Shown here: piece by piece, positions 1 through 64,000 of the stretch
How positions within the stretch are numbered: position 1 is the stretch's first letter
How the letters are laid out: each line of letters starts with the position of its first letter
Assembly: GCA_005889405.1 (NCBI GenBank)
Contig: VBFY01000059.1
Coordinates: 47,373-111,372 of the forward strand
Reading direction: 5' to 3'
Source: Chloroflexota bacterium
Lineage (GTDB): Bacteria > Chloroflexota > Limnocylindria > P2-11E
DNA: 64,000 bases
Made by a program: the position numbers and the translations under genes
Notes under the pieces: generated by a model
What the model saw: only the letters and a program-made list of their open reading frames with translations
Database searches by the model: none
Told to the model about the DNA's origin: nothing

Positions 1-2
1 GC

Positions 3-1211
3 ACCGTCGACGAGGCCGTCGCCGAGATCGCCGCCGGCAGGATGGTCATCGTCGTCGACGACGAGGACCGCGAAAACGAGGGCGATCTCACGATGGCCGC
101 CCAGGCGTGCACGCCGGAGACGGTCGCCTTCATCCGCAAGTACGCGAGCGGCGTCATCTGCGTGCCGATGACCAGCGAGAGGCTCGAGCAGCTCGAGCTG
201 CCGCAGATGGTGCAGCGCAACGAGGCCAGGCTGGGCACGGCGTTCAGCGTGACGGTCGACGCGCGCGAAGGCATCACGACGGGCATCAGCGCGGTGGACC
301 GCGCACGCACGATCCGCGTTCTGGCAGACCCGAACGCGAAGCCGGCGGACCTCGTCAAGCCGGGCCACATGTTCCCGCTGCGCGCGCGCGATGGCGGCGT
401 GCTCGTGCGCGCCGGCCAGACCGAGGCCGCGGTGGATCTCTGCCGGCTCGCGGGCCTCGAGCCCGTCGGCGTGATCTGCGAGATCACCAACCCCGATGGC
501 TCGATGTCACGCCTTCCGGAGCTCAAGCGATTCGCGAAGCGCCACGGTCTCAAGATGATCACGGTCAAGGACCTGATCGCGTACCGGATGGCGCGCGAGC
601 AGATGGTCGAGCGCGTCGCGACCGCGAAGCTACCGACGAAGTACGGCGACTTCCTGGTGCACGGCTACAAGGCACGCTTCGGCAACACCGAGGCCGAGCA
701 CGTCGCTCTGACAATGGGCGACGTCGCCGACGGCAAGCCGGTGCTCGTGCGCGTGCACTCCGAATGCCTCACCGGCGACCTCCTGGGCTCGCAGCGCTGC
801 GACTGCGGCGCGCAGATGGACGCCGCGCTCGAGCGGATCGCGCAGGAGGGCCGGGGCGTGTTCCTCTACCTGCGGCAGGAGGGACGCGGCATCGGCCTCA
901 TGAACAAGCTGCGCGCCTACGCGTTACAGGACCAGGGCCTCGACACCGTCGAGGCGAACGAACGGCTCGGCTTCAAGGCCGATCACCGCGAGTACGGCAT
1001 CGGCGTCCAGATACTCATGGACCTCGGCGTACGGCGCGCGCGCATCCTCACGAACAATCCGGAGAAGGCGGGCGTCTCGCTATACGGTTTCGAGATCGTC
1101 GAACGTATCCCGATCGAGATCCGTGCGACCGCGACGAACCGCGCCTACCTCAACACCAAGCGCGACAAGATGGGCCATCTGCTGAGCGTGGTCGCGGACG
1201 AAACGAGCTAG
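3..1211 (+). CDS. ribBA: Bifunctional 3,4-dihydroxy-2-butanone-4-phosphate synthase / GTP cyclohydrolase II; 5' end truncated by window edge
   Basis: Reading frame is open from the window edge ([29 protein letters not shown]); Rib[12 protein letters not shown] motif and RibA zinc motif [24 protein letters not shown]. Confidence 0.97.
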
Positions 1212-1215
1212 CTAG

Positions 1216-3111
1216 CTAACGCGTCGCGTTCTGCCACCAGCTGGTCGCGCTCTTCAGCAGCTGACTGTCGGTCCCGCCCGAGAGATCGTGGTCAATGGTC
1301 GTGATCCAACGGCCGCCGCTGAAGATCACCGTCACGCCAATGCCCTCGAGCCGACCCGGACCCTGGCTCCGTTGCACGTCGGTCACTTCCGACCATTTCT
1401 TGTCGATGCCGACGATCGGCAACGGAACGATCTCGCGAAGGCCGGAATTGTCGATGACCAGCGTCGTCGCCACCGTCGGCGCGAAGGCGGCGAAGCCGAG
1501 GAACAGCGCGCCTGCGGCGACCGAGGTGCCGAGCAGCAGGCGCGCAAGCTCGCGTGACGCGATCCGCAGCGGCAGTGGCCCGCTCGTGTGCCAGCCCCGC
1601 ACGCTACCGCGCGCCCACGCGAGCGCCGACGATCCGAGGCCGAGACGCAGCACCAGGCGCGTGAGGAGTGCCGATAGCCCAACGGCCATGACAAAGCTGC
1701 GTAGGTCGAACCAGCTGTAGCGCGGCTGGACCACGAACGCACCCGACCCGGCGGGCGGCCTGATGTCCGACGCGAGGTTGACGATCTCCGGGAGGATGAA
1801 GAGCCCCGCGAAGAAGATGAACGCGAACAGCGCTCCGGCCACCGCGGGCACGAACGGGTCATCGTGCTCTGAGAACTCCCCGCGCACGCGCTCCATCGCG
1901 TTCTCGTACTCGAGCCACGACGTCGAGTGGTAGTTGAACGTCTGCGCGCGCATGTCCTGCATGACCTTCGCGACGTAGGGCGCAAGTCCCGGCTCGGTCG
2001 CGCCGTCGATGGAGACGACGAGCGCGCGCGTCAGCTTCTCGACGTACGGCTGCATGGTCGCGCTTTCCTTGGTCTTCACGAGCTTCTCGCGGTCGGCCTC
2101 CGTCTTGATCACCAGACGACCGCGGTTGGCCTGAACGTCTTTGACCTCGCTCCACGTGTACGCCGTCCCGGTCCGAAGGCCCACGATCGCGATCCCGATC
2201 GGCGCGAGCTCGAGGCGCGCGCGGCCGAATAAGCCGAAGCGGACGTCCTTTCGCATGACGGCGGGATGCTTTCCGATCGTCGCCATGAGCTCGAGGTACG
2301 CCGGGGGTTTCGCGGGGGCCAGGGGCGCGGTGAAGACGGGCGGAACGAACGGCTTGGGAGCTGGGGGCGGCGGCACCCACGCCGGTGCAGGCGCCGGCTC
2401 CGCCGTTTGCGCCGTGGGCCTTCCGCGCTTCGCGGCCTTCTGCGCTTCGCGCTCGGCTTCCTTCGTCTGGCGTTCGGCGATTTTCGCTTCGCGCTCGTCG
2501 ATCTTCGCCTGCGCCGCGGCGAGCTTCGCGTTCCTCTTCGCGTCTTCTTCCGCGATCTTCGCGGCCTTGACCGCGTTCTCCTCAGCGAGCTTGGCGGCCT
2601 TCTTCCCCTCTTCGATCGCGCGTAGCGCGGCCTTCTTGTCCTGCTTCGTGATCGGCGCGGCCGCAGGCGCAGCGGGGGTGAACGAGGTCGGCGCGGGCGC
2701 AACGCTGAACGGACTGTTCGGCGAGGTGAAGGGACTGGGCACGGTGGCCGCCTGCGCGGCCGACACCCATTCCGGAGCGGTGGTCGGTGGCGCCGGAGCC
2801 GCGGGCGCCGACGCCCGCGGCGCGAACGCGAACGGGGAGTTGGGCGAGTTGAAGATCGACGGCACCGTCGGCGCGGGCGGCGCCGGCGGCGGAGCGGCGG
2901 GCGGCGGACTCGTGAACGGATCCGGGTACTCCGGGATCGTGCTTGCTGCTGCCGAAAACGGATTCGGTTGTGGCAGGTACTGCGACTGCTGGACCGGTTG
3001 CCACTCCGGCGTGAACGCTGGCGCGGCGGGCGCGTCCGGAGTTTCCTCCGCCCTTTCCTGGCCAGGCGGGGGCGGAACGAGGCCGAGCGCGACGAGGCGA
3101 GGGTCGTCCAT
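1216..3111 (-). CDS. Hypothetical membrane protein: Pro/Ala-rich N-terminus, Lys/Glu/Ala coiled coil, C-terminal TM segments
   Basis: ORF track; start placed at MDDPRLVALGLVPPPPG; low-complexity region, coiled coil (KAAKLAEENAVKAAKIAEEDAKR) and hydrophobic segments. Confidence 0.75.
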   Translation of the reverse strand: MDDPRLVALGLVPPPPGQERAEETPDAPAAPAFTPEWQPVQQSQYLPQPNPFSAAASTIPEYPDPFTSPPPAAPPPAPPAPTVPSIFNSPNSPFAFAPRASAPAAPAPPTTAPEWVSAAQAATVPSPFTSPNSPFSVAPAPTSFTPAAPAAAPITKQDKKAALRAIEEGKKAAKLAEENAVKAAKIAEEDAKRNAKLAAAQAKIDEREAKIAERQTKEAEREAQKAAKRGRPTAQTAEPAPAPAWVPPPPAPKPFVPPVFTAPLAPAKPPAYLELMATIGKHPAVMRKDVRFGLFGRARLELAPIGIAIVGLRTGTAYTWSEVKDVQANRGRLVIKTEADREKLVKTKESATMQPYVEKLTRALVVSIDGATEPGLAPYVAKVMQDMRAQTFNYHSTSWLEYENAMERVRGEFSEHDDPFVPAVAGALFAFIFFAGLFILPEIVNLASDIRPPAGSGAFVVQPRYSWFDLRSFVMAVGLSALLTRLVLRLGLGSSALAWARGSVRGWHTSGPLPLRIASRELARLLLGTSVAAGALFLGFAAFAPTVATTLVIDNSGLREIVPLPIVGIDKKWSEVTDVQRSQGPGRLEGIGVTVIFSGGRWITTIDHDLSGGTDSQLLKSATSWWQNATR

Positions 3112-3176
3112 TCCTTGTTGAACGTTAGGGCACGCGAGATGCGACGGCGAGCCCCCCGATAGATAGAGTGCGATGA

Positions 3177-3713
3177 GTGGCGACCGAAAAGACACGTGCC
3201 CCTAAGCGCGCCGGCGCTCAGCGCGGCGCCCGTGTCGCGATCGTTCGCGCGCGGTGGAACGAAGAGATCACCCTCGCTCTCGAGCGCGGCGCCATCGAGC
3301 GAGCGGCCGAGTCCGGTGCGAGCGTCGATCTCTTCGATGTCGCGGGTTCGTTCGAGCTGCCTGCGGCCGTCGCGCTCCTCGCGGACACGGCCCGTTACGA
3401 CGCGGTCGTTCCCATCGGCTGCCTCATCCGCGGTGAGACTCCGCACTTCGAGTACATCGCGCAGTCTGTGGCGAAAGGTCTCATGGATCTCACGCTCACC
3501 TACCCGACCGCGATCCCATTCGGCGTGCTCACCTGCGACACCATCGAGCAGGCACGCGAGCGCGCCGGAGGTGCGGAGGGCAACAAGGGTTCCGAGTCGA
3601 TGGACGCGGCGCTCGAGATGGTGTCCCTCCGTCAGGCGCTGATGCGCGCGCCGTCGAGCGCACGGCGCTCGGCACGTAAAGCATCGAGCGCCTCGTCGCG
3701 CTCGACCCGGTAG
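3177..3713 (+). CDS. ribH: 6,7-dimethyl-8-ribityllumazine synthase
   Basis: Motifs VPIGCLIRGETPHFEYIAQSVAKGLMDLTL, PFGVLTCDT and GNKGSESMDAALEMV; 3' end overlaps the convergent pxpC. Confidence 0.93.
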   Translation: MATEKTRAPKRAGAQRGARVAIVRARWNEEITLALERGAIERAAESGASVDLFDVAGSFELPAAVALLADTARYDAVVPIGCLIRGETPHFEYIAQSVAKGLMDLTLTYPTAIPFGVLTCDTIEQARERAGGAEGNKGSESMDAALEMVSLRQALMRAPSSARRSARKASSASSRSTR

Positions 3714-4537
3714 AAGCGGAGCGACTCGCCCGGCACGCGCTGCGCGACCTTCCCGAGGTCGGCGGCGATGACGGTCGCGATCACGGGATACCCGCCGGTC
3801 GTCTGATGATCCGCCAGTAACACGATCGGCGCGCCGCCCCGCGGCACCTGCACCGCGCCCGCGATGATGCCGCAGCTCTGCAGCTCGCCGGCCCGTGGCG
3901 CGATGGGCACGCCACCAAGGCGTATGCCTTGCCGGTCGCTCGCGGCATCGATGACGAACGTCGCGTCGAAGAACTGCGCGACGACATCCGGCTCGAAGCG
4001 ATGGTCATGCGGACCTGCCATCGCGCGCACCTGACCCTCGTATGCCGCCGGCTCCGTGTGCCGCCCGGCATCCTCCGCTCCGGATCCCGAGTCGCCGAGC
4101 GGGAGCGTGTCGCCGGCGCGCAGCGCCGCGCCCAGACCTGCGGGGAGATACGTCGCGCGCGATCCGAGGAGCACGGGCGTCGCGATGCCACCGCTCACCG
4201 CGAGATAGGCGAACCGTGTTCGCTCCCCGGAATGCACCGTCACGATCTGGCCGGCGCGGACGAACACCGAACTCCAGCCGGGAAGCCGCGTGCGCGTCGC
4301 GAGCGAGACGTCGCGTCCGGCGACCGCGACGACGCGCGAGTCGTCGCAGGTGAAACGGAACGGCGGGCCGATGATCTCGATGCCCGCTGCGTCGGCGTCG
4401 TTGCCAACGAGCGCGTTCGCGGCCGCGAGCGCGAACGGATCCGCGGCGCCGGCGGGCGGCACGCCTGAACGCAGATGGCCGAAGCGTCCACGGTCCTGCA
4501 CCGTCGAACGCGCGCCCGACTCGCTGATTCGGATCAC
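3632..4537 (-). CDS. pxpC: 5-oxoprolinase subunit C / biotin-dependent carboxyltransferase family
   Basis: STVQDRGRFGHLRSGVPPAGAADPFALAAAN motif; GTG start overlaps pxpB stop (GTGA). Confidence 0.92.
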   Translation of the reverse strand: MIRISESGARSTVQDRGRFGHLRSGVPPAGAADPFALAAANALVGNDADAAGIEIIGPPFRFTCDDSRVVAVAGRDVSLATRTRLPGWSSVFVRAGQIVTVHSGERTRFAYLAVSGGIATPVLLGSRATYLPAGLGAALRAGDTLPLGDSGSGAEDAGRHTEPAAYEGQVRAMAGPHDHRFEPDVVAQFFDATFVIDAASDRQGIRLGGVPIAPRAGELQSCGIIAGAVQVPRGGAPIVLLADHQTTGGYPVIATVIAADLGKVAQRVPGESLRFYRVERDEALDALRAERRALDGARISA

Positions 4538-5175
4538 AGCGGGACGAATCGCACGCGGTCGCCGGCACGGATGCGCGCCGGCTCGGCGGCGGCCGGATCG
4601 AACATGGTGAGTTCGGTCCGTCCGATGAGACGCCAACCGCCCGGCGACACGAGTGGATAGACCGCCGTCTGGCCATCGGCCACCGCGACGGAGCCCGCGG
4701 GAACTCGCTCGCGCGGACGCTCGAGACGCGGCGCCACGATGCGTGGATCGAGGCGACCGCAGTACGCGAACCCCGGCAGAAATCCGAGGAAGTAGCACGT
4801 GTACTCGCGCCCCGCGTGAAGCGCGACGAGCTGCTCGACGCTCAGCTGCGAACGCTCGGCCGTCTCGGCGAGGTCGGGGCCGTCGTAGGCCGTCGGAACC
4901 TCGATCGCGCGCCGCGATCGGTCGCCCACGATGGTCGCGATCTCGCCGCGTGGAAGCAGCTCACGTGCGAACTTCTCGGCCTCCGTCGGCGCGATGCGCA
5001 GCGGATCGAAACGAAGCAGCGCGGAGGTGTAGGCCGGCACCGCCGGACCGAACGCGAAGTCCGTCTCCCAGGTATCCGCGATCCCGCGTGCCCAGCCGAC
5101 GACGTTCTCCTGGAATTCGTCCCCGAGCTCAACGAGCAGCGCGCCCTCGCCGAAAGGAACGACGCGCGGCCTCAC
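4534..5175 (-). CDS. pxpB: 5-oxoprolinase subunit B
   Basis: KipI/PxpB motifs FLGFLPGFAYCGRLD and PAGSVAVADGQTAVYPLVSPGGWRLIGRT; GTG start overlaps pxpA stop. Confidence 0.93.
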   Translation of the reverse strand: MRPRVVPFGEGALLVELGDEFQENVVGWARGIADTWETDFAFGPAVPAYTSALLRFDPLRIAPTEAEKFARELLPRGEIATIVGDRSRRAIEVPTAYDGPDLAETAERSQLSVEQLVALHAGREYTCYFLGFLPGFAYCGRLDPRIVAPRLERPRERVPAGSVAVADGQTAVYPLVSPGGWRLIGRTELTMFDPAAAEPARIRAGDRVRFVPL

Positions 5176-5939
5176 CGCCAGATGACCGCCGCCCGCACCT
5201 TCACACCGGCACGGTCGAGCGCAGCGCGCACGGCGGCGGCGATCGCGGGCGCGCCAGGGGTATCGCCGTGCAGGCACAGCGTGTCGACGGTGAGGTCGAG
5301 GAACGTCCCATCGTGTGCGCGCACTCCGCCCTCGCGTACGAACGAGAGCGCCTGCTTCGCGGCGATCTGTGGGTCGGCGTGCAGCGCGCCCGGCAGCCGG
5401 CGCGCACGAAGGGTGCCGTCCGATTCGTAGGCGCGGTCGACGAAGCCTTCGCGCACGACGCGCAGCCCGACAGCGAGCGCCGCCTCGACCATCGCCGACT
5501 TCGGCGGCGCGAACATGGCCGCCTCGCTGGGCGGCGGCAGCGCCTTCCTCACGCCCGTGACGATCGCCTTCGCGACGGCGTTGTCACGCTCGGCCTGGTT
5601 GTAGAGCGCGCCGTGCGCCTTTACATGCGCGATCTTGAGGTCGGGGTCGACGCGTTGCAGCGCGCGGATCTGACGCGCGACCTCCTCGCTCAGCTCGTCG
5701 CTGGTCATGGTCATGGGCAGGCGCCCGAAGTTCGCGCGCTCCGGATATCCCGGATGCGCCCCGATGGCCACGCCGTAACGGCGCGCGAGCGCGACCGTCT
5801 CGCGCATCGTCGAGTCGTCGCCCGCGTGCGCGCCGCAGGCGATGTTCGCCGAGCTGATGAGCGGCATGAGCTCAGCGTCTGTCCCCGCGCCCTCGCCGAG
5901 ATCGCTGTTGAGATCGATCGACGCGAGCGAGCGCGTCAT
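5172..5939 (-). CDS. pxpA: 5-oxoprolinase subunit A (LamB/YcsF family)
   Basis: DLNSDLGEGAGTDAELMPLISSANIACGAHAGD and HVKAHGALYN motifs. Confidence 0.95.
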   Translation of the reverse strand: MTRSLASIDLNSDLGEGAGTDAELMPLISSANIACGAHAGDDSTMRETVALARRYGVAIGAHPGYPERANFGRLPMTMTSDELSEEVARQIRALQRVDPDLKIAHVKAHGALYNQAERDNAVAKAIVTGVRKALPPPSEAAMFAPPKSAMVEAALAVGLRVVREGFVDRAYESDGTLRARRLPGALHADPQIAAKQALSFVREGGVRAHDGTFLDLTVDTLCLHGDTPGAPAIAAAVRAALDRAGVKVRAAVIWR

Positions 5940-7168
5940 GGACCCACGACGGAGCGGATGAAGATCGAACTCGGATCCTTGTAGAGGCTGACCTGCGTGC
6001 CTCCGTTGACGGATGCCAGCACGATCTCGAGGCCGCGAGAGCCACTCGCGCGCGTGAAGACGATTCCCGCGGGCAGCCATAGGACCTGTTGCGCGCCGTC
6101 GGTCGCCGCAACGGCCGCGAGCTGCTCGCCATCGGCGTCGTAGATGAGCACGGAGCCGAAGGAGTTCACGCTCGCGCGATCTACGACGGCGGCGGCGAAT
6201 CGCGCGCCGTTCGGCTCCCATGCGGCGGAGGTCACCGCGACCGGGGGCGTCGACTGGATACCGAGGAGCATCTTCGATGAGCCGGTCGCGTCGTTCCACA
6301 GCGCAAGCGATCCCCCAGGTCGGCCGGCACAACAACCACCGACGCCGACGAGCGCCCGTGGCTGGGCGCGCCGCCATGAGACGACGCTGGCGGCAGTCGT
6401 CTCATCGAAGGAGTGATTCACATTCGACGCGAGATCGAGGACCTCGACCGCACCGCCTGCGCGGATGCGGTCCCAGACCAGACCGCGACCATCGGGTGTC
6501 AGGCCGCGCAGCTGCGCGCCGTTCTCATCGGGACCACGCACGCGCGTCTTCTGCGTGCCGTCGCTGCGCACGCGGAAGATGCCGAGGTCGACGACGCCGC
6601 TCTGTCCGGCCGAGGTGTGGGCCGCGTAATAAAGGAGCGAGCCATCCTCCGACCAGACAGGCGTTGACTGCGTGACGCCGGACTCCTCCTCGGTGAGCCA
6701 GCGCGTCGACCCCGACGCGAGGTCCCAGATCGCGATCCGCGCGGTGTTCGCGCTGATCGCAAGGGCGACCGCGAGCACGCTGCCGTCGTCCCGAAGGGCG
6801 TAGCCCAGCTGGATGGGATTCGGCAGCGCGACGAGAGGAGTTGCCGTGCCGCCGTCGAGCGGCACCGCCAGCAGAGTCGCGCCGGGCGCGTCCGAATGCT
6901 CCACGAGCAGGACCGGCCCGGACGGGCGCCACGACCCCACGAGCGGGTGCAGCAGCGACGCGAGGTCCTGACGCGGCGAGGTCGTTACCACTGGTGCGGA
7001 CGACGCTGGGATCTGCGACGCCGCCTGCGACGCTGAGGGTGTCGCGGCGATGGACACGGCGGTCGGCGCCCGCGTGGCGATCACGGTCGATCGGGGCCCG
7101 AACGCGATCGCAGCGACGACCACCACCACGGCGAGGACCCCCGCGCTGACGAGCACGACACTTCGCAT
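5936..7168 (-). CDS. Secreted/anchored TolB/WD40-like beta-propeller protein
   Basis: N-terminal TM/signal segment; blades such as VWSEDGSLLYYAAHTS; ATGA overlap with pxpA. Confidence 0.75.
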   Translation of the reverse strand: MRSVVLVSAGVLAVVVVVAAIAFGPRSTVIATRAPTAVSIAATPSASQAASQIPASSAPVVTTSPRQDLASLLHPLVGSWRPSGPVLLVEHSDAPGATLLAVPLDGGTATPLVALPNPIQLGYALRDDGSVLAVALAISANTARIAIWDLASGSTRWLTEEESGVTQSTPVWSEDGSLLYYAAHTSAGQSGVVDLGIFRVRSDGTQKTRVRGPDENGAQLRGLTPDGRGLVWDRIRAGGAVEVLDLASNVNHSFDETTAASVVSWRRAQPRALVGVGGCCAGRPGGSLALWNDATGSSKMLLGIQSTPPVAVTSAAWEPNGARFAAAVVDRASVNSFGSVLIYDADGEQLAAVAATDGAQQVLWLPAGIVFTRASGSRGLEIVLASVNGGTQVSLYKDPSSIFIRSVVGP

Positions 7169-7186
7169 CGCAGCGAGGTTAGCGCC

Positions 7187-7981
7187 CTACCGCAGCTCGC
7201 TCCTCGGCGTCGGACAGGACTTGCGATGAGCGCAGTCGTTGAAGCCGTCAGTGTCGCTGTCAGGAAGGGACGGCGTGGCGATGAGCGACAGGTCGAAGTC
7301 GACGAGCTGCATCTGTTCGGCGGCGACAAAGGCGGCGGGGAGCCCGTTGGCCGTTGCGTTGTCGAAGTGGACGATCGCGAGGTCGGGCATCGGTCCGACC
7401 GTGACAGCTCCGGTATCGGAGATGACGACCGGTGTCTCGATCACCCACTCCGCGGTGCCGTAGGTCGATGTGTAGGGCAGCGTGATGCCGAAGGAGATGG
7501 AGGTACTGAGGTTCGCGATCGTGATCGTCCACACCTCCGGCGCCAACGCGCTCTCAGCGATGTCGACACGCATGTGATCGCCGGGTCGCACGACCAACCC
7601 GGTGCGAATCAACGGCGCGGGGACCGTCTCCCACCACGCGTAGTAGTCGGCGCTACCTGCGGCGTCGACGTCATGTCCGATACCAGCCTGGATGAGCGTC
7701 GAGTCGAAGAGCGTGCATGCGGTATCGAGACAGCCCCCGCCGATGCCGATCCAGCTCGAGGAGTATTCCGCTTCGCCCGCTTTGAGCTGTTTCGCCTTCG
7801 GCACGAGCCATTCACCTGAGATCGAGTGGAAGGTCGTGCCCTTCTCGATGCTGCCCTGCGTGTACCCGGCCCAGTTGAGGGACTGGTTCGCGGCGACAAC
7901 GACAATGGGACGCTCCGTCCTCGACGGAGCCGACGAAGGGAGTAGAACGGCGAGGACCAAGAGCCATGCTGATCGGCGCAC
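7187..7981 (-). CDS. G1 family (eqolisin-type) glutamic endopeptidase, secreted
   Basis: Signal peptide VRRSAWLLVLAVLLPSS; NWAGY, SGEWLVP, SSWIGIGG, LIQAGIG (putative catalytic Gln), YYAWWETVP, AEWVIETP (putative catalytic Glu). Confidence 0.85.
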   Translation of the reverse strand: MRRSAWLLVLAVLLPSSAPSRTERPIVVVAANQSLNWAGYTQGSIEKGTTFHSISGEWLVPKAKQLKAGEAEYSSSWIGIGGGCLDTACTLFDSTLIQAGIGHDVDAAGSADYYAWWETVPAPLIRTGLVVRPGDHMRVDIAESALAPEVWTITIANLSTSISFGITLPYTSTYGTAEWVIETPVVISDTGAVTVGPMPDLAIVHFDNATANGLPAAFVAAEQMQLVDFDLSLIATPSLPDSDTDGFNDCAHRKSCPTPRSELR

Positions 7982-8016
7982 GGCCGCACGCCCGCAGTTG
8001 GCGTGCCAGGGACGCC

Positions 8017-10143
8017 CTAGATGAAGAGCGGCGCGAGGACGAGCGTGATGGTCGCGAGCAGCTTGATCAACACGTGCAGGCTCGGGCCTGCGGTGTCCTT
8101 GAACGGGTCCCCCACCGTGTCGCCGACGACGGCCGCCGCGTGCGCCGGGGTGCCCTTGCCCAGGACCCGACCTTTGTCGTCCTTCAGCATGCCCGATTCG
8201 ATGTACTTCTTCGCGTTGTCCCATGCGCCGCCACCGTTGTTCAATACGGTCGCGAGGATGACGCCGGCCATTGTGCCGACCATCAGCAGCGCCGCCTCGG
8301 CCTCGGCCTTGAGCAGGATGCCGACGACGATCGGCGCGCCCACCGCGAGAAGGCCCGGCGCGATCATGTTGCGCAGCGCCGACGCGGTCGTGATGTCCAC
8401 AACGCGCGCGTAATTCGGCTCCTCGGTGCCAGCCATGATCCCGGGGTGCTCGCGGAACTGGGTCCGCACCTCTTCGATGATCGCGGCGCCCGCGCGACCC
8501 ACCGCGCGGATCGCGAGGGATGAGAAGAGGTACACGAGCATGGCGCCGAGGAAGCCGCCGAGGAAGACGTCCACCTTGGCTAGGTCGACGGTCTTGAACT
8601 CTTTCCCGGTCAGCTGAGCGACCTTGTCGAGATAGGCGGAGAAGAGCAGGAACGCGGCGAGGGCGGCCGACGCGACGGCGTATCCCTTCGTCAGCGCCTT
8701 GGTGGTATTACCCGCGGCGTCGAGGCGGTCGGTTCGTTCCCGCGTCTCTTCCGAGGCACGCGCCATCGACGCGACACCACCGGCGTTGTCCGTGATCGGT
8801 CCGAAGGTGTCCATGGCGAGGATGAACGCGGCGCTCATGAGCATGCCCATCGTCGCGACGGCCGTGCCGTAGATACCGCCATGCGGCAGGCCCGTGGTCT
8901 GACCCCATTGATCGCCGAGCCAGTGCGAGATGAAGAGCGCGATCGCGATCGTGATCGTCGACGACGCGGTGGTCTCGAAACCGACGGCGACGCCCGAGAT
9001 GATCGTCGTGGCCGGACCGGTCTTTGCGGCTTCGGCGATCTCCTTCACGGGTCGCCAGTTGCCGGACGTGTAGTACTGCGTGATGTAGACGAAGGCGAGG
9101 CTGGTGAGGATGCCCACGACGCCGGCGCCGAAGAAGTAGAGGGCGCCACCCTTCTCGTTGAGCATCTGGTTCGTGACGAAATACATCCCGACGATCGAGA
9201 GCGCGATGGTGATGTAGTAGCCGGAGTTCAGCGAGCCCATCGGGTCCCGTCTCTCGTTGCCTCGGACGGTGAAGATCCCGATGACGCTGGCGATCAGGCC
9301 GAATCCACGGACGACGAGCGGGAACACGATCCACGCGACGTTGTGCGTCACCGCGTAGATCGCGACGCCCAGGATCATCGCGCCGATGTTCTCGGCGGCG
9401 GTCGACTCGAACAGGTCCGCGCCACGACCGGCGCAGTCGCCGACGTTGTCGCCGACGAGGTCCGCGATCACCGCGGCGTTGCGCGGATCGTCTTCCGGAA
9501 TGCCCGCTTCGACCTTTCCGACGAGGTCCGCGCCAAGATCGGCGGCCTTGGTGTAGATGCCGCCGCCAAGCTGCGCGAAGAGCGCGACGAACGAGGCGCC
9601 GAAGCCGAAGCCGACGATCGTGAACGGCGCCTGGTCCGGATTCTGGAACCCGCCGTAGGCGATGAACATCGCGAACACGCCGATGAGGGACAGGCCGACC
9701 ACCAGGATCCCGGACACCGCGCCGCCACGGAGCGCGATCCGGAGCGCGTCGCCAATGCTGTGCTGCGCAGCCGCCGCGGTCCGCAGGTTCGACTTCACCG
9801 CGACGAACATGCCGACGATGCCCGAAGCCATCGAACAGATCGCGCCCACGAAGAACGCGATCGACGTGCGGATCGCGAGCTCCGTCGCCGAAACACCGGG
9901 CGCCGTCTCGAAGAAGAAGATGACAAGTCCGATGAGGACCATGCCGGCGATGGCGAGGAGGAAGATCGTGCGGTACTGACGCTGGATGAACGCGACGGCC
10001 GCGACGTAGATCGCCCCGGCGACCTTCTGCATGTCGGCGGTCCCGATCGGCGAGCGGAGGACGTCGTACGCGAAGTAGCCGGCGACGAGGACCGCGACCA
10101 GTCCGGAGAAGGGAACGACCCAAAGCAGGGGTTGCGCGTCCAA
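8017..10143 (-). CDS. hppA: Membrane-bound proton-translocating pyrophosphatase, predicted K+-independent
   Basis: DLGADLVGKVEAGIPEDDPRNAAVIADLVGDNVGDCAGRGADLFES; GNTTKALTKGYA carries the Lys/Thr pair typical of K+-independent enzymes. Confidence 0.97.
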   Translation of the reverse strand: MDAQPLLWVVPFSGLVAVLVAGYFAYDVLRSPIGTADMQKVAGAIYVAAVAFIQRQYRTIFLLAIAGMVLIGLVIFFFETAPGVSATELAIRTSIAFFVGAICSMASGIVGMFVAVKSNLRTAAAAQHSIGDALRIALRGGAVSGILVVGLSLIGVFAMFIAYGGFQNPDQAPFTIVGFGFGASFVALFAQLGGGIYTKAADLGADLVGKVEAGIPEDDPRNAAVIADLVGDNVGDCAGRGADLFESTAAENIGAMILGVAIYAVTHNVAWIVFPLVVRGFGLIASVIGIFTVRGNERRDPMGSLNSGYYITIALSIVGMYFVTNQMLNEKGGALYFFGAGVVGILTSLAFVYITQYYTSGNWRPVKEIAEAAKTGPATTIISGVAVGFETTASSTITIAIALFISHWLGDQWGQTTGLPHGGIYGTAVATMGMLMSAAFILAMDTFGPITDNAGGVASMARASEETRERTDRLDAAGNTTKALTKGYAVASAALAAFLLFSAYLDKVAQLTGKEFKTVDLAKVDVFLGGFLGAMLVYLFSSLAIRAVGRAGAAIIEEVRTQFREHPGIMAGTEEPNYARVVDITTASALRNMIAPGLLAVGAPIVVGILLKAEAEAALLMVGTMAGVILATVLNNGGGAWDNAKKYIESGMLKDDKGRVLGKGTPAHAAAVVGDTVGDPFKDTAGPSLHVLIKLLATITLVLAPLFI

Positions 10144-10337
10144 AAGGAGCCCTCCGCTACCTCGAAAAGTGAAGTTACAAGAAGCAAGCGCCCGCCCCGA
10201 CGGAGGGGGCCGCAGCGCTTCGGCGGCAGTTTAGAGCAGGACGGCGCCAGCGGGCAAACCGGCTACCGCGGCGTGCACGAAACGCCGACGCAAGCGCAGA
10301 CGAGCACGGCGAAAGCCGTGCGATTATCGTTCGAGAC

Positions 10338-10619
10338 ATGCCCCCGCAAAAGGCCTCAAAGAGCGCACCCAAGGCGGACGCGTCCGAGAAGCAGAAGAGC
10401 AAGGACCGCGACTGGCTCACGACGGGCGAGCTCGCCCAGCGTATCGGCTGGCGCGAGCATGCGCTGCGCGACGCGCTCCGCGGCAAAGACCTGCCGGGCG
10501 TCCGCCGCACCTCGTTCGGCTATCACGTCGAGGCGTCGGCGGTGGACGAGATCAAGAAGGCCCTCGGGGAAGCTCCGCCGAAAGGGAACAGCTCGCTCAA
10601 GACTCCCGCCCGGAACTAG
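10338..10619 (+). CDS. Small helix-turn-helix (MerR/excisionase-like) protein
   Basis: DWLTTGELAQRIGWREHALRDALRGKDLPGVRRTSFGYHVEASAVDEIKKALG. Confidence 0.6.
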   Translation: MPPQKASKSAPKADASEKQKSKDRDWLTTGELAQRIGWREHALRDALRGKDLPGVRRTSFGYHVEASAVDEIKKALGEAPPKGNSSLKTPARN

Positions 10620-10625
10620 CCCGGT

Positions 10626-12071
10626 CTAGGCGTGCTTGCGCAGGCGCGCCGGAAGGATCTTGAGCTCCTCGCGGTACTTCGCCACCGTCCGCCGCGCGAG
10701 CTTGATGCCGTGCTTCTCGGCGAGCTTCTCAACGATCTCCTGATCGGAGTACGGCCGGCCCTCGTTCTCTGCCTCGATGATCTGTTTGATGACGTCCTTC
10801 GTCCCGAGCGAGGCCGTGAAGAACATCGCGAACGGGACGACCTGACCGGTCGGGAGCAGCACGAACTTGCCGGCGGTGGCGCGGCTCACCGTGGACTCGT
10901 GCATGCCGATCCGCTCACCGACCTCGGCACGCGTCAGCGGACGCAGCGACTGGATCCCGTGCTCGAGGAAATCGAGCTGGCATTCGACGATGACCTCGGT
11001 GATCCGCAGGATCGTCTGACGACGCTGATTGATGTTGTCGATGAAGAACTTCGCTCGCGTGACGTACTCGCGGATGTGCTGCCGGTCGTCGTCGTTCATC
11101 GGCACCGTCGCGGCACCGCCGTCCTTGCGCGCGGCCTGCAGCTGCATGATCAGTTGCCGATACACGGGATTCACGCGTAACGAGAAACGCCGCGACTCGA
11201 TGACCTCGACCTCGTGCTGACCGGCCTCCGACTTCGTGATGATCACGTCGGGCCGCAAGCCGACCTCGCGACCACCGATGCTCGTGCCATCCGGACCGGC
11301 GGCGAAGCCGTGCGCCGGATGTGGGTTGAGGTTCGCCGCGATGTAGTCGAGCGCGCTCTGGACCTCGTCGCGCGTGATGCGGAGCGCTTGCGCGACATCA
11401 CCGAACTTGTGTTCGCCCATCTCGCGGAAGTGGTCGGAGACGATCTCGCGCACATGTGGCGGGACTTCCTCGCCGACCTCCTCGAGGTGCTGCATCTGGA
11501 TCATGAGGCATTCGCGAACGTCACGCGCGCCGATGCCCCAGGGCTCGACGGATTGGATCGCGCGCAGCGCGCGCATCGCGTCGGCGACCGAGACCTTCAT
11601 CGTGTTCGCTGCGTCTTCGATCGTGACACTCGGATCGAGGTACCCGTTCTCGTTGATGTTGCCGATGAGGTACTCCGCGACCGGGAGCAGCCGCGCAGGG
11701 AGCAAGACGCGGACATTCCACGAAAGCCAGTCGGCAAGGGTCTGCTCCGACTCGGCGCGCACGACGGGGTCGAACTCGTCACCGTCGTCGTCACGCTGCA
11801 TAAGACTCGTGCCTTCGAGAGGTTCGGTCTCGGGATCGTTCGATCGCGGCGCCTTCGCCAGTCCGAAACAATTGAGGCACACGCGTCCTGGAAGCGGCTG
11901 CCCGCAAAGGGGACAGACCTGCTGCTCCTCGAGATCGAGTGCCGGATTCTCCTGCAGCTCCTGATTGATGACGTCCTGCAGCTCTAGTGATGACAGCTGC
12001 AAGATCGCATTGGCGGCGATCTGTTTCGGGGTGACCTTCAGTTGCTGCTGCGGCAGTAAGCGCAGATCCAC
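10626..12071 (-). CDS. rpoN: RNA polymerase sigma-54 factor
   Basis: N-terminal Gln/Leu-rich region I; RpoN box ARRTVAKYREEL; HESTVSRATAGKF HTH; Cys4 insertion CPLCGQPLPGRVCLNC after region I. Confidence 0.97.
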   Translation of the reverse strand: MDLRLLPQQQLKVTPKQIAANAILQLSSLELQDVINQELQENPALDLEEQQVCPLCGQPLPGRVCLNCFGLAKAPRSNDPETEPLEGTSLMQRDDDGDEFDPVVRAESEQTLADWLSWNVRVLLPARLLPVAEYLIGNINENGYLDPSVTIEDAANTMKVSVADAMRALRAIQSVEPWGIGARDVRECLMIQMQHLEEVGEEVPPHVREIVSDHFREMGEHKFGDVAQALRITRDEVQSALDYIAANLNPHPAHGFAAGPDGTSIGGREVGLRPDVIITKSEAGQHEVEVIESRRFSLRVNPVYRQLIMQLQAARKDGGAATVPMNDDDRQHIREYVTRAKFFIDNINQRRQTILRITEVIVECQLDFLEHGIQSLRPLTRAEVGERIGMHESTVSRATAGKFVLLPTGQVVPFAMFFTASLGTKDVIKQIIEAENEGRPYSDQEIVEKLAEKHGIKLARRTVAKYREELKILPARLRKHA

Positions 12072-12089
12072 TTCGGCTACCTTAACCCA

Positions 12090-13865
12090 ATGGTCGTGCG
12101 AGCCGAGTTGATCCTGTTCGTGGTGGCTCTTGCACTTGCCGCGCTCGCGTTCGCATTTGCCATGCCGTATAGAACGTTCCGCTGGCGGATCCCACTAGCC
12201 GCGGCCTTGTGTGTGATCGCGGGCCTTGCGCCGCTCCTTCTGTATGTCGCGCTCGATCCCGAGCGTGCCCGTGGACAGGCGCTATGGGAATGGTCCGCCG
12301 TAGGGGGGCCGACCATCCAAGCCTCGTATCGCCTGGACGGTCTCGCCGCGATCGGCGTCGGCATCGGCGCTCTCTATGTCGCGGCCGCCCTGGTCGCGAC
12401 GACACGTGTGAGTGCCCGCCACCAGCTCTTGCGACCGGTGATCCTCTTGAACGGACTCGTCTTCATCACGCTCGCGGTCACGGACGACCTCATCGCCGAC
12501 ATCGTCGTCCTAGGTGCGCTCGCCGCACTTACGTCATTCATCGCGATGCTCGTTTCGCCCGCGGCCGCCGTCGCGCGTATCACCGGATATCTCGCGGGCG
12601 GCGTCCAAGGCTTCGTCGTGGCCGGACTCCTCGTGTCTCGATTCGGTGGCGCATCGTTCCGCTTCGACACGCTCTCGCCCGATGCGGTGACGCCCGGGGT
12701 CGTCGTTGCGGCTTCGCTCGGCGCCGCGCTCTTCGCGGGTCTTTATCCGTTCGTGCCCTGGGGGTACCGCAGCGAAGAGGCCGGCGAGCGCGAGAGCCTG
12801 CGCGGGCTGCTCACGATGCCTGCCGGCTTCGGCGCGACGCTCGTGCTCTGTCGGATCCTCGGTGTGACTCGCATCGATCTCGCGACCCTCGGGCTCCCCG
12901 CGATCATCTCGCCCGCGCTCATCGCTGTCGTCGTCGCTGCCCTCGCGCTTCGGTTCATCCTGCGGCGGAACAGACCGGGTTTGCGACGACGTATCGCGAT
13001 CTCAGTGCTGGTACTCGTGGTCGTCCAGGCGTACCCGTTCCTTCACTGGAGCCACCTCATCCTCGTCGCGATGTTGCTCACCATCGCGTACGCCGCGGCG
13101 GTCTCGCTCGCGCTGCCGGAGCAGTGGGCCATCTCGCGCTACGACGTCGTGCTCGCCGCGCTGTGGATCGCGCTGGCCACCGGATCGCCGACCGCGCTTG
13201 CCGGCGCGCTGGTCGTCCTCGCGGGGGGCGGACTCGCCGCGGTTGCGGACGCGTTCTGGATGCCGCCACATCGCTCGTACATCACCGCGATGGCGAGCTC
13301 GACGGTGATCGTCGCGGGCGCGTTGACTCTCGCAGTCGGCGCGCTCGACGCGCCGGACCTCATAACGGTGGTGCTCGCCGTCGTCGCGGTCGCCGTGCTC
13401 GTCGGACTCGAGCTCGCGCACGCGGGTCGGAGACTCAGCATCGCGGCGGTCCCGTCGGACCTCGACGTGTCCGCGTCGATCGCGTCGTTCCTCGGCACGA
13501 TCATGGTCCTGCTCGCGCTCTCGCTGCCGCTGCTCGACGCGATGTCCGAAGCCTTCGGCCGTCCGAACACGCGGAAGCTCGACGACTTCGTCACACTCGT
13601 GCCGGTCGTCGCGGTCGTCGCGACGCTGCTCGTCGTCGCGGCGCGCACGGCGCGCGTGTTCCTCCCCGAGCTGACCACCCTCAGCACGCGGCTCGACGCG
13701 GTGGTCAAGGCCGCGGACCCGGTCCCGATCGCGGCAGCGTCCTTCCGCGCTCTCGCCGGATCCGCGACCACGGCGTCCGGCGTCTTCGCACTGTTCGAAG
13801 AACGAGCCGGGGTCTGGCTCGCGCTCACGCTCATCGCGACGCTGCTGGTCTGGTCGGTGCGCTGA
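12090..13865 (+). CDS. Polytopic membrane protein resembling complex-I/Mrp antiporter-like subunit (NuoL/M-like), divergent
   Basis: About 14 hydrophobic segments; SYRLDGLAAIGVGIGALY; followed by two overlapping membrane genes. Confidence 0.55.
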   Translation: MVVRAELILFVVALALAALAFAFAMPYRTFRWRIPLAAALCVIAGLAPLLLYVALDPERARGQALWEWSAVGGPTIQASYRLDGLAAIGVGIGALYVAAALVATTRVSARHQLLRPVILLNGLVFITLAVTDDLIADIVVLGALAALTSFIAMLVSPAAAVARITGYLAGGVQGFVVAGLLVSRFGGASFRFDTLSPDAVTPGVVVAASLGAALFAGLYPFVPWGYRSEEAGERESLRGLLTMPAGFGATLVLCRILGVTRIDLATLGLPAIISPALIAVVVAALALRFILRRNRPGLRRRIAISVLVLVVVQAYPFLHWSHLILVAMLLTIAYAAAVSLALPEQWAISRYDVVLAALWIALATGSPTALAGALVVLAGGGLAAVADAFWMPPHRSYITAMASSTVIVAGALTLAVGALDAPDLITVVLAVVAVAVLVGLELAHAGRRLSIAAVPSDLDVSASIASFLGTIMVLLALSLPLLDAMSEAFGRPNTRKLDDFVTLVPVVAVVATLLVVAARTARVFLPELTTLSTRLDAVVKAADPVPIAAASFRALAGSATTASGVFALFEERAGVWLALTLIATLLVWSVR

Positions 13866-14452
13866 TGCTGCTGCTCGCGATCGTCGCGATCACCACGCTC
13901 GCGGCGAACAGCGCACGACAGCTGCGCTACACGGCGGTCGCGTTCTTCGCCGTCGCGCTCGCCGCGCATCTCATCGACGACGGAACGCTCGCCGCGGCGC
14001 AGGTCCTGGTCTCGGCGGCCGCGGCACTGGTGGCCTCCGCGATCCTCTTCGTTGCCGCGCGGGATCGGCGGTTCGGTGAGGATCCCGGTTGGCGTCTCTG
14101 GATCGCCACGATCGTCGCGGCCGCGACGACGGCGGCGGCGTTCGCGTTCCTGCGCCCGCAGACGGGCGACGAGATCAACACGAACCTCCTCGGTCCGGAC
14201 CCGAGCGGCGTCACGACCGACGTCGCGGCGTTCTGGCTCCTCTCGTCGGGAATCGCGATCCTGCTGACGGCACGCGGAGCGGTCCGCGGTTCGCTCGGCG
14301 CGCTCCTCATGCTCACGGGCACGCAGCTGCTCGTGCAGCAGGTGCCCGGTCCGCATCTCGCGTTGACGCTGCTGCTGTCGTGGCTCCAGGTCGTCGTCGC
14401 ACTGGCCGGCGCGTTCCTTATCGTCAATCAGCGGGCGGCTCGCGAAGCATGA
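13865..14452 (+). CDS. Small polytopic membrane protein (HyfE/NuoK-like candidate)
   Basis: ATG overlaps upstream stop (TGATG); MLLLAIVAITTLAANSARQLRYTAVAFF; multiple TM segments. Confidence 0.55.
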   Translation: MLLLAIVAITTLAANSARQLRYTAVAFFAVALAAHLIDDGTLAAAQVLVSAAAALVASAILFVAARDRRFGEDPGWRLWIATIVAAATTAAAFAFLRPQTGDEINTNLLGPDPSGVTTDVAAFWLLSSGIAILLTARGAVRGSLGALLMLTGTQLLVQQVPGPHLALTLLLSWLQVVVALAGAFLIVNQRAAREA

Positions 14453-15801
14453 TCGAAGTCGTCGCGCTCCTCGGTGTTGCCGCGCTCGTCGCATTCGGTG
14501 TCCGCAAACGGCTCGCGGTCGTGGGGACCGTCACCCTCGCGGCGCTCGCGGCCGCGATCGCCATCGTCGTGCTGATGCCGATGGACGCGTCCGGCGATGT
14601 GCTCGAGCTCCCGTGGCACATGTCGGAGCTGGCGCGGCTCGCGGCGGTCGTGCTGCTCGGAACGCTCTGCTTGCTGGTGCTCGCGGTCTGGGTCGACGAG
14701 CCCGCGTACAACTTCTTCCCCACCGCCCTCGTCGTCGCCGCGGTCGTCCTCGCGGTGCTCGTGCTCACGACACCGATCGCGATCTACGGGGCGCTGCTGC
14801 TGGGGCTGCTCATTCCGGTCGGCTCGTTCACGTTCCAAGTGCATCGCAACCGCAGTGCGGAGGCTGCGTATCGCCACTTCAGCTTCGTCGCGCTCGGCGG
14901 TTGCCTCGGCCTCTCCGCACTCGCGCTCTCGGCAAGCCTTGGACGCGATCAGCCACCGTCGACGTTCGTCCTCCTCGTCGTGATCCTGGTCGTCGCCTTC
15001 GCGCTCAAGCTTGCGGCCATCCCGTTCCACACACACGCGGCGCTGCTCGCTTCCGAGGTCCCCGCGTCGGCCCTGGCGCTCTACTTCGGGGTCCTGGTAC
15101 CGACGACGTTCATCGCGTTCGCGCAGATCCTCGTTCTCTCCGGTCTGCTCCCCGCCATCGTGTCGATCGGAAAGGTGCAGGACCTGCTCCTCGCGCTCGG
15201 GATCACGTCCGCGCTGGGCGGCGCGTTCCTCGCCACCGGGTCGACGGAGCTGCGCCGCGTCGCGGTCTACTCGGTGATCGCGAACCTGGGGCAGGCGCTC
15301 GTCGGGATCGCAACGCTGTCAGGTCCGGGGATCATCGGTGCGATGGCGATCGCACTCGTGACCGGCATGGCGGCGACGCAGCAGCTCCTCGCGGCCGGGA
15401 CGCTCGAACGTCGCGCCGGCGTCGGGCGACCGAGCGCGACGAACGCGCCACTGGCTGCGCTCGCTTTCGTCGTCGGCGGCTTCGCGATGATCGGCGCGCC
15501 GCCGCTCGTCGCGTTTCCGGGACACTTCTTCGTCGAGCTCATCGCGTACTCGTACTCCGCGTGGATGGGTACCGCGCTCGTCATCGCGACGCTGGGCGTC
15601 CTCGTCGCGCAGTTACGCGCGGCAATGGCGATCTTCCGCACCGCGCCCGACCGCTGGCGGGTGGAGCGGAAGCCGATCGCCGGCATCGTCGGCGGTCTCG
15701 TCTTCGCGGCGCTCCTCATCGGCGGCGTCCAGCCTGACGGTTTCCTGCAGCCGATCGCGGCGTTCGCGGACCAGTTCCTTCGCGCGCTGCATCCGCTCTA
15801 G
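14449..15801 (+). CDS. NuoN/MrpD-like proton-conducting antiporter-family membrane protein
   Basis: FALKLAAIPFHTHAALLASEVPASALALYFGVLVPTTF and STELRRVAVYSVIANLGQALVGIATL resemble NuoN/MrpD core motifs; ATGA overlap. Confidence 0.7.
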   Translation: MIEVVALLGVAALVAFGVRKRLAVVGTVTLAALAAAIAIVVLMPMDASGDVLELPWHMSELARLAAVVLLGTLCLLVLAVWVDEPAYNFFPTALVVAAVVLAVLVLTTPIAIYGALLLGLLIPVGSFTFQVHRNRSAEAAYRHFSFVALGGCLGLSALALSASLGRDQPPSTFVLLVVILVVAFALKLAAIPFHTHAALLASEVPASALALYFGVLVPTTFIAFAQILVLSGLLPAIVSIGKVQDLLLALGITSALGGAFLATGSTELRRVAVYSVIANLGQALVGIATLSGPGIIGAMAIALVTGMAATQQLLAAGTLERRAGVGRPSATNAPLAALAFVVGGFAMIGAPPLVAFPGHFFVELIAYSYSAWMGTALVIATLGVLVAQLRAAMAIFRTAPDRWRVERKPIAGIVGGLVFAALLIGGVQPDGFLQPIAAFADQFLRALHPL

Positions 15802-15813
15802 CGGGGCGTCCGT

Positions 15814-17124
15814 TCAGCGCGACGCGAGCAGCGAGAGCGGATCCATCGGCTGACCGCCGCTGAGGACGGCGAAGTGGAGATGCGGACCGGTCGTGATACC
15901 GGTCAAGCCGACGAAGCCGATCACCTCGCCGGCGATGACGGGATCTCCTATCCGCACCGGCGGACGCGCGAACGTGTCGTCGAGATGTGCGTACACAGAG
16001 ACCAGGCCACCCGGATGCGCGATGAGGACGACCATCGCGCCGTCGGAGAGATGGCCGACGAATGTCACGCGTCCTTCCGCGGCAGCGAGCACCGGCTGCC
16101 CGAGTGGCGCCGCGATGTCGATGGCGTCGTGGAAGTGCGCGTAGTACGAGCCGCGGAACGTTCTCGCCGGCTCGAGCGCGAACGTCGTGGGTCCGAACGG
16201 CTGCGTGATCGCGCCGCGCACCGGCAGAGACCAGGTCGACGGTGCGGCGCCGTCGCTGGACATCGCCGTCGCCACCAGTTGCGCGAGCGAGGTCTGCGCG
16301 GCGGCCGCGTCGCGTGCGAGCGACTCGAGCACCGCGACCTCGGCCGCGCGTTTGTCGCCCTCACCGTTCGCGGCCGCGGCGGCGATCGTTCTCGCGCGGT
16401 CGCGGAGCCGGCTGAGCTGGCCCTGCTTGGCGGCGACGGCCTCCCGCGCACTCGCGAGCTGCGCCGCGCGCTCGGACAGCCGCGTCTGCGCATCGCGGAG
16501 CGCGGCGTCGATCGAGAGCAGCTCCCGATAGGCCTCGATCTGCGGGTCAGTCAGCGCCGCGAGTGAGGGCGTCGCGCTCGCGGCCGCCAGCCGGAAGGCG
16601 TCGCGCGTGAGGCGCTCGCGGATCGCGCGCCGATCGTTCGCCTGCGCCTGGAGCCCCGCGATGTCGCTCCCGACCGCATCCAGATCCTGTGCGACCCGGT
16701 CGACCTCGACGTTGAGCGCGGTGAGCTCGTCGCGGGCGACGAGCGCCTGAGCGTCGATGATTTGGGTCAGCGACTTGGCGCTCGCGAGCAGCGCGGCGTC
16801 ACGCGCTCGCGCGGCTTCCAGCTCCTCGGCGGAAGGCGTCGGCTCGGGTGTCGGGGATGCGGTTGGTCTGGCATTCGGCGAAGCCGTCGCCGCGGACGAG
16901 GCGCCAGTCGACGGCGACGCGCGCGGCGACACCGACGCGCTCGCGGGCGGTGAAGGTGCTGGGCTTTTCGACGCAGCCGCCGACGGCGAGGGACTCGGCG
17001 ATGGAGAAGGCGTGACGGGCGCCGTCGGCGAGGGCGTGGGAGTCGGATCGTCGGCGTTCGCCGACGTCGGGAAGAAAGCCAGCATCGCAAGAGCGACGAC
17101 AACGCCCACCCACGCGCGGAGCAT
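15814..17124 (-). CDS. M23 family metallopeptidase with coiled coil and Pro/Ser/Thr-rich linker
   Basis: Signal peptide; PTPSPSPS linker; HDAIDIAAPLGQPVLAAAEGRVTFVG and TTGPHLHFAV (LytM). Confidence 0.9.
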   Translation of the reverse strand: MLRAWVGVVVALAMLAFFPTSANADDPTPTPSPTAPVTPSPSPSPSPSAAASKSPAPSPPASASVSPRASPSTGASSAATASPNARPTASPTPEPTPSAEELEAARARDAALLASAKSLTQIIDAQALVARDELTALNVEVDRVAQDLDAVGSDIAGLQAQANDRRAIRERLTRDAFRLAAASATPSLAALTDPQIEAYRELLSIDAALRDAQTRLSERAAQLASAREAVAAKQGQLSRLRDRARTIAAAAANGEGDKRAAEVAVLESLARDAAAAQTSLAQLVATAMSSDGAAPSTWSLPVRGAITQPFGPTTFALEPARTFRGSYYAHFHDAIDIAAPLGQPVLAAAEGRVTFVGHLSDGAMVVLIAHPGGLVSVYAHLDDTFARPPVRIGDPVIAGEVIGFVGLTGITTGPHLHFAVLSGGQPMDPLSLLASR

Positions 17125-17192
17125 GCAATGCAGAGAGTGCCCGAAAGCGCTGACATAGCGGACGCAAGTCCACCCGACGGACGAGCGCGTAT

Positions 17193-17420
17193 CTAGCGGC
17201 GGCTCGGTTCCTCGATCTCCCAGCCATCCGCACGCAGACGCGCACGCTCCATCCCGAGATCCTTGTAGCGTCCGATCTCTCGCCAAGGCATGTCGTCGAC
17301 CGGCGTGCCGGGATTGATGCGCTGCATGACGCGCTGATCCTCGCGCAACTCGCGCACCACGAGCTGCCGCTCGCCGTGACCGACACGCAGAAGCAGTGAC
17401 GCGCGAAGCAACGTGGCCAT
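17193..17420 (-). CDS. Small hypothetical protein
   Basis: 75-aa ORF on same strand as flanking genes; no family recognised. Confidence 0.35.
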   Translation of the reverse strand: MATLLRASLLLRVGHGERQLVVRELREDQRVMQRINPGTPVDDMPWREIGRYKDLGMERARLRADGWEIEEPSRR

Positions 17421-17444
17421 GCTCCCTACCCCCTACGCGTGCCG

Positions 17445-17900
17445 CTAGAACGTGAAGCGCGTTCCAGACGCGGTGAAGTGTTTCACATCGAAGGCGATGA
17501 TCTTCGAGGGAGTCGCGCGGAACACGTGCTCCTTCTCGTATTTCTCGGCTTTGGGCCGATAGTCGAAGGTGCGTCCGTATTTCGTGGCGTACTGCCTTGC
17601 GATGCGCTTCGCGATGTCGGCCGTGACGCCGCGAACGACATCGACGGTGCCCTGGCCGAAGAGAGCGCGTGTCCCGGTCTGCGTTCCGAAGGCGACACGG
17701 GCATCACGCGCGAGGTTCTGCGCCCAATGCGTCCGCTCGCTGCCCTCGAAGTACAGATGGTCGTCGACCCAGGCGCCCCACTGCTGCACGAGGTGCGGAC
17801 GACCGTCAGCGTCCGTGGTGGAGATCCAATAGAAACGACCGCCGCTCAGGATGCGCTCGACGTCCGCCCACGCGAGCATGCCCCGTGTGCTCTCCGACAA
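17445..17900 (-). CDS. Pyridoxamine 5'-phosphate oxidase-fold / F420-dependent oxidoreductase-like protein
   Basis: YWISTTDADGRPHLVQQWGAWVDDHLYFEGSERTHWAQNLARDARVAF. Confidence 0.8.
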   Translation of the reverse strand: MSESTRGMLAWADVERILSGGRFYWISTTDADGRPHLVQQWGAWVDDHLYFEGSERTHWAQNLARDARVAFGTQTGTRALFGQGTVDVVRGVTADIAKRIARQYATKYGRTFDYRPKAEKYEKEHVFRATPSKIIAFDVKHFTASGTRFTF

Positions 17901-17941
17901 ATAGCCCTTGGGAAGCCGTGGGCGGTCGCGCTTGGGCGCGA

Positions 17942-18415
17942 CTATGCCCGGTCCTCGGTCATCCAGCGCTCGAGGTCGCGCGTGTAGTCGACGACGCCGT
18001 CCGGGAACCAGAGCGCGATCTCGCTCTTCGCGGTATCGGGCGCGTCGCTGGCGTGGACGAGGTTACGCAGCCCGACGAGCGCGTAATCGCCGCGGATGGT
18101 CCCGGGCGCGGCTTCGTGCGGGCGCGTCGCGCCGACCATCGCGCGCACGACCGCGATCGCATTCGGACCCTCGAGCACCATCGCGACCACCGGCGACGAG
18201 CTGATGACCTTCACCAGGTCGTCGTAGAAGAACTTCCCCTTGTGCACCGCGTAGTGCTTCTCGGCCATCGCGCGATCGACCCGGAATAACCGCAGCGCCG
18301 AGATTCGCAGACCCCGACGCTCGAAGCGCGCAAGGATCTCGCCAGAGATCGCACGCTGGACGGCATCAGGCTTCAGCACGACCAGGGTGCGCTCAAAGCT
18401 CTGCTCGGAACTCAC
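17942..18415 (-). CDS. ndk: Nucleoside diphosphate kinase
   Basis: TLVVLKPDAVQRAISGEI and LRNLVHASDAPDTAKSEIALWF (active-site His). Confidence 0.93.
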   Translation of the reverse strand: MSSEQSFERTLVVLKPDAVQRAISGEILARFERRGLRISALRLFRVDRAMAEKHYAVHKGKFFYDDLVKVISSSPVVAMVLEGPNAIAVVRAMVGATRPHEAAPGTIRGDYALVGLRNLVHASDAPDTAKSEIALWFPDGVVDYTRDLERWMTEDRA

Positions 18416-19719
18416 GACGCGATCTCCATCACGACCTCAGCACCCGCCGGCGCGCGGATCGTCGCGACCGCGGCACGCGGGCCGACCGCCGCGACGTACG
18501 CGAGCTCTGGTCGGAGGTAGTGCTGCGCCGCGCGCTGGATGTCCTCGGCGCTGACGCTATCGATGATGTCGCAGACCTCCTCGACCGTGCGAACTCGATC
18601 GAGGAACAGCTCCTGCCCCGCCAGCCAGTTCGAGACCCCGCGCGTGTCCTCGAGCCGCAGCTCCAGACGCCCCTTGTTGAAGTCACGCACACGCTCGAGC
18701 TCGTCGGGAGGCACGATCTGATCGCGGAGACGCGCGACCTGCGCGAGCGACGCTTCGACGACCTCGCTGATGCGATCGGGCGCGATCCCCGCGTAGATGA
18801 CCTCGTGGCCCGCGTCGACGTAATTCGAGGAGAACGAATGCACGTCGTACGCGAGCGCGCGCCTTTCGCGAAGCTCGAGGAAGAGCCGGCTCGACATCCC
18901 TTCGCCGAGGATCGCGTTGAGCATGTCGAGCGTGTACTTGTCGGGGTGGACCTGCGGCACACCACGCCAGCCGATGCACACATGAGCCTGCTCGGTACGC
19001 TTGCCGAGGAGCTTCACCCGCGTCTTCGACGGCTTCGGCGCCACCACCAGACGCGGCGGCTTGCGCTCGGTCACGGCGGCAAACAGCTCGGCGATCGCAT
19101 CCGACACTTCGTTCGCGTCCACCTTGCCGGCGACGGCGACGACGATCTTCTGCGGCGCGTAGCCACGGTCCATGAAGTCGCGCAGCTGGCTCGCCGCCAT
19201 GCCGAGCACGACGGGCTCGCGACCGGCGACCTCCCAGCCCAGCGGGTGGTTCGGATAGAGAAGCTCGTCGACCAGGGTGTGCACGCGGTCCTGCGGCTGA
19301 TCCCGATACATCCGCAGCTCTTCGACGATCACCTTCTTCTCGGACTCGACGTCGGAGTCGCGCAGCATCGGCGCCAGGATCATGTCCGCGATAACGTCGA
19401 GCGCGACGCGCCAGTGGCGCGCCGGCACGCGCGACCAAAAGACCGTGACCTCTTTGTCAGTCGCAGCGTTCACGACACCGCCGCGACTCTCGATCTCCAT
19501 GCTGATGTCGGCAGCGGTCGGACGCTTCGCCGTTCCTTTGAACACCATGTGCTCGAGGAAGTGGCTCGTCCCGGCGTCACGACGGCTCTCCATGCGCGAG
19601 CCTGCGCCCACGAAGATCGCGAGCGAGGCCGAGCGCGTCTCCGGCATTTCCGAGACGAGGATGCGGACGCCGTTCGGAAGGGTGCGCTTCAGGTACTCCA
19701 CCGCGTCGAACGCTAGCAT
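18412..19719 (-). CDS. M16 (insulinase-like) zinc peptidase
   Basis: SHFLEHMVFKGTAKRPT (HxxEH); ATGA overlap with ndk. Confidence 0.93.
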   Translation of the reverse strand: MLAFDAVEYLKRTLPNGVRILVSEMPETRSASLAIFVGAGSRMESRRDAGTSHFLEHMVFKGTAKRPTAADISMEIESRGGVVNAATDKEVTVFWSRVPARHWRVALDVIADMILAPMLRDSDVESEKKVIVEELRMYRDQPQDRVHTLVDELLYPNHPLGWEVAGREPVVLGMAASQLRDFMDRGYAPQKIVVAVAGKVDANEVSDAIAELFAAVTERKPPRLVVAPKPSKTRVKLLGKRTEQAHVCIGWRGVPQVHPDKYTLDMLNAILGEGMSSRLFLELRERRALAYDVHSFSSNYVDAGHEVIYAGIAPDRISEVVEASLAQVARLRDQIVPPDELERVRDFNKGRLELRLEDTRGVSNWLAGQELFLDRVRTVEEVCDIIDSVSAEDIQRAAQHYLRPELAYVAAVGPRAAVATIRAPAGAEVVMEIAS

Positions 19720-19763
19720 TGCGTGGGGTCCGCCGTGACGCGAGCGTGAGGAGGGAGTCAGCT

Positions 19764-19985
19764 CTGGCCGCTAGTTCCGACGCCCTCATTCATTTTCTTT
19801 GCGTGCTGCCTGACCATCTGCGCGACCCGCAGCTGGAGAGCGACCACATCACGGTCGTTGATGGTCGCTGGGCGTTCTGCGCTGCGAACGTGCGCCACGA
19901 GAAGCACGAATGGGTTTCGACGGGTGGGATCACGCGCGCCGATGTCGCGCGCCAGCTCGCGCAGCGCCGGGGTCAGAAAACTTAG
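19764..19985 (+). CDS. Small hypothetical protein (start uncertain)
   Basis: ORF 19719..19985; DALIHFLCVLPDHLRDPQLESDHITVVDGRWAFCAANVRHEKHEW; not antisense to a recognised gene over most of its length. Confidence 0.4.
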   Translation: MAASSDALIHFLCVLPDHLRDPQLESDHITVVDGRWAFCAANVRHEKHEWVSTGGITRADVARQLAQRRGQKT

Positions 19986-20779
19986 CGGCAGAACACGATG
20001 GTGATGTAGACCGCGTCGGGCCCCTGCACGGCGCCGATGCCGGCGCGACGGAAGTTCAGATCCATGATGTTGGTCCGGTGGTTGATCGGCTCCCAGGGCT
20101 CGGCCATGAACTCACGATGCAGGGCGTCGACGCCACCGCTCCACACCTTACCGGTGTTCTCGCCGTACCAGCCCGTGCCGCATGCGGGAACGTCGCGCGA
20201 CGCCGCCGTTCCGTCGTGTCCGTCGTGATACACGTAGCGGACCTCCGTTTCGGCCACGCTGTGCTGACGCGCGGCGTCAGACACGCCGGCGTCGAGCGCC
20301 AGAGGAACGAGCCCGCCCTGCAGCCGTGACTCGTTCATCAGGGCGAGCATGCGGAACTCGGCTTGCCGCGTGTCGAGCGAGGTCGCGATCGCCGTGGGCG
20401 CGGGCGTCGGACGCGGCGCAGCCGTCGGGTCGGGTCGGGGCTGAGGCGTGGGCTCTGCGATCTGTGGCGGCGCGGGCGCGGGCTCTTCGGTGGGCTGAGG
20501 CGCGACGCCGGCGACCGGCCCTGTTTCGGGCTCGGCGCTTGCTGCCGGTGCGGTCTCGGCAACGATATCGAGCGTGACATTCAGGGTCAGGAGGCGGTCG
20601 CCGCGCGCGGCCGGCGCCACACGCGCGACGATCTCAGTCGGAGGCGGAAGGCCGGCGTCGTCGCGTGGCGCTGCGGCGAACACGTCGCCCACCACCGCGA
20701 CGGCGGCGACCTGCACCGCAAGCGCAACGAATATCGCGACGTAGCGCTCGAACGCGCGAAACGTGGCGGCCCGGATCAC
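19982..20779 (-). CDS. CAP-domain (SCP/YkwD-like) secreted protein
   Basis: MLALMNESRLQGGLVPLALDAGVSDAARQHS, GENTG and W..INHRTNIMDLNFRRAGIG; GTG start overlapping upstream stop. Confidence 0.85.
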   Translation of the reverse strand: MIRAATFRAFERYVAIFVALAVQVAAVAVVGDVFAAAPRDDAGLPPPTEIVARVAPAARGDRLLTLNVTLDIVAETAPAASAEPETGPVAGVAPQPTEEPAPAPPQIAEPTPQPRPDPTAAPRPTPAPTAIATSLDTRQAEFRMLALMNESRLQGGLVPLALDAGVSDAARQHSVAETEVRYVYHDGHDGTAASRDVPACGTGWYGENTGKVWSGGVDALHREFMAEPWEPINHRTNIMDLNFRRAGIGAVQGPDAVYITIVFCR

Positions 20780-21726
20780 TCGGTCATCGCGCTCAGCGCG
20801 CCGTAGCTGATGAGCAGATCGGCGCCCGCACGCCGGGCGGCGCGGAACGTCTCACGCTCCGCGTCCGCGAGACTGCGCGAGTCATCGGACGCGGTGAAGA
20901 AAGCGTGCTCGTCGGCCGTGAAGAACGAGATCAGCGGTCGATCGACGCTCTCCGATACGCGCGTGACGAGATCGAGGGTCACGAGGCCGGGCTTCAGCAC
21001 GACCGCGTCCGCGCCCGCGGCGACCTCGCGCGACGCACGAGTGCGAGCGCCGTCACGATCATCGACCGCGACGAGCGGCACGGCGCGCTCGGTCACAGGG
21101 ATCGATTCGACCGCCGTGCGATGTGCGCCGTACAGAACGCTGTCGAGCTTCACCATCGCCGCGATCGGCAGCTCGGGACGGCCGGCCGCGGATACCGCCG
21201 AACGCAGCGACCGCACACTGCCTTCGAGCATCCCCGATGGGATGAGCAGATCCGCACCGGCATCGGCATGCACCGCGGCGATCTCAGCGAGGCGATCGAG
21301 CGTTCCGGCAACGTTGGCTTGACCCTCAGCGAAGAGGACGCATTGCCCGTGCGGCGTGTACGCGCATACGCAGACGTCGGTCGCGATCGCGAGATCCGGT
21401 GCGGCGTCTTTCACGGCGTGGATCGCGCGGGCGACGACGTGATCGCGCTCGCTCGCCAGCAGCGCGAGCTCGTCCTTCCGGTCCGACGCGGCGAAGATCA
21501 GGAAACCGGCGAGACCCGCGGACGACGCCTCACGCGCGTCGCGCACGAGCTCGGTGATGGAGAGGCGCTCGAGGAACGGTGCGTCGGGCACGCGTTCGCG
21601 GTCCTCGACGCGCGCCGAAACGATGACCGGCTGGATCAGCCGCCCGACGATCTCGGGCGCGGCCAGCGCGCGGGACCATAGCGGGTGGTCACGGAGCCGT
21701 CCGCGGACCAGTGTCGTCGGGCTCAT
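20776..21726 (-). CDS. Divergent porphobilinogen synthase (HemB/ALAD)-like protein
   Basis: TDVCVCAYTPHGQC (zinc Cys triad), AGADLLIPSGMLEGSVRSLR, MVKLDSVLYGAHRTA and GADAVVLKPGLVTLDLV (both Schiff-base Lys). Confidence 0.75.
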   Translation of the reverse strand: MSPTTLVRGRLRDHPLWSRALAAPEIVGRLIQPVIVSARVEDRERVPDAPFLERLSITELVRDAREASSAGLAGFLIFAASDRKDELALLASERDHVVARAIHAVKDAAPDLAIATDVCVCAYTPHGQCVLFAEGQANVAGTLDRLAEIAAVHADAGADLLIPSGMLEGSVRSLRSAVSAAGRPELPIAAMVKLDSVLYGAHRTAVESIPVTERAVPLVAVDDRDGARTRASREVAAGADAVVLKPGLVTLDLVTRVSESVDRPLISFFTADEHAFFTASDDSRSLADAERETFRAARRAGADLLISYGALSAMTE

Positions 21727-21799
21727 CGCCGGATGGTACGTGTCTGGGACGCAGCCGGATTCGTCGCGGACCAGCCGGAGGGATACCCTTACGTCAGAT

Positions 21800-22900
21800 A
21801 TGAGAGGTCGGGGTGTTTCCGTCGGCGTCTTTGCCCTGACCATCGGCGTCGTGCTCGCTGGGGGACTGGTCTTACGGTCCGGGGAACCTGCGCAGAGCGC
21901 CGCCATCGTTGATACGACACCGACCGAAGGTATGGCAGCGAGCGTCACCGCCGCCGAGCCGGTCGCTGTCGCGAGCATTCCCACGGTCACCGTCGCCGAG
22001 ATCCTCCCGACGCCCCTCGCCGCACCCGCGAGCGTCGTGTTCCCCGACATGAAGCACGTGTGGCAGTCCCTCAACAATTGCGGACCGGCGGCGGTCGTGA
22101 TGGCGCTCTCGACGCTCGGCGTCGACGCGAATCAGGAGGCGGCGCGCCTGGCGCTGCGCGGGCCAGACGTGCGACGCGGGATGGGTCCGCAGGGCGTCGG
22201 TCCATGGGTCAAGGAGAACTTCGACCTTCGTTCGACGTGGCGCAACGGCGGCACGATCGACACGATCAAGTCGCTCGTTGCCAACGGGTTCGCACCGATG
22301 GTGACGCAGTGGATGCAGGACCCCTGGGTCTCGCGCATCGCGCACTGGCGCACCGTGCGCGGCTACGACGACGCCGCCGGCGTGGTCTATGTGAACGATT
22401 CGATGCTCGGCAATATGGTCCCGCTGTCTTACGAATGGTTCGGGCGCAACTGGCAGTCGTTCAGTTACCGCTACATGGTCATCTACCGGCCCGAGGACGA
22501 GAAACTCCTTAAGGCGATCATGGGTCCGCAGGTGAGCGATGCCGTCATGCGGCGCGACCTGTACCAGCGCGCGAAGACCGAAGCGCTGACGCAGAACACG
22601 AACTTCGCGTGGCTCGCCTACGGCGAGGCCGCGTACTCGTTCGGCATGTTCGAGGAGGCGGTCGCGGCGTTCGAGAAAGGTCTCTCGATGGGTTCGCCGA
22701 ACGGGGTCTTCGGTCTGCGCAACTCGTACCCGCAGGCGCTGCGCGCGCTCGGCAGGCAGCAGGATGCCGAGCGAGCGGCGCAGCAGCTGAACAGCATCAG
22801 CGTGGTGCCGTCGTCGACGGTGGTCGCGCCACCGGACCCCTACGCGCTCTATCTCGCGATGCTGCGCACCACTCCGATCGAGCAGATCCCGACCGAGTGA
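21800..22900 (+). CDS. C39-like papain-fold peptidase with C-terminal TPR-like region, secreted
   Basis: WQSLNNCGPAAVVMALSTLGVD; HWRTVRGYDDAAGVVYVNDSM; signal anchor. Confidence 0.8.
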   Translation: MRGRGVSVGVFALTIGVVLAGGLVLRSGEPAQSAAIVDTTPTEGMAASVTAAEPVAVASIPTVTVAEILPTPLAAPASVVFPDMKHVWQSLNNCGPAAVVMALSTLGVDANQEAARLALRGPDVRRGMGPQGVGPWVKENFDLRSTWRNGGTIDTIKSLVANGFAPMVTQWMQDPWVSRIAHWRTVRGYDDAAGVVYVNDSMLGNMVPLSYEWFGRNWQSFSYRYMVIYRPEDEKLLKAIMGPQVSDAVMRRDLYQRAKTEALTQNTNFAWLAYGEAAYSFGMFEEAVAAFEKGLSMGSPNGVFGLRNSYPQALRALGRQQDAERAAQQLNSISVVPSSTVVAPPDPYALYLAMLRTTPIEQIPTE

Positions 22901-23628
22901 CGCGCGTCCGCTTCATCGGAAGCGGGGACTCATTCGGAAACGGCGGGCGCTTCCAGACCTGCATCCTCGTCGACTCCGACGCCTACCGCTTTCTCGTCGA
23001 CTGCGGCGCAACGTCCCTCGTGGCTCTGAAGCGTGCGGACGTCGACCCCGGTTCGATCGATGCGGTGCTGCTGACGCACTTCCACGGAGACCACTGTGGC
23101 GGTGTTCCCTACCTCATCCTTGATGGGCAGTTCACCAAGCGCGAACGGCCGCTCGTCATCGCTGGCCCACCGGGCGTGCGCGAACGGATGAACGCCATCT
23201 TCGAGGCAGCGCTGCCGACGTCATCGCGAACCGGGCAGCGCTTTGGGCTGACGTACGTCGAACTTGGCGAAAAGGCGACGCGGATCGGTCCCATCGAGGC
23301 GGTCGCGCTGCCGGTGGCGCATCTAGCGGACACTCTCCCGCACGGACTGCGCGTGCGCGCCGGCGGCCGCATTGTCGCCTACACGGGCGACACCGACTGG
23401 TGCGACGCGCTGCCCCGTCTTGCAGACGGCGCTGATCTCTTCATCGCCGAGGCGTACTCCTTCGAGAAACGCATCCCGCTGCATCTGTCGCACGCGACCC
23501 TCCTCGCGCACCGGGACGAGCTGCGGGCGAAGCGGACCGTGCTCACGCACGCAGGTGCGGAAACGCTCGCTCGAGCGACGGAGCTCGCCTGGACGCTTGC
23601 CGTGGATGGCACCGATATCGAGATCTAG
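22897..23628 (+). CDS. MBL-fold metallohydrolase
   Basis: LLTHFHGDHCGG motif; YTGDTDW; GTG start overlapping previous stop. Confidence 0.9.
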   Translation: MTRVRFIGSGDSFGNGGRFQTCILVDSDAYRFLVDCGATSLVALKRADVDPGSIDAVLLTHFHGDHCGGVPYLILDGQFTKRERPLVIAGPPGVRERMNAIFEAALPTSSRTGQRFGLTYVELGEKATRIGPIEAVALPVAHLADTLPHGLRVRAGGRIVAYTGDTDWCDALPRLADGADLFIAEAYSFEKRIPLHLSHATLLAHRDELRAKRTVLTHAGAETLARATELAWTLAVDGTDIEI

Positions 23629-23665
23629 GCCGGAACTTCGGTCGCCGTCGCCCGTCTTAGTGGAT

Positions 23666-24970
23666 ATGCGGGCGTTCTCTCGTTGGATGACGCTGACGCT
23701 GCTGTTTGTCGCGTTCGTTACGAGCGCTTGCCGGTCGATGCCCGACGAAACTGTGGCGTCGCCTGTAACGAGTCCGCCGAGCACGTCACCTGCGGCCACG
23801 GAACCCAGCTCGACGCACGCGGTAACCACCGAGCCATCACCGCCGGTCACGACGACGCTGCCGTCGCCTCTCACCGCTGCGCCCGCACCGATCACCCGCG
23901 TCGCGACGGCAGCCCTTGGAGACCTCCGCGGCGGGCGGGTCTACGCGCTCAAGCAATTCGCCACACCCAGTGGCACCGGAGTGATCCGCGAGCTCTGGTC
24001 CTCGACATTGGAGGGAGCATCGATCACCACGCTCGCCGCGCGGATCGAATTCCCATCGGAAGTCAGTGTCGTCGTCGGGAAACCCGGCATCGCACTGCGC
24101 CACATCTTTTCTCCGGATGGGCGCCGTGTCGTCGTGACCGATGGCGACTACCGGCTGACGATCATCGACCTGGTCAGCGGTCGCGCGAGCTCGCTTGGCA
24201 TCGAGGGCTACGCGCCAACGTGGACACGCGATGGCCGATGGATCGTCTACGCCGTCTTCGACCCGAGCGCGGATTCTGTGAACCCGTATCGGTTGTGGGC
24301 GATCCCAGCCGACCTCACCGATCGTCCGAGGCAGATCCCGGGTGATAGCGTCGCCGCGCTCGCGGATAGGTCGCGCATCGTGGTGTACGACTCGCGCGCT
24401 GGCGGCCAGACGATCGTCGACGTCACCGACGGCAAGCAGCTCGGGAGACTTCCTGACCTGGTAGACGGCATCACGTGGCGCTCGGCGCCGCCCGAGTACG
24501 CGTTCGTGCGTAACCAGCAGCTGACGCCTGGCGGTGGACGGCCAGACGACACGACGACCATCATCGTGGCCTCTGATGACCTGGGTAGTCCGCGCATCGT
24601 CGTGCAGCGGACGGGGAGCCAGTACGAGGTGCGCTTCCGAGACCTGCGCTGGAACCCGCTGCGAGACGAGCTCCTCTACTCCGTCGAGGGCGTCGACCGG
24701 GCGTACGGAATCGTGCAGATCTCCAGCGGCGCGGAGCGTTCGCTTCCGGCGACGGCGCAATACCTGACATGGGCACAGGACGGCGAGCACCTCGTCGGCC
24801 TGGCTCGCGGCGACGGGGGACCGCGTCCCTCGGGTCTGCCTGTCTCGATCGACTTCAAGCGGGCGACGGTCGTCGTTCTCGCTCGTGACGGCACCATCAC
24901 GCGTAGCACGGCGATCTCCGCGCTCGAGCCGTTCGAAGTCCTGTCCCAGGTCGCAACGGTGGGTTATTAG
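23666..24970 (+). CDS. TolB-like beta-propeller lipoprotein
   Basis: Lipobox-like FVTSAC; HIFSPDGRRVVVTDGDYRLTIIDLVSG; APTWTRDGRWIVYAVF. Confidence 0.75.
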   Translation: MRAFSRWMTLTLLFVAFVTSACRSMPDETVASPVTSPPSTSPAATEPSSTHAVTTEPSPPVTTTLPSPLTAAPAPITRVATAALGDLRGGRVYALKQFATPSGTGVIRELWSSTLEGASITTLAARIEFPSEVSVVVGKPGIALRHIFSPDGRRVVVTDGDYRLTIIDLVSGRASSLGIEGYAPTWTRDGRWIVYAVFDPSADSVNPYRLWAIPADLTDRPRQIPGDSVAALADRSRIVVYDSRAGGQTIVDVTDGKQLGRLPDLVDGITWRSAPPEYAFVRNQQLTPGGGRPDDTTTIIVASDDLGSPRIVVQRTGSQYEVRFRDLRWNPLRDELLYSVEGVDRAYGIVQISSGAERSLPATAQYLTWAQDGEHLVGLARGDGGPRPSGLPVSIDFKRATVVVLARDGTITRSTAISALEPFEVLSQVATVGY

Positions 24971-24997
24971 CGCAACAGCACTTCTAGACTTCGGCGC

Positions 24998-26776
24998 GTG
25001 AAACTCAGGACGCTGTTAGGACCTACTGACCGGCCTGCTCCGCGAACGAATCTTCGCGCGCTCGCGATCACGGCGGCATTTTCGTTCGTGGCGGTGAGCC
25101 TCATCGGCTATGTGAATAGTGGATGTGTCTCGCTCGTCGTATGGTCGTCCAACGAGAAGGCCGACCTGTTGGTCGAGATCGCGGATAGGTACAACGCCGG
25201 CGGTCCGATGGTCGACCGACGCTGCGTGCGTGTCGAAGTCGTAAAGAAGGCATCCGGGGACGCCGAGCTGGCGTTGACGCGGCCCGAGAACGAGATCCCA
25301 CAGAGACCGGACGTGTGGTGGCCCGCGGCCAAGACCTGGGTCCTGCTGCTCCAGCACCATCGCGCGAAGCTGCCCTCGATCGTTCCCGCGGTCTACGCCA
25401 GTCTGATCCAGTCGCCCCTCGTGATCGCGATGCCGCAACAGGCGGCTCAAGCACTGAAGGACAAGGGCGAGGTCGCCGGGTGGGGATCGATCCTGAAATT
25501 AGCTCAGGACCCCGAGGGCTGGGCGCGCTATGGCAAGCCGTGGGGCCGTTTCCGTCTGGGCAAGACGAATCCGACCATCTCGACCTCGGGGCTTCACGCT
25601 CTGATCGGTACGTACAACGCCGCGACGCACAAGACCGATCCGCTAACGGTGGAGGACATCCGCCGCAATGACGCTCAGAGCTTCGTCAAAGGCGTCGAGT
25701 CGAGCGTCGTCCACTACGGACATACGGTCGAGACGTTCCTGACGAACCTATGGAACGCCGACGATGCCGGGGATGCGCTCAGTTATGTCTCCGCGGTCGC
25801 GGTCGAGGAGAAGCAGGCCTTCGACTACAACCGCGGCAATCCGGCGTCGGACCTGTGTCCTTCCTCTCAGTGCCCGAGACTCGCGCCGAAGGAGAAGCTC
25901 GTCGCCCTCTATCCGGCCGAAGGCACCTTGATGGCGGACCACCCGTACGTCGTTCTCGACTGGAGTCATACGGACGCCGAACACCGGCAGGCCGCCCTCG
26001 ATTTCCGTGGTCATCTCGAGACGAGAGCGGTGCAGGACGGCTTCCTTCTGGAGGGCTTCCGCGGTCCCGACGGTCAGCCAGGCGTTGGCGTGTTGCCGGA
26101 GTCCAATTTCCGCCGCCAGCTCGGCTTGATCCTCCCGCCCCCGGATCCGGCCGTGCTCGCCGAGATCCAAGGATCCTGGTCGGCGTTACGCAAGCGCGCC
26201 AACCTACTGATCGCGATCGATGTCGGCCAGTCGATGCGCGACATCGTGCCGGATCAGAACCTCTCGAAGCTCGAGCTCGCCAAGCACGCGGCGAAGGAGG
26301 CCCTCACGCTTCTCGAAGACGACGATGAGGTCGGGCTATGGACGTTCTCGACAAGGGCGGAAGGAGACCGTGCATACAGAGAAATTCTGCCGATCGCGAG
26401 GCTCGGAGCCGACCGGAGGTTGCTCGAGCTCCGGATCGACGCACTAGAGACGGAGACCGGCAAGCGGCAGCTATTCAGCGCGGTCCTGTCCGGCGTCGAG
26501 TACGTTCGCTCGCGGCTCGAACCGGACCGCATCAACGCCATGGTCGTGCTCAGCAACGGACTCGATGAAGGTTCGCAGGTCGACTTCTACGACCTCGTCT
26601 CCAGGTTGAGAAAGCAGCCGAACGATGCGCGGGTCCGCGTCTTCACCATCGCCTACAGCGCGTTCTCAGGCGCCCTGCGCCAGATCGCGGAGGCCTCACC
26701 CGGCGCCTTCTATGACGCCTACCCGGAGGCATCCACGATCAAGAAGGTGCTGCGCGACGTGATCTCGAACTTCTGA
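24998..26776 (+). CDS. Substrate-binding protein-like plus von Willebrand A domain protein
   Basis: Periplasmic-binding-like N-terminus (VVWSSNEKADLLVEIADRYNA, RPDVWWPAAKTWV); C-terminal VWA (LLIAIDVGQSMRD ... AMVVLSNGLDEGSQVDFYDL). Confidence 0.85.
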   Translation: MKLRTLLGPTDRPAPRTNLRALAITAAFSFVAVSLIGYVNSGCVSLVVWSSNEKADLLVEIADRYNAGGPMVDRRCVRVEVVKKASGDAELALTRPENEIPQRPDVWWPAAKTWVLLLQHHRAKLPSIVPAVYASLIQSPLVIAMPQQAAQALKDKGEVAGWGSILKLAQDPEGWARYGKPWGRFRLGKTNPTISTSGLHALIGTYNAATHKTDPLTVEDIRRNDAQSFVKGVESSVVHYGHTVETFLTNLWNADDAGDALSYVSAVAVEEKQAFDYNRGNPASDLCPSSQCPRLAPKEKLVALYPAEGTLMADHPYVVLDWSHTDAEHRQAALDFRGHLETRAVQDGFLLEGFRGPDGQPGVGVLPESNFRRQLGLILPPPDPAVLAEIQGSWSALRKRANLLIAIDVGQSMRDIVPDQNLSKLELAKHAAKEALTLLEDDDEVGLWTFSTRAEGDRAYREILPIARLGADRRLLELRIDALETETGKRQLFSAVLSGVEYVRSRLEPDRINAMVVLSNGLDEGSQVDFYDLVSRLRKQPNDARVRVFTIAYSAFSGALRQIAEASPGAFYDAYPEASTIKKVLRDVISNF

Positions 26777-27258
26777 TGCGCGCGATCGAGGAGCTGCGAG
26801 ATCCGCTGGCGCTCGCCCTGGCCGGGGCCAGCGCGTTCTCCGCCTATCTGTTTGGCGGTCGCGACTGGCAGATCGCGGCGGTCCCCATCGCCGTCCTCGC
26901 AGTTCGCGTCATCGCCGGCCTGGCGCTGCCGCTCTCGCCCGTCTTGCCGACGCCACGCCTGACGTCGGACGAATACGTTGTCGCGCGTCTAATAGCGAGA
27001 GGCTTCGCGAATGAGCAGATCGCCGAACAGCTCAGGACCACGCCGCGGGCGATCGGCCGGCTCGAGGCGCGCATCGTCGCGAAGATCGGCGGAACGCGTG
27101 ATGACATCATTCGATACGTCGGCGCGCCGTCGGCACCTGAGGCGCTGCCACGCCACTGGTACGAACGCACGATCGTGCGCGGAACTCTCGCGGGCGCGGG
27201 CCTGATCAGTCTGGTCTGGACGCTCTACAACATCGGCACACGGATCTTCGGCCGCTGA
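26776..27258 (+). CDS. LuxR-type HTH protein flanked by TM helices
   Basis: LTSDEYVVARLIARGFANEQIAEQLRTTPRAIGRLEARIVAKIG between hydrophobic N- and C-terminal segments; 1-nt overlap with upstream gene. Confidence 0.8.
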   Translation: MRAIEELRDPLALALAGASAFSAYLFGGRDWQIAAVPIAVLAVRVIAGLALPLSPVLPTPRLTSDEYVVARLIARGFANEQIAEQLRTTPRAIGRLEARIVAKIGGTRDDIIRYVGAPSAPEALPRHWYERTIVRGTLAGAGLISLVWTLYNIGTRIFGR

Positions 27259-27268
27259 GAACGGAGCT

Positions 27269-28459
27269 CTAGCGTCGCTTCGCCTTCGCGGCCAGCTCTC
27301 GCGCACGCGCGAGCCGCTCCGCCGCCGCTGCGAGCACGTCGTGCGTCTTGCAGAACGTGAAACGGATCAGGTGCTTCCCTAGCGCAGGTTCGGAATAGAA
27401 GGAAGAGCCGGGGACGCCCGCGACGCCGACCTCTGAAACGAGCCAGCGCGCGAACGCGGTGTCGTCGTCGAAGCCGAACGGCGTGATGTCGCAGAGCACG
27501 TAGTACGCGCCCTCAGGTCGGCGGGGCGCGAACCCGGCGGCTTCGAGCGCGGGCACAAGCACGTCGCGTCGCCGACGGTATTCGGTGGCGAGCGAGTCGT
27601 AGTAGGGACGCCCGAGCGAGAGACCTTCCGCGACCGCCTCCTGCAGCGGCGCGGGCGCGCCGACGGTGACGAAGTCGTGCACCTTCCGGATCCCCGCGGT
27701 GAGCTCGGCCGGCGCGACGATCCAACCGACGCGCCACCCCGTGACCGAGAACGTCTTGCTCGCACCGGAGATCGTCACCGTGCGCTCAGCCATCCCCGGC
27801 AGCGTCGCGATCGGGATGTGCTCGCCCTCGTAGCGGATGTGCTCGTAGATCTCGTCGGTCACCGCGACGACGTCGTGCTCGACGCACAGACCGGCGATGA
27901 AGGTCAGCTCGTCGCGGGTGAACACGCGGCCGGTCGGATTGTTCGGCGTGTTCACGATGATCGCCTTCGTCCGCGGGCCGAACGCTTTGCGCAGCTCGTC
28001 GCGGTCGAAGGTGTTCTCGGGCGGGCGCAGCGGCACGTACATCGGTCGCGCGCCAGCGATGTCGGTGTCCGGCCCGTAGTTCTCATAGAAGGGCTCGAGC
28101 ACGATGACCTCGTCGCCGGGGTCCACGAGCGCGAGGAGCGTCGAGACCATCGCCTCGGTCGCGCCGCAGGTGACGGTGAGCATCGTCTCGGGATCGACGC
28201 CCATGCCGTAGAGCTCAGCGTACGTGCGCGACAGCGCGTCGCGCAGCGACTTAGCGCCCCAGGTGATCGCGTACTGGTTGATGTCCGCATCGATGGCGCG
28301 CTTCGCCGCGTCCTTGAGCGCCTGCGGTGCCGCGAAGTTCGGGAAGCCCTGCGCGAGATTGATCCCGCCATGGATCGCGTTGAGGCGGGTCATTTCCCGG
28401 ATCACGGACTCGGTGAAGCCCGCGGTGCGTGCCGCGAGCTTCACGCGCGCGGTGCGCAT
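27269..28459 (-). CDS. Class I/II pyridoxal-phosphate aminotransferase
   Basis: INLAQGFPNFAAP, NTPNNPTGRVFTRDEL, SGASKTFSVTGWRVGW. Confidence 0.95.
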   Translation of the reverse strand: MRTARVKLAARTAGFTESVIREMTRLNAIHGGINLAQGFPNFAAPQALKDAAKRAIDADINQYAITWGAKSLRDALSRTYAELYGMGVDPETMLTVTCGATEAMVSTLLALVDPGDEVIVLEPFYENYGPDTDIAGARPMYVPLRPPENTFDRDELRKAFGPRTKAIIVNTPNNPTGRVFTRDELTFIAGLCVEHDVVAVTDEIYEHIRYEGEHIPIATLPGMAERTVTISGASKTFSVTGWRVGWIVAPAELTAGIRKVHDFVTVGAPAPLQEAVAEGLSLGRPYYDSLATEYRRRRDVLVPALEAAGFAPRRPEGAYYVLCDITPFGFDDDTAFARWLVSEVGVAGVPGSSFYSEPALGKHLIRFTFCKTHDVLAAAAERLARARELAAKAKRR

Positions 28460-29406
28460 CAGTACCCGGCCTCGAAGTCGACGCGGTTGAGCAGCGGTTC
28501 CCCCGCCTTGAAGCGGCGGAGGTTCTCGACAAAGAGCGCGAGGGTGCGCTGGCGCACGCGCGGCGACGAGTTCGATGCATGCGGGGTCACCACGACGTTG
28601 GGCAGCGACCAGAGCGGGCTGTCCGCAGGCAGCGGCTCCCGCACGAACGTATCGAGACCCGCGCCGCCCAGCCGGCCGTCGCGCAGCGCGTCGACGAGCG
28701 CGTCCTCGTCGATGATCGGACCACGCGCGATGTTCACGACCCACGCCGTCTTTTTCATGCGCGCGATCACTTCGCGCGAGATCGCGCCGCGCGTCGCCGG
28801 CGTGAGTGGCGCCGCAACGACGAGGTAGTCAGCCTCGGCCGCGGCACTCGCGAGCGCGTCCGGCGTCACGACCTTCTGCGCACCCGGCACGGCGCCGGGT
28901 CGACGCCGCACCGCGATCACGCGCATCCCGATCGCAGATGCGAGTCGCACGACCTCGCCGCCGATGCTGCCCGCGCCGAACACGACAAGCGTCTGGTCAC
29001 GAAGCTCGTCGTGTACGAGATCCTTCCACTCGCGCCGCGTCTGTTGGTCGCGATAGAGGTGCAGCCGCTTCGAGGCCGCGAGCACGAACGCGAGGACGTG
29101 CTCGGCGATCTGGATGTCGTACGAGCCGGAGTTGTTCGTGAGCGTGATCCCGCGCTCGCGGAACTCCGGAATGTCGAGGAGGCGGTCGACGCCTGCGGCC
29201 GGAGTGTGGAACCACCGCAGCTTCGGCGTCGCCGCGAGGAGCTTGCGCACGCGATCGAGGCTGATGCCGCAGAACGCGACCTCGGCCGCGGAGGCGCGTG
29301 CGAGATCGCTCTCGTTCTTGATGAGGACGAGCGTGTCGTTCGGCAGCGCCGCCCCGAAGTCGGTCGGCGTGGATGGCCAGTTCGACCAGATCGCGATCGT
29401 CGTCAC
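28459..29406 (-). CDS. D-2-hydroxyacid dehydrogenase
   Basis: LVVFGAGSIGGEVVRLASAIGMRVIAVRR; VVNIARGPIIDEDALVDALRDGRLGGAGLDTF. Confidence 0.93.
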   Translation of the reverse strand: MTTIAIWSNWPSTPTDFGAALPNDTLVLIKNESDLARASAAEVAFCGISLDRVRKLLAATPKLRWFHTPAAGVDRLLDIPEFRERGITLTNNSGSYDIQIAEHVLAFVLAASKRLHLYRDQQTRREWKDLVHDELRDQTLVVFGAGSIGGEVVRLASAIGMRVIAVRRRPGAVPGAQKVVTPDALASAAAEADYLVVAAPLTPATRGAISREVIARMKKTAWVVNIARGPIIDEDALVDALRDGRLGGAGLDTFVREPLPADSPLWSLPNVVVTPHASNSSPRVRQRTLALFVENLRRFKAGEPLLNRVDFEAGY

Positions 29407-30008
29407 TGGTACACCGCCGGTGCGTCGCGTGGCAGCGAGTCCGCGAGCATCGTGCGCTGCAGCAGCGACATGTTCTCCGGCAATGACGTGGGATCGGTGA
29501 GCACCACCTCCGTCGTCTCGGCGGACGGTGTTGCCTGGCCGCCGGTGATCCGGCCGCGAAAGCAACAGATGTAGAACTGATAAGGGGCGACGCTGCCGAA
29601 GCTCTTGTTGTCGTAGACGCCGACGAGACGCTCGAGCTGAGCCTCGAACCCCGTCTCCTCGTGAAGCTCGCGCAGCGCGTTGGTCGACGGTGGCGACCCG
29701 ACCTCGGCGTACCCGCCTGGTAGCGCCCAGCGTCCGTTGTCCGCGCGCTTGATGAGGACGACGCGACCGCCATCGTCGAACGCGGCGACAGAGCAGCCCA
29801 CCTTCGGGCTGGGGATGTGGAGGTCGGAGAGATACGGACGCTCCGGCGTGAACGTGGCATCGATCGTCATCTCGGCGATGCCTTCGGCGATCGCCATCGT
29901 CCGGTCGTACCGGTCGCGGTCGTAGTCGTTCGCCGCGAACTCGAGGCCGGTCTTCGCCATCGCCGCGAGCTCGTGGGCCCAGAAGCGCAGCTGCTCGGAT
30001 GGCTGCAT
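29403..30008 (-). CDS. NUDIX hydrolase
   Basis: GGYAEVGSPPSTNALRELHEETGFEA; overlaps downstream dehydrogenase start (GTGA). Confidence 0.92.
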   Translation of the reverse strand: MQPSEQLRFWAHELAAMAKTGLEFAANDYDRDRYDRTMAIAEGIAEMTIDATFTPERPYLSDLHIPSPKVGCSVAAFDDGGRVVLIKRADNGRWALPGGYAEVGSPPSTNALRELHEETGFEAQLERLVGVYDNKSFGSVAPYQFYICCFRGRITGGQATPSAETTEVVLTDPTSLPENMSLLQRTMLADSLPRDAPAVYQ

Positions 30009-30031
30009 GGGCCTCGCATACTACGCAGAGT

Positions 30032-30748
30032 TTGTCGGCGCTTTCGGGCACGCTGTTCAACGCCCTCACCGTGCTCGTCGGTGGATTGCTCGGCACGTTC
30101 CTCGGCGACCGGCTCCCCGAGCGCCTCCGCGAGAACGTCGTGCGCGGCGTCGGGCTGTTCACCCTGGCCATGGGGACGAAGTTCGCGATCGATACCTCGA
30201 ACCTCCTCTACATGCTCGGCAGCATCCTGCTCGGCGGCGTTATCGGGTCGCTGTGGGGGGTGGATCGTCGCCTCACGGAGCTCGGCGCGGCCCTGCAGCG
30301 TCGCTTCGCCGCGCGCGGCGGCGGCGGGACCGTGGCCGAGGCGTTCGTGACAGCCGCGATCGTGTTCTGCGTCGGCCCGCTCACCTTCCTCGGCTCGATC
30401 CAGAACGGGCTCACCGGCGACGCCAGCCTGCTCGCGATAAAGAGCGTGCTCGACGGATTCACCGCGATCGCACTCGCCGCGACGCTCGGTTGGGGCGTGC
30501 TCCTCACGATCCCGCTGATCCTTCTCTATCAAGGCGGCCTAGCCGTGGGCGCGTCGGCGTTCGCCGGCCTGCTCTCCGACCTTCAGCTCCGCGAGATGAG
30601 CGCGGTCGGCGGCTTGCTCATCATCGGTGTGGGCCTGAAACTATTGAACATCCGCGACGTCAAGGTCGCGGACTACCTGCCGGCGATCCTCGTGGCACCG
30701 CTCCTGGTGGCGGCGGCCGTTCGCATCAAGGAGGCGCTCGCGCTATGA
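30032..30748 (+). CDS. DUF554 family membrane protein
   Basis: LFNALTVLVGGLLGTFLGDRLPERLRENVVRGVGLFTLAMG; CVGPLTFLGSIQNGLTGDASLLAIKSVLDGF; TTG start tentative. Confidence 0.87.
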   Translation: MSALSGTLFNALTVLVGGLLGTFLGDRLPERLRENVVRGVGLFTLAMGTKFAIDTSNLLYMLGSILLGGVIGSLWGVDRRLTELGAALQRRFAARGGGGTVAEAFVTAAIVFCVGPLTFLGSIQNGLTGDASLLAIKSVLDGFTAIALAATLGWGVLLTIPLILLYQGGLAVGASAFAGLLSDLQLREMSAVGGLLIIGVGLKLLNIRDVKVADYLPAILVAPLLVAAAVRIKEALAL

Positions 30749-31806
30749 AGACCCTCGAGTTCCGCAGCGACACGTTCACGAAGCCGACGCCCGCGATGCG
30801 CCGCGCGATGGCCGAGGCCGAGGTCGGCGACGATCAGTACGGCGAGGACCCTACCGTCAACAGACTCGAGAAGCGCGCCGCCGAGTCCGTGGGCAAAGAG
30901 GCCGGTCTCTACGTCGCCAGCGGCATGATGGGCAACCTCTGCGGCGTCCTGTCGCAGACGCAGCGCGGCGACGAGGTCATCCTCGGCGACCTCGCGCACA
31001 TCTACCAGAACGAGATGGACGCGTCGTTCGTCCTCGGCGGCATCGTGCCGCATCTGGTGCCGAACCGCGACGGGCTCCCGTCGCTCGACGACATCGCGAC
31101 CGCCGTGCGACCGCAGGGTATGCACGCGCGCACTGCGCTCATCTGCCTCGAGAACTCGCACAACAACTGCGGCGGCACGGTCATCACCGCCGCGCAGACC
31201 AACGCGATCGGCGACTTCGCGCACCAGCGCGGTATCCGCTTGCATCTCGACGGCGCGCGGATCTTCAACGCCTCCGCGGCGCTCGGGGTCGACGCGAAGA
31301 CGCTTACCCAAGGCGTCGACACCGTGCAGTTCTGCTTCTCCAAGGGTCTCGCCGCACCGGTCGGGTCGATCGTCTGTGGCGACGCCGAGACGATCGCGAA
31401 GGCGCGGCGCGTGCGCAAATTGCTCGGCGGCGCGATGCGTCAAGCCGGCGTGATCGCCGCGGCGGCGCTCGTCGCGCTCGAGGAGATGCGCGACCGGCTG
31501 GTCGAGGACCACCGCAACGCCAAGGCGCTCGCGAAAGGCCTTGCGCAGATCGACGGCGTCAAGATGGACGCGGCCAAGGTGGTCACGAACATCGTCTCGT
31601 TCGAGATCGATGCCGAGGGGATGGACGCCGGCGCGTTCCAGAAGGCATGTGCCGAACGTGGCCTGCGCTTCTCGCGCTACCTGGGCAACTCGCCCCGCCT
31701 GCGCGCGGTCACGCACTGCGACGTGACGGCCGCTGACGTGGAGGCTGCGCTCGAGATCGCGAGGGCCGTGCTCTCCAAGACGAGAACGCCGGCCCTCAGC
31801 GCCTAG
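30745..31806 (+). CDS. ltaE: Low-specificity L-threonine aldolase
   Basis: EFRSDTFTKPTPAMRRAMAEAEVGDDQYGEDPTVNRLE; FCFSKGLAAPVGSIVCG. Confidence 0.93.
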   Translation: MKTLEFRSDTFTKPTPAMRRAMAEAEVGDDQYGEDPTVNRLEKRAAESVGKEAGLYVASGMMGNLCGVLSQTQRGDEVILGDLAHIYQNEMDASFVLGGIVPHLVPNRDGLPSLDDIATAVRPQGMHARTALICLENSHNNCGGTVITAAQTNAIGDFAHQRGIRLHLDGARIFNASAALGVDAKTLTQGVDTVQFCFSKGLAAPVGSIVCGDAETIAKARRVRKLLGGAMRQAGVIAAAALVALEEMRDRLVEDHRNAKALAKGLAQIDGVKMDAAKVVTNIVSFEIDAEGMDAGAFQKACAERGLRFSRYLGNSPRLRAVTHCDVTAADVEAALEIARAVLSKTRTPALSA

Positions 31807-34071
31807 CTATTTCTTGTCCGACTTGTCGGCCTTGTCCTTCTTGTCCTTGCCACCGTTCGACGTGGTCGCGGCTCCGGTCACGGTCGTCTGCTTCGTGAAC
31901 TCACCGCTCAGGGTCGGCGACGAGAAGCTGACGCGCAGCGTGTAGTCGCCCGGCGCGAAGTCGCGCGTGTCGACGTTCACGTGGTAATCGCTGCCATTCC
32001 AGACGACCGATCCGCTCGGGTTCGAACCGTAGATGTAGCCGACGACGACCGCGCCCGAGGCATCGAGCACGTCCACGCGGACGGTCGTGTCGAGCACCGG
32101 CGCGCCGTCGGCGCGCAGGACCGAGAACTTCACCGGCATCAGCCGGCCGACGCTGAATGAGGTCTCGACGGGCTCGTGCCACTGGAACGTGTACATGCGG
32201 ACCGTGACCACGAGGGTGGCCGAGCCGCCGGCGCCGTTGCTGTCGGTCACGTTGACCGTGACCGTGTACGTTCCAGCGGTGCTGTAGCTGTGGTCGAGCA
32301 CGAACGAGCTGCCCGCGAGAGCGAGCGCCACGCCACCTGAGCCGTCGCCGTAGTCGGCGGTCGCCCAGTAGCTCTCGGTCGTGCCCGGGTCGCTGAAGGT
32401 GCCGGACCGATGAAGGGTCGGGTCGAAGCTGAGATCGACGGGGCCACCGAGCTGCACCGTCGGCGCGACGTTGGTGACGGTCACGCGGAACGAACCGCTC
32501 CCGGACGCGCCCGCGTCATCGGTCACCACGACGCTCACGACGTAGCTGCCCGGCTTGTAGAGATGGTCGAGCGTGAAGGTCTTGTCCGCGGCGAGCGCGA
32601 GCGCCGAGCTGCCGGATCCATCGCCGTAGTCGACGGTCGCCGACCATGAGATCGACGCGTCCTGATCGCTGAAGCTCGCGAGGCGCGAGAGCCTCTGGCC
32701 TTCCAACAGGCTCTCGTCCGCACCGAGCGTGACCACCGGCGCGTCGTTGGTGCGCATGTCACGCACGTAGAGCTGAGAGCCGGTGCTCGTCGGTGACGTG
32801 ACGAGGTTCGAAGCGGATGTCATGAGAAGCACGAACCGGCCGTCGGACGAGACCGACGCGCTGGTGCTCGGCGCGTTGGTCTGCTGGCCGGCATCGTTCT
32901 GCGAGACCAAAGTGACCGCCTCGGTCGTGCGGTCGTACAGGAAGACATCGACCAGGTGGTTCACGTCGCCGCCGACGAGCGTGTCGTCGAGCGACTGGAA
33001 ACCGACCCAGCGGCCATCCGCGGAGATCGACGGTGCGCGACTGTCAGCGCCCGCGATCGCGTTCGCGGACAGCGACGCCAGCGTCGTCGTGTGGAGCGCG
33101 CGGTCACGCAGGAACACGTCCCAGGTCCCGATGTCCCGGTCGCGCGGCTCGAGCTGAGCCTGCGATTCGAATGCGAGGTAACGACCGTCAAAGGAGAGCG
33201 CTGGCGCCGAGGCGGGACGAGAAAGCGTCGGTGTTCCGGCGCTGGTCACGGACTCGAGGGTCGTCGTCGCGGTCTCGAGATCGCGAACGAACAGCTGACC
33301 GGTGTGCGAGGTCGAGACCAAGGAGAAGTTCGCGGCCTGCGAGACGAAGGCCACGACCCGACCGTTACCGGAGAGCGCGGGCACCGAGCTGGTGTCGTTG
33401 CCGGCAGCGTTCGACGCATCGACGGACGCGCGCGTTACGACGCCGGTGAGCATGTCCTTGACGTACACCTGCTGCTTGCCGTTGTTCGGTGTCGGAACGA
33501 GGTTCGTCGCGTTCGACGTGAACGCGACGTACCTGCCGTCATCGGAGATCTCGTGCGCGCCCGAGGAGCTGGTCAGTCCGCTGCTCAGGTCGCCCGGCGC
33601 GCCGGTCTGCGTGGCACTGACCATGGTGGTCGTGCCGGCGACCATGTCGCGCAGGAAGACGTCGACAGCGCCATTCGTGTCACCGTCAACGAGGTCGTTG
33701 CCGGCCGACGCGAAACCGACGAACCGGCCATCGGCCGAGACCGTCGGCCCGAAGCCGCCAGCCACGCTCGGCAGGCCGGTCTTCGCAACGGTGACGAGCA
33801 CCGTCGTACCGGCGGTGCGGTCGTGGCGGTAGACGTTGGCGCCTGACACCCCAGCGAGGTTCGTAGCGGTCGAGGTGAAGACGACGTAGCGGCCATTCGC
33901 GGAGATCACACCGGGAAGCACCGTGCCGACCGCGGGCGCGCCCGTGGAGCTCACGGACTCGCGCGTGGTGCGTGGGTGTGTCGGCGCGTCGAACGCTCCC
34001 GCGACGCCGGTGACAGCGAGCGTGCTCGCGAGGACCGCGATGGTGATAGAGCGCCTACGTGTCGTCTTCAT
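31807..34071 (-). CDS. Secreted TolB-like beta-propeller protein with PKD-type domains (paralogue 1)
   Basis: Signal peptide; repeated SADGRYVAF...NLV.GDTNG..DVF.RD; two DYGDGSG PKD-like units; Lys/Asp-rich C-terminus. Confidence 0.85.
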   Translation of the reverse strand: MKTTRRRSITIAVLASTLAVTGVAGAFDAPTHPRTTRESVSSTGAPAVGTVLPGVISANGRYVVFTSTATNLAGVSGANVYRHDRTAGTTVLVTVAKTGLPSVAGGFGPTVSADGRFVGFASAGNDLVDGDTNGAVDVFLRDMVAGTTTMVSATQTGAPGDLSSGLTSSSGAHEISDDGRYVAFTSNATNLVPTPNNGKQQVYVKDMLTGVVTRASVDASNAAGNDTSSVPALSGNGRVVAFVSQAANFSLVSTSHTGQLFVRDLETATTTLESVTSAGTPTLSRPASAPALSFDGRYLAFESQAQLEPRDRDIGTWDVFLRDRALHTTTLASLSANAIAGADSRAPSISADGRWVGFQSLDDTLVGGDVNHLVDVFLYDRTTEAVTLVSQNDAGQQTNAPSTSASVSSDGRFVLLMTSASNLVTSPTSTGSQLYVRDMRTNDAPVVTLGADESLLEGQRLSRLASFSDQDASISWSATVDYGDGSGSSALALAADKTFTLDHLYKPGSYVVSVVVTDDAGASGSGSFRVTVTNVAPTVQLGGPVDLSFDPTLHRSGTFSDPGTTESYWATADYGDGSGGVALALAGSSFVLDHSYSTAGTYTVTVNVTDSNGAGGSATLVVTVRMYTFQWHEPVETSFSVGRLMPVKFSVLRADGAPVLDTTVRVDVLDASGAVVVGYIYGSNPSGSVVWNGSDYHVNVDTRDFAPGDYTLRVSFSSPTLSGEFTKQTTVTGAATTSNGGKDKKDKADKSDKK

Positions 34072-34086
34072 GGCTGCTAATTAACA

Positions 34087-34114
34087 GGGGGATCGCCGTA
34101 AACGGCGATCCCCC
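34087..34114 (-). terminator. Perfect 12-bp stem / 4-nt loop hairpin between the two paralogues (terminator or leader attenuator)
   Basis: GGGGGATCGCCG-TAAA-CGGCGATCCCCC, followed on the minus strand by TGTTAATTAG. Confidence 0.7.
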
Positions 34115-34120
34115 GTGCTT

Positions 34121-34141
34121 CTCCCCCGGTCGGGGCAGTAC
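34121..34141. repeat. Copy A of shared 21-nt intergenic element
   Basis: CTCCCCCGGTCGGGGCAGTAC; 19/21 identical to 36473..36493. Confidence 0.75.
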
Positions 34142-34149
34142 CCAGCCTT

Positions 34150-36387
34150 TTAGCGGGTCGTCTTGACGCTTGTCGTACTGGTCGTGCCGGCGGCGGCTGT
34201 GCCCGTCGTTCCGAGCGTGAACTCACCGGTGAGGGTTGGCGACGAGAACTGCGCGCGCAGCCAGTACATACCGGCCGAGAGGCTCCTCGTGTCAACGTTC
34301 ACGTGGTAAGAGCCGTTGCTCACCACGACCGACCGGCTTGGCTGGTCGCCGAAGAGATACGGACCGGCGACGACATTGCCCGACGCGTCGATCACGTCCA
34401 CGCGGACGCTTTCGTCGAGGACGAACGAGCCGTCGGGTCCGTCCACGGTGAACTTCACCGGCAGGTTCCGGCCAACGACGAACGTGTCGCCCACCGGATC
34501 GAGCCACGCGTAGCTGTAGCCGCCGACCTTGACCGTCATGGTCGCCGTGGTCGAGCCGCCGTTGCTGTCCGTGACATTCACGTCGGCGCTATAACTGCCG
34601 GCGGTCGTGTAGGCGTGATGGAGCGTGAACGAGCCACCGACAAGCGGGAGCACCTGCGTGCCCGAGCCGTCGCCGTAGTTGACGGTCGCCGAATATGTCT
34701 CGCTCGATCCGGGATCTGTAAACGTGCCAGAGCTGTCGAGCGTCAGTGAGAACGCGAGATTCACCGTCGCGGGCAGGCTCACTGTCGGAGCGACGTTGGT
34801 GTCGACGACATGGATGACGAGCGAACCCGTCGCACCGGCGTCGTCGGTGACCTCGACGGTCAGGTCGTACGCGCCCGACGCGTAGAGGTGATCGAGCACG
34901 AACGTCTTGTTCACGTTCAGCGCGAGCGGCTGCTTGCCCGAGCCGTCGCCGTAGTTGACGGTCGCCGTCCACGACGTCGATGCGTCGTTATCGCTGAACT
35001 GCCGGGTCAGGTGCATCGACTGGCCCTCCGTGAGCGTGACATCCCCACCGAACGCCGGCAGCACCGGCGCCTGGTTCGAAACGACATTGCGAACGTAGAG
35101 CTGGTTACCGGTGCTGGCCGGCGAGGTCACGAGGTTCGACGCGGTCGAGCCGAAGAGAACGAGTTGCCCGTCGAACGAGACCGACGGACCGAAGCTCGCC
35201 GCATTGGCCTGCTCGTCCGCGTCGTTCAAAGAGACGAGCTTGATGGCCTCCGTGGTGCGGTCGTAGAGGAACACGTCGAACAGACCGTTCAGATCGCCGA
35301 CGACCAGTTGGTCGTCGAGCGATTGGAAGCCGACCCAGCGGCCGTCGCCGGAGATCGACGGGCTCGAGCTGGTCGCGCCCGGAAGCGCGACGGTCGAGAG
35401 TGATGCGAGCACGGTCGTGCCGGCGACCCGGTCACGTAGATAGACGTCCTGCGTGCCATTGTCGAGGTCGCGTAGGTCGAGCACGCCCGTCGACTCGAAT
35501 GCCAGGTAGCGCCCGTCGAATGACAGCACCGGGGTCGTTGAGCTGCGCCCGGTCGCCGCGGCGCCCGGTGACTCGAGGGTCGTCGTGCCGGCGACGAGGT
35601 CACGCGTGAATATTTCTGGGGTGACACCGGAGATCGAGAGCGGCGAGAAGTTCGTCGACTCCGACCGGAACGCGACCACCTGGCCGTTGCCGGAGATCGC
35701 CGGCGTCTGACTGGTCCGGTCACCGGCCTCGCCCGTTGCCTCATTGACCGACGCACGCACCACAGCACTGGTCGTCATGTCCTTCACGTAGATCTGCTGC
35801 CTACCGTTGTTGCTGCCACTCGTGAGGTTCGTCGCGAATGAGGTGAACGCGACGTAGCGGCCGTCGTCCGAGATCTCGCGCGCGCCCGACAAGCCGCTCA
35901 GGCCGCTGCTGCCGTCGGCCGGCAGGCCGGCCGTGCTCACCAGCGCGGTCGTGCCCGTCTGCACGTCACGCACGAATACGTCGCTCGTGCCATTCGTGTC
36001 GCCATCGACGAGATCGGTCGCGAATGAAGCGAACGCGACATAGCGGCCGTTGGCCGAGACCGAGGGATCGCGACTGACGTTGTTGCCGGGATTCCCGTTT
36101 GAGGCAACGCTCACCAAGAGCGTCGCGCCTCCCACCCGGTCGTGGCGGTACACCTGTGTGCCGCTCACGCCGCCGACGAGGTTCGTCGCGCTCGACTGGA
36201 ACACCACGTACCGACCGTCCGCGGAAAGAACGCCGTTCGTCGCGCCCGCGTTCGCAGGGACGCCAGCGGAGTCCACTGAGACCCGCGTCGTCTGCCCTGG
36301 GAAAGCGTTGGCGATCGAGACGGCAGCCGTGAGCGAAAAGATGATGAGTGCCACTGCCGGCCCAAAGACCCTATTAATACCGCGCAT
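34150..36387 (-). CDS. Secreted TolB-like beta-propeller protein with PKD-type domains (paralogue 2)
   Basis: Same architecture as 31807..34071: signal peptide, repeated propeller blades, NYGDGSG PKD-like units. Confidence 0.85.
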   Translation of the reverse strand: MRGINRVFGPAVALIIFSLTAAVSIANAFPGQTTRVSVDSAGVPANAGATNGVLSADGRYVVFQSSATNLVGGVSGTQVYRHDRVGGATLLVSVASNGNPGNNVSRDPSVSANGRYVAFASFATDLVDGDTNGTSDVFVRDVQTGTTALVSTAGLPADGSSGLSGLSGAREISDDGRYVAFTSFATNLTSGSNNGRQQIYVKDMTTSAVVRASVNEATGEAGDRTSQTPAISGNGQVVAFRSESTNFSPLSISGVTPEIFTRDLVAGTTTLESPGAAATGRSSTTPVLSFDGRYLAFESTGVLDLRDLDNGTQDVYLRDRVAGTTVLASLSTVALPGATSSSPSISGDGRWVGFQSLDDQLVVGDLNGLFDVFLYDRTTEAIKLVSLNDADEQANAASFGPSVSFDGQLVLFGSTASNLVTSPASTGNQLYVRNVVSNQAPVLPAFGGDVTLTEGQSMHLTRQFSDNDASTSWTATVNYGDGSGKQPLALNVNKTFVLDHLYASGAYDLTVEVTDDAGATGSLVIHVVDTNVAPTVSLPATVNLAFSLTLDSSGTFTDPGSSETYSATVNYGDGSGTQVLPLVGGSFTLHHAYTTAGSYSADVNVTDSNGGSTTATMTVKVGGYSYAWLDPVGDTFVVGRNLPVKFTVDGPDGSFVLDESVRVDVIDASGNVVAGPYLFGDQPSRSVVVSNGSYHVNVDTRSLSAGMYWLRAQFSSPTLTGEFTLGTTGTAAAGTTSTTSVKTTR

Positions 36388-36472
36388 CCTTGTTCCACCT
36401 CACCACACGACCCAACGTGCGGTGGATGATTTGTAGGTGGCAGGCATCCAGACGTATATGGGAGCCAGGGGT

Positions 36473-36493
36473 CTCCCCCTCTCGGGGCAGTAC
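36473..36493. repeat. Copy B of shared 21-nt intergenic element
   Basis: CTCCCCCTCTCGGGGCAGTAC; 19/21 identical to 34121..34141. Confidence 0.75.
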
Positions 36494-36551
36494 TAACGCC
36501 CTACCTCAATACGGGTTGTGCCGCTATCACCCGTGCCACACAGTTCACGCG

Positions 36552-38615
36552 GTGACAGAGCAGTTTCTGCGACGTAACAACCGAAGCTCCGCCCCTCGCG
36601 CGATCCGCTCTTCTCTCGTTAGCATCGGCACACAAGTGGGAAGGGTTCGATTCGCACGCGATGACGCAGGCCAGACCGTTGTGCTCGTTGCCCTCATGTT
36701 CACTGTGCTCATGGGCTTCGCCGCCCTGGGCGTCGACGTTGGCCGCTTCTACTCCGAGCGCCGGTACATCCAGGACGCGGTGGACTCCGCGGCGCTCGCG
36801 TGCGCATACAAATACGGGCACGGCGGGACCAACGCCGATGCGTGGGCAGCGGGAGACGCGATCCTGCAGGACCGGAACCTTAAGTCGAACCCGCTCGGCG
36901 TTGGCGTCGCGTACGCCGCGCTCGGCAGCGAGGTCTACGCCAACGCCATCGTCGCCGAGCAGAACCTCATCAGCGGCATCCTGCCGGTAACGACGAACGG
37001 CCGCGGCTGCCGCGTGGCGATCACGGTCGACGTCCCCACGTTCCTGATCAAGATCCTCAGCCCCAGTCTGAACACGATCACGATGACGACGCAGGGCTAC
37101 GCCAAGAGCAAGGGCGGCATGCTCCCCACCGTCGTCACGCGGTACTCGAGCCCGCCCGGACCTGCCGTTAGCGACCAAGCGAACCTCTTCCACGACCGCA
37201 CGATGGCTGAGGGGCAGGACTGGCAGTGCTCGACGACAAGCACGGCCGGTTGCACTCCCGCCAGCGAGGGGTCCCCGGGCCGCGAGTTCGTCATCTTCGG
37301 TCAGGCGGCGAAGGCGACCAACGACAGCTCGTTCCGCGGATATATCGGGCTCGACATCCGCGACTTCACGACGCTGGACGGTAGCGGCGACCTCATCCAC
37401 GAGGCCTACAACTCCGTCCCGGCGACGGTGACCGTGAACGTGCTCAAGGACTACGAGGCCTCGTGGATCCTCAACCTCAGCTACCCCGGGCCCGACATCT
37501 GCGTGGTCCAGCTCCCGAACTTCCTGCCCTGCGCGCAGATCGCCGTGATCAACGGCTCGAGCTCGGGGCAGTTCGTCACCGACTACGAAACGACCTTCGA
37601 CATCGGCGACGAGGTGCTGCTCCAACTGTACGACGGCACGGTCAAGACCGTGCCGGACTTCAACCTCACGAGCGGCCAGCTCACCCTGCCGACGAGCGGC
37701 TCGGCGACGTCGACCGTCACCTACACGTACTCGTCGCAGTTCGCCTTGAGCGGCGCGCAGGTCACGACCACGCTCATCCCGGACAATGGCACGATGACCG
37801 ACGACGGCGGCGGCACCGCGACGAACCCGTTCCTCAGCGGCTGCGCGACCCTCAGCACGCCGGCCTTCACTGCTAATCCGACGCCCGGCGGACCCCTCTA
37901 TGTCACCTACAACCAAGCGTGGAACGCCATCACGACCAACAACTGCGACAAGGGCATCTATCAGGCTTGGCTGCGCGGGACGTCGAGCGCGCCGTACACG
38001 AGCCGCATCCACGAGACGCTCGTGACCATCAACGTCGGCGGCCAGCAGCGGGACTTCAGCCTCGCTTCCTCGGACGCGTATGCCGCGGTCCCCGGCCCCG
38101 GTACGCAGGCCGACTACGTCATGCGGACGACCACCTCCAACAGCGGCTCGACCAAGTGGACCGGAAGCAACCTCCTCACGCTCTCGTGGGCCAAATGCCC
38201 GACGACGACCGATGCGAGCATCCTGCCCCCCGAGGTCCTCGTCTGCGGCATCGACGGCAACTTCGCGAGCACGAGCATCTCCAATGTGGACCCCGGCGAG
38301 GACCACACGCTCAATGTGCAGACGCTCCTCGCGCGGTCCGACGAGGTCTACAAGGGCTGGGTGCGCGAGACCGGCCTCGACGACGTGACCAACAAGCGCG
38401 TCACGCACCTGCTCCAGGTCACCCTCGAGGTCGGGGTCGTCGCGGGTGGCACCAACCAGTACGTCGACGTGCTCGGCTACACGGTCTTCAAGATCACCCA
38501 GATCAGCAGCAACGACGTCAGCGGCCGCGCCGTCACCGGGGTGTACTCCGACCCGAACGACTTGGCCCTCTCGGCGGGTAAGAAGATCGGCCTCGTGCCT
38601 TGGGAGCAGCCGTAG
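36552..38615 (+). CDS. TadG-like Flp pilus assembly / pseudopilin-type large secreted protein
   Basis: DDAGQTVVLVALMFTVLMGFAALGVDVGRFYSERRYIQDAVDSAALACA; GTG start tentative. Confidence 0.85.
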   Translation: MTEQFLRRNNRSSAPRAIRSSLVSIGTQVGRVRFARDDAGQTVVLVALMFTVLMGFAALGVDVGRFYSERRYIQDAVDSAALACAYKYGHGGTNADAWAAGDAILQDRNLKSNPLGVGVAYAALGSEVYANAIVAEQNLISGILPVTTNGRGCRVAITVDVPTFLIKILSPSLNTITMTTQGYAKSKGGMLPTVVTRYSSPPGPAVSDQANLFHDRTMAEGQDWQCSTTSTAGCTPASEGSPGREFVIFGQAAKATNDSSFRGYIGLDIRDFTTLDGSGDLIHEAYNSVPATVTVNVLKDYEASWILNLSYPGPDICVVQLPNFLPCAQIAVINGSSSGQFVTDYETTFDIGDEVLLQLYDGTVKTVPDFNLTSGQLTLPTSGSATSTVTYTYSSQFALSGAQVTTTLIPDNGTMTDDGGGTATNPFLSGCATLSTPAFTANPTPGGPLYVTYNQAWNAITTNNCDKGIYQAWLRGTSSAPYTSRIHETLVTINVGGQQRDFSLASSDAYAAVPGPGTQADYVMRTTTSNSGSTKWTGSNLLTLSWAKCPTTTDASILPPEVLVCGIDGNFASTSISNVDPGEDHTLNVQTLLARSDEVYKGWVRETGLDDVTNKRVTHLLQVTLEVGVVAGGTNQYVDVLGYTVFKITQISSNDVSGRAVTGVYSDPNDLALSAGKKIGLVPWEQP

Positions 38616-38627
38616 TCTTCTCTCGCG

Positions 38628-39011
38628 ATGGCCGTCTCTGCTCGTGACAAGAAAGCGCTCCTCAGCCTTCTAGAGCAGGCGCAGCTCGTTTACCTCCTCA
38701 CGCGCCTCCCCAAGAAACAGGTGCTCGACGATCCGAAGGATGTGGCGCGGCTCGAAGACGGTCTCGCAGCGATGCGTGCGGCGGCGCGCGAGCTCAGCGC
38801 GGCGCTGCGCGAGAAGAACAGCGCTGTGCAGTGGGACGAGCTCGCCGCGAAGCCCGACGGCCCCGACCTGTCATGGCGGCGCGCCAAGCGCGTCGGACCT
38901 CAGGTCCTGCGCGTGCTACGACCGCTCCTCGAGAGCGAGCCCGAGGCCGCGTTCATGCTCGATCCGAGCGCCGAGACAGTGAAGAAGGCGAAGGTGCGTT
39001 CGCGCCGTTAA
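38628..39011 (+). CDS. Conserved hypothetical helical protein
   Basis: 127-aa ORF, no other gene on either strand; no family confidently recognised. Confidence 0.55.
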   Translation: MAVSARDKKALLSLLEQAQLVYLLTRLPKKQVLDDPKDVARLEDGLAAMRAAARELSAALREKNSAVQWDELAAKPDGPDLSWRRAKRVGPQVLRVLRPLLESEPEAAFMLDPSAETVKKAKVRSRR

Positions 39012-39103
39012 CGGCCCGTGAGCTCGCCCACGATCGGCCCGAGGCTTTCGACGTCCGGACCGCGCAGGCAGAAGTGCGAGGCTCACCGCGTAACCTGACC
39101 GCG

Positions 39104-40495
39104 GTGGAGATCGTCCTCGCTTCGCTCGCTGTGGTCGTCGTGCTGTGGCTCGCAGCGCTGCTCGTGCTATGGGTGACCGGCCGAAGGGCCGCGGTGCGCG
39201 AGCTTGCGCTCCTGCTGCCGAATCTCGCGCGTCTCTTCCACGGCCTGCCGCGCGACGAGCGTGTCCCGCTAGGTTCCAAGGTCTTGGTCGCGATCGGCTT
39301 GGCGTGGATCGCCTCGCCGGTCGACCTCATACCCGAGTTCATTCCTGTCATCGGTCCGCTGGACGACGCCGTCGTCGGCGCCCTGATCCTGCGCCATGTC
39401 CTGCGCACCGCCGGCGAGACCGTCGTCACCGAGCACTGGCACGGCGACCGGCGCGTGCTCGCGCTGCTGTTTCGGGCGGCCGGGGTGCCCGACACCCAGT
39501 TGATCGCACCGCGTGGCGCGGACCTGCGAAAATCCCCAACCGTGCGTGGGAGTTGGCTCGGGGGTCTCGTTGCGCTGCTCGCCATCGCTGCGATCGGCGC
39601 GGCGGACCTCGTTACACCGCCGGAGGTCGACTTCGAAGTCTTCTACCTGGCTGTCGTCGTAGGCGCCGCGTGGTGGATCGGGCGATCCGCAGCGCTCGCA
39701 GCCGCTGTCGCCGCCCTATTCGCCGAGCTTCTGGCCGATGACTTTCTTCGGCCAGAGATCCAGTCGGCTGTCTTCTTCAACGCGACCCTGAGGCTCGTCG
39801 TCTACGCGGCCGCGGCGGTTCTCATGAGTCGCCTCTACGAGGAGCGCACGCGGCACTTCGCGCGCGATACCGAACGGGAGACCTTCCTCGGCGTGCTCGA
39901 GCGCGAGTTCCCACGACCGATCGCGGCGCTGCGGGCGCGAACGGCGGCGCTGCGAGCGGGCCTGCTACCGGGCGACGCGAACGCGCTCGCCAACCAAGAG
40001 GCGATCGAACACCACGCGCAGGACATCGAGTTCCTGGCCACCGACCTGCTGGCCATCGGCGACCTACAGCGGAGCCACCTGAGACTGCGAGCCGACCGCG
40101 TCGATCTGCGTGAGCTCGTGCGCGAAGCAGTCGCCGAATCGCTGCGACGCGACCAGCTTCATCTCAGCACCGGCGACACGCCCGTTTCCGTCCGCGCGGA
40201 CCCCGACCGTCTACGTCACGCCGTCGCGAGCGTCATATCCCGCGCGATCGAGGCGGCTCCTTACGAGTCGGTGGAGATCCTGGTGCGCGACTCGGCGGAC
40301 CACGGCGTCGTGGAGATCCGCACGCGCGCGAGGCTCGGCGAGAGCGACCTCGACCTCGCGCGTCTTTTGATGCAGGCGCAGGCCGGCAAGCTCATCCTCG
40401 TCGCCCCCGACAGCTCGCGCGGGATGCTCATCACCCTTTCCGCGCCGCACGGCGCGGTGGCTTCGAGCGCTGGAGCGGTCGCCAGCGGGGCCTAG
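39104..40495 (+). CDS. DUF1232 domain - TM region - degenerate histidine-kinase-like protein
   Basis: GSKVLVAIGLAWIASPVDLIPEFIPVIGPLDDAVVGALILRHVLR (DUF1232); EREFPRPIAALRARTAAL resembles HisKA without the phosphoacceptor His; degenerate ATPase region. Confidence 0.7.
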   Translation: MEIVLASLAVVVVLWLAALLVLWVTGRRAAVRELALLLPNLARLFHGLPRDERVPLGSKVLVAIGLAWIASPVDLIPEFIPVIGPLDDAVVGALILRHVLRTAGETVVTEHWHGDRRVLALLFRAAGVPDTQLIAPRGADLRKSPTVRGSWLGGLVALLAIAAIGAADLVTPPEVDFEVFYLAVVVGAAWWIGRSAALAAAVAALFAELLADDFLRPEIQSAVFFNATLRLVVYAAAAVLMSRLYEERTRHFARDTERETFLGVLEREFPRPIAALRARTAALRAGLLPGDANALANQEAIEHHAQDIEFLATDLLAIGDLQRSHLRLRADRVDLRELVREAVAESLRRDQLHLSTGDTPVSVRADPDRLRHAVASVISRAIEAAPYESVEILVRDSADHGVVEIRTRARLGESDLDLARLLMQAQAGKLILVAPDSSRGMLITLSAPHGAVASSAGAVASGA

Positions 40496-42117
40496 AGGTC
40501 GACGTCTCGCGCGAGCAGCTTCGGCGGCAGTGACCCGGCGCCGAGCAGCTTGTCGTGGAAGAAGCGCATCCCCCACCCCTTCGCGCGCGCCTTGTCGCGG
40601 AGCACGAGGATCGCCTCACGCCCGAGCGCGTATGACGACGGCTGCGTCGGTGTGAGCGTATAGCGGCGGACCTCGGCGATCGCATTCGGCGGCTCGAGCC
40701 TGGGCCGCTCGACCATGTACGCGACGGCTTCGTCGAAGCTCATCTCACCGGTGGCGAGTCCCACGTCGACCACGACGCGCGCCGCGCGCCAGAGCAGATC
40801 CTTGAGGCGCAAGAGTCGCGTCTCGGGCGAGTCGAGGAAGCCGATCTCGGTCATGAGCTCCTCGACGTACAGGCCCCAGCCTTCGACCATGAGGTTGCTG
40901 CGCAGCGCCTTGCGCGCGAGCGACGCGTTGTCCGCGGCATACGTGAGCTGAAGGTGGTGACCTGGATATCCCTCGTGGCACGCGATGACCGGGATGCCGG
41001 CGCGCGGATGCCCCTCGAGCCGCTCGCGGCGCGTGCGCTCGTCGTCGTCGGCCATCGGCAGCGTGATCCAGAAGCGCCCGCGGCGGTTGGCCTCGAACGG
41101 CGCCGCAGCGACGTACGCCGCGTACGGATACGTCGTGCGCTGGAAGTCCGGCATCGTCTCGACCGCGAGGTCCTCGCCGTACGGGATGGACGCGATCGAC
41201 GAGAGGCGTACCGCTTCGCGCGCACGCTCCATCTCGACGCGATACGTGTCGACGAGTTGATCGGCCTCGGGATGGTCGCGTCGCAGGCGCGCGACGGAGT
41301 CGCGCCAGTCGTCGTCGCCCAGCGCGCGCGCGGCCTCGGCGATCTTCGACTCGGTCTCGCGGAAGAGCTCCTCGCCGTAGGCGCGCAGGCTCGACGCGTC
41401 GTGATCGAGTAGCTCCTTCTCTTTCAGCAGCGCCTCGAATGTCTCGCGTCCGATCGCGAACGTGCCCTTCGCCCGCGGCAGGAGATCGGCGCGCAGCCAG
41501 GCGACGTAGCGGTCGAGCGCGTCGGCCGCGGCGTTCGCCGCTGGAAGGAGCGCGCGACCGACGACGCGCCCGAGGGACGTGTCGGGTAGCGACTTCGGCA
41601 GCTCGTCGCGCAGGAACGCGGCGCCGGCCGGCGCAGTGCGCTCCGCGATGGCGATCCACTCAGGCGGCACGCGCGCGGGGTCGAGGTTCGCGCGCGCCGC
41701 GTCGAGCGCCGCGGGCGCCTCCGCCAGCCGCTCGGCGAGCATTGCGAGCCGATCCTCGGGACCGCTGTATCCGCGCAGCAGGATGTAATACGCGCCGCGC
41801 GTGATGAGGTCGGTGTACAGCGAGGGCTGGCGGCGCCAGCGCTCGAATGGCTGCAGCGCATGCTCGCCACGGAGCTCCGCCAGCACGAGCGCGCGGTCGA
41901 CCTTCTGATATGGGTCGAGGCTGTCCTCCCCCATGCCGACGAAGCGCCGCAGCCAGTCCTCGGTGAATTCGTTCCGCGCCGCGAAGCCGTCGGCGGTGAG
42001 GTCGCCGAGGCGATGGTCGTGGGAGTGGTTGCCCATGATCGTTGCGGCGACCGGCTCGAGCTTGAAACGATCCTCGATGAAGGTCTTGACGGTCGCTTCA
42101 AGCAACGTGCCTACCAT
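40492..42117 (-). CDS. DUF885 family putative metallopeptidase
   Basis: VIACHEGYPGHHLQLTYA and MVEGWGLYVEELM motifs. Confidence 0.9.
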   Translation of the reverse strand: MVGTLLEATVKTFIEDRFKLEPVAATIMGNHSHDHRLGDLTADGFAARNEFTEDWLRRFVGMGEDSLDPYQKVDRALVLAELRGEHALQPFERWRRQPSLYTDLITRGAYYILLRGYSGPEDRLAMLAERLAEAPAALDAARANLDPARVPPEWIAIAERTAPAGAAFLRDELPKSLPDTSLGRVVGRALLPAANAAADALDRYVAWLRADLLPRAKGTFAIGRETFEALLKEKELLDHDASSLRAYGEELFRETESKIAEAARALGDDDWRDSVARLRRDHPEADQLVDTYRVEMERAREAVRLSSIASIPYGEDLAVETMPDFQRTTYPYAAYVAAAPFEANRRGRFWITLPMADDDERTRRERLEGHPRAGIPVIACHEGYPGHHLQLTYAADNASLARKALRSNLMVEGWGLYVEELMTEIGFLDSPETRLLRLKDLLWRAARVVVDVGLATGEMSFDEAVAYMVERPRLEPPNAIAEVRRYTLTPTQPSSYALGREAILVLRDKARAKGWGMRFFHDKLLGAGSLPPKLLARDVDL

Positions 42118-42152
42118 GACGGGAGCGCCAGTCTGGCACAGGGGAGAGTCAC

Positions 42153-42509
42153 ATGCCGCCGGCGAGCTATCCCGATTGCGAAAACTGTGAGGCGCCGTGC
42201 TGTCGTCGCCAGTTCATGGAGGACGACAACGGTTGGTTCACGCTGGCCGACGCGCGGCCGATCTACCTCGAAGCGGGAACGGACATCAAGATCGTCGGCT
42301 GGCACCGGCAGAAAGACGGTCGGCAGCCGATGTTCGAGTGCCAGGCCTTCGATAAGAAGGATCTCCGTTGCAGCGTGTACGAGGCACGCCCCGAGCATTG
42401 TCGCACCTACGACTGTCGCGATGACGATCCTGACGAGTGGCAGGCGCGCGCACACTGCGATCTCGCGCGCCACCTTCGTATGACCGAGCTGCGCGCGAAG
42501 GTCACATGA
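42153..42509 (+). CDS. YkgJ-family cysteine-cluster protein
   Basis: CENCEAPCC...CQAF...CSVYEARPEHCRTYDC metal-binding Cys pattern. Confidence 0.88.
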   Translation: MPPASYPDCENCEAPCCRRQFMEDDNGWFTLADARPIYLEAGTDIKIVGWHRQKDGRQPMFECQAFDKKDLRCSVYEARPEHCRTYDCRDDDPDEWQARAHCDLARHLRMTELRAKVT

Positions 42510-43735
42510 GGCAGTCGATCGCGACCGGGACGACGACCGCGCGCGAGCTCGGCCTCGGCACGATCCCGGTGTGGTCGTGGCTTCCCGCGGCGGAGATCGA
42601 GTCGGGCGCGCTCGAGCAGATCACCAACCTGGCCAAGCTCCCGTCGGCGGTACACGTGGCGGTGATGCCCGACTGCCACGTCGGGTACGGGATGCCCATC
42701 GGCGCCGCGCTCGGGACGAAGGACACGGTCGTGCCGTACGCGGTCGGCGTGGACATTGGCTGCGGGATGATCGCGGTGCAGACCGACATTCCACACGACG
42801 CGGCCAACGTGGATCGCGTGCGCGCCACCCTCTTGCGCATCTACGAACTCGTGCCCGTCGGCCAACCGACGAAAGCCGATCGTGGGTCGGGTTCGTTTTC
42901 GGAGCGTCAGGACTCTAAGGTCATGCGCCGCTGGACCAACGACCGCGCTTCGCGCCTGCCCAAGGGGTCCGAGGTGAGCGAACGCGGCGATCACCAGGTC
43001 GGCACGCTCGGGGGCGGCAACCATTTCATCGAGTTGCAGACCGACGGCAAGACGCTGTGGCTCATGCTCCACACCGGCTCGCGCGCCTTCGGCAAGTTCA
43101 TCTGCGACCGGTACCACGAGACCGCGCTCCGCTGGTGCGAGCGGTACTACGCGCCGATTCCCCACAAGGAGCTCGCGTTCCTGTCGCTGGACACTGACGA
43201 CGGCCGCGACTATCTCATCGACATGGGGTTCGCAATGCGGTTCGCGGAGGAGTCGCGGAAGCGCATCCGCGACCGATCCCTGTCGGCGATCGAGGAAACC
43301 TTCGGCGCGTTCACAGTCGGCATCGACATCGAGACGCACCACAACTTTGCGGCCCGCGAGAAACACATGGGCAAGGACGTCGTCGTCCATCGCAAGGGCG
43401 CGGTGAAGACCGGCGAAGGTCTGGTGACGATCCCCGGGTCGATGCAGACGGGCTCGTACATCGCCGAGGGCATCGCCAACCGCCTCGCGCTCGACACGTG
43501 CTCGCACGGTGCCGGGAGAAAACTGGGTCGTGGCGCGGTGCGCCGCGCGAACGTCGGTGTCGATATCCGTTCGGAGATGGAGGCGGAGGGCGTCATCCTG
43601 GTGTGCCCGCCGGAGTCCGACGCGCTCGATGAAGCCGGTCGTGCCTACAAGGACATCGAGAGCGTCATGGCCTACCAGTCAGACCTCGCTCGGCCCGTAC
43701 ATTCGCTTCGCCCGCTGGGCGTCGTGAAAGGCTGA
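42506..43735 (+). CDS. rtcB: RtcB-family RNA ligase
   Basis: MPDCHVGYGMPIGAALGTKDTVVPYAVGVDIGCGM; GGGNHFIEL; CSHGAGRKLGRGAVRR. Confidence 0.93.
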   Translation: MRQSIATGTTTARELGLGTIPVWSWLPAAEIESGALEQITNLAKLPSAVHVAVMPDCHVGYGMPIGAALGTKDTVVPYAVGVDIGCGMIAVQTDIPHDAANVDRVRATLLRIYELVPVGQPTKADRGSGSFSERQDSKVMRRWTNDRASRLPKGSEVSERGDHQVGTLGGGNHFIELQTDGKTLWLMLHTGSRAFGKFICDRYHETALRWCERYYAPIPHKELAFLSLDTDDGRDYLIDMGFAMRFAEESRKRIRDRSLSAIEETFGAFTVGIDIETHHNFAAREKHMGKDVVVHRKGAVKTGEGLVTIPGSMQTGSYIAEGIANRLALDTCSHGAGRKLGRGAVRRANVGVDIRSEMEAEGVILVCPPESDALDEAGRAYKDIESVMAYQSDLARPVHSLRPLGVVKG

Positions 43736-43752
43736 ACGAGCGCGCCGACTGT

Positions 43753-43947
43753 CTAGTTCGTCTTCGGCTTTTCGGTCGTGGTCGCGGTGCTGGCCGCGGG
43801 CTTCTCGGTGCTATTGGCCTCTTCGCGGAAGGTCTTCACGCCCTTGCCCAGCTGACCGAGAACATCCGGGAGCTTCCCCGCTCCGAACACGATGAGCACG
43901 ATCACGAGAATGAAGACGAGCTCCGGGCCCCCTAGGTTGAACGGCAT
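43753..43947 (-). CDS. tatA: Sec-independent translocase subunit TatA
   Basis: MPFNLGGPELVFILVIVLIVFGAGKLPDVLGQLGKGVKTFREEAN. Confidence 0.95.
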   Translation of the reverse strand: MPFNLGGPELVFILVIVLIVFGAGKLPDVLGQLGKGVKTFREEANSTEKPAASTATTTEKPKTN

Positions 43948-44010
43948 TCGTCACTTCCCCGCGCGCCCCAGCGCGCTTGTTAGTCGTAGACAGTGTACGC
44001 ACGGCCGCCC

Positions 44011-44823
44011 TTAACCGAACAGGCCGGCCAGCAATGTAAGGAAGAGTGGGATCACGACCAGGAGCGCGAGCGCCGGGAGGTAACAGAGCGTAAGGATCAG
44101 CGTCATTTTCCCTTCGACCTCGGAGGCTGACCGCAGCAGACGGTCGCGCGCCGCGCTCCGCAACTCCTCGCGCGAGTCTTCCAGGACGCTGATCGACCCG
44201 AGCCCCATCTCTCGGGCGCGCTCGAGGCGCTCCGCGACGTGCGCCAGCGACCCGAGCGCGTCGTTCCTCGACTCGCGGATGAGAGAGACCTGCAGCGGCG
44301 CGCCGAGCGTGTAAAGGTCGGCGACTCGCGCAAGCACGTCGTCAACGAGCGGCGCTCCCGTGCCTCGACGCGCCAGCGTCATCACCGCGGAGTCCACGGG
44401 CCGACCGGACAATACGAGCGCGTGTGTCCACTCGACGAACGACGCAGTCGCTCGCTCCGCCTCAGCGCGGCGCAGGGCGGCCCGTCGCTCGACCACGATC
44501 GAGGGCAGGATGAAACCACCATAGGCCGCCGCGGCGATGACCAGAGGTCCGATCGGCACCAGCAAGGCGACGACAGCGGCGAGCAGTGCGCCGACAAGCG
44601 CAAGCGCGATCTTCGCGGCGACGACCTGCTCGATCGCGATCGAGAGACCACTCGCCCTCAGGGTCGCGGGCGCCATCACACGGAAGCCGCGAAGCCTTCC
44701 GAAGAGATTCGTTCCAGGACGGCCAAGAGCGCTCAGGCGCGCGGCAACGCGAGAGCGAGGCAACACGCCGAGAACGAAAAGCGCGACGCTGGTAGCGGCA
44801 AGGGTCGCACCCAAAAAGCTCAT
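44011..44823 (-). CDS. tadC: Tad secretion system inner-membrane protein TadC-like (type II secretion F domain)
   Basis: T2SSF-like arrangement, REMGLGSISVLEDSREELRSAARDRLLRSASEVEGKM; in tad operon. Confidence 0.85.
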   Translation of the reverse strand: MSFLGATLAATSVALFVLGVLPRSRVAARLSALGRPGTNLFGRLRGFRVMAPATLRASGLSIAIEQVVAAKIALALVGALLAAVVALLVPIGPLVIAAAAYGGFILPSIVVERRAALRRAEAERATASFVEWTHALVLSGRPVDSAVMTLARRGTGAPLVDDVLARVADLYTLGAPLQVSLIRESRNDALGSLAHVAERLERAREMGLGSISVLEDSREELRSAARDRLLRSASEVEGKMTLILTLCYLPALALLVVIPLFLTLLAGLFG

Positions 44824-45653
44824 CTGATGGCGTTGACGACGCGTCTACTCGCGAGGATCCCCGCCGCCTCGAGTATGGCGGCGATCGGCAGCAGAACGAA
44901 TCGTCCGAGCGGCGTCGTGAACGTTTCCCGCATGCCCGGGACCGTCACGGCCAGGTACAGCGCGAGACCCGGCACGAGCACCGCAAGCAACACGACTTGG
45001 ATGCGGAGTCCAGACGTGCGAGCGCGCACGTCGTCCGCGGTGCGCTGTTCGAAGACGAGCCGATCGACCGCGCTCGCGACCAGCATGGCGCTGCGGGACG
45101 ACGGAAGCTGCTCGGCAACGCACAGCGACAGCGCCTCGAGCCCGAGAATGACCCGGCGGTCACGGGCCTCGGCCCGAGCATCACGCAGCGCCACGTCGAG
45201 TGGCGCGCCCAGGTCAAAGGCCCTCATCGCTCGAGCGAACGGCGCGAGCGCGACCTCGCGACCCGAGCCGGTCGCGAGGCGCAGAGCTTCCGTCAAGCTG
45301 GCTCCCGACCTGAGGCCGGCGAGAGTCATCTGCAGCACAGCGACCGTTTGACGAGCCCGCTCTTCCCGCTTTCGCGCGGCGAGGGTCCGAGCGACGATCG
45401 ACGGGGCGGACGCGCCGACCAATGCGCCGGGTAATGGCCCGAGAGGACCGCCGACAGCGAACCCACAGATCATCGCGAGGGCCCGTAGCCCTTCCCACGC
45501 CAGAAGTGAACGAGTCCACCCCGCGTCGCGCAGCACTGAGAGCTCGGGATGTTTCGGAAACGGCCACGACACGCGCGGCGAGCCGAACGGCACCAGCATG
45601 AGTGAGATGACGGCGAGTGCCGTCGCGATCCCGCCCGCGAGCGCCGCGCTCAT
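44820..45653 (-). CDS. tadB: Tad secretion system inner-membrane protein TadB-like
   Basis: T2SSF-like topology; ATGA overlaps both neighbours. Confidence 0.85.
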   Translation of the reverse strand: MSAALAGGIATALAVISLMLVPFGSPRVSWPFPKHPELSVLRDAGWTRSLLAWEGLRALAMICGFAVGGPLGPLPGALVGASAPSIVARTLAARKREERARQTVAVLQMTLAGLRSGASLTEALRLATGSGREVALAPFARAMRAFDLGAPLDVALRDARAEARDRRVILGLEALSLCVAEQLPSSRSAMLVASAVDRLVFEQRTADDVRARTSGLRIQVVLLAVLVPGLALYLAVTVPGMRETFTTPLGRFVLLPIAAILEAAGILASRRVVNAIR

Positions 45654-46795
45654 GAAAGCCGTTCGACCAACCGACTCGGCAGCGGCCGAACCGCCCCTTC
45701 GCCGGCGCGCCAGAGGACGACAGGCCCGCCGTCCTCGACAGCGGCGATCTCACGAACCACGCGCCGCCCATCCCTCGCGCGGCCGACATGAACGACGACG
45801 TCGAACGCGCGTCTCACGAAACGCGCGATCGCCTGCGGTGCGACGTCGCCCGATCGCGCGAGTAACAACTCGAGCCGGTCGAGCGCCCCTAACGAGGAAC
45901 CGGCGTGCAAGGTCGTCAGCGATCCGTCGTGACCGGTGGAGATCGCCTCGAGCAACGCCGAGGCCTCCCGCGGTGAGCGGACCTCGCCAACGATGATCCG
46001 GTCCGGGCGCATCCGGAGAGCGTTGACCACGAGGTCGGCGACTCCGATGCCTCCATCTCGTCCCGGTACGCACTCCAAATGGACGACGTGCTCATGCGGG
46101 AGCACGAGCTCATTCGTGTCCTCGATCACAACGAGACGCTCGTACGCGGGTATCTCGCCGGCGAGCGAGCGGAGCAAGGTGCTCTTTCCGGTGCCGGTCG
46201 AGCCTACGACGAGAACGTTGCCGCGCGCGACGACGACCCGGGCGAGTAGCTCAGCCGCCTGGCCCGCCAGTCCACCGTTGGCTTCCCATGAAGGCGCGGG
46301 GCCGCGGAGCGCGACTCTTATGCGGCTGAACTTGCGGATCGAGAGCGTCGGACCACCGACCGGCGCGATGACGGCGTTCGCTCGGCTGCCGTCGCGCATC
46401 CTGGCATCCACGTATGGCTGCTCGATCGTGAGCTCGCGCCCGACACCTGCGGCGATGCGGTGCGCGAGCTCGCTGACCTCCGCTGCGTCGCCGAATCGAA
46501 GATCGACACGTTCGAGCCGTCCGTTGCGTTCGACAAAGATCTGCGTCGGGCCGTTGACGAGCACGTCCGTGACGTCGCCGTCGTCCAAGAGCGACTGGAG
46601 ACGGCCAAACCCGAAGAGCTCGGCGCACAAGGCCTCCACCTGCTCGTCAGACAGATCACGCGGTACCGCGGCGCGGACTCGCTCGCGGAGGGTGACGCGT
46701 CGTGCCGGATCGGCGTACAAGGCGAGCATCGCGCTTGGATCAAGACCCGAAGCGACCTCGGAGCGCACCCGCGCCAGCACTGAGGGGTCGATCAC
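45650..46795 (-). CDS. tadA: Tad pilus ATPase TadA/CpaF
   Basis: GNVLVVGSTGTGKSTLLRSLAGEIPAYERLVVIEDTNELVLPHEHVVHLE; NALRMRPDRIIVGEVRSPREA. Confidence 0.95.
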   Translation of the reverse strand: MIDPSVLARVRSEVASGLDPSAMLALYADPARRVTLRERVRAAVPRDLSDEQVEALCAELFGFGRLQSLLDDGDVTDVLVNGPTQIFVERNGRLERVDLRFGDAAEVSELAHRIAAGVGRELTIEQPYVDARMRDGSRANAVIAPVGGPTLSIRKFSRIRVALRGPAPSWEANGGLAGQAAELLARVVVARGNVLVVGSTGTGKSTLLRSLAGEIPAYERLVVIEDTNELVLPHEHVVHLECVPGRDGGIGVADLVVNALRMRPDRIIVGEVRSPREASALLEAISTGHDGSLTTLHAGSSLGALDRLELLLARSGDVAPQAIARFVRRAFDVVVHVGRARDGRRVVREIAAVEDGGPVVLWRAGEGAVRPLPSRLVERLS

Positions 46796-47565
46796 GCGAT
46801 CGTGCGGATGAGCGCGTCGATCGCCCGCAGGGTCGGCGCGCGCGTGGCGAACTGATCTTCGGCGAGGTATGGATCGATCGGGATCGCTCCGAGCAAAGGA
46901 AGTCCCGCACGCTCCGCGATCAGGGCCGCGTCCTCCTCGGCCACACCGACGACCACGAGGCCCGCGGGACACGGGACATCGCGCACGAGCGCGAGCGAGC
47001 AGAACACTGCCTGAAGCTGCGAAGCCCGCGCGCCGGCGACGACGCAAAGCCGATCGACGCGCGAGAGGAGTCCGGCGTCGAGGCTGTTGGCTCCGACACC
47101 CAGATCGAGGACCACCGGCGCGCCACCGCTGAGCGCGTCGATGACCTGGGTGGCGCGGTCGATATCCAGGCGGCCGCGCAGCGCCGCCGAACCAGGGAGA
47201 AACGGAACGGCGGACCAGCGTGAGACCAGCGCATGCTCGCGGCCCGGTTGCACGAGCGCGTCGGCGATGGTCGCGGCCTCGATGCGGGCGCGGAGGGCTA
47301 GGGACGGTGCCCAGCGGTCGAGGTCCACGAGGAGCGGGGCGCGTCCACCCGCGGCCGAGCGATGGGCGACCAGTCCCGCGGTCGTGCTACCACCGACGCC
47401 ACCGACCAGCGACCAGAACGCGACGCGACGGCCCTGGACCAGCGCGGCTGGCCGTGTCGGACGGAGTGGCTCGATCGGATCGGTGCGCCCCGTTGCCTCG
47501 CGCATGAAGGTCAACGCGAGATCGGCGATCGGGCTCGCATCGAGCCACGCGCGGATACGACTCAT
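46792..47565 (-). CDS. cpaE: CpaE/TadZ-like ParA/MinD-family protein with atypical Walker A
   Basis: FWSLVGGVGGSTTAGLVAHRSAAGGRAPLLVDLDRWAPSLALRA; operon position. Confidence 0.8.
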   Translation of the reverse strand: MSRIRAWLDASPIADLALTFMREATGRTDPIEPLRPTRPAALVQGRRVAFWSLVGGVGGSTTAGLVAHRSAAGGRAPLLVDLDRWAPSLALRARIEAATIADALVQPGREHALVSRWSAVPFLPGSAALRGRLDIDRATQVIDALSGGAPVVLDLGVGANSLDAGLLSRVDRLCVVAGARASQLQAVFCSLALVRDVPCPAGLVVVGVAEEDAALIAERAGLPLLGAIPIDPYLAEDQFATRAPTLRAIDALIRTIA

Positions 47566-48125
47566 GTGAACGCCCAGCGTTCGATCGCGCCGTCGCTGAC
47601 GTACGTCCAACGCATTGCCTGGCGGTCGACGGCGGTGTGATCGAACACCACCGGTCGCAGCCGAACTCGCGCTCGGGCGGCGCGCAGCGACGCGACCGAG
47701 CACCAGACGATCCTGCGCCAACCCAGGATCGCGTCCTCGTCCCGCAGCAGCCGCCGGCAGGTGTTCCGCGCGGCGCGCGTCGGAGGCAGCCACGGTAGGC
47801 GATTCCGCATCAGTGCCGCGCTCGCCTCGCTGAGCGAGATCTGCCGAAGCTCGATGACATCGAAGGCACCGAACGCCTCAGCGAGCGGCGTCAGGTCGAA
47901 GGCGATCGATGGTCGCAGCTCCTTGTCCGGCCCTGGGACAACGGCGCACCGTGTGACGCGGATGCCTGCCAGCGCGAGCCGATAGCTGGCGTCACCGATG
48001 CCACGCTCTGTCTCGAGATATGTGCCCGACGCCGCTCGTGTGAGCTTGCCGCTGCCCAGCCGCGCGAGCTGCGCGTCGAAGCTCGTGGGTCTGACACCTT
48101 CGAGTCGAAACGTGGCTGCGGCCAT
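47562..48125 (-). CDS. Uncharacterised protein embedded in tad operon
   Basis: 187-aa ORF overlapping both neighbours by 1 and 4 nt; no family recognised. Confidence 0.75.
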   Translation of the reverse strand: MAAATFRLEGVRPTSFDAQLARLGSGKLTRAASGTYLETERGIGDASYRLALAGIRVTRCAVVPGPDKELRPSIAFDLTPLAEAFGAFDVIELRQISLSEASAALMRNRLPWLPPTRAARNTCRRLLRDEDAILGWRRIVWCSVASLRAARARVRLRPVVFDHTAVDRQAMRWTYVSDGAIERWAFT

Positions 48126-48766
48126 CAGTGCGCCGAGCTGAAAGCAAGCACGAAGGTACTCGTTGCGATGCGGTCGGCGAATCGGATCTCGTCCGATGGC
48201 GCGATCGCGATGATCACGCTTCCGATGCGGTCGACCGAGACGGTGGCGTCTGGTCGTCGCGGCTGGTACGGCGCACCGGACTCCGACCGCACGTCAAGGA
48301 CAAGAGCATCCGCGGCGAGCAGTTCCACGGTGCGACCCGCCGGGGCCCGACCGATGAGCGGCACGGCGATGACGTCGACTCGTGCCCCGGGCGCGATCGC
48401 GCCGCCGACCGCGCTCACGGCGACCACCGGTATCGCAACGGCTCGTTCGCCGGGCCGAAGCGTAAGGCCGGTGTGGAAGACCGCGGCATCGGCGGCCAGC
48501 GCGTGTGACACCAGTGGTTGGCCCTGCCACAGCGGTGCGATCGGGACGCGTCCGATGGCTTCGTCGGCGCTCGAAATGGCGCCGGCCGGAAGCGCGTCCG
48601 GCGGGACCGATCGCACCTCGAGATCCTCCGCGCTGAGCGGTCTGATCGCCGCGACATCCTGGGCGGCGACGATCATGGAAACGCGCTGTGCGCCGATGTA
48701 ATAGAGCGCTCCCGCGATGCAACCGGCGATGAGCGCCAACACGAGCAGCGATTTGCGAGCGATCAA
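48125..48766 (-). CDS. cpaB: CpaB/RcpC-like SAF-domain pilus assembly protein
   Basis: VAAQDVAAIRPLSAEDLEVRSVPPDALPAGAISSADEAIGRV...QPLV; TTG start overlapping upstream TGA. Confidence 0.85.
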   Translation of the reverse strand: MIARKSLLVLALIAGCIAGALYYIGAQRVSMIVAAQDVAAIRPLSAEDLEVRSVPPDALPAGAISSADEAIGRVPIAPLWQGQPLVSHALAADAAVFHTGLTLRPGERAVAIPVVAVSAVGGAIAPGARVDVIAVPLIGRAPAGRTVELLAADALVLDVRSESGAPYQPRRPDATVSVDRIGSVIIAIAPSDEIRFADRIATSTFVLAFSSAH

Positions 48767-49668
48767 TCGATGAGTGCGGGCGACCGCACCGTGATGGTGA
48801 TCTCGGCGTCGAGGCGTTCCATCGGTGCTACCTCGGTGAAGATCTCGAAGCGCAGCGACCACCGCACTCCATGGATAGGCATCCGAAGCCACTGCGCCGC
48901 CAACGGCTCGCTAGCGCCGGTGGTCGCGGAGACGTAGTCGGGCGTGGCCGACAGAAGGCGCCATGACCGGACCGCGACCGCGGCGTCGTTCGCGTATGCG
49001 CGCGGCCAGAAATAGATCAGTCGCCCGCGAAGAATCTCCGCGGAGCGAAGCGTCGGACCATCCGCTGCGAGCGCGACGCCTGCGCGCAGCGTTGGAGCGA
49101 CCGGCGCGATGGGAGGCTGTGGTCTGAACGACGGCGTGGGCGTGGCGCCGCCACGAGCGTCACTTGGACCAACGACGGGAGCGGACGTGGCGGCCGGTGA
49201 CGATGTCGCCGGACGCGGAGACGAGAGCGATGCCCGTCGCCTCGTCTCGGAGTCGTCCTGGAAGAACACGATGCTCACGGGCAGGTACCCACCTGCGGTG
49301 AGCACGAAGTTCTCGTAATACGTTCCGGCGAGCGCGCGGCCATCCGTCAACGTGCCGCGTCCGTTGAAAGCCGTGCCATCGAATGCACTCGAAGCGCCTG
49401 TGTCGACGCTGTCGATCACACGCGCGTATGTGCCCGTGGACTCATGTACGGTGGCCGTCGAGTACGTCGTCGTCGCATCACTCGTTGCGACAACGTCTGC
49501 GACGTAGGTGTCGGTCACGTAATACAGGCCAGCGGGCACCACAAATGCGACCGGATCGGGAGTTGGGACGACTGGTGGCGCCTCGTGCTCGAATGGCTCG
49601 CGCGCCTGCGCCTGGATCGCCGGTATGAGAGCGACCGCCAATACCAGCGTCGCCGCGTGCTTCTTCAT
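48763..49668 (-). CDS. Secreted hypothetical protein embedded in tad operon
   Basis: Signal peptide MKKHAATLVLAVALIPAIQAQA; Thr/Ser-rich body; ATGA overlap with upstream gene. Confidence 0.75.
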   Translation of the reverse strand: MKKHAATLVLAVALIPAIQAQAREPFEHEAPPVVPTPDPVAFVVPAGLYYVTDTYVADVVATSDATTTYSTATVHESTGTYARVIDSVDTGASSAFDGTAFNGRGTLTDGRALAGTYYENFVLTAGGYLPVSIVFFQDDSETRRRASLSSPRPATSSPAATSAPVVGPSDARGGATPTPSFRPQPPIAPVAPTLRAGVALAADGPTLRSAEILRGRLIYFWPRAYANDAAVAVRSWRLLSATPDYVSATTGASEPLAAQWLRMPIHGVRWSLRFEIFTEVAPMERLDAEITITVRSPALID

Positions 49669-50144
49669 CGCGGCGAACTCGCCGCGCGGATCGTGATCGT
49701 CGTGACCGCGGGCATGAAGATCACCGCGAAGCCGGGTGTCTTCACCGGTACCGAAGCGATCAGCCGTACGGTCGGGCGCTCGTAGCGCGTGCCGGTGTGT
49801 GGATCGATGGCGGGCGCGGTCGGGAAGCTCGCGATGTCTGCCGACGCTGCGATCTCGGCTACGCTCGCAGCGAGGGCCGGCGCGGTCGCGTACATGTTTC
49901 GCGCGAAGTAGTCGCGCGCGGTATCGGCTGCGTTTGCGGCGAGCCGCAGCGTCCCCGTGCGCTCGAGCTCGGTTTGGTCCTGATCGTTGACCGCTACGAG
50001 CGTCGCGAGGTCGGCGGCCGCTGCCACTCGATACGCGACGGCGCGCAGGGCGCCAAACTCGAGCGCGCCCGCAAGGACGACGAGCAGCAGAGGCAACATC
50101 ACGAGCGTCGTCACGGCTGCCGTGCCGCCGTCGTCGTGGATCAT
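49665..50144 (-). CDS. TadE/TadG-like pseudopilin
   Basis: DDGGTAAVTTLVMLPLLLVVLAGALEFGALRAVAYRVAAAADLATL. Confidence 0.85.
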   Translation of the reverse strand: MIHDDGGTAAVTTLVMLPLLLVVLAGALEFGALRAVAYRVAAAADLATLVAVNDQDQTELERTGTLRLAANAADTARDYFARNMYATAPALAASVAEIAASADIASFPTAPAIDPHTGTRYERPTVRLIASVPVKTPGFAVIFMPAVTTITIRAASSPR

Positions 50145-50536
50145 CGGTTGACCTCACCGCGCGCGACAGCCGTGGATCGCACCGCGACCGTCGTCGTGAA
50201 CACGAACGGGAGGGCGATGCGCTCCTCGGTCTGGAGCGAGACACGCACCGGTTCCCGCCACAACACGTCCGAGGGCTCGACCGCCACGACGACTCGGGAA
50301 GGTTCGATGCCGACCAGTCGGAGCTGGTCCTGGACGTAAGAGCGAAGCTCAGGTCGGTCGCCGCCGAGCTCGCCCGCATAGCGCGCGGCCTGAAGCGTGA
50401 CTCCGTCTTGCGCGAGCCACCGCTGCGTCAGCCAGCCGAATTCGAGGATCGCGAACAGTAGGGGCACGAGGATGACGACCATCAGCGTCGTCTCGAGCGT
50501 CGCAAGCCCCTGCTCGTCGCCGCGCCAGCGTGTCAT
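50141..50536 (-). CDS. tadE: TadE-like pseudopilin
   Basis: DEQGLATLETTLMVVILVPLLFAILEFGWLTQRWLAQDG. Confidence 0.88.
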   Translation of the reverse strand: MTRWRGDEQGLATLETTLMVVILVPLLFAILEFGWLTQRWLAQDGVTLQAARYAGELGGDRPELRSYVQDQLRLVGIEPSRVVVAVEPSDVLWREPVRVSLQTEERIALPFVFTTTVAVRSTAVARGEVNR

Positions 50537-50703
50537 CGGACGATCTGCATCTGGGTCACGAGCGCCTGCAGTCGCGTGACCAATCCGTTGTTCCACGCGG
50601 ACACGCCAACGACCAGCGTCCCGAGGATGACGGCGGCCCCGATGACGTATTCGATCGTGGCCAGCCCGTCATGTTCGAAATAGAAGCGACGCGACCACCG
50701 CAT
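50533..50703 (-). CDS. flp: Flp-type IVb pilin, 56 aa (not in the ORF track)
   Basis: Manual translation MRWSRRFYFEHDGLATIEYVIGAAVILGTLVVGVSAWNNGLVTRLQALVTQMQIVR: basic leader, Gly then LATIEY; ATGA overlap with tadE. Confidence 0.9.
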   Translation of the reverse strand: MRWSRRFYFEHDGLATIEYVIGAAVILGTLVVGVSAWNNGLVTRLQALVTQMQIVR

Positions 50704-50708
50704 GTGAG

Positions 50709-50733
50709 CCTCCCGACGTGTGTCGTCGGGAGG
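50709..50733 (-). promoter_or_regulatory. Hairpin sequestering the flp Shine-Dalgarno
   Basis: CCTCCCGACG-ACACA-CGTCGGGAGG (minus strand), perfect 10-bp stem; GGGAGG in the 3' arm lies 5 nt before the ATG. Confidence 0.75.
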
Positions 50734-50785
50734 TTCGCTTCAGCTCAACGTGTGCGCGATGACGTTCCGGGCCGGTACGACGGTA

Positions 50786-51178
50786 CTAGCGCCGCCCGAG
50801 GGCCTTCTCCGCTTTGCGCGCGTCTTTCACGCCGAACGCGAGCGTGACGGTCCCACGGCCAGGCGCGAGCACGTACTCGGAGGCGATGTTCACCTTCGCC
50901 TTGGCGAGCTTCGATGTCACGCGCGCGAGCGTGCCGGGCTTGTCGGAGACGCGCACCTCGATCGCCTTCCGCTCCGTCGCCCGGAGCCCGGCCTTCTTGA
51001 GCGCGCGGCGCGCCTTCGTCGCGTCCTTGTCCTTCACCACGAAACCAACGGTCCCCTTGCCGCCACCGGTCGAGGCCGCGGTGCCCCAGAGATTCACGCC
51101 ACCATCCGCGAGCGCCTGCGCCGCGGCCGCGAGCGAACCCGGTCGATCCCTGAGCTTCACGATGAATTCAGTCGCCAT
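50786..51178 (-). CDS. Tandem ACT-domain regulatory protein
   Basis: FIVKLRDRPGSLAAAAQALADGGVNLWGTA and IEVRVSDKPGTLARVTSKLAKAKVNI. Confidence 0.88.
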   Translation of the reverse strand: MATEFIVKLRDRPGSLAAAAQALADGGVNLWGTAASTGGGKGTVGFVVKDKDATKARRALKKAGLRATERKAIEVRVSDKPGTLARVTSKLAKAKVNIASEYVLAPGRGTVTLAFGVKDARKAEKALGRR

Positions 51179-51264
51179 GTACGTCCTCCCCGTTCGCTGT
51201 CATGCGAGTTCTTGACGATTCTGGACACTTGCGTCAAGCCGGTCGGCTGATAGTGTGCGCCGGA

Positions 51265-51732
51265 GTGTCCGATCGCGGACGGGTGGGGGAGGCGAGGGAT
51301 TTCGCCTACGACGCTGCCCACGCGCGGCGACAGGCGCTCGGCCGCATCCTCCGTCCGCGCGCCGACTCGATCCAGGACAACACCCTCGGACAGGCCTATC
51401 GGGCGACGAACTTCCTCGGCCTGGGCACCCTCGCGGCGAAGCGCTGGGCGGCGATCAGCAGCCGCGCCATGCCGACCTGCCTCGACGCCCTCGAGGCGGA
51501 CGACGCGAGGCGCATCGTCCTGCTGGACCAGGCCGGTGAGTTCATCCATGAGCTCCGAGCCGCCGGCTTCCAGCGTTTCGCGATGAAACCGCTGACGAGC
51601 CTGGGCTTCCGTCTCGCTCTTCGCGAGGTGAAGGCGCATGCGCCTGCCGAGGGCTTCGATCCCGAGGAGCTCGAGGACGAGCTGCGGGTCTTCCAGCGCG
51701 CCTTCGAGGCGCGGATCATCTACCGCACCTAG
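51265..51732 (+). CDS. Conserved hypothetical protein
   Basis: ORF 51202..51732 with GTG start proposed at VSDRGRVGEARDF; no family recognised. Confidence 0.6.
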   Translation: MSDRGRVGEARDFAYDAAHARRQALGRILRPRADSIQDNTLGQAYRATNFLGLGTLAAKRWAAISSRAMPTCLDALEADDARRIVLLDQAGEFIHELRAAGFQRFAMKPLTSLGFRLALREVKAHAPAEGFDPEELEDELRVFQRAFEARIIYRT

Positions 51733-51740
51733 CGGGCAAC

Positions 51741-51761
51741 GGCCCTCGATCGTCGAGGGCC
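51741..51761. terminator. Perfect 9-bp stem / 3-nt loop hairpin at the 3' end of 51265..51732
   Basis: GGCCCTCGA-TCG-TCGAGGGCC; no U-tract on either side. Confidence 0.5.
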
Positions 51762-51874
51762 GCTCGCGGGGGGTGGGGCCGGAAAGGTCTCAGCCGGGAA
51801 CGCTGTCTTTCTACGGCTCGGTGGCGCGAACCTAAAGCCCTACGTTCGGGGGGCAACAAAACGTAAACGCCACC
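51762..51874 (-). ncRNA. Candidate structured RNA in convergent intergenic region
   Basis: Minus strand: GGTGGCG...CGCCACC closing stem around TACGTT-TTGTTGCCCCCCG-AACGTA; AGCCG...CGGCT stem; second C6 run near GGCC...GGCC. Confidence 0.35.
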
Positions 51875-51915
51875 GCTTGGGGCGGAAAACTTGGCAGACG
51901 ATCAAGCCGACGCGG

Positions 51916-52518
51916 CTACTGCGCCTTCGCGATCCCCTCGCGGATGACGCCCTGGTCCATCACCTCGCCGCGCTCGACGTGCCGGACGACGCCCTGCGCG
52001 TCGATGAAGAACGTGACCGGCAGACCGACGACGCCGTAGCGGCGCGTCGTCTGCCCGTCGAGATCGAGGATCGGATCGAGACGGTCGAGCGCCAGCTGAT
52101 CGAAGAACGAGCGCGCCCGCGCGCCGTCCTCCTGCAGATCGACCGCGAGGAAGACCGCATCGCTGCCCCGCGCGACGCTGTTCAGGGCGGGCATCTCGGT
52201 GCGGCACGGTTTGCACCAGCTCGCCCAGAAGTTCAACACGACCACCTTCCCACGCAGGCTCGCGAGCGTGCGCGTCGAGCCGTCGGGCGCGTTCCACTCG
52301 AAATCCGGCGCCTGCGCGCCGATGCGCCCGGCCATGTTCGGACCGTCGATCTGCCGGCGGATGACGCCGACCTGCGTCGGTCCGGCCGTGGCCTGGTTCA
52401 TCGGGAGCGACGGCCATACCAGCGCGGCCAGCGACGCGAGCGCGATCGCGCCGACGACGATGGCGGTCACGACGCGCGGCATCCGCGGTCGGTAATCCAG
52501 GGTGACATCTTCGGTCAC
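51916..52518 (-). CDS. TlpA/ResA-like membrane-anchored thioredoxin
   Basis: LRGKVVVLNFWASWCKPCRTEMPAL; YGVVGLPVTFFID. Confidence 0.95.
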   Translation of the reverse strand: MTEDVTLDYRPRMPRVVTAIVVGAIALASLAALVWPSLPMNQATAGPTQVGVIRRQIDGPNMAGRIGAQAPDFEWNAPDGSTRTLASLRGKVVVLNFWASWCKPCRTEMPALNSVARGSDAVFLAVDLQEDGARARSFFDQLALDRLDPILDLDGQTTRRYGVVGLPVTFFIDAQGVVRHVERGEVMDQGVIREGIAKAQ

Positions 52519-52627
52519 GTGAGTAGCCTAGGGCGGTCCCAAACCGCTCCTCGTGGCTTTCGCGTTGGTGCGACCACTTCTGGGCGGTGGCATAGTCAGC
52601 CGGACGATCAAAGCGAGGAGGACGGCC

Positions 52628-52702
52628 ATGGCCTGCGCCTGCGGAGCGTGTTGCGGCCAATGCTGTTCTGGAACGAAGACCCCGAAGCCACAACCGAAGT
52701 AG
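52628..52702 (+). CDS. Cys-rich 24-aa microprotein MACACGACCGQCCSGTKTPKPQPK (not in the ORF track)
   Basis: AGGAGG Shine-Dalgarno 6 nt before ATG; 6 Cys in 24 aa; followed by terminator-like hairpin 52726..52753. Confidence 0.65.
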   Translation: MACACGACCGQCCSGTKTPKPQPK

Positions 52703-52725
52703 CCACCGCGACTGCTGGACCATTG

Positions 52726-52753
52726 GAACGCGGCCCGGTCGGGGGCCGCGTTC
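52726..52753 (+). terminator. Rho-independent-type terminator hairpin after the Cys-rich microprotein
   Basis: GAACGCGGCCC-GGTCGG-GGGCCGCGTTC followed by TTCGTTT. Confidence 0.7.
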
Positions 52754-52758
52754 TTCGT

Positions 52759-53247
52759 TTGACCATATCCACGGCCAAGAGCGGGGGTTTGGTGTTGCTC
52801 GCCGCGGTCCTCCTGGGTGCCTGCGCCGGCGGCGCGGGAGCGAACACCGCACACATGATCGCGTTCGTGGACGTCGCGTCGGCCGCGACCTCGCGTCATG
52901 TAGGGGGTCCGGCGCTCATCGTGGGCACGTCTGACGGCGCGCGGGCAACGATCGCATCCCTTCGGCCCGGGCTGACCCGACTCGACGGCGTCGTCCTCGT
53001 CGCGGTGTTCGAGGGACAGCAACCCACGGGTGGTTTCAGCATCCGCGTCACCAGGATCGAACGCGACGGCGGTAGGCTGATCGTGCGCGCCGTATTTGGA
53101 AAGCCACTGGACAACTCGACCAACACCGAAGCGCCTACCTCGCCGACCCACATCGTGTCCATTGCGGGCTCGGAGATCTCCGGTGTGCGCGAGGCCGTAT
53201 TGGTCGACGAAACGGGGGCGGAGCGAGCGCGCGCGAACCTTACCTAA
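52759..53247 (+). CDS. PrcB-like domain lipoprotein (start tentative)
   Basis: Lipobox LLGAC; VVLVAVFEGQQPTGGFSIRVTRIERDGGRLIVRAVF...PTSPTHIVSI. Confidence 0.6.
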   Translation: MTISTAKSGGLVLLAAVLLGACAGGAGANTAHMIAFVDVASAATSRHVGGPALIVGTSDGARATIASLRPGLTRLDGVVLVAVFEGQQPTGGFSIRVTRIERDGGRLIVRAVFGKPLDNSTNTEAPTSPTHIVSIAGSEISGVREAVLVDETGAERARANLT

Positions 53248-53271
53248 CAGTTCAACAGACGCGTCACGACG

Positions 53272-53454
53272 CTAGTGCATCATCGGCATATCAGGCATGT
53301 GCATGGCGCCGCCCATCATTGGCGAACAGCTCGCCGCCATGGCGACGCCCATGAAGACCCACGGGATGAGCGTCGCGACGATCAGCACAACGAGAACTGC
53401 GAGTAGCACCCGCGCCCAGATAGGCCAGGATTCCTGTGCGGTCTGCTGGATCAT
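53272..53454 (-). CDS. Single-TM microprotein with Met/His-rich tail
   Basis: MIQQTAQESWPIWARVLLAVLVVLIVATLIPWVFMGVAMAASCSPMMGGAMHMPDMPMMH; GAGGTGG Shine-Dalgarno. Confidence 0.7.
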   Translation of the reverse strand: MIQQTAQESWPIWARVLLAVLVVLIVATLIPWVFMGVAMAASCSPMMGGAMHMPDMPMMH

Positions 53455-53474
53455 CGGTCCACCTCGTCTTGAAT

Positions 53475-53945
53475 CTAACCTGGCGGCAGCGGGGTCTTCG
53501 CGGACGGGCCACGGTCGCCCCAGCGCTGATCGATGGTCGCCCGGATGGTGTTGAGCGCGATCCCTTGCTTTCGGAGTTCCATCACGTCACGCGTGATGCC
53601 GGTGCAGATATCTCAGCCGAAGGACATCGCGTCGAGGCGGATCCGCCCATCGGCATAGACCTCCCGCACGTAGCAATCAAAGTTCGACGTGTGGCCGGCG
53701 TTTACACAGCCGCAAAAGCAGGGTATGTACTGCAAAACCGCGTGGTTCGCGGCCGCGTATTCATAGAGCTCCTGCGTCGCGGCGGGAAGCTGGCGAAACT
53801 CGTCGGGCCATTCATCCTTCGCCGGATCGGCGTAGAGCTGGACCAACGCGTCTCCGGGACGGCTTGGTCCGGCCTCACCGCAGGCAGAGACAAGGAGGGT
53901 ACTTCCCGCGAACGGGAGAAAACGACGCCGCCGCACGAGCTCCAT
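53475..53945 (-). CDS. PCYCGC/CYCXC-family lipoprotein, candidate selenoprotein with in-frame TGA at 53613..53615
   Basis: LQYIPCFCGCVNAGHTSNFDCYVREVYADGRIRLDAMSFG-U-DICTGITRDVMELRKQGIALNTIRATIDQRWG; family similarity continues on both sides of the TGA, U replaces the first Cys of GCxxC. Confidence 0.82.
53580..53598 (-). promoter_or_regulatory. Candidate bacterial SECIS hairpin
   Basis: CATCACG-CGTGA-CGTGATG, perfect 7-bp stem starting 14 nt after the TGA; apical loop starts after 21 nt and has G at loop position 2. Confidence 0.65.
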
Positions 53946-53984
53946 GGTAGGCGCGAGCCGGGGCGCCGAAGATACATTTCCGAC

Positions 53985-54524
53985 GTGTGCGGGCTTCCGT
54001 ACTCTCGAGCCACGGGTGGTCGAAGCGCACGCCTGGGATTCGTCATTGGTCTCGCGGTCATGCTGCTCGTTGGCGGGCTGTGGCTGAGCTTCGGCTCCCC
54101 CAGCACATGGCCTGCGGCCCTGAGCTCCTCGATCCGAGCCGGCCTCCAGGAGCGGCGAGGTGAGCACGTGTACAACGCCAACTGTCTGGGTTGTCACGGC
54201 GGTCCGATCGGCGGGAGCATCACCGACTCGCCGCCGCGCCACAACGCGAACGGGCACACCTGGCATCACCCCGACTGTGCTCTCAGGCGGATGGTCAGCG
54301 ACGGCTCGGAAGCGATCCTCGAGGGTAGCGCGCCGAACACGCCGAAAATGTTGCCGTTCAAGGACCGGCTGTCGTCCGAGGAGATCGACGCAGTAGTCGC
54401 GTACATCAAGACGATGTGGACACCGGAACAGCGCGCGGCTCAGGCGAGCTTCACTCGCGAGATGTGTTTCGAGGGAACCGCGCCCTCGCGTCCTCACGAC
54501 GCGGCGCTTCGCCAAGCTGAGTAG
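53985..54524 (+). CDS. Membrane-anchored c-type cytochrome
   Basis: N-terminal TM; YNANCLGCHGG heme motif; LPFKDRLSSEEIDAVVAYIKTMW. Confidence 0.88.
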   Translation: MCGLPYSRATGGRSARLGFVIGLAVMLLVGGLWLSFGSPSTWPAALSSSIRAGLQERRGEHVYNANCLGCHGGPIGGSITDSPPRHNANGHTWHHPDCALRRMVSDGSEAILEGSAPNTPKMLPFKDRLSSEEIDAVVAYIKTMWTPEQRAAQASFTREMCFEGTAPSRPHDAALRQAE

Positions 54525-54570
54525 CGTCTGAGCGCGTCCATTGCGCGCCTCGCGTGAGAGACTGCCGACG

Positions 54571-56340
54571 ATGCCCGAGAACAACCCGTACATCGACCTC
54601 TTCCGCCGGTACGTCGCGCCGCAGTGGCGCCGGACGGCGCTGCTCGGCGCCCTGATCCTCGCCAGCATCGGGCTCCAGCTCCTCGGCCCGCAGCTGCTGC
54701 GCGCGTTCATCGACAGCGCCATCGGCGGCACCGCGCTCGAGTCGCTCGCGACGCTGGCGCTCGCGTTCGTAGGCGTCGCGCTCGTCACCCAGGTGCTCAC
54801 CGCATGGTCGCAGTACGTCGGCGAGGACCTCGGCTGGTCCGCGACGAACGCCCTACGGGCGGACCTCGCGCTGCATTGCCTGCGCCTTGACCTCACGTTC
54901 CACAAGGCCCGCACCTCGGGCGAGCTCATCGAGCGCATCGACGGCGACGTGACCGCGCTTGCGGCGTTCTTCTCGCGCTTTGTCGTCAACGTTCTCGGCA
55001 ACCTCGTCCTCCTGATCGGCGTCCTCGTCGTCGTTGCGCGGGAGGATCTGCGCGCGGGGCTTGCGCTCACGCTGTTCGCTGTCTTCGCGGTGTTCCTCAT
55101 GGCGGGGCCGCTGCGGAACATCGCGGTGCGCTACTGGCACCGCGTCCGCGAGGTCTCGGCGCAGATGTACGGCTTCCTCGGCGAGCGCCTCGCGGGGACG
55201 GAGGACATCCGCTCGAGCGGCGCGGAGATGCACGTCATGGACGGACTTGCGTGGCATCACCGCGCATGGCTCCGATCACGTCGGAAAGCGGTCTACGCGG
55301 GCACGGTTCTCTTTTCGATGACGGTCCTCATTTTCGCCGTCGGGAACGCGGTCTCGTTCGGCATCGGCGCGTACCTCTGGAGCCTGGGCGTGATCACGCT
55401 CGGAACGGTCTACCTGCTCTTCCATTACACCGACATGCTCCGCCGGCCGATCGAGCAGCTGCGGCGCGAGCTCGAGGACATGCAACGCGCCGTCGCGAGC
55501 GTGGGCCGCATCACCGAGCTGCTGCGCACCGAGACGCGGCTGCCCGAGGGCCGCGGCGCGCGGATCCCCACCGGTCCTCTGGCGGTCGAGCTCGACCGCG
55601 TCTCGTTCGCCTATGAATCGGGCGCGGACGGCGACGACCTGGTCCTGCGCGACGTCTCGCTGCGCCTCGCGCCGGGCGAGGTGCTCGGCGTGCTCGGGCG
55701 GACCGGTAGCGGCAAGACGACCCTCGCGCGCCTTCTGCTTCGCTTCTACGACCCGACATCCGGCGCGATCCGTCTCGGTGGGGTCGACCTCCGCGAGGCA
55801 CGGCTCGCCGACGTGCGCACGCACGCGACGCTCGTGAGTCAGGACGTCCAGCTGTTCCACGCGCGCGTGCGCGAGAACATCACCTTCTTCGACCCGACGA
55901 TCGACGACGAGCGCATCACGTCCGTGCTCGATCGCGTCGGCCTCGGCGGCTGGCTGCGCGCGCTGCCGCGCCTCGACGGCGCGGACGGCGCGCTCGACAC
56001 CCAGATGCTCGCAGGCGGCCTCTCCGCCGGCGAGGCGCAGCTGCTCGCGTTCGCGCGCGTGTTCCTCCGCGACCCTGGTCTCGTCATCCTCGACGAGGCG
56101 TCGTCGCGTCTCGATCCTGCGACGGAGCGGCACATCGAGCGCGCGATCGACGCGCTTTTCGCCGACCGGACCGGCATCGTCATCGCGCATCGCCTCGCGA
56201 CCGTTCAGCGTTGCGACCGCGTCCTCATCCTCGAGGAGGGCCGCATCGTCGAGCAGGGGCCGCGGGCCGCGCTCGCGCAGGATCCGTCGTCGCGTTTCTC
56301 CGAGCTCCTCCGGACCGGCCTCGAGCAGGTGCTGGCATGA
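54571..56340 (+). CDS. ABC transporter permease/ATP-binding protein (half-transporter 1)
   Basis: Six-TM domain; [49 protein letters not shown]. Confidence 0.95.
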
Positions 56341-58145
56341 GCTCGCAGTCGCTCGGGACGGGCCGCTTCCTCTGGCACATGGCGACCTTCCGGCCGTGGA
56401 TCTACTTCACCGACAACGTCCTCTGGACAGCCGTGTACTGCGCGCGGCTGCTGCCGGGTCTCGTGGCGCAGCAGGGCTTCGACGCGCTGCAGAAAGGTAC
56501 GGCGGACCCGCCGACGATCGCGTGGATCTCAGCGGCGTTCGTCGGGTCAGGCATCGCGGGGGCGGTCGCGGAAACCGCGGGCATGAGCATCGACGTGTTC
56601 TTCCGCTTCAGCGTCAGCGCAGTCCTGCAGCGGAACATGCTCGCCGAGATCCTTCGACGGCCCGGTGCGCGTGCGCTCGACCGCTCACCGGGCGAGGCGA
56701 TGAGCGTCTTCCGCGACGACGTCGAGCACGCCGAGAACGGCAGCGACTGGACCGTCGACATGATCAGCCTCACGATCTTCGCGGCCGCGGCGATGTGGAT
56801 CCTCGCGAGCGTCAACGCGACGATCACGATCTTCGTCTTCGTGCCGCTCGTCGCGATCGTCGCCGTGGCGCAGATCGTCACGCGGCGCCTCCAGCAGTCG
56901 CGCGCGGCGAGCCGGATCGCGACCAGCCGCGTCACCGGCGCGCTTGGCGAGATCTTCGGCGCCGTGCAGGCGGTGCAGATCGCGCGCGCGGAGCAGGGCG
57001 TTGTCGATCACTTCCACCGGCTCAGCGAGCTGCGCCGCCGTGCCGTGCTCCGCGAGCGCAAGATCTCGCTCCTCACCGGGTCGGTGTACTGGAACACCGT
57101 CTACCTGGGAACGGGGCTCATCCTGCTGCTCGGCGCGCGCGCGATGCGCGACGGCAGCTTCACCGTGGGCGACTTCGCGCTGTTCGTCTCGTATCTCGGC
57201 TTCGTCACCGAGTTCAGCGGATTCCTCGGCCTGTTCCTCACGCAGTACAAGCAGCTGGGCGTCTCCGTCGCGCGCATGCTGGCGCTGATGCGCGGCGACG
57301 CGACGACCGTGCCCGCGGCGACGCTCGTCGTGAACACGCCGCTCGACCTGAAGGACCGGCCGGTGGTCCACGCGACCCCCGCGAAGGCTCCGGTCGAGAG
57401 GCTGCAGCGCCTCGACGCGATCGGCCTCACGTATCACTTCGGCCGCGCGGCCAGCGAGGGTGCGGCGGGCATCGAGAACGTCTCGCTGACGCTTCGGCGC
57501 GGCGAGTTCACCGTCGTGACCGGTCGCGTCGGCGCGGGCAAGACGACGCTGCTCCGCGTCCTGCTCGGCCTGCTCCCGCGCGACGCCGGCGAGATCCGCT
57601 GGAACGGCGAGGCGGTCGACGATCCCGCGACGTTCTTCATACCGCCGCGCTGCGCGTACGTGCCGCAGGTGCCGCGTCTGTTCAGCGATTCGCTGAAGGC
57701 GAACATCCTGCTCGGACTGGGCGCGGTCGAAGCCGCGGTCGGAACGGCGGTGCGCGCTGCGGTGCTCGAGCAGGATGTCGCCGGTCTCACGCACGGCCTC
57801 GACACACTGGTCGGCTCGCGCGGTGTGCGGCTCTCCGGCGGTCAGGTCCAGCGCGCCGCCGCGGCCCGCGCGTTCGTGCGGCGCGCCGAGCTGCTCGTCG
57901 TCGACGACCTCTCGAGCGCGCTCGACGTGGAGACCGAGCGCACGCTGTGGGAACGACTGCTCGATGGGCCGGAGTCGATCGATCGAGCGGCGACGATCCT
58001 CGCGGTGTCGCACCGCCGCCCCGCGCTGCGTCGCGCGGACCGCATCATCGTATTGAAGGACGGCCGCCTCGAGTCGCAGGGTACCCTGGACGATCTCCTC
58101 ACCCACTCCGACGAGATGCGCCGGCTCTGGGAGCATGAGCCTTGA
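56337..58145 (+). CDS. ABC transporter permease/ATP-binding protein (half-transporter 2)
   Basis: [52 protein letters not shown] overlap with partner. Confidence 0.95.
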
Positions 58146-59376
58146 CGACTCGCGCAAATTGGGTCGCGCGCGAGTAGCTGCACGTCCGATGCACCGCGGG
58201 AACATCTGGCGACTCTTCACCGTGCAGGCGCTTCTCATGTTCATCCTCTGGGTGCCGATCTGGGTCGTGTTCCTACAACGCAAGGGCCTGAATCTCACCG
58301 AGATCGGACTGCTCGAGGCCGGCGCCTGGGTCCTGACCGCGGCGCTCGAGGTACCAACCGGAGCGATCGCGGACCGCTGGGGTCGCAAGGCGTCGATGGC
58401 GATCGGCGCTTTCGCGTACGCGATGGCGATGTTCCTCATCCTCGCCGATGCGCTCTCGCCGCTGTTCCTTCTTGGCTACGCGCTCTGGAACTCGTCCTCG
58501 GCCTTCGTGAGCGGCGCGGACTCGGCTCTGCTGTACGACAGCCTGCGCGCCGACGGCCGTGCTGCGGAGGCCGCCAAGCAGACCGGCCGGTACACCGCGA
58601 TCCAGCAAGGCTCGCAGGGCATCGCGTCTCTCGCGGGCGCGGCGCTCGCGACGGTCGACATCACGCTGTGTTTCACGCTCTGCGGCATCGGCGCTCTCGC
58701 GGCGAGCGCGCTTGCGCTGACGATGAAAGAGCCGCCGCACACCGACGATAAGGGCGAGGTGCGTCTTGGCTACTGGAAGAACCTTCGCGTCGCCATCGCC
58801 GTCGCGGCGCGCCGCCCGATCGTGCGCGCGCTGCTGCTCCTGAGCGCGATGATCCTGGTCGTCCCCTTGGTCGTGTACTACGCGCTGCTGCAGCCGTACG
58901 CACTGGTCGTGGGCCTGCCGATCGCGTCGCTCGGCATCGTCGTGGTCGGCGTTCAGCTCACCAACGTCGTCGCAGCCTGGCTCGCACACCGGACCCAGGG
59001 ACGCTTCGCGCTCACGAACGTCGTGACGGTGGGAGTCGCCGTGCTCCTCATCGCGACGGGCGCGCTTGCGCTGTTTCCGTCCATCCCGGCCGTCAGTCTC
59101 ATGCTGGCGGTCGCGCTGGTGCCCGCGCTCTGCGGACCACTGCTCACCGCGCGCCTCAACGATCTGATCCCCAGCGCGCAGCGCGCGACGATCCTCTCGC
59201 TGAGCGCGCTGCTGTTCGAGCTTGGCCTGGCCGTCGCGATGCCGTTGCTGCTCGCGTCCGCCGACCACCTCGGCGCGCCCGCCGCGATCGGGGTCGCTAC
59301 GGTCTCGCTGGCCGCGACGGTGCTGCCCTTCCTGTTCATCTGGCGTACCTCGGAGCGCCCGGCGCGCGCCGCCTAA
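58135..59376 (+). CDS. MFS transporter
   Basis: Multiple [23 protein letters not shown] motif. Confidence 0.88.
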
Positions 59377-59379
59377 CGG

Positions 59380-61071
59380 TCACTGTTGTAAGTTGCTTAT
59401 CAACAAGTCCACGAAACTACGCGCTCGAAGTTGCTCTGGACAGTTGACAATCATGTCATTCGAGTCAGGTTCGACGCCGCACCCGTCCAATGTCCTCCTG
59501 AGCTGAGCCAGCTCGAGCAGTGCACTAGAGACGCGTCCGGCTGCGATGTGTTGTTCGATCGACTTCAGCGGTGGATGCGGGTCACGTGATGCGGAACTGC
59601 GATAAACGCCGGGCGGCAATGCATCGAAGTACGCTTGCAACCATTCAACGTCCCGTCCATCGATCAGTCCGTCGAGATCCGAGTCGGGATCCACGGCCGA
59701 GGTCGCGCCGATGCTGACCTCGACGGGGTCCGGAAGCGCGTCGCGGTCCGTGTCCGCATCGAGCGGGTTGGTGCCGAACGTCAGAACCTCCTCGCCATCG
59801 CTGAGAGAATCGCCGTCCGAATCCGGGTTTGTGGGACTCGTGCCCAACGCCACTTCGTTGCGGTCAGATAGTCCATCTCCATCGGTGTCGATTCCGTAGA
59901 TCAGTACAGTCCCACTGCTTGGGTATGTGGGTGCCCCGACGACAAAATCAAATCCCGCGATGCTCAACGAGTTGCCGAAAATGCTGTAACTCCCAAGTGG
60001 AGACACGATCTCTTGGAGCGTATGACCATCCACCGAGTCGAAGAGATAAACCGCGCCCACGCGGGACTCGGCGAGGGGTGCTGCGACTAGCAGAACGGTG
60101 CCGCCGCTGGATCGCGGCAGCGCCGCGACGCGTGTCCCGAATAGCTCGAACTCGGCAGGACTCGGGTTGGGTATGGTGAGCAGCAGCGCGCCGGTAGTGA
60201 TGTCGAAGACGTAGGTTGCACCCGCTTGCGGAGCGCCCGTGTTGTCGCTCGAGGCGCCAACGATCACGAGATTGTTGGAGACTGCGATGCCGGTGCCCCA
60301 GCCCGTGTAGCCGGATGCTGCTGGGTGCGTAAGACTGCGGAGCAGAGCCCCGGTGGCACCGTCGTACACCAGTACAGCGCCCTCCCTGTCCGGTGTGGTC
60401 GATCCGGCGACCGAACCGACAACGACGTACCCGCCTGATCCGACGATAGAGACAAAATCGCCTCCGGAGGAAGTAGGCGCCGGAAATGTCCGCAGCAACG
60501 TGCCGGTCACCACATCGAAGAGATATGCCGATGCGGGACTGCGCGACACCGTCAGAAGGTTTCCGCCGTAAGCGTAGACGTCCCAGCCGAAGTTAGAGGA
60601 GGGAGTTGGCGCGACGAGCGTCCTCAGGAGTGCGCCGGTATGGTCGAACACGTGGACTGCACCGCCATTTCCGGTGCTATGGTCGCCATCTGCACCGACG
60701 ACAAAGTTTGAGTTCACGATCGCCACAGAACGTCCGAAGGAGTCAAACCGATCTGGCGTTGGATTCAAGAGCGTGAGTAGGCGGGCACCGGTGTTCAAGT
60801 CCATGAGGTACGCGGCGCCGGCATCAGTTCCGGCCTCGTCGTCCAGCGGGGCGCCGACCAACACCGTGCGACCGCTGACGGCCACTGACGAACCGAATTC
60901 ATCATCCATCATTCCGTCTGGATTCGGAATCGTCGACGATGTGACATAGGTATTGGGCGTAAGTGTGAACGTCCACGAACGTGCATCACCGTTCGAAACC
61001 TGCGCTGCGCTGGTAATTCCTGACGACGCGCTCAACAAAGCTCCAACAAGCACGCCCAGAAGCTTTCTCAT
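59380..61071 (-). CDS. Secreted FG-GAP-like repeat protein with thrombospondin type-3-like Asp-rich repeats
   Basis: Signal peptide; repeated FGxSVAV/VGAP units; DTDGDGLSDRNEVALGTSPTNPDSDGDSLSDGEE. Confidence 0.88.
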   Translation of the reverse strand: MRKLLGVLVGALLSASSGITSAAQVSNGDARSWTFTLTPNTYVTSSTIPNPDGMMDDEFGSSVAVSGRTVLVGAPLDDEAGTDAGAAYLMDLNTGARLLTLLNPTPDRFDSFGRSVAIVNSNFVVGADGDHSTGNGGAVHVFDHTGALLRTLVAPTPSSNFGWDVYAYGGNLLTVSRSPASAYLFDVVTGTLLRTFPAPTSSGGDFVSIVGSGGYVVVGSVAGSTTPDREGAVLVYDGATGALLRSLTHPAASGYTGWGTGIAVSNNLVIVGASSDNTGAPQAGATYVFDITTGALLLTIPNPSPAEFELFGTRVAALPRSSGGTVLLVAAPLAESRVGAVYLFDSVDGHTLQEIVSPLGSYSIFGNSLSIAGFDFVVGAPTYPSSGTVLIYGIDTDGDGLSDRNEVALGTSPTNPDSDGDSLSDGEEVLTFGTNPLDADTDRDALPDPVEVSIGATSAVDPDSDLDGLIDGRDVEWLQAYFDALPPGVYRSSASRDPHPPLKSIEQHIAAGRVSSALLELAQLRRTLDGCGVEPDSNDMIVNCPEQLRARSFVDLLISNLQQ

Positions 61072-61237
61072 CGCATCTCTCCCCTCGCCTGCCCCTCAGG
61101 CTTCGCCTTCATTTGCGCGAGCCCGCAAATGTTGTCGCGAAGCGACCGTCACGCCAGCCTCAAAGTACGGTGTGCTGTCAACGGAGGCGGCGGGGTGGGG
61201 TAGGACGCGGGTCAGTCGACAGCTCGTGGGCACGCTC

Positions 61238-61915
61238 CTAGAGGAAGGTGAAGAGCTGCGGCAGCCGCGCGAACTGCCCCGTCACGAGAACCAGCCCCAT
61301 CACGATGACCAGCGTCCCGCCGGCAAGGTTGAGCACGCGGATCCCGCGCGCGAGCACGCGCGTGGCGCGTCGCGTGCCCCCGATGCCAGCGGCGATGACG
61401 AGGAACGGGACGCCGAGACCGAGCGCGTAGGCGAGGAGCAGCACCGCGCCGGATGCGAGATCCTCGTTGAGTAGCAGGTCGAGGATGAGCGCGAGGTAGG
61501 GACCAACGCAGGGCGTAAAGCCGACGCCGAACGCGACTCCGATGAGAAAGGAGCGCGGCAATCCGCTCGTGTTGCCCTCGAGGCGCAGATCGAGCTCGCG
61601 CATGAGGAACGGGATCGTGATCAGGCCGACCATGTGCATCCCGAGGACGATGAGCAGGATGCCGCCGATCCGCTGCAACCAGTAGACGAGCTCGCCCGCG
61701 AGCGCGCCCACGAGCGCGATCGCGACCCATAGGAGCGTGAACACGACGCTGAAGCCGAGGACGAACGCGAGGGCGTGCGCGACCGTCCGCAGCCGCTGCG
61801 TCCCCGCAAGCGCGGCCTCGCCGGCCATGTTCACCAGGAAGGCGGGCACCAAGGGAAGGACGCAGGGCGAGAGGAACGAGAGGATGCCCGCGCCGAACGC
61901 GATCGCGACGTTCAC
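61238..61915 (-). CDS. ccdA: CcdA-type cytochrome c biogenesis / thiol-disulfide transporter
   Basis: ILSFLSPCVLPLVPAFL; GVAFGVGFTPCVGPYLA. Confidence 0.93.
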   Translation of the reverse strand: MNVAIAFGAGILSFLSPCVLPLVPAFLVNMAGEAALAGTQRLRTVAHALAFVLGFSVVFTLLWVAIALVGALAGELVYWLQRIGGILLIVLGMHMVGLITIPFLMRELDLRLEGNTSGLPRSFLIGVAFGVGFTPCVGPYLALILDLLLNEDLASGAVLLLAYALGLGVPFLVIAAGIGGTRRATRVLARGIRVLNLAGGTLVIVMGLVLVTGQFARLPQLFTFL

Positions 61916-62024
61916 GCGGCCAGCGTAGCCAAGAGGTCGCGCTTTGGTCTCGCCCGGTTCAGTACGTCTTCCCTTTCGCCGCCGGTGGGCGCACCATCCG
62001 GCTCTCGGAGCGGGCGGAAAAGGG

Positions 62025-64000
62025 ATGAGCCAGACAGCAGCTCGCGGCACGCAGCGCGACGACGACGCGGCGCGAAACGGCGCCGTGGTGAGTCCACGCC
62101 GGCTGCTCGGCGCGCTGCGCGAGGTCGCGCTCATCGCGACGCGCGCACACACGCCGTCGGAGGTCGCGCTCGTCGCGGCGACACAGGTGTGCCGGCTCCT
62201 GGTGTGCGACGATGCCGTCGTCCGCTGGTGGAACGCGGACCGGGAACGGCTCGAGCTCCTCGCCGACACGCGCCCTGACCGCGCCGGCCGCGCGGTCGAC
62301 ATCGCGCGCGGGGAGGGCGCGGTCGGCATCGCGTTCGCGAGCGCATCGCCGGTCGTCGTCGAGGACTATGCGCGATGGGAGCACCAGGTGTCGTCGTCGG
62401 TCGCCGTCGGCAGCGGCGTGGCGGTGCCGATGCTGCTCCAGGACGCCACGGTCGGCGCGCTCGCGATCTACTCGCGCGAATCGCGCCGCTACAAGGAGAC
62501 CGAGGTGCAGCTGCTCGCGCTCTTTGCCGCGCAGGTCGCTCCGGTCATCGAGGCCGCGCTACTGCGCATCGCGTCGCAGCGGGAGACGAACCGCGTCGAG
62601 GCATCGGATCGCCAGCTCCGCGACATGCTCGACGCAGCGCTCGACGCGCACGTCGTGATGGACGCGCACGGGCGTATCACCGGATGGAACGCGCAGGCCG
62701 AATCCATGTTCGGCTGGAGCCGCGACGAAGTCGTCGGCAAGGAGCTTGCTGACACGCTCATCCCGCCCGCCCTCCGCGACGCGCACCGCAACGCGCTCGG
62801 CCACTACCTGAAGACCGGCGACGGACCGATCCTCAACCGCCGGGTCGAGCTCGACGCCCTACGAAAGAACGGCATCACGTTTCCCGTCGAGCTCACCGTC
62901 GCGCCGATCGGGACCGCCGAGGGACCCTCGTTCAGCGCATTCCTCCGCGACATCAGCGAGCGGCGCCAGGTCGACGAGCAGCTGCGCCGGCTCGCGCTCC
63001 ACGACGCGCTCACCGGGCTCCCGAACCGTCTCCTCCTCTATGACCGCGCGGAGCAGGCATTCGCGGTCGCGAAGCGGGCGAAAGCGACCGTCGCGCTGCT
63101 GCTCATGGACCTCGATGGCTTCAAGGACATCAACGACGCGTACGGTCATCACGTCGGCGACGTCCTGCTCCAGGAGGTGTCGATACGGCTGCGCAAGGGG
63201 CTGCGCGAGTCGGACACCGTGGCGCGGCTGGGCGGCGACGAGTTCGCGGTGCTGCTGCCCGACAGCGACATCACCGGCGCGTTCGCCACGGCGAAGATGC
63301 TCCGCGCGTCGCTCGACGTTCCGCTCACGATCGAAGGCGTGCGGATGCCACTGGGCTCGAGCGTGGGCGTCGCCGTCTTCCCCGAGCACGGCGAAGATCC
63401 GCTGACGCTGCTGCGGCGCGCGGACATCGCGATGTATGCGGCGAAGCGCAGCGGTGCCGGCGTCGCTCTATACCAGGAGGGCAGCGACCTGGAAGGCGCG
63501 GCGCGCCTTGGACTCGCGTCGGACCTGCGTGAGGCGCTCAAGGACGGCCTGCTGCAGCTCAACTACCAGCCGGTGATCGACCTCGCGACGGGGCGCGTCT
63601 GCATCATGGAGGCGCTCGCGCGTTGGAATCATCCCAGGCTCGGCCAGGTGCCGCCGACCGAGTTCATCGCGCTGGCGCAGCGCACCGGAATCATGCCGAA
63701 CCTCTCGTCGTGGGCACTGAGCGCTGCCCTCAACAAGTCGCGCGACTGGCAGACGCGCGGCATTGCGGTCGCCGTCAACATGGCCGTCTCCGATCTGTCC
63801 GATCCCACGTTCCCCGATCGCGTGCGCGCGGCCATCGAGGAGGCCGACGTCGCGCCGGCTGTACTCCACCTCGAAGTCACCGAGAGTGGCGTGATGAGCG
63901 AGCCTGAGAAGATCCTCACCTGCCTCGAGCGGCTGCGCGACATCGGCGTACGGCTCGCGATCGACGACTTCGGCACCGGCTCGTCCTCGCTCGCGTACCT
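62025..64000 (+). CDS. GAF-PAS-GGDEF-EAL signalling protein, truncated by window end (not in the ORF track)
   Basis: Open frame from ATG 62025: MSQTAARGTQRDDDAARNG...; PAS GWNAQAESMFGWSRDEVVGKEL; ARLGGDEFAVLLPDSD; CIMEALARWNHP; AIDDFGTGSSSLAYL. Confidence 0.94.
   Translation, partial: MSQTAARGTQRDDDAARNGAVVSPRRLLGALREVALIATRAHTPSEVALVAATQVCRLLVCDDAVVRWWNADRERLELLADTRPDRAGRAVDIARGEGAVGIAFASASPVVVEDYARWEHQVSSSVAVGSGVAVPMLLQDATVGALAIYSRESRRYKETEVQLLALFAAQVAPVIEAALLRIASQRETNRVEASDRQLRDMLDAALDAHVVMDAHGRITGWNAQAESMFGWSRDEVVGKELADTLIPPALRDAHRNALGHYLKTGDGPILNRRVELDALRKNGITFPVELTVAPIGTAEGPSFSAFLRDISERRQVDEQLRRLALHDALTGLPNRLLLYDRAEQAFAVAKRAKATVALLLMDLDGFKDINDAYGHHVGDVLLQEVSIRLRKGLRESDTVARLGGDEFAVLLPDSDITGAFATAKMLRASLDVPLTIEGVRMPLGSSVGVAVFPEHGEDPLTLLRRADIAMYAAKRSGAGVALYQEGSDLEGAARLGLASDLREALKDGLLQLNYQPVIDLATGRVCIMEALARWNHPRLGQVPPTEFIALAQRTGIMPNLSSWALSAALNKSRDWQTRGIAVAVNMAVSDLSDPTFPDRVRAAIEEADVAPAVLHLEVTESGVMSEPEKILTCLERLRDIGVRLAIDDFGTGSSSLAY

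Follow-up and report, generated by a model that had tools for sequence, protein, structure and literature searches.

A conserved 24-residue, six-cysteine gene shared by a few soil Chloroflexi encodes a candidate metallothionein-like peptide

Introduction

Can 24 codons with their own flanking signals be a gene in their own right and, if so, what might so short and cysteine-rich a product do? We addressed this question for a locus in the window, by which we mean the whole 64,000-nucleotide (64 kb) stretch of DNA analysed here. An earlier note, made from the letters of the window, had described a free-standing cysteine-rich microprotein gene and suggested a metallothionein-like binder of metal or persulfide, or a short precursor peptide.

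Results

A complete single-gene unit

Direct reading confirmed the AGGAGG-ACGGCC-ATG, the six-Cys ORF of 24 codons and the TAG that the earlier note had reported. The ORF lies at 52628-52702 on the plus strand (ATG 52628-52630, TAG 52700-52702) and encodes MACACGACCGQCCSGTKTPKPQPK, in which six cysteines fall within eleven residues in the arrangement C-x-C-G-x-C-C-G-x-C-C. The gene and its flanking signals are as follows.

52587..52596, plus strand: candidate -10 region GTGGCATAGT, a putative promoter element from alignment of upstream regions
52616..52621, plus strand: Shine-Dalgarno AGGAGG, read directly, with spacer ACGGCC (6 bases) to the ATG
52628..52702, plus strand: 24-codon gene MACACGACCGQCCSGTKTPKPQPK with TAG; six members in five genomes, invariant Cys, differences mainly synonymous
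52725..52762, plus strand: terminator-like hairpin (12 pairs) with a T-containing tail, from terminator scan, folding and alignment with the copy in genome G159

A hairpin does stand between the TAG and TTCGTTT as first noted, but what had been given as 11 bp folds as 12 pairs, 11 Watson-Crick and one G-U, between arms 52725-52736 and 52743-52754; the letters directly 3' of it are TTCGTTTG. The fold of 52702-52762 reached -28.8 kcal/mol (z -1.8 against shuffles), and a terminator scan returned one terminator-like site at the hairpin, with 0.1 expected. The T tract after it is short (TTCGTTT) and overlaps a possible TTG start (52759) of the next ORF, which carries a PrcB_C domain. Alignment of the upstream regions of the window, G159 and G160 copies centred on GTGGCATAGT, GTGGCATAGT and GTGGCGTACA, respectively, with similar spacing to the ATG in the window and G159; this element is possibly a -10 region. 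No site upstream of the window gene passed a sigma-70 consensus scan.

This is the sole ORF of 14-60 aa with at least five Cys in its first 14 codons across the 64 kb. Scored in the same way, 60 first-order Markov random windows matching the dinucleotide make-up of the window gave 0.03 ORFs per window with at least five Cys, and none of the 60 held one with at least six. At 24 aa the gene is below usual annotation length limits. Profile searches of the peptide against Pfam, NCBIfam and PDB found no match, as did Rfam over the window, and no signal peptide or leader segment was seen in the 24 residues. Together these parts form a complete one-gene unit that encodes a 24-residue protein.

A family confined to one clade

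Among 40 relatives searched, genome G016 carried an ORF of 68% identity and G004, from the same genus, carried another; the source genome itself had a further copy on a different contig (C57). When 177 genomes of the class were scanned for the Cys spacing, G159 and G160 each gave one more member, so that six members, including the paralogue, are present in five of the 28 genomes of the same taxonomic family, all of them draft MAGs of soil Chloroflexi. The sequences are MACACGACCGQCCSGTKTPKPQPK (window), MACACGNCCGACCSSTTTKPTTPKPK (C57), MACKCGNCCGACCSSTTTKPTTPKPK (G004), MACACGACCGKCCSGIIITETKPKPSK (G159), MACACGACCGKCCSGVTNETKPKPSK (G160) and MACVCGACCGKCCSGASTETPKTNK (G016). Common to all six is M-A-C-x-C-G-x-C-C-G-x-C-C-S followed by a Thr/Lys/Pro tail, with M1, A2, C3, C5, G6, C8, C9, G10, C12, C13 and S14 invariant; every member starts with ATG and has Lys as its final residue before the stop. 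A family profile scored the members at E 1.8e-13 to 5.7e-11 and the next-best background at 0.02.

The pattern ATGNNNTGYNNNTGYGGNNNNTGYTGYGGNNNNTGYTGY, searched against one genome per species (85,462 species), occurred in eight places, of which four were real and all in Chloroflexi MAGs. Members in this collection are all from soil-type 'Chloroflexi bacterium' MAGs (recorded depths, for example, 20cm, 30cm and 40cm). The remaining four places (Bacteroidales, Clostridia, Novosphingobium, Poribacteria) were rejected for lack of a fitting tail, low complexity or long unrelated frames, and the exact Cys pattern gave no convincing member outside the clade across these species. Nor did the profile yield a convincing member outside the taxonomic family among 399 sampled genomes of the phylum; its four weak out-of-clade matches (E 0.001-0.003) lay in open frames of 64-264 aa, and three of them, the fourth being L029, were examined and proved not to be ORFs of this type. 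Further candidates were discarded: one match on a viral contig was a Cys/Gly repeat frame inside a Gln-rich-type repeat region, one in G056 was a Gly/Cys low-complexity frame without the ATG, and weak matches with one internal TGA (G021, G011, G007) were background, those in G021 and G011 being out-of-frame pieces of other genes. Plasmids gave no member by tblastn with 26 residues, a search insensitive at such length, and the peptide was not found in G003. Presence in only 5 of 28 genomes implies that the family does not serve a core function.

Selection on the protein

We compared the 14-codon core in three disjoint pairs (C57-G004, G159-G160 and window-G016). Third codon positions held 16 of the 20 nucleotide differences, giving P = 2.5e-5 under a null of one third, a value that is approximate because this null ignores base composition. 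Between G159 and G160 the core differs by six silent changes and no replacement. Cys codons alternate between TGC and TGT among members, and in both the Lys/Pro tail and the inter-Cys residues the amino acids are kept while third positions are free. Because the differences are mostly silent, the peptide is very probably translated and under purifying selection. The earlier note had proposed looking in relatives for conserved Cys spacing and synonymous bias; both were found, and frame and Cys positions are kept in all six members. Comparison of these sequences thus points to a genuine 24-residue six-Cys gene, retained in a few soil Chloroflexi. Its description as free-standing and cysteine-rich is upheld by a family that is independently conserved, keeps its Cys spacing fixed and is under purifying selection.

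Flanks of the copies

The gene is a small self-contained unit that occurs in varied surroundings and twice in one genome. A terminator hairpin of its own, as first claimed, stood in three of the five copies folded: that of the window, that of G159, a related hairpin at the matching position in which one pair has changed in a compensatory way (C-G to T-A) and there is one mismatch, and that of G016, which is different and very strong (z -4.2). It did not hold for the G160 and C57 copies, where folding gave no clear terminator.

The copies fall into two subfamilies that differ in their flanks. In G016 and G159 alike, the gene has a 58-aa membrane protein on one side and a DNA-binding-type ORF on the other, in corresponding positions. 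The 58-aa protein (L043 6603-6779, L042 7479-7655) has a single TM segment and a Cys-Gly tail; it is adjacent to the gene in G016 and 800 bases off in G159, whose copy had no Pfam match over cut-off. The C57 and G004 copies share a block of ~750 bases (89% identical), made up of the peptide gene and a divergent ORF, which stands in different surroundings in its two genomes and is possibly a mobile unit. That ORF is HNH-endonuclease-like (L041 13798-14300, minus strand; L004 817-1300, minus strand; HNH_3 E 5.5e-4, below cut-off). Upstream of the paralogue, at L041 13410-13652, are three copies (one 85%) of the 13-nt AGACCATTGCTCT, one of them inside sequence resembling the 5' half of a tRNA. 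An integration site suggested by this tRNA-like fragment and the repeats was dropped; ARAGORN finds no tRNA.

Gene neighbourhood and the metal link

Around the window copy, the TlpA-like thioredoxin and the Met/His-rich microprotein that the earlier note had placed there were both identified, together with other genes.

51916..52518, minus strand: TlpA-like thioredoxin with WCKPC active site (AhpC-TSA E 1.4e-21, Redoxin); divergent, about 110 bases away
52759..53247, plus strand: lipoprotein-like protein with PrcB_C domain (E 1e-11); downstream neighbour
53272..53454, minus strand: 60-aa protein with one TM segment and a Met/His-rich tail; G003 and G160 have homologues
61238-61915: DsbD_TM/CcdA-type protein (Pfam)

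A cytochrome c and a PCYCGC-type selenoprotein are also nearby, and in G004 a homologue of the PrcB_C protein is likewise close to the family member. The PCYCGC-type ORF (about 53470-53950, minus strand) has an in-frame TGA near 53612. Of 11 homologues in the taxonomic family, 8 keep this TGA and the remaining three have Cys in its stead (SFG-U-DICTGITRDV); the G160 homologue matches PF13798 (E 8.7e-13), and the genome encodes SelA (E 3.8e-131) and a tRNA-Sec above gathering score. This pattern supports a genuine selenoprotein, as had been suspected. Homologues of the 60-aa Met/His protein in G003 and G160 adjoin the PCYCGC-type selenoprotein, and in G003 the gene is preceded by a DUF4396 gene and a P-type ATPase-like ORF; the protein is a candidate copper-handling membrane microprotein.

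The C57 paralogue is beside a YHS-domain protein (E 3.7e-8) and an ArsP_1 permease (E 1.3e-69), the latter scoring E 3.8e-13, below cut-off, against the NCBIfam SO_0444 Cu/Zn efflux model. Both copies in the source genome are thus near metal-linked genes, whereas three of the four other copies are not: no recognised metal gene is next to those in G016, G159 and G160. The genes next to the window copy include no recognised metalloregulator. A metal-linked setting therefore holds for two copies, and the link to metal genes is suggestive only.

Proposed function and alternatives

We read the product as a free-standing cytosolic thiolate-cluster (metallothionein-like) peptide that would buffer a soft metal, most likely Cu(I) or Zn, at a probability of roughly 0.6. 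Metallothionein-type composition may be taken as a short protein with about 20-30% Cys in CxC, CC or CxxC and few or no aromatics; here 6 of 24 residues (25%) are Cys, with a CxC, two CC and no aromatic residue, and all six members are alike. Without a signal peptide, a 24-residue protein would stay in the cytosol. Its six thiols (CxC, CxxCC, CxxCC) suggest a chain that is disordered until wrapped round soft metal ions, most likely Cu(I) or Zn(II), in a small metal-thiolate cluster, and that would buffer free cytosolic metal like a very small metallothionein, while the Lys/Thr/Pro tail would remain flexible and maintain solubility. For the window copy Cu is slightly preferred because of its neighbours, the Met/His-rich membrane microprotein with its G003 homologue by a P-type ATPase-like ORF, the TlpA-like protein and the PCYCGC protein. 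Against a metallothionein count the copies in G016, G159 and G160 with no recognised metal genes beside them, the window copy with no recognised metalloregulator, and the presence of the family in only 5 of 28 genomes; further, six thiols are fewer than in described bacterial metallothioneins, and the sequence would also suit a thiol or persulfide buffer.

The peptide might instead be a thiol-redox or persulfide/sulfur-carrier partner of the nearby thioredoxin-like and CcdA-type proteins, as the divergent TlpA-like gene and the DsbD_TM/CcdA-type protein at 61238-61915 would allow. TlpA and CcdA, however, act outside or across the membrane and the peptide has no signal; moreover, other members are not beside thioredoxins and no sulfur-transfer gene was recognised next to the peptide gene, so that we regard such a role as unlikely.

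It is a long shot that the ORF is a leader peptide or attenuator, in which Cys or metal would be sensed during translation, through the Cys codons or, as in CruR, through metal bound by the nascent chain, and the hairpin would control the next gene. Six Cys codons, a Shine-Dalgarno and a hairpin just before the PrcB_C ORF, whose possible start overlaps the hairpin tail, would fit this arrangement; a GCGGCC within the ORF could pair with a hairpin arm, and there are precedents in CruR (PMC9426467) and in mycobacterial polycysteine leaders (cited in PMC7790235). Such a leader would be upstream of, and co-directional with, its regulated gene in all members, but the next downstream gene is convergent in G016 and G160, and downstream genes vary (PrcB_C, DNA-binding-type ORF, YHS, hydrolase-like), none being a recognised sulfur-assimilation gene. 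About 60 bases separate the last Cys codon from the hairpin, and ORF and hairpin folded together give an MFE structure that does not surpass shuffles (z -0.35) and in which the hairpin is retained. The absence of an adjacent co-directional cistron in G016 and G160, and the conservation of the tail and inter-Cys residues as protein with free third positions, lead us to disfavour attenuation.

A RiPP precursor or secreted Cys-rich peptide is very improbable, even for a small, Cys-rich product with its own Shine-Dalgarno and hairpin. The short precursor raised in the earlier note would call for leader plus core and a modification enzyme nearby; the peptide has no leader or signal, its conserved block is the N-terminal Cys part, and none of the neighbours read or Pfam-scanned around the copies was recognisable as a modification or export enzyme. 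Finally, a chance ORF in a GC-rich intergenic region, which shortness and absence from most relatives might suggest, is refuted by comparative evidence, since six members in different flanks show synonymous bias and 0 of 60 random windows held an equivalent.

Returning to the metallothionein-like reading, the family is new and clade-restricted and would, we infer, act by binding metal. The chances are about even that it is a bacterial metallothionein family not described before, which arose within one lineage of Chloroflexi; its 24 residues and six Cys (CxCGxCCGxCC) would then place it with the smallest natural metallothioneins that genes encode. Because genes this short escape gene finders, bacterial metal-buffering peptides are probably undercounted. 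A natural 24-residue peptide with six fixed Cys offers a synthesisable test case for how short a sequence can be and still form a functional metal-thiolate cluster. As the family is scattered patchily through one soil clade, the gain and loss of such a function can be traced.

Comparison with known systems

Our search of open-licence papers found no description of such a peptide in Chloroflexi. In being very short and Cys-dense with CxC, it resembles the fungal Cu-metallothioneins (Neurospora crassa / Agaricus bisporus, Binz-Kagi family 8), which have 26 aa and 7 Cys in the pattern X2-CXC-X5-CXC-X3-CXC-X2-C (PMC4755600). The fungal proteins are eukaryotic, however, and have no CC and no Lys/Pro tail of this kind, whereas the peptide departs from the seven-Cys pattern as CxCxxCCxxCC, with six Cys (CxC-G-x-CC-G-x-CC) and two CC pairs.

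SmtA/BmtA proteins (Pfam PF02069, Metallothio_Pro) are likewise bacterial, small and Cys-rich; the peptide is shorter than their 51-position model and did not match it, Pfam returning 0 families at E up to 10. PF02069 is absent from the source genome, with the Synechococcus elongatus control positive. A Pseudomonas member of this group has a Cys9His cluster, and Pseudomonas metallothioneins are also without metal-responsive regulators (PMC7387436), which makes it a weak criterion that no adjacent SmtB-type metal repressor was recognised among the window-copy neighbours.

The copper-sensing uORF CruR (DUF2946) and the mycobacterial polycysteine leaders share with the peptide a Cys-containing ORF and a possible upstream position. 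CruR (PMC9426467) has 145 aa, a RAPP arrest motif and predicted export, and its ORF stands first in an operon, whereas the peptide is 24 aa long and no one gene consistently follows it. The Cu metallothionein MymT of M. tuberculosis (4.9 kDa, PMC7558416) is similarly a small unannotated Cys-rich ORF, about twice the size of the peptide. Described bacterial metallothioneins are larger than 24 residues (PMC7387436, PMC7558416), and judged by its sequence the peptide is most likely one of the shortest gene-encoded metallothionein-like candidates.
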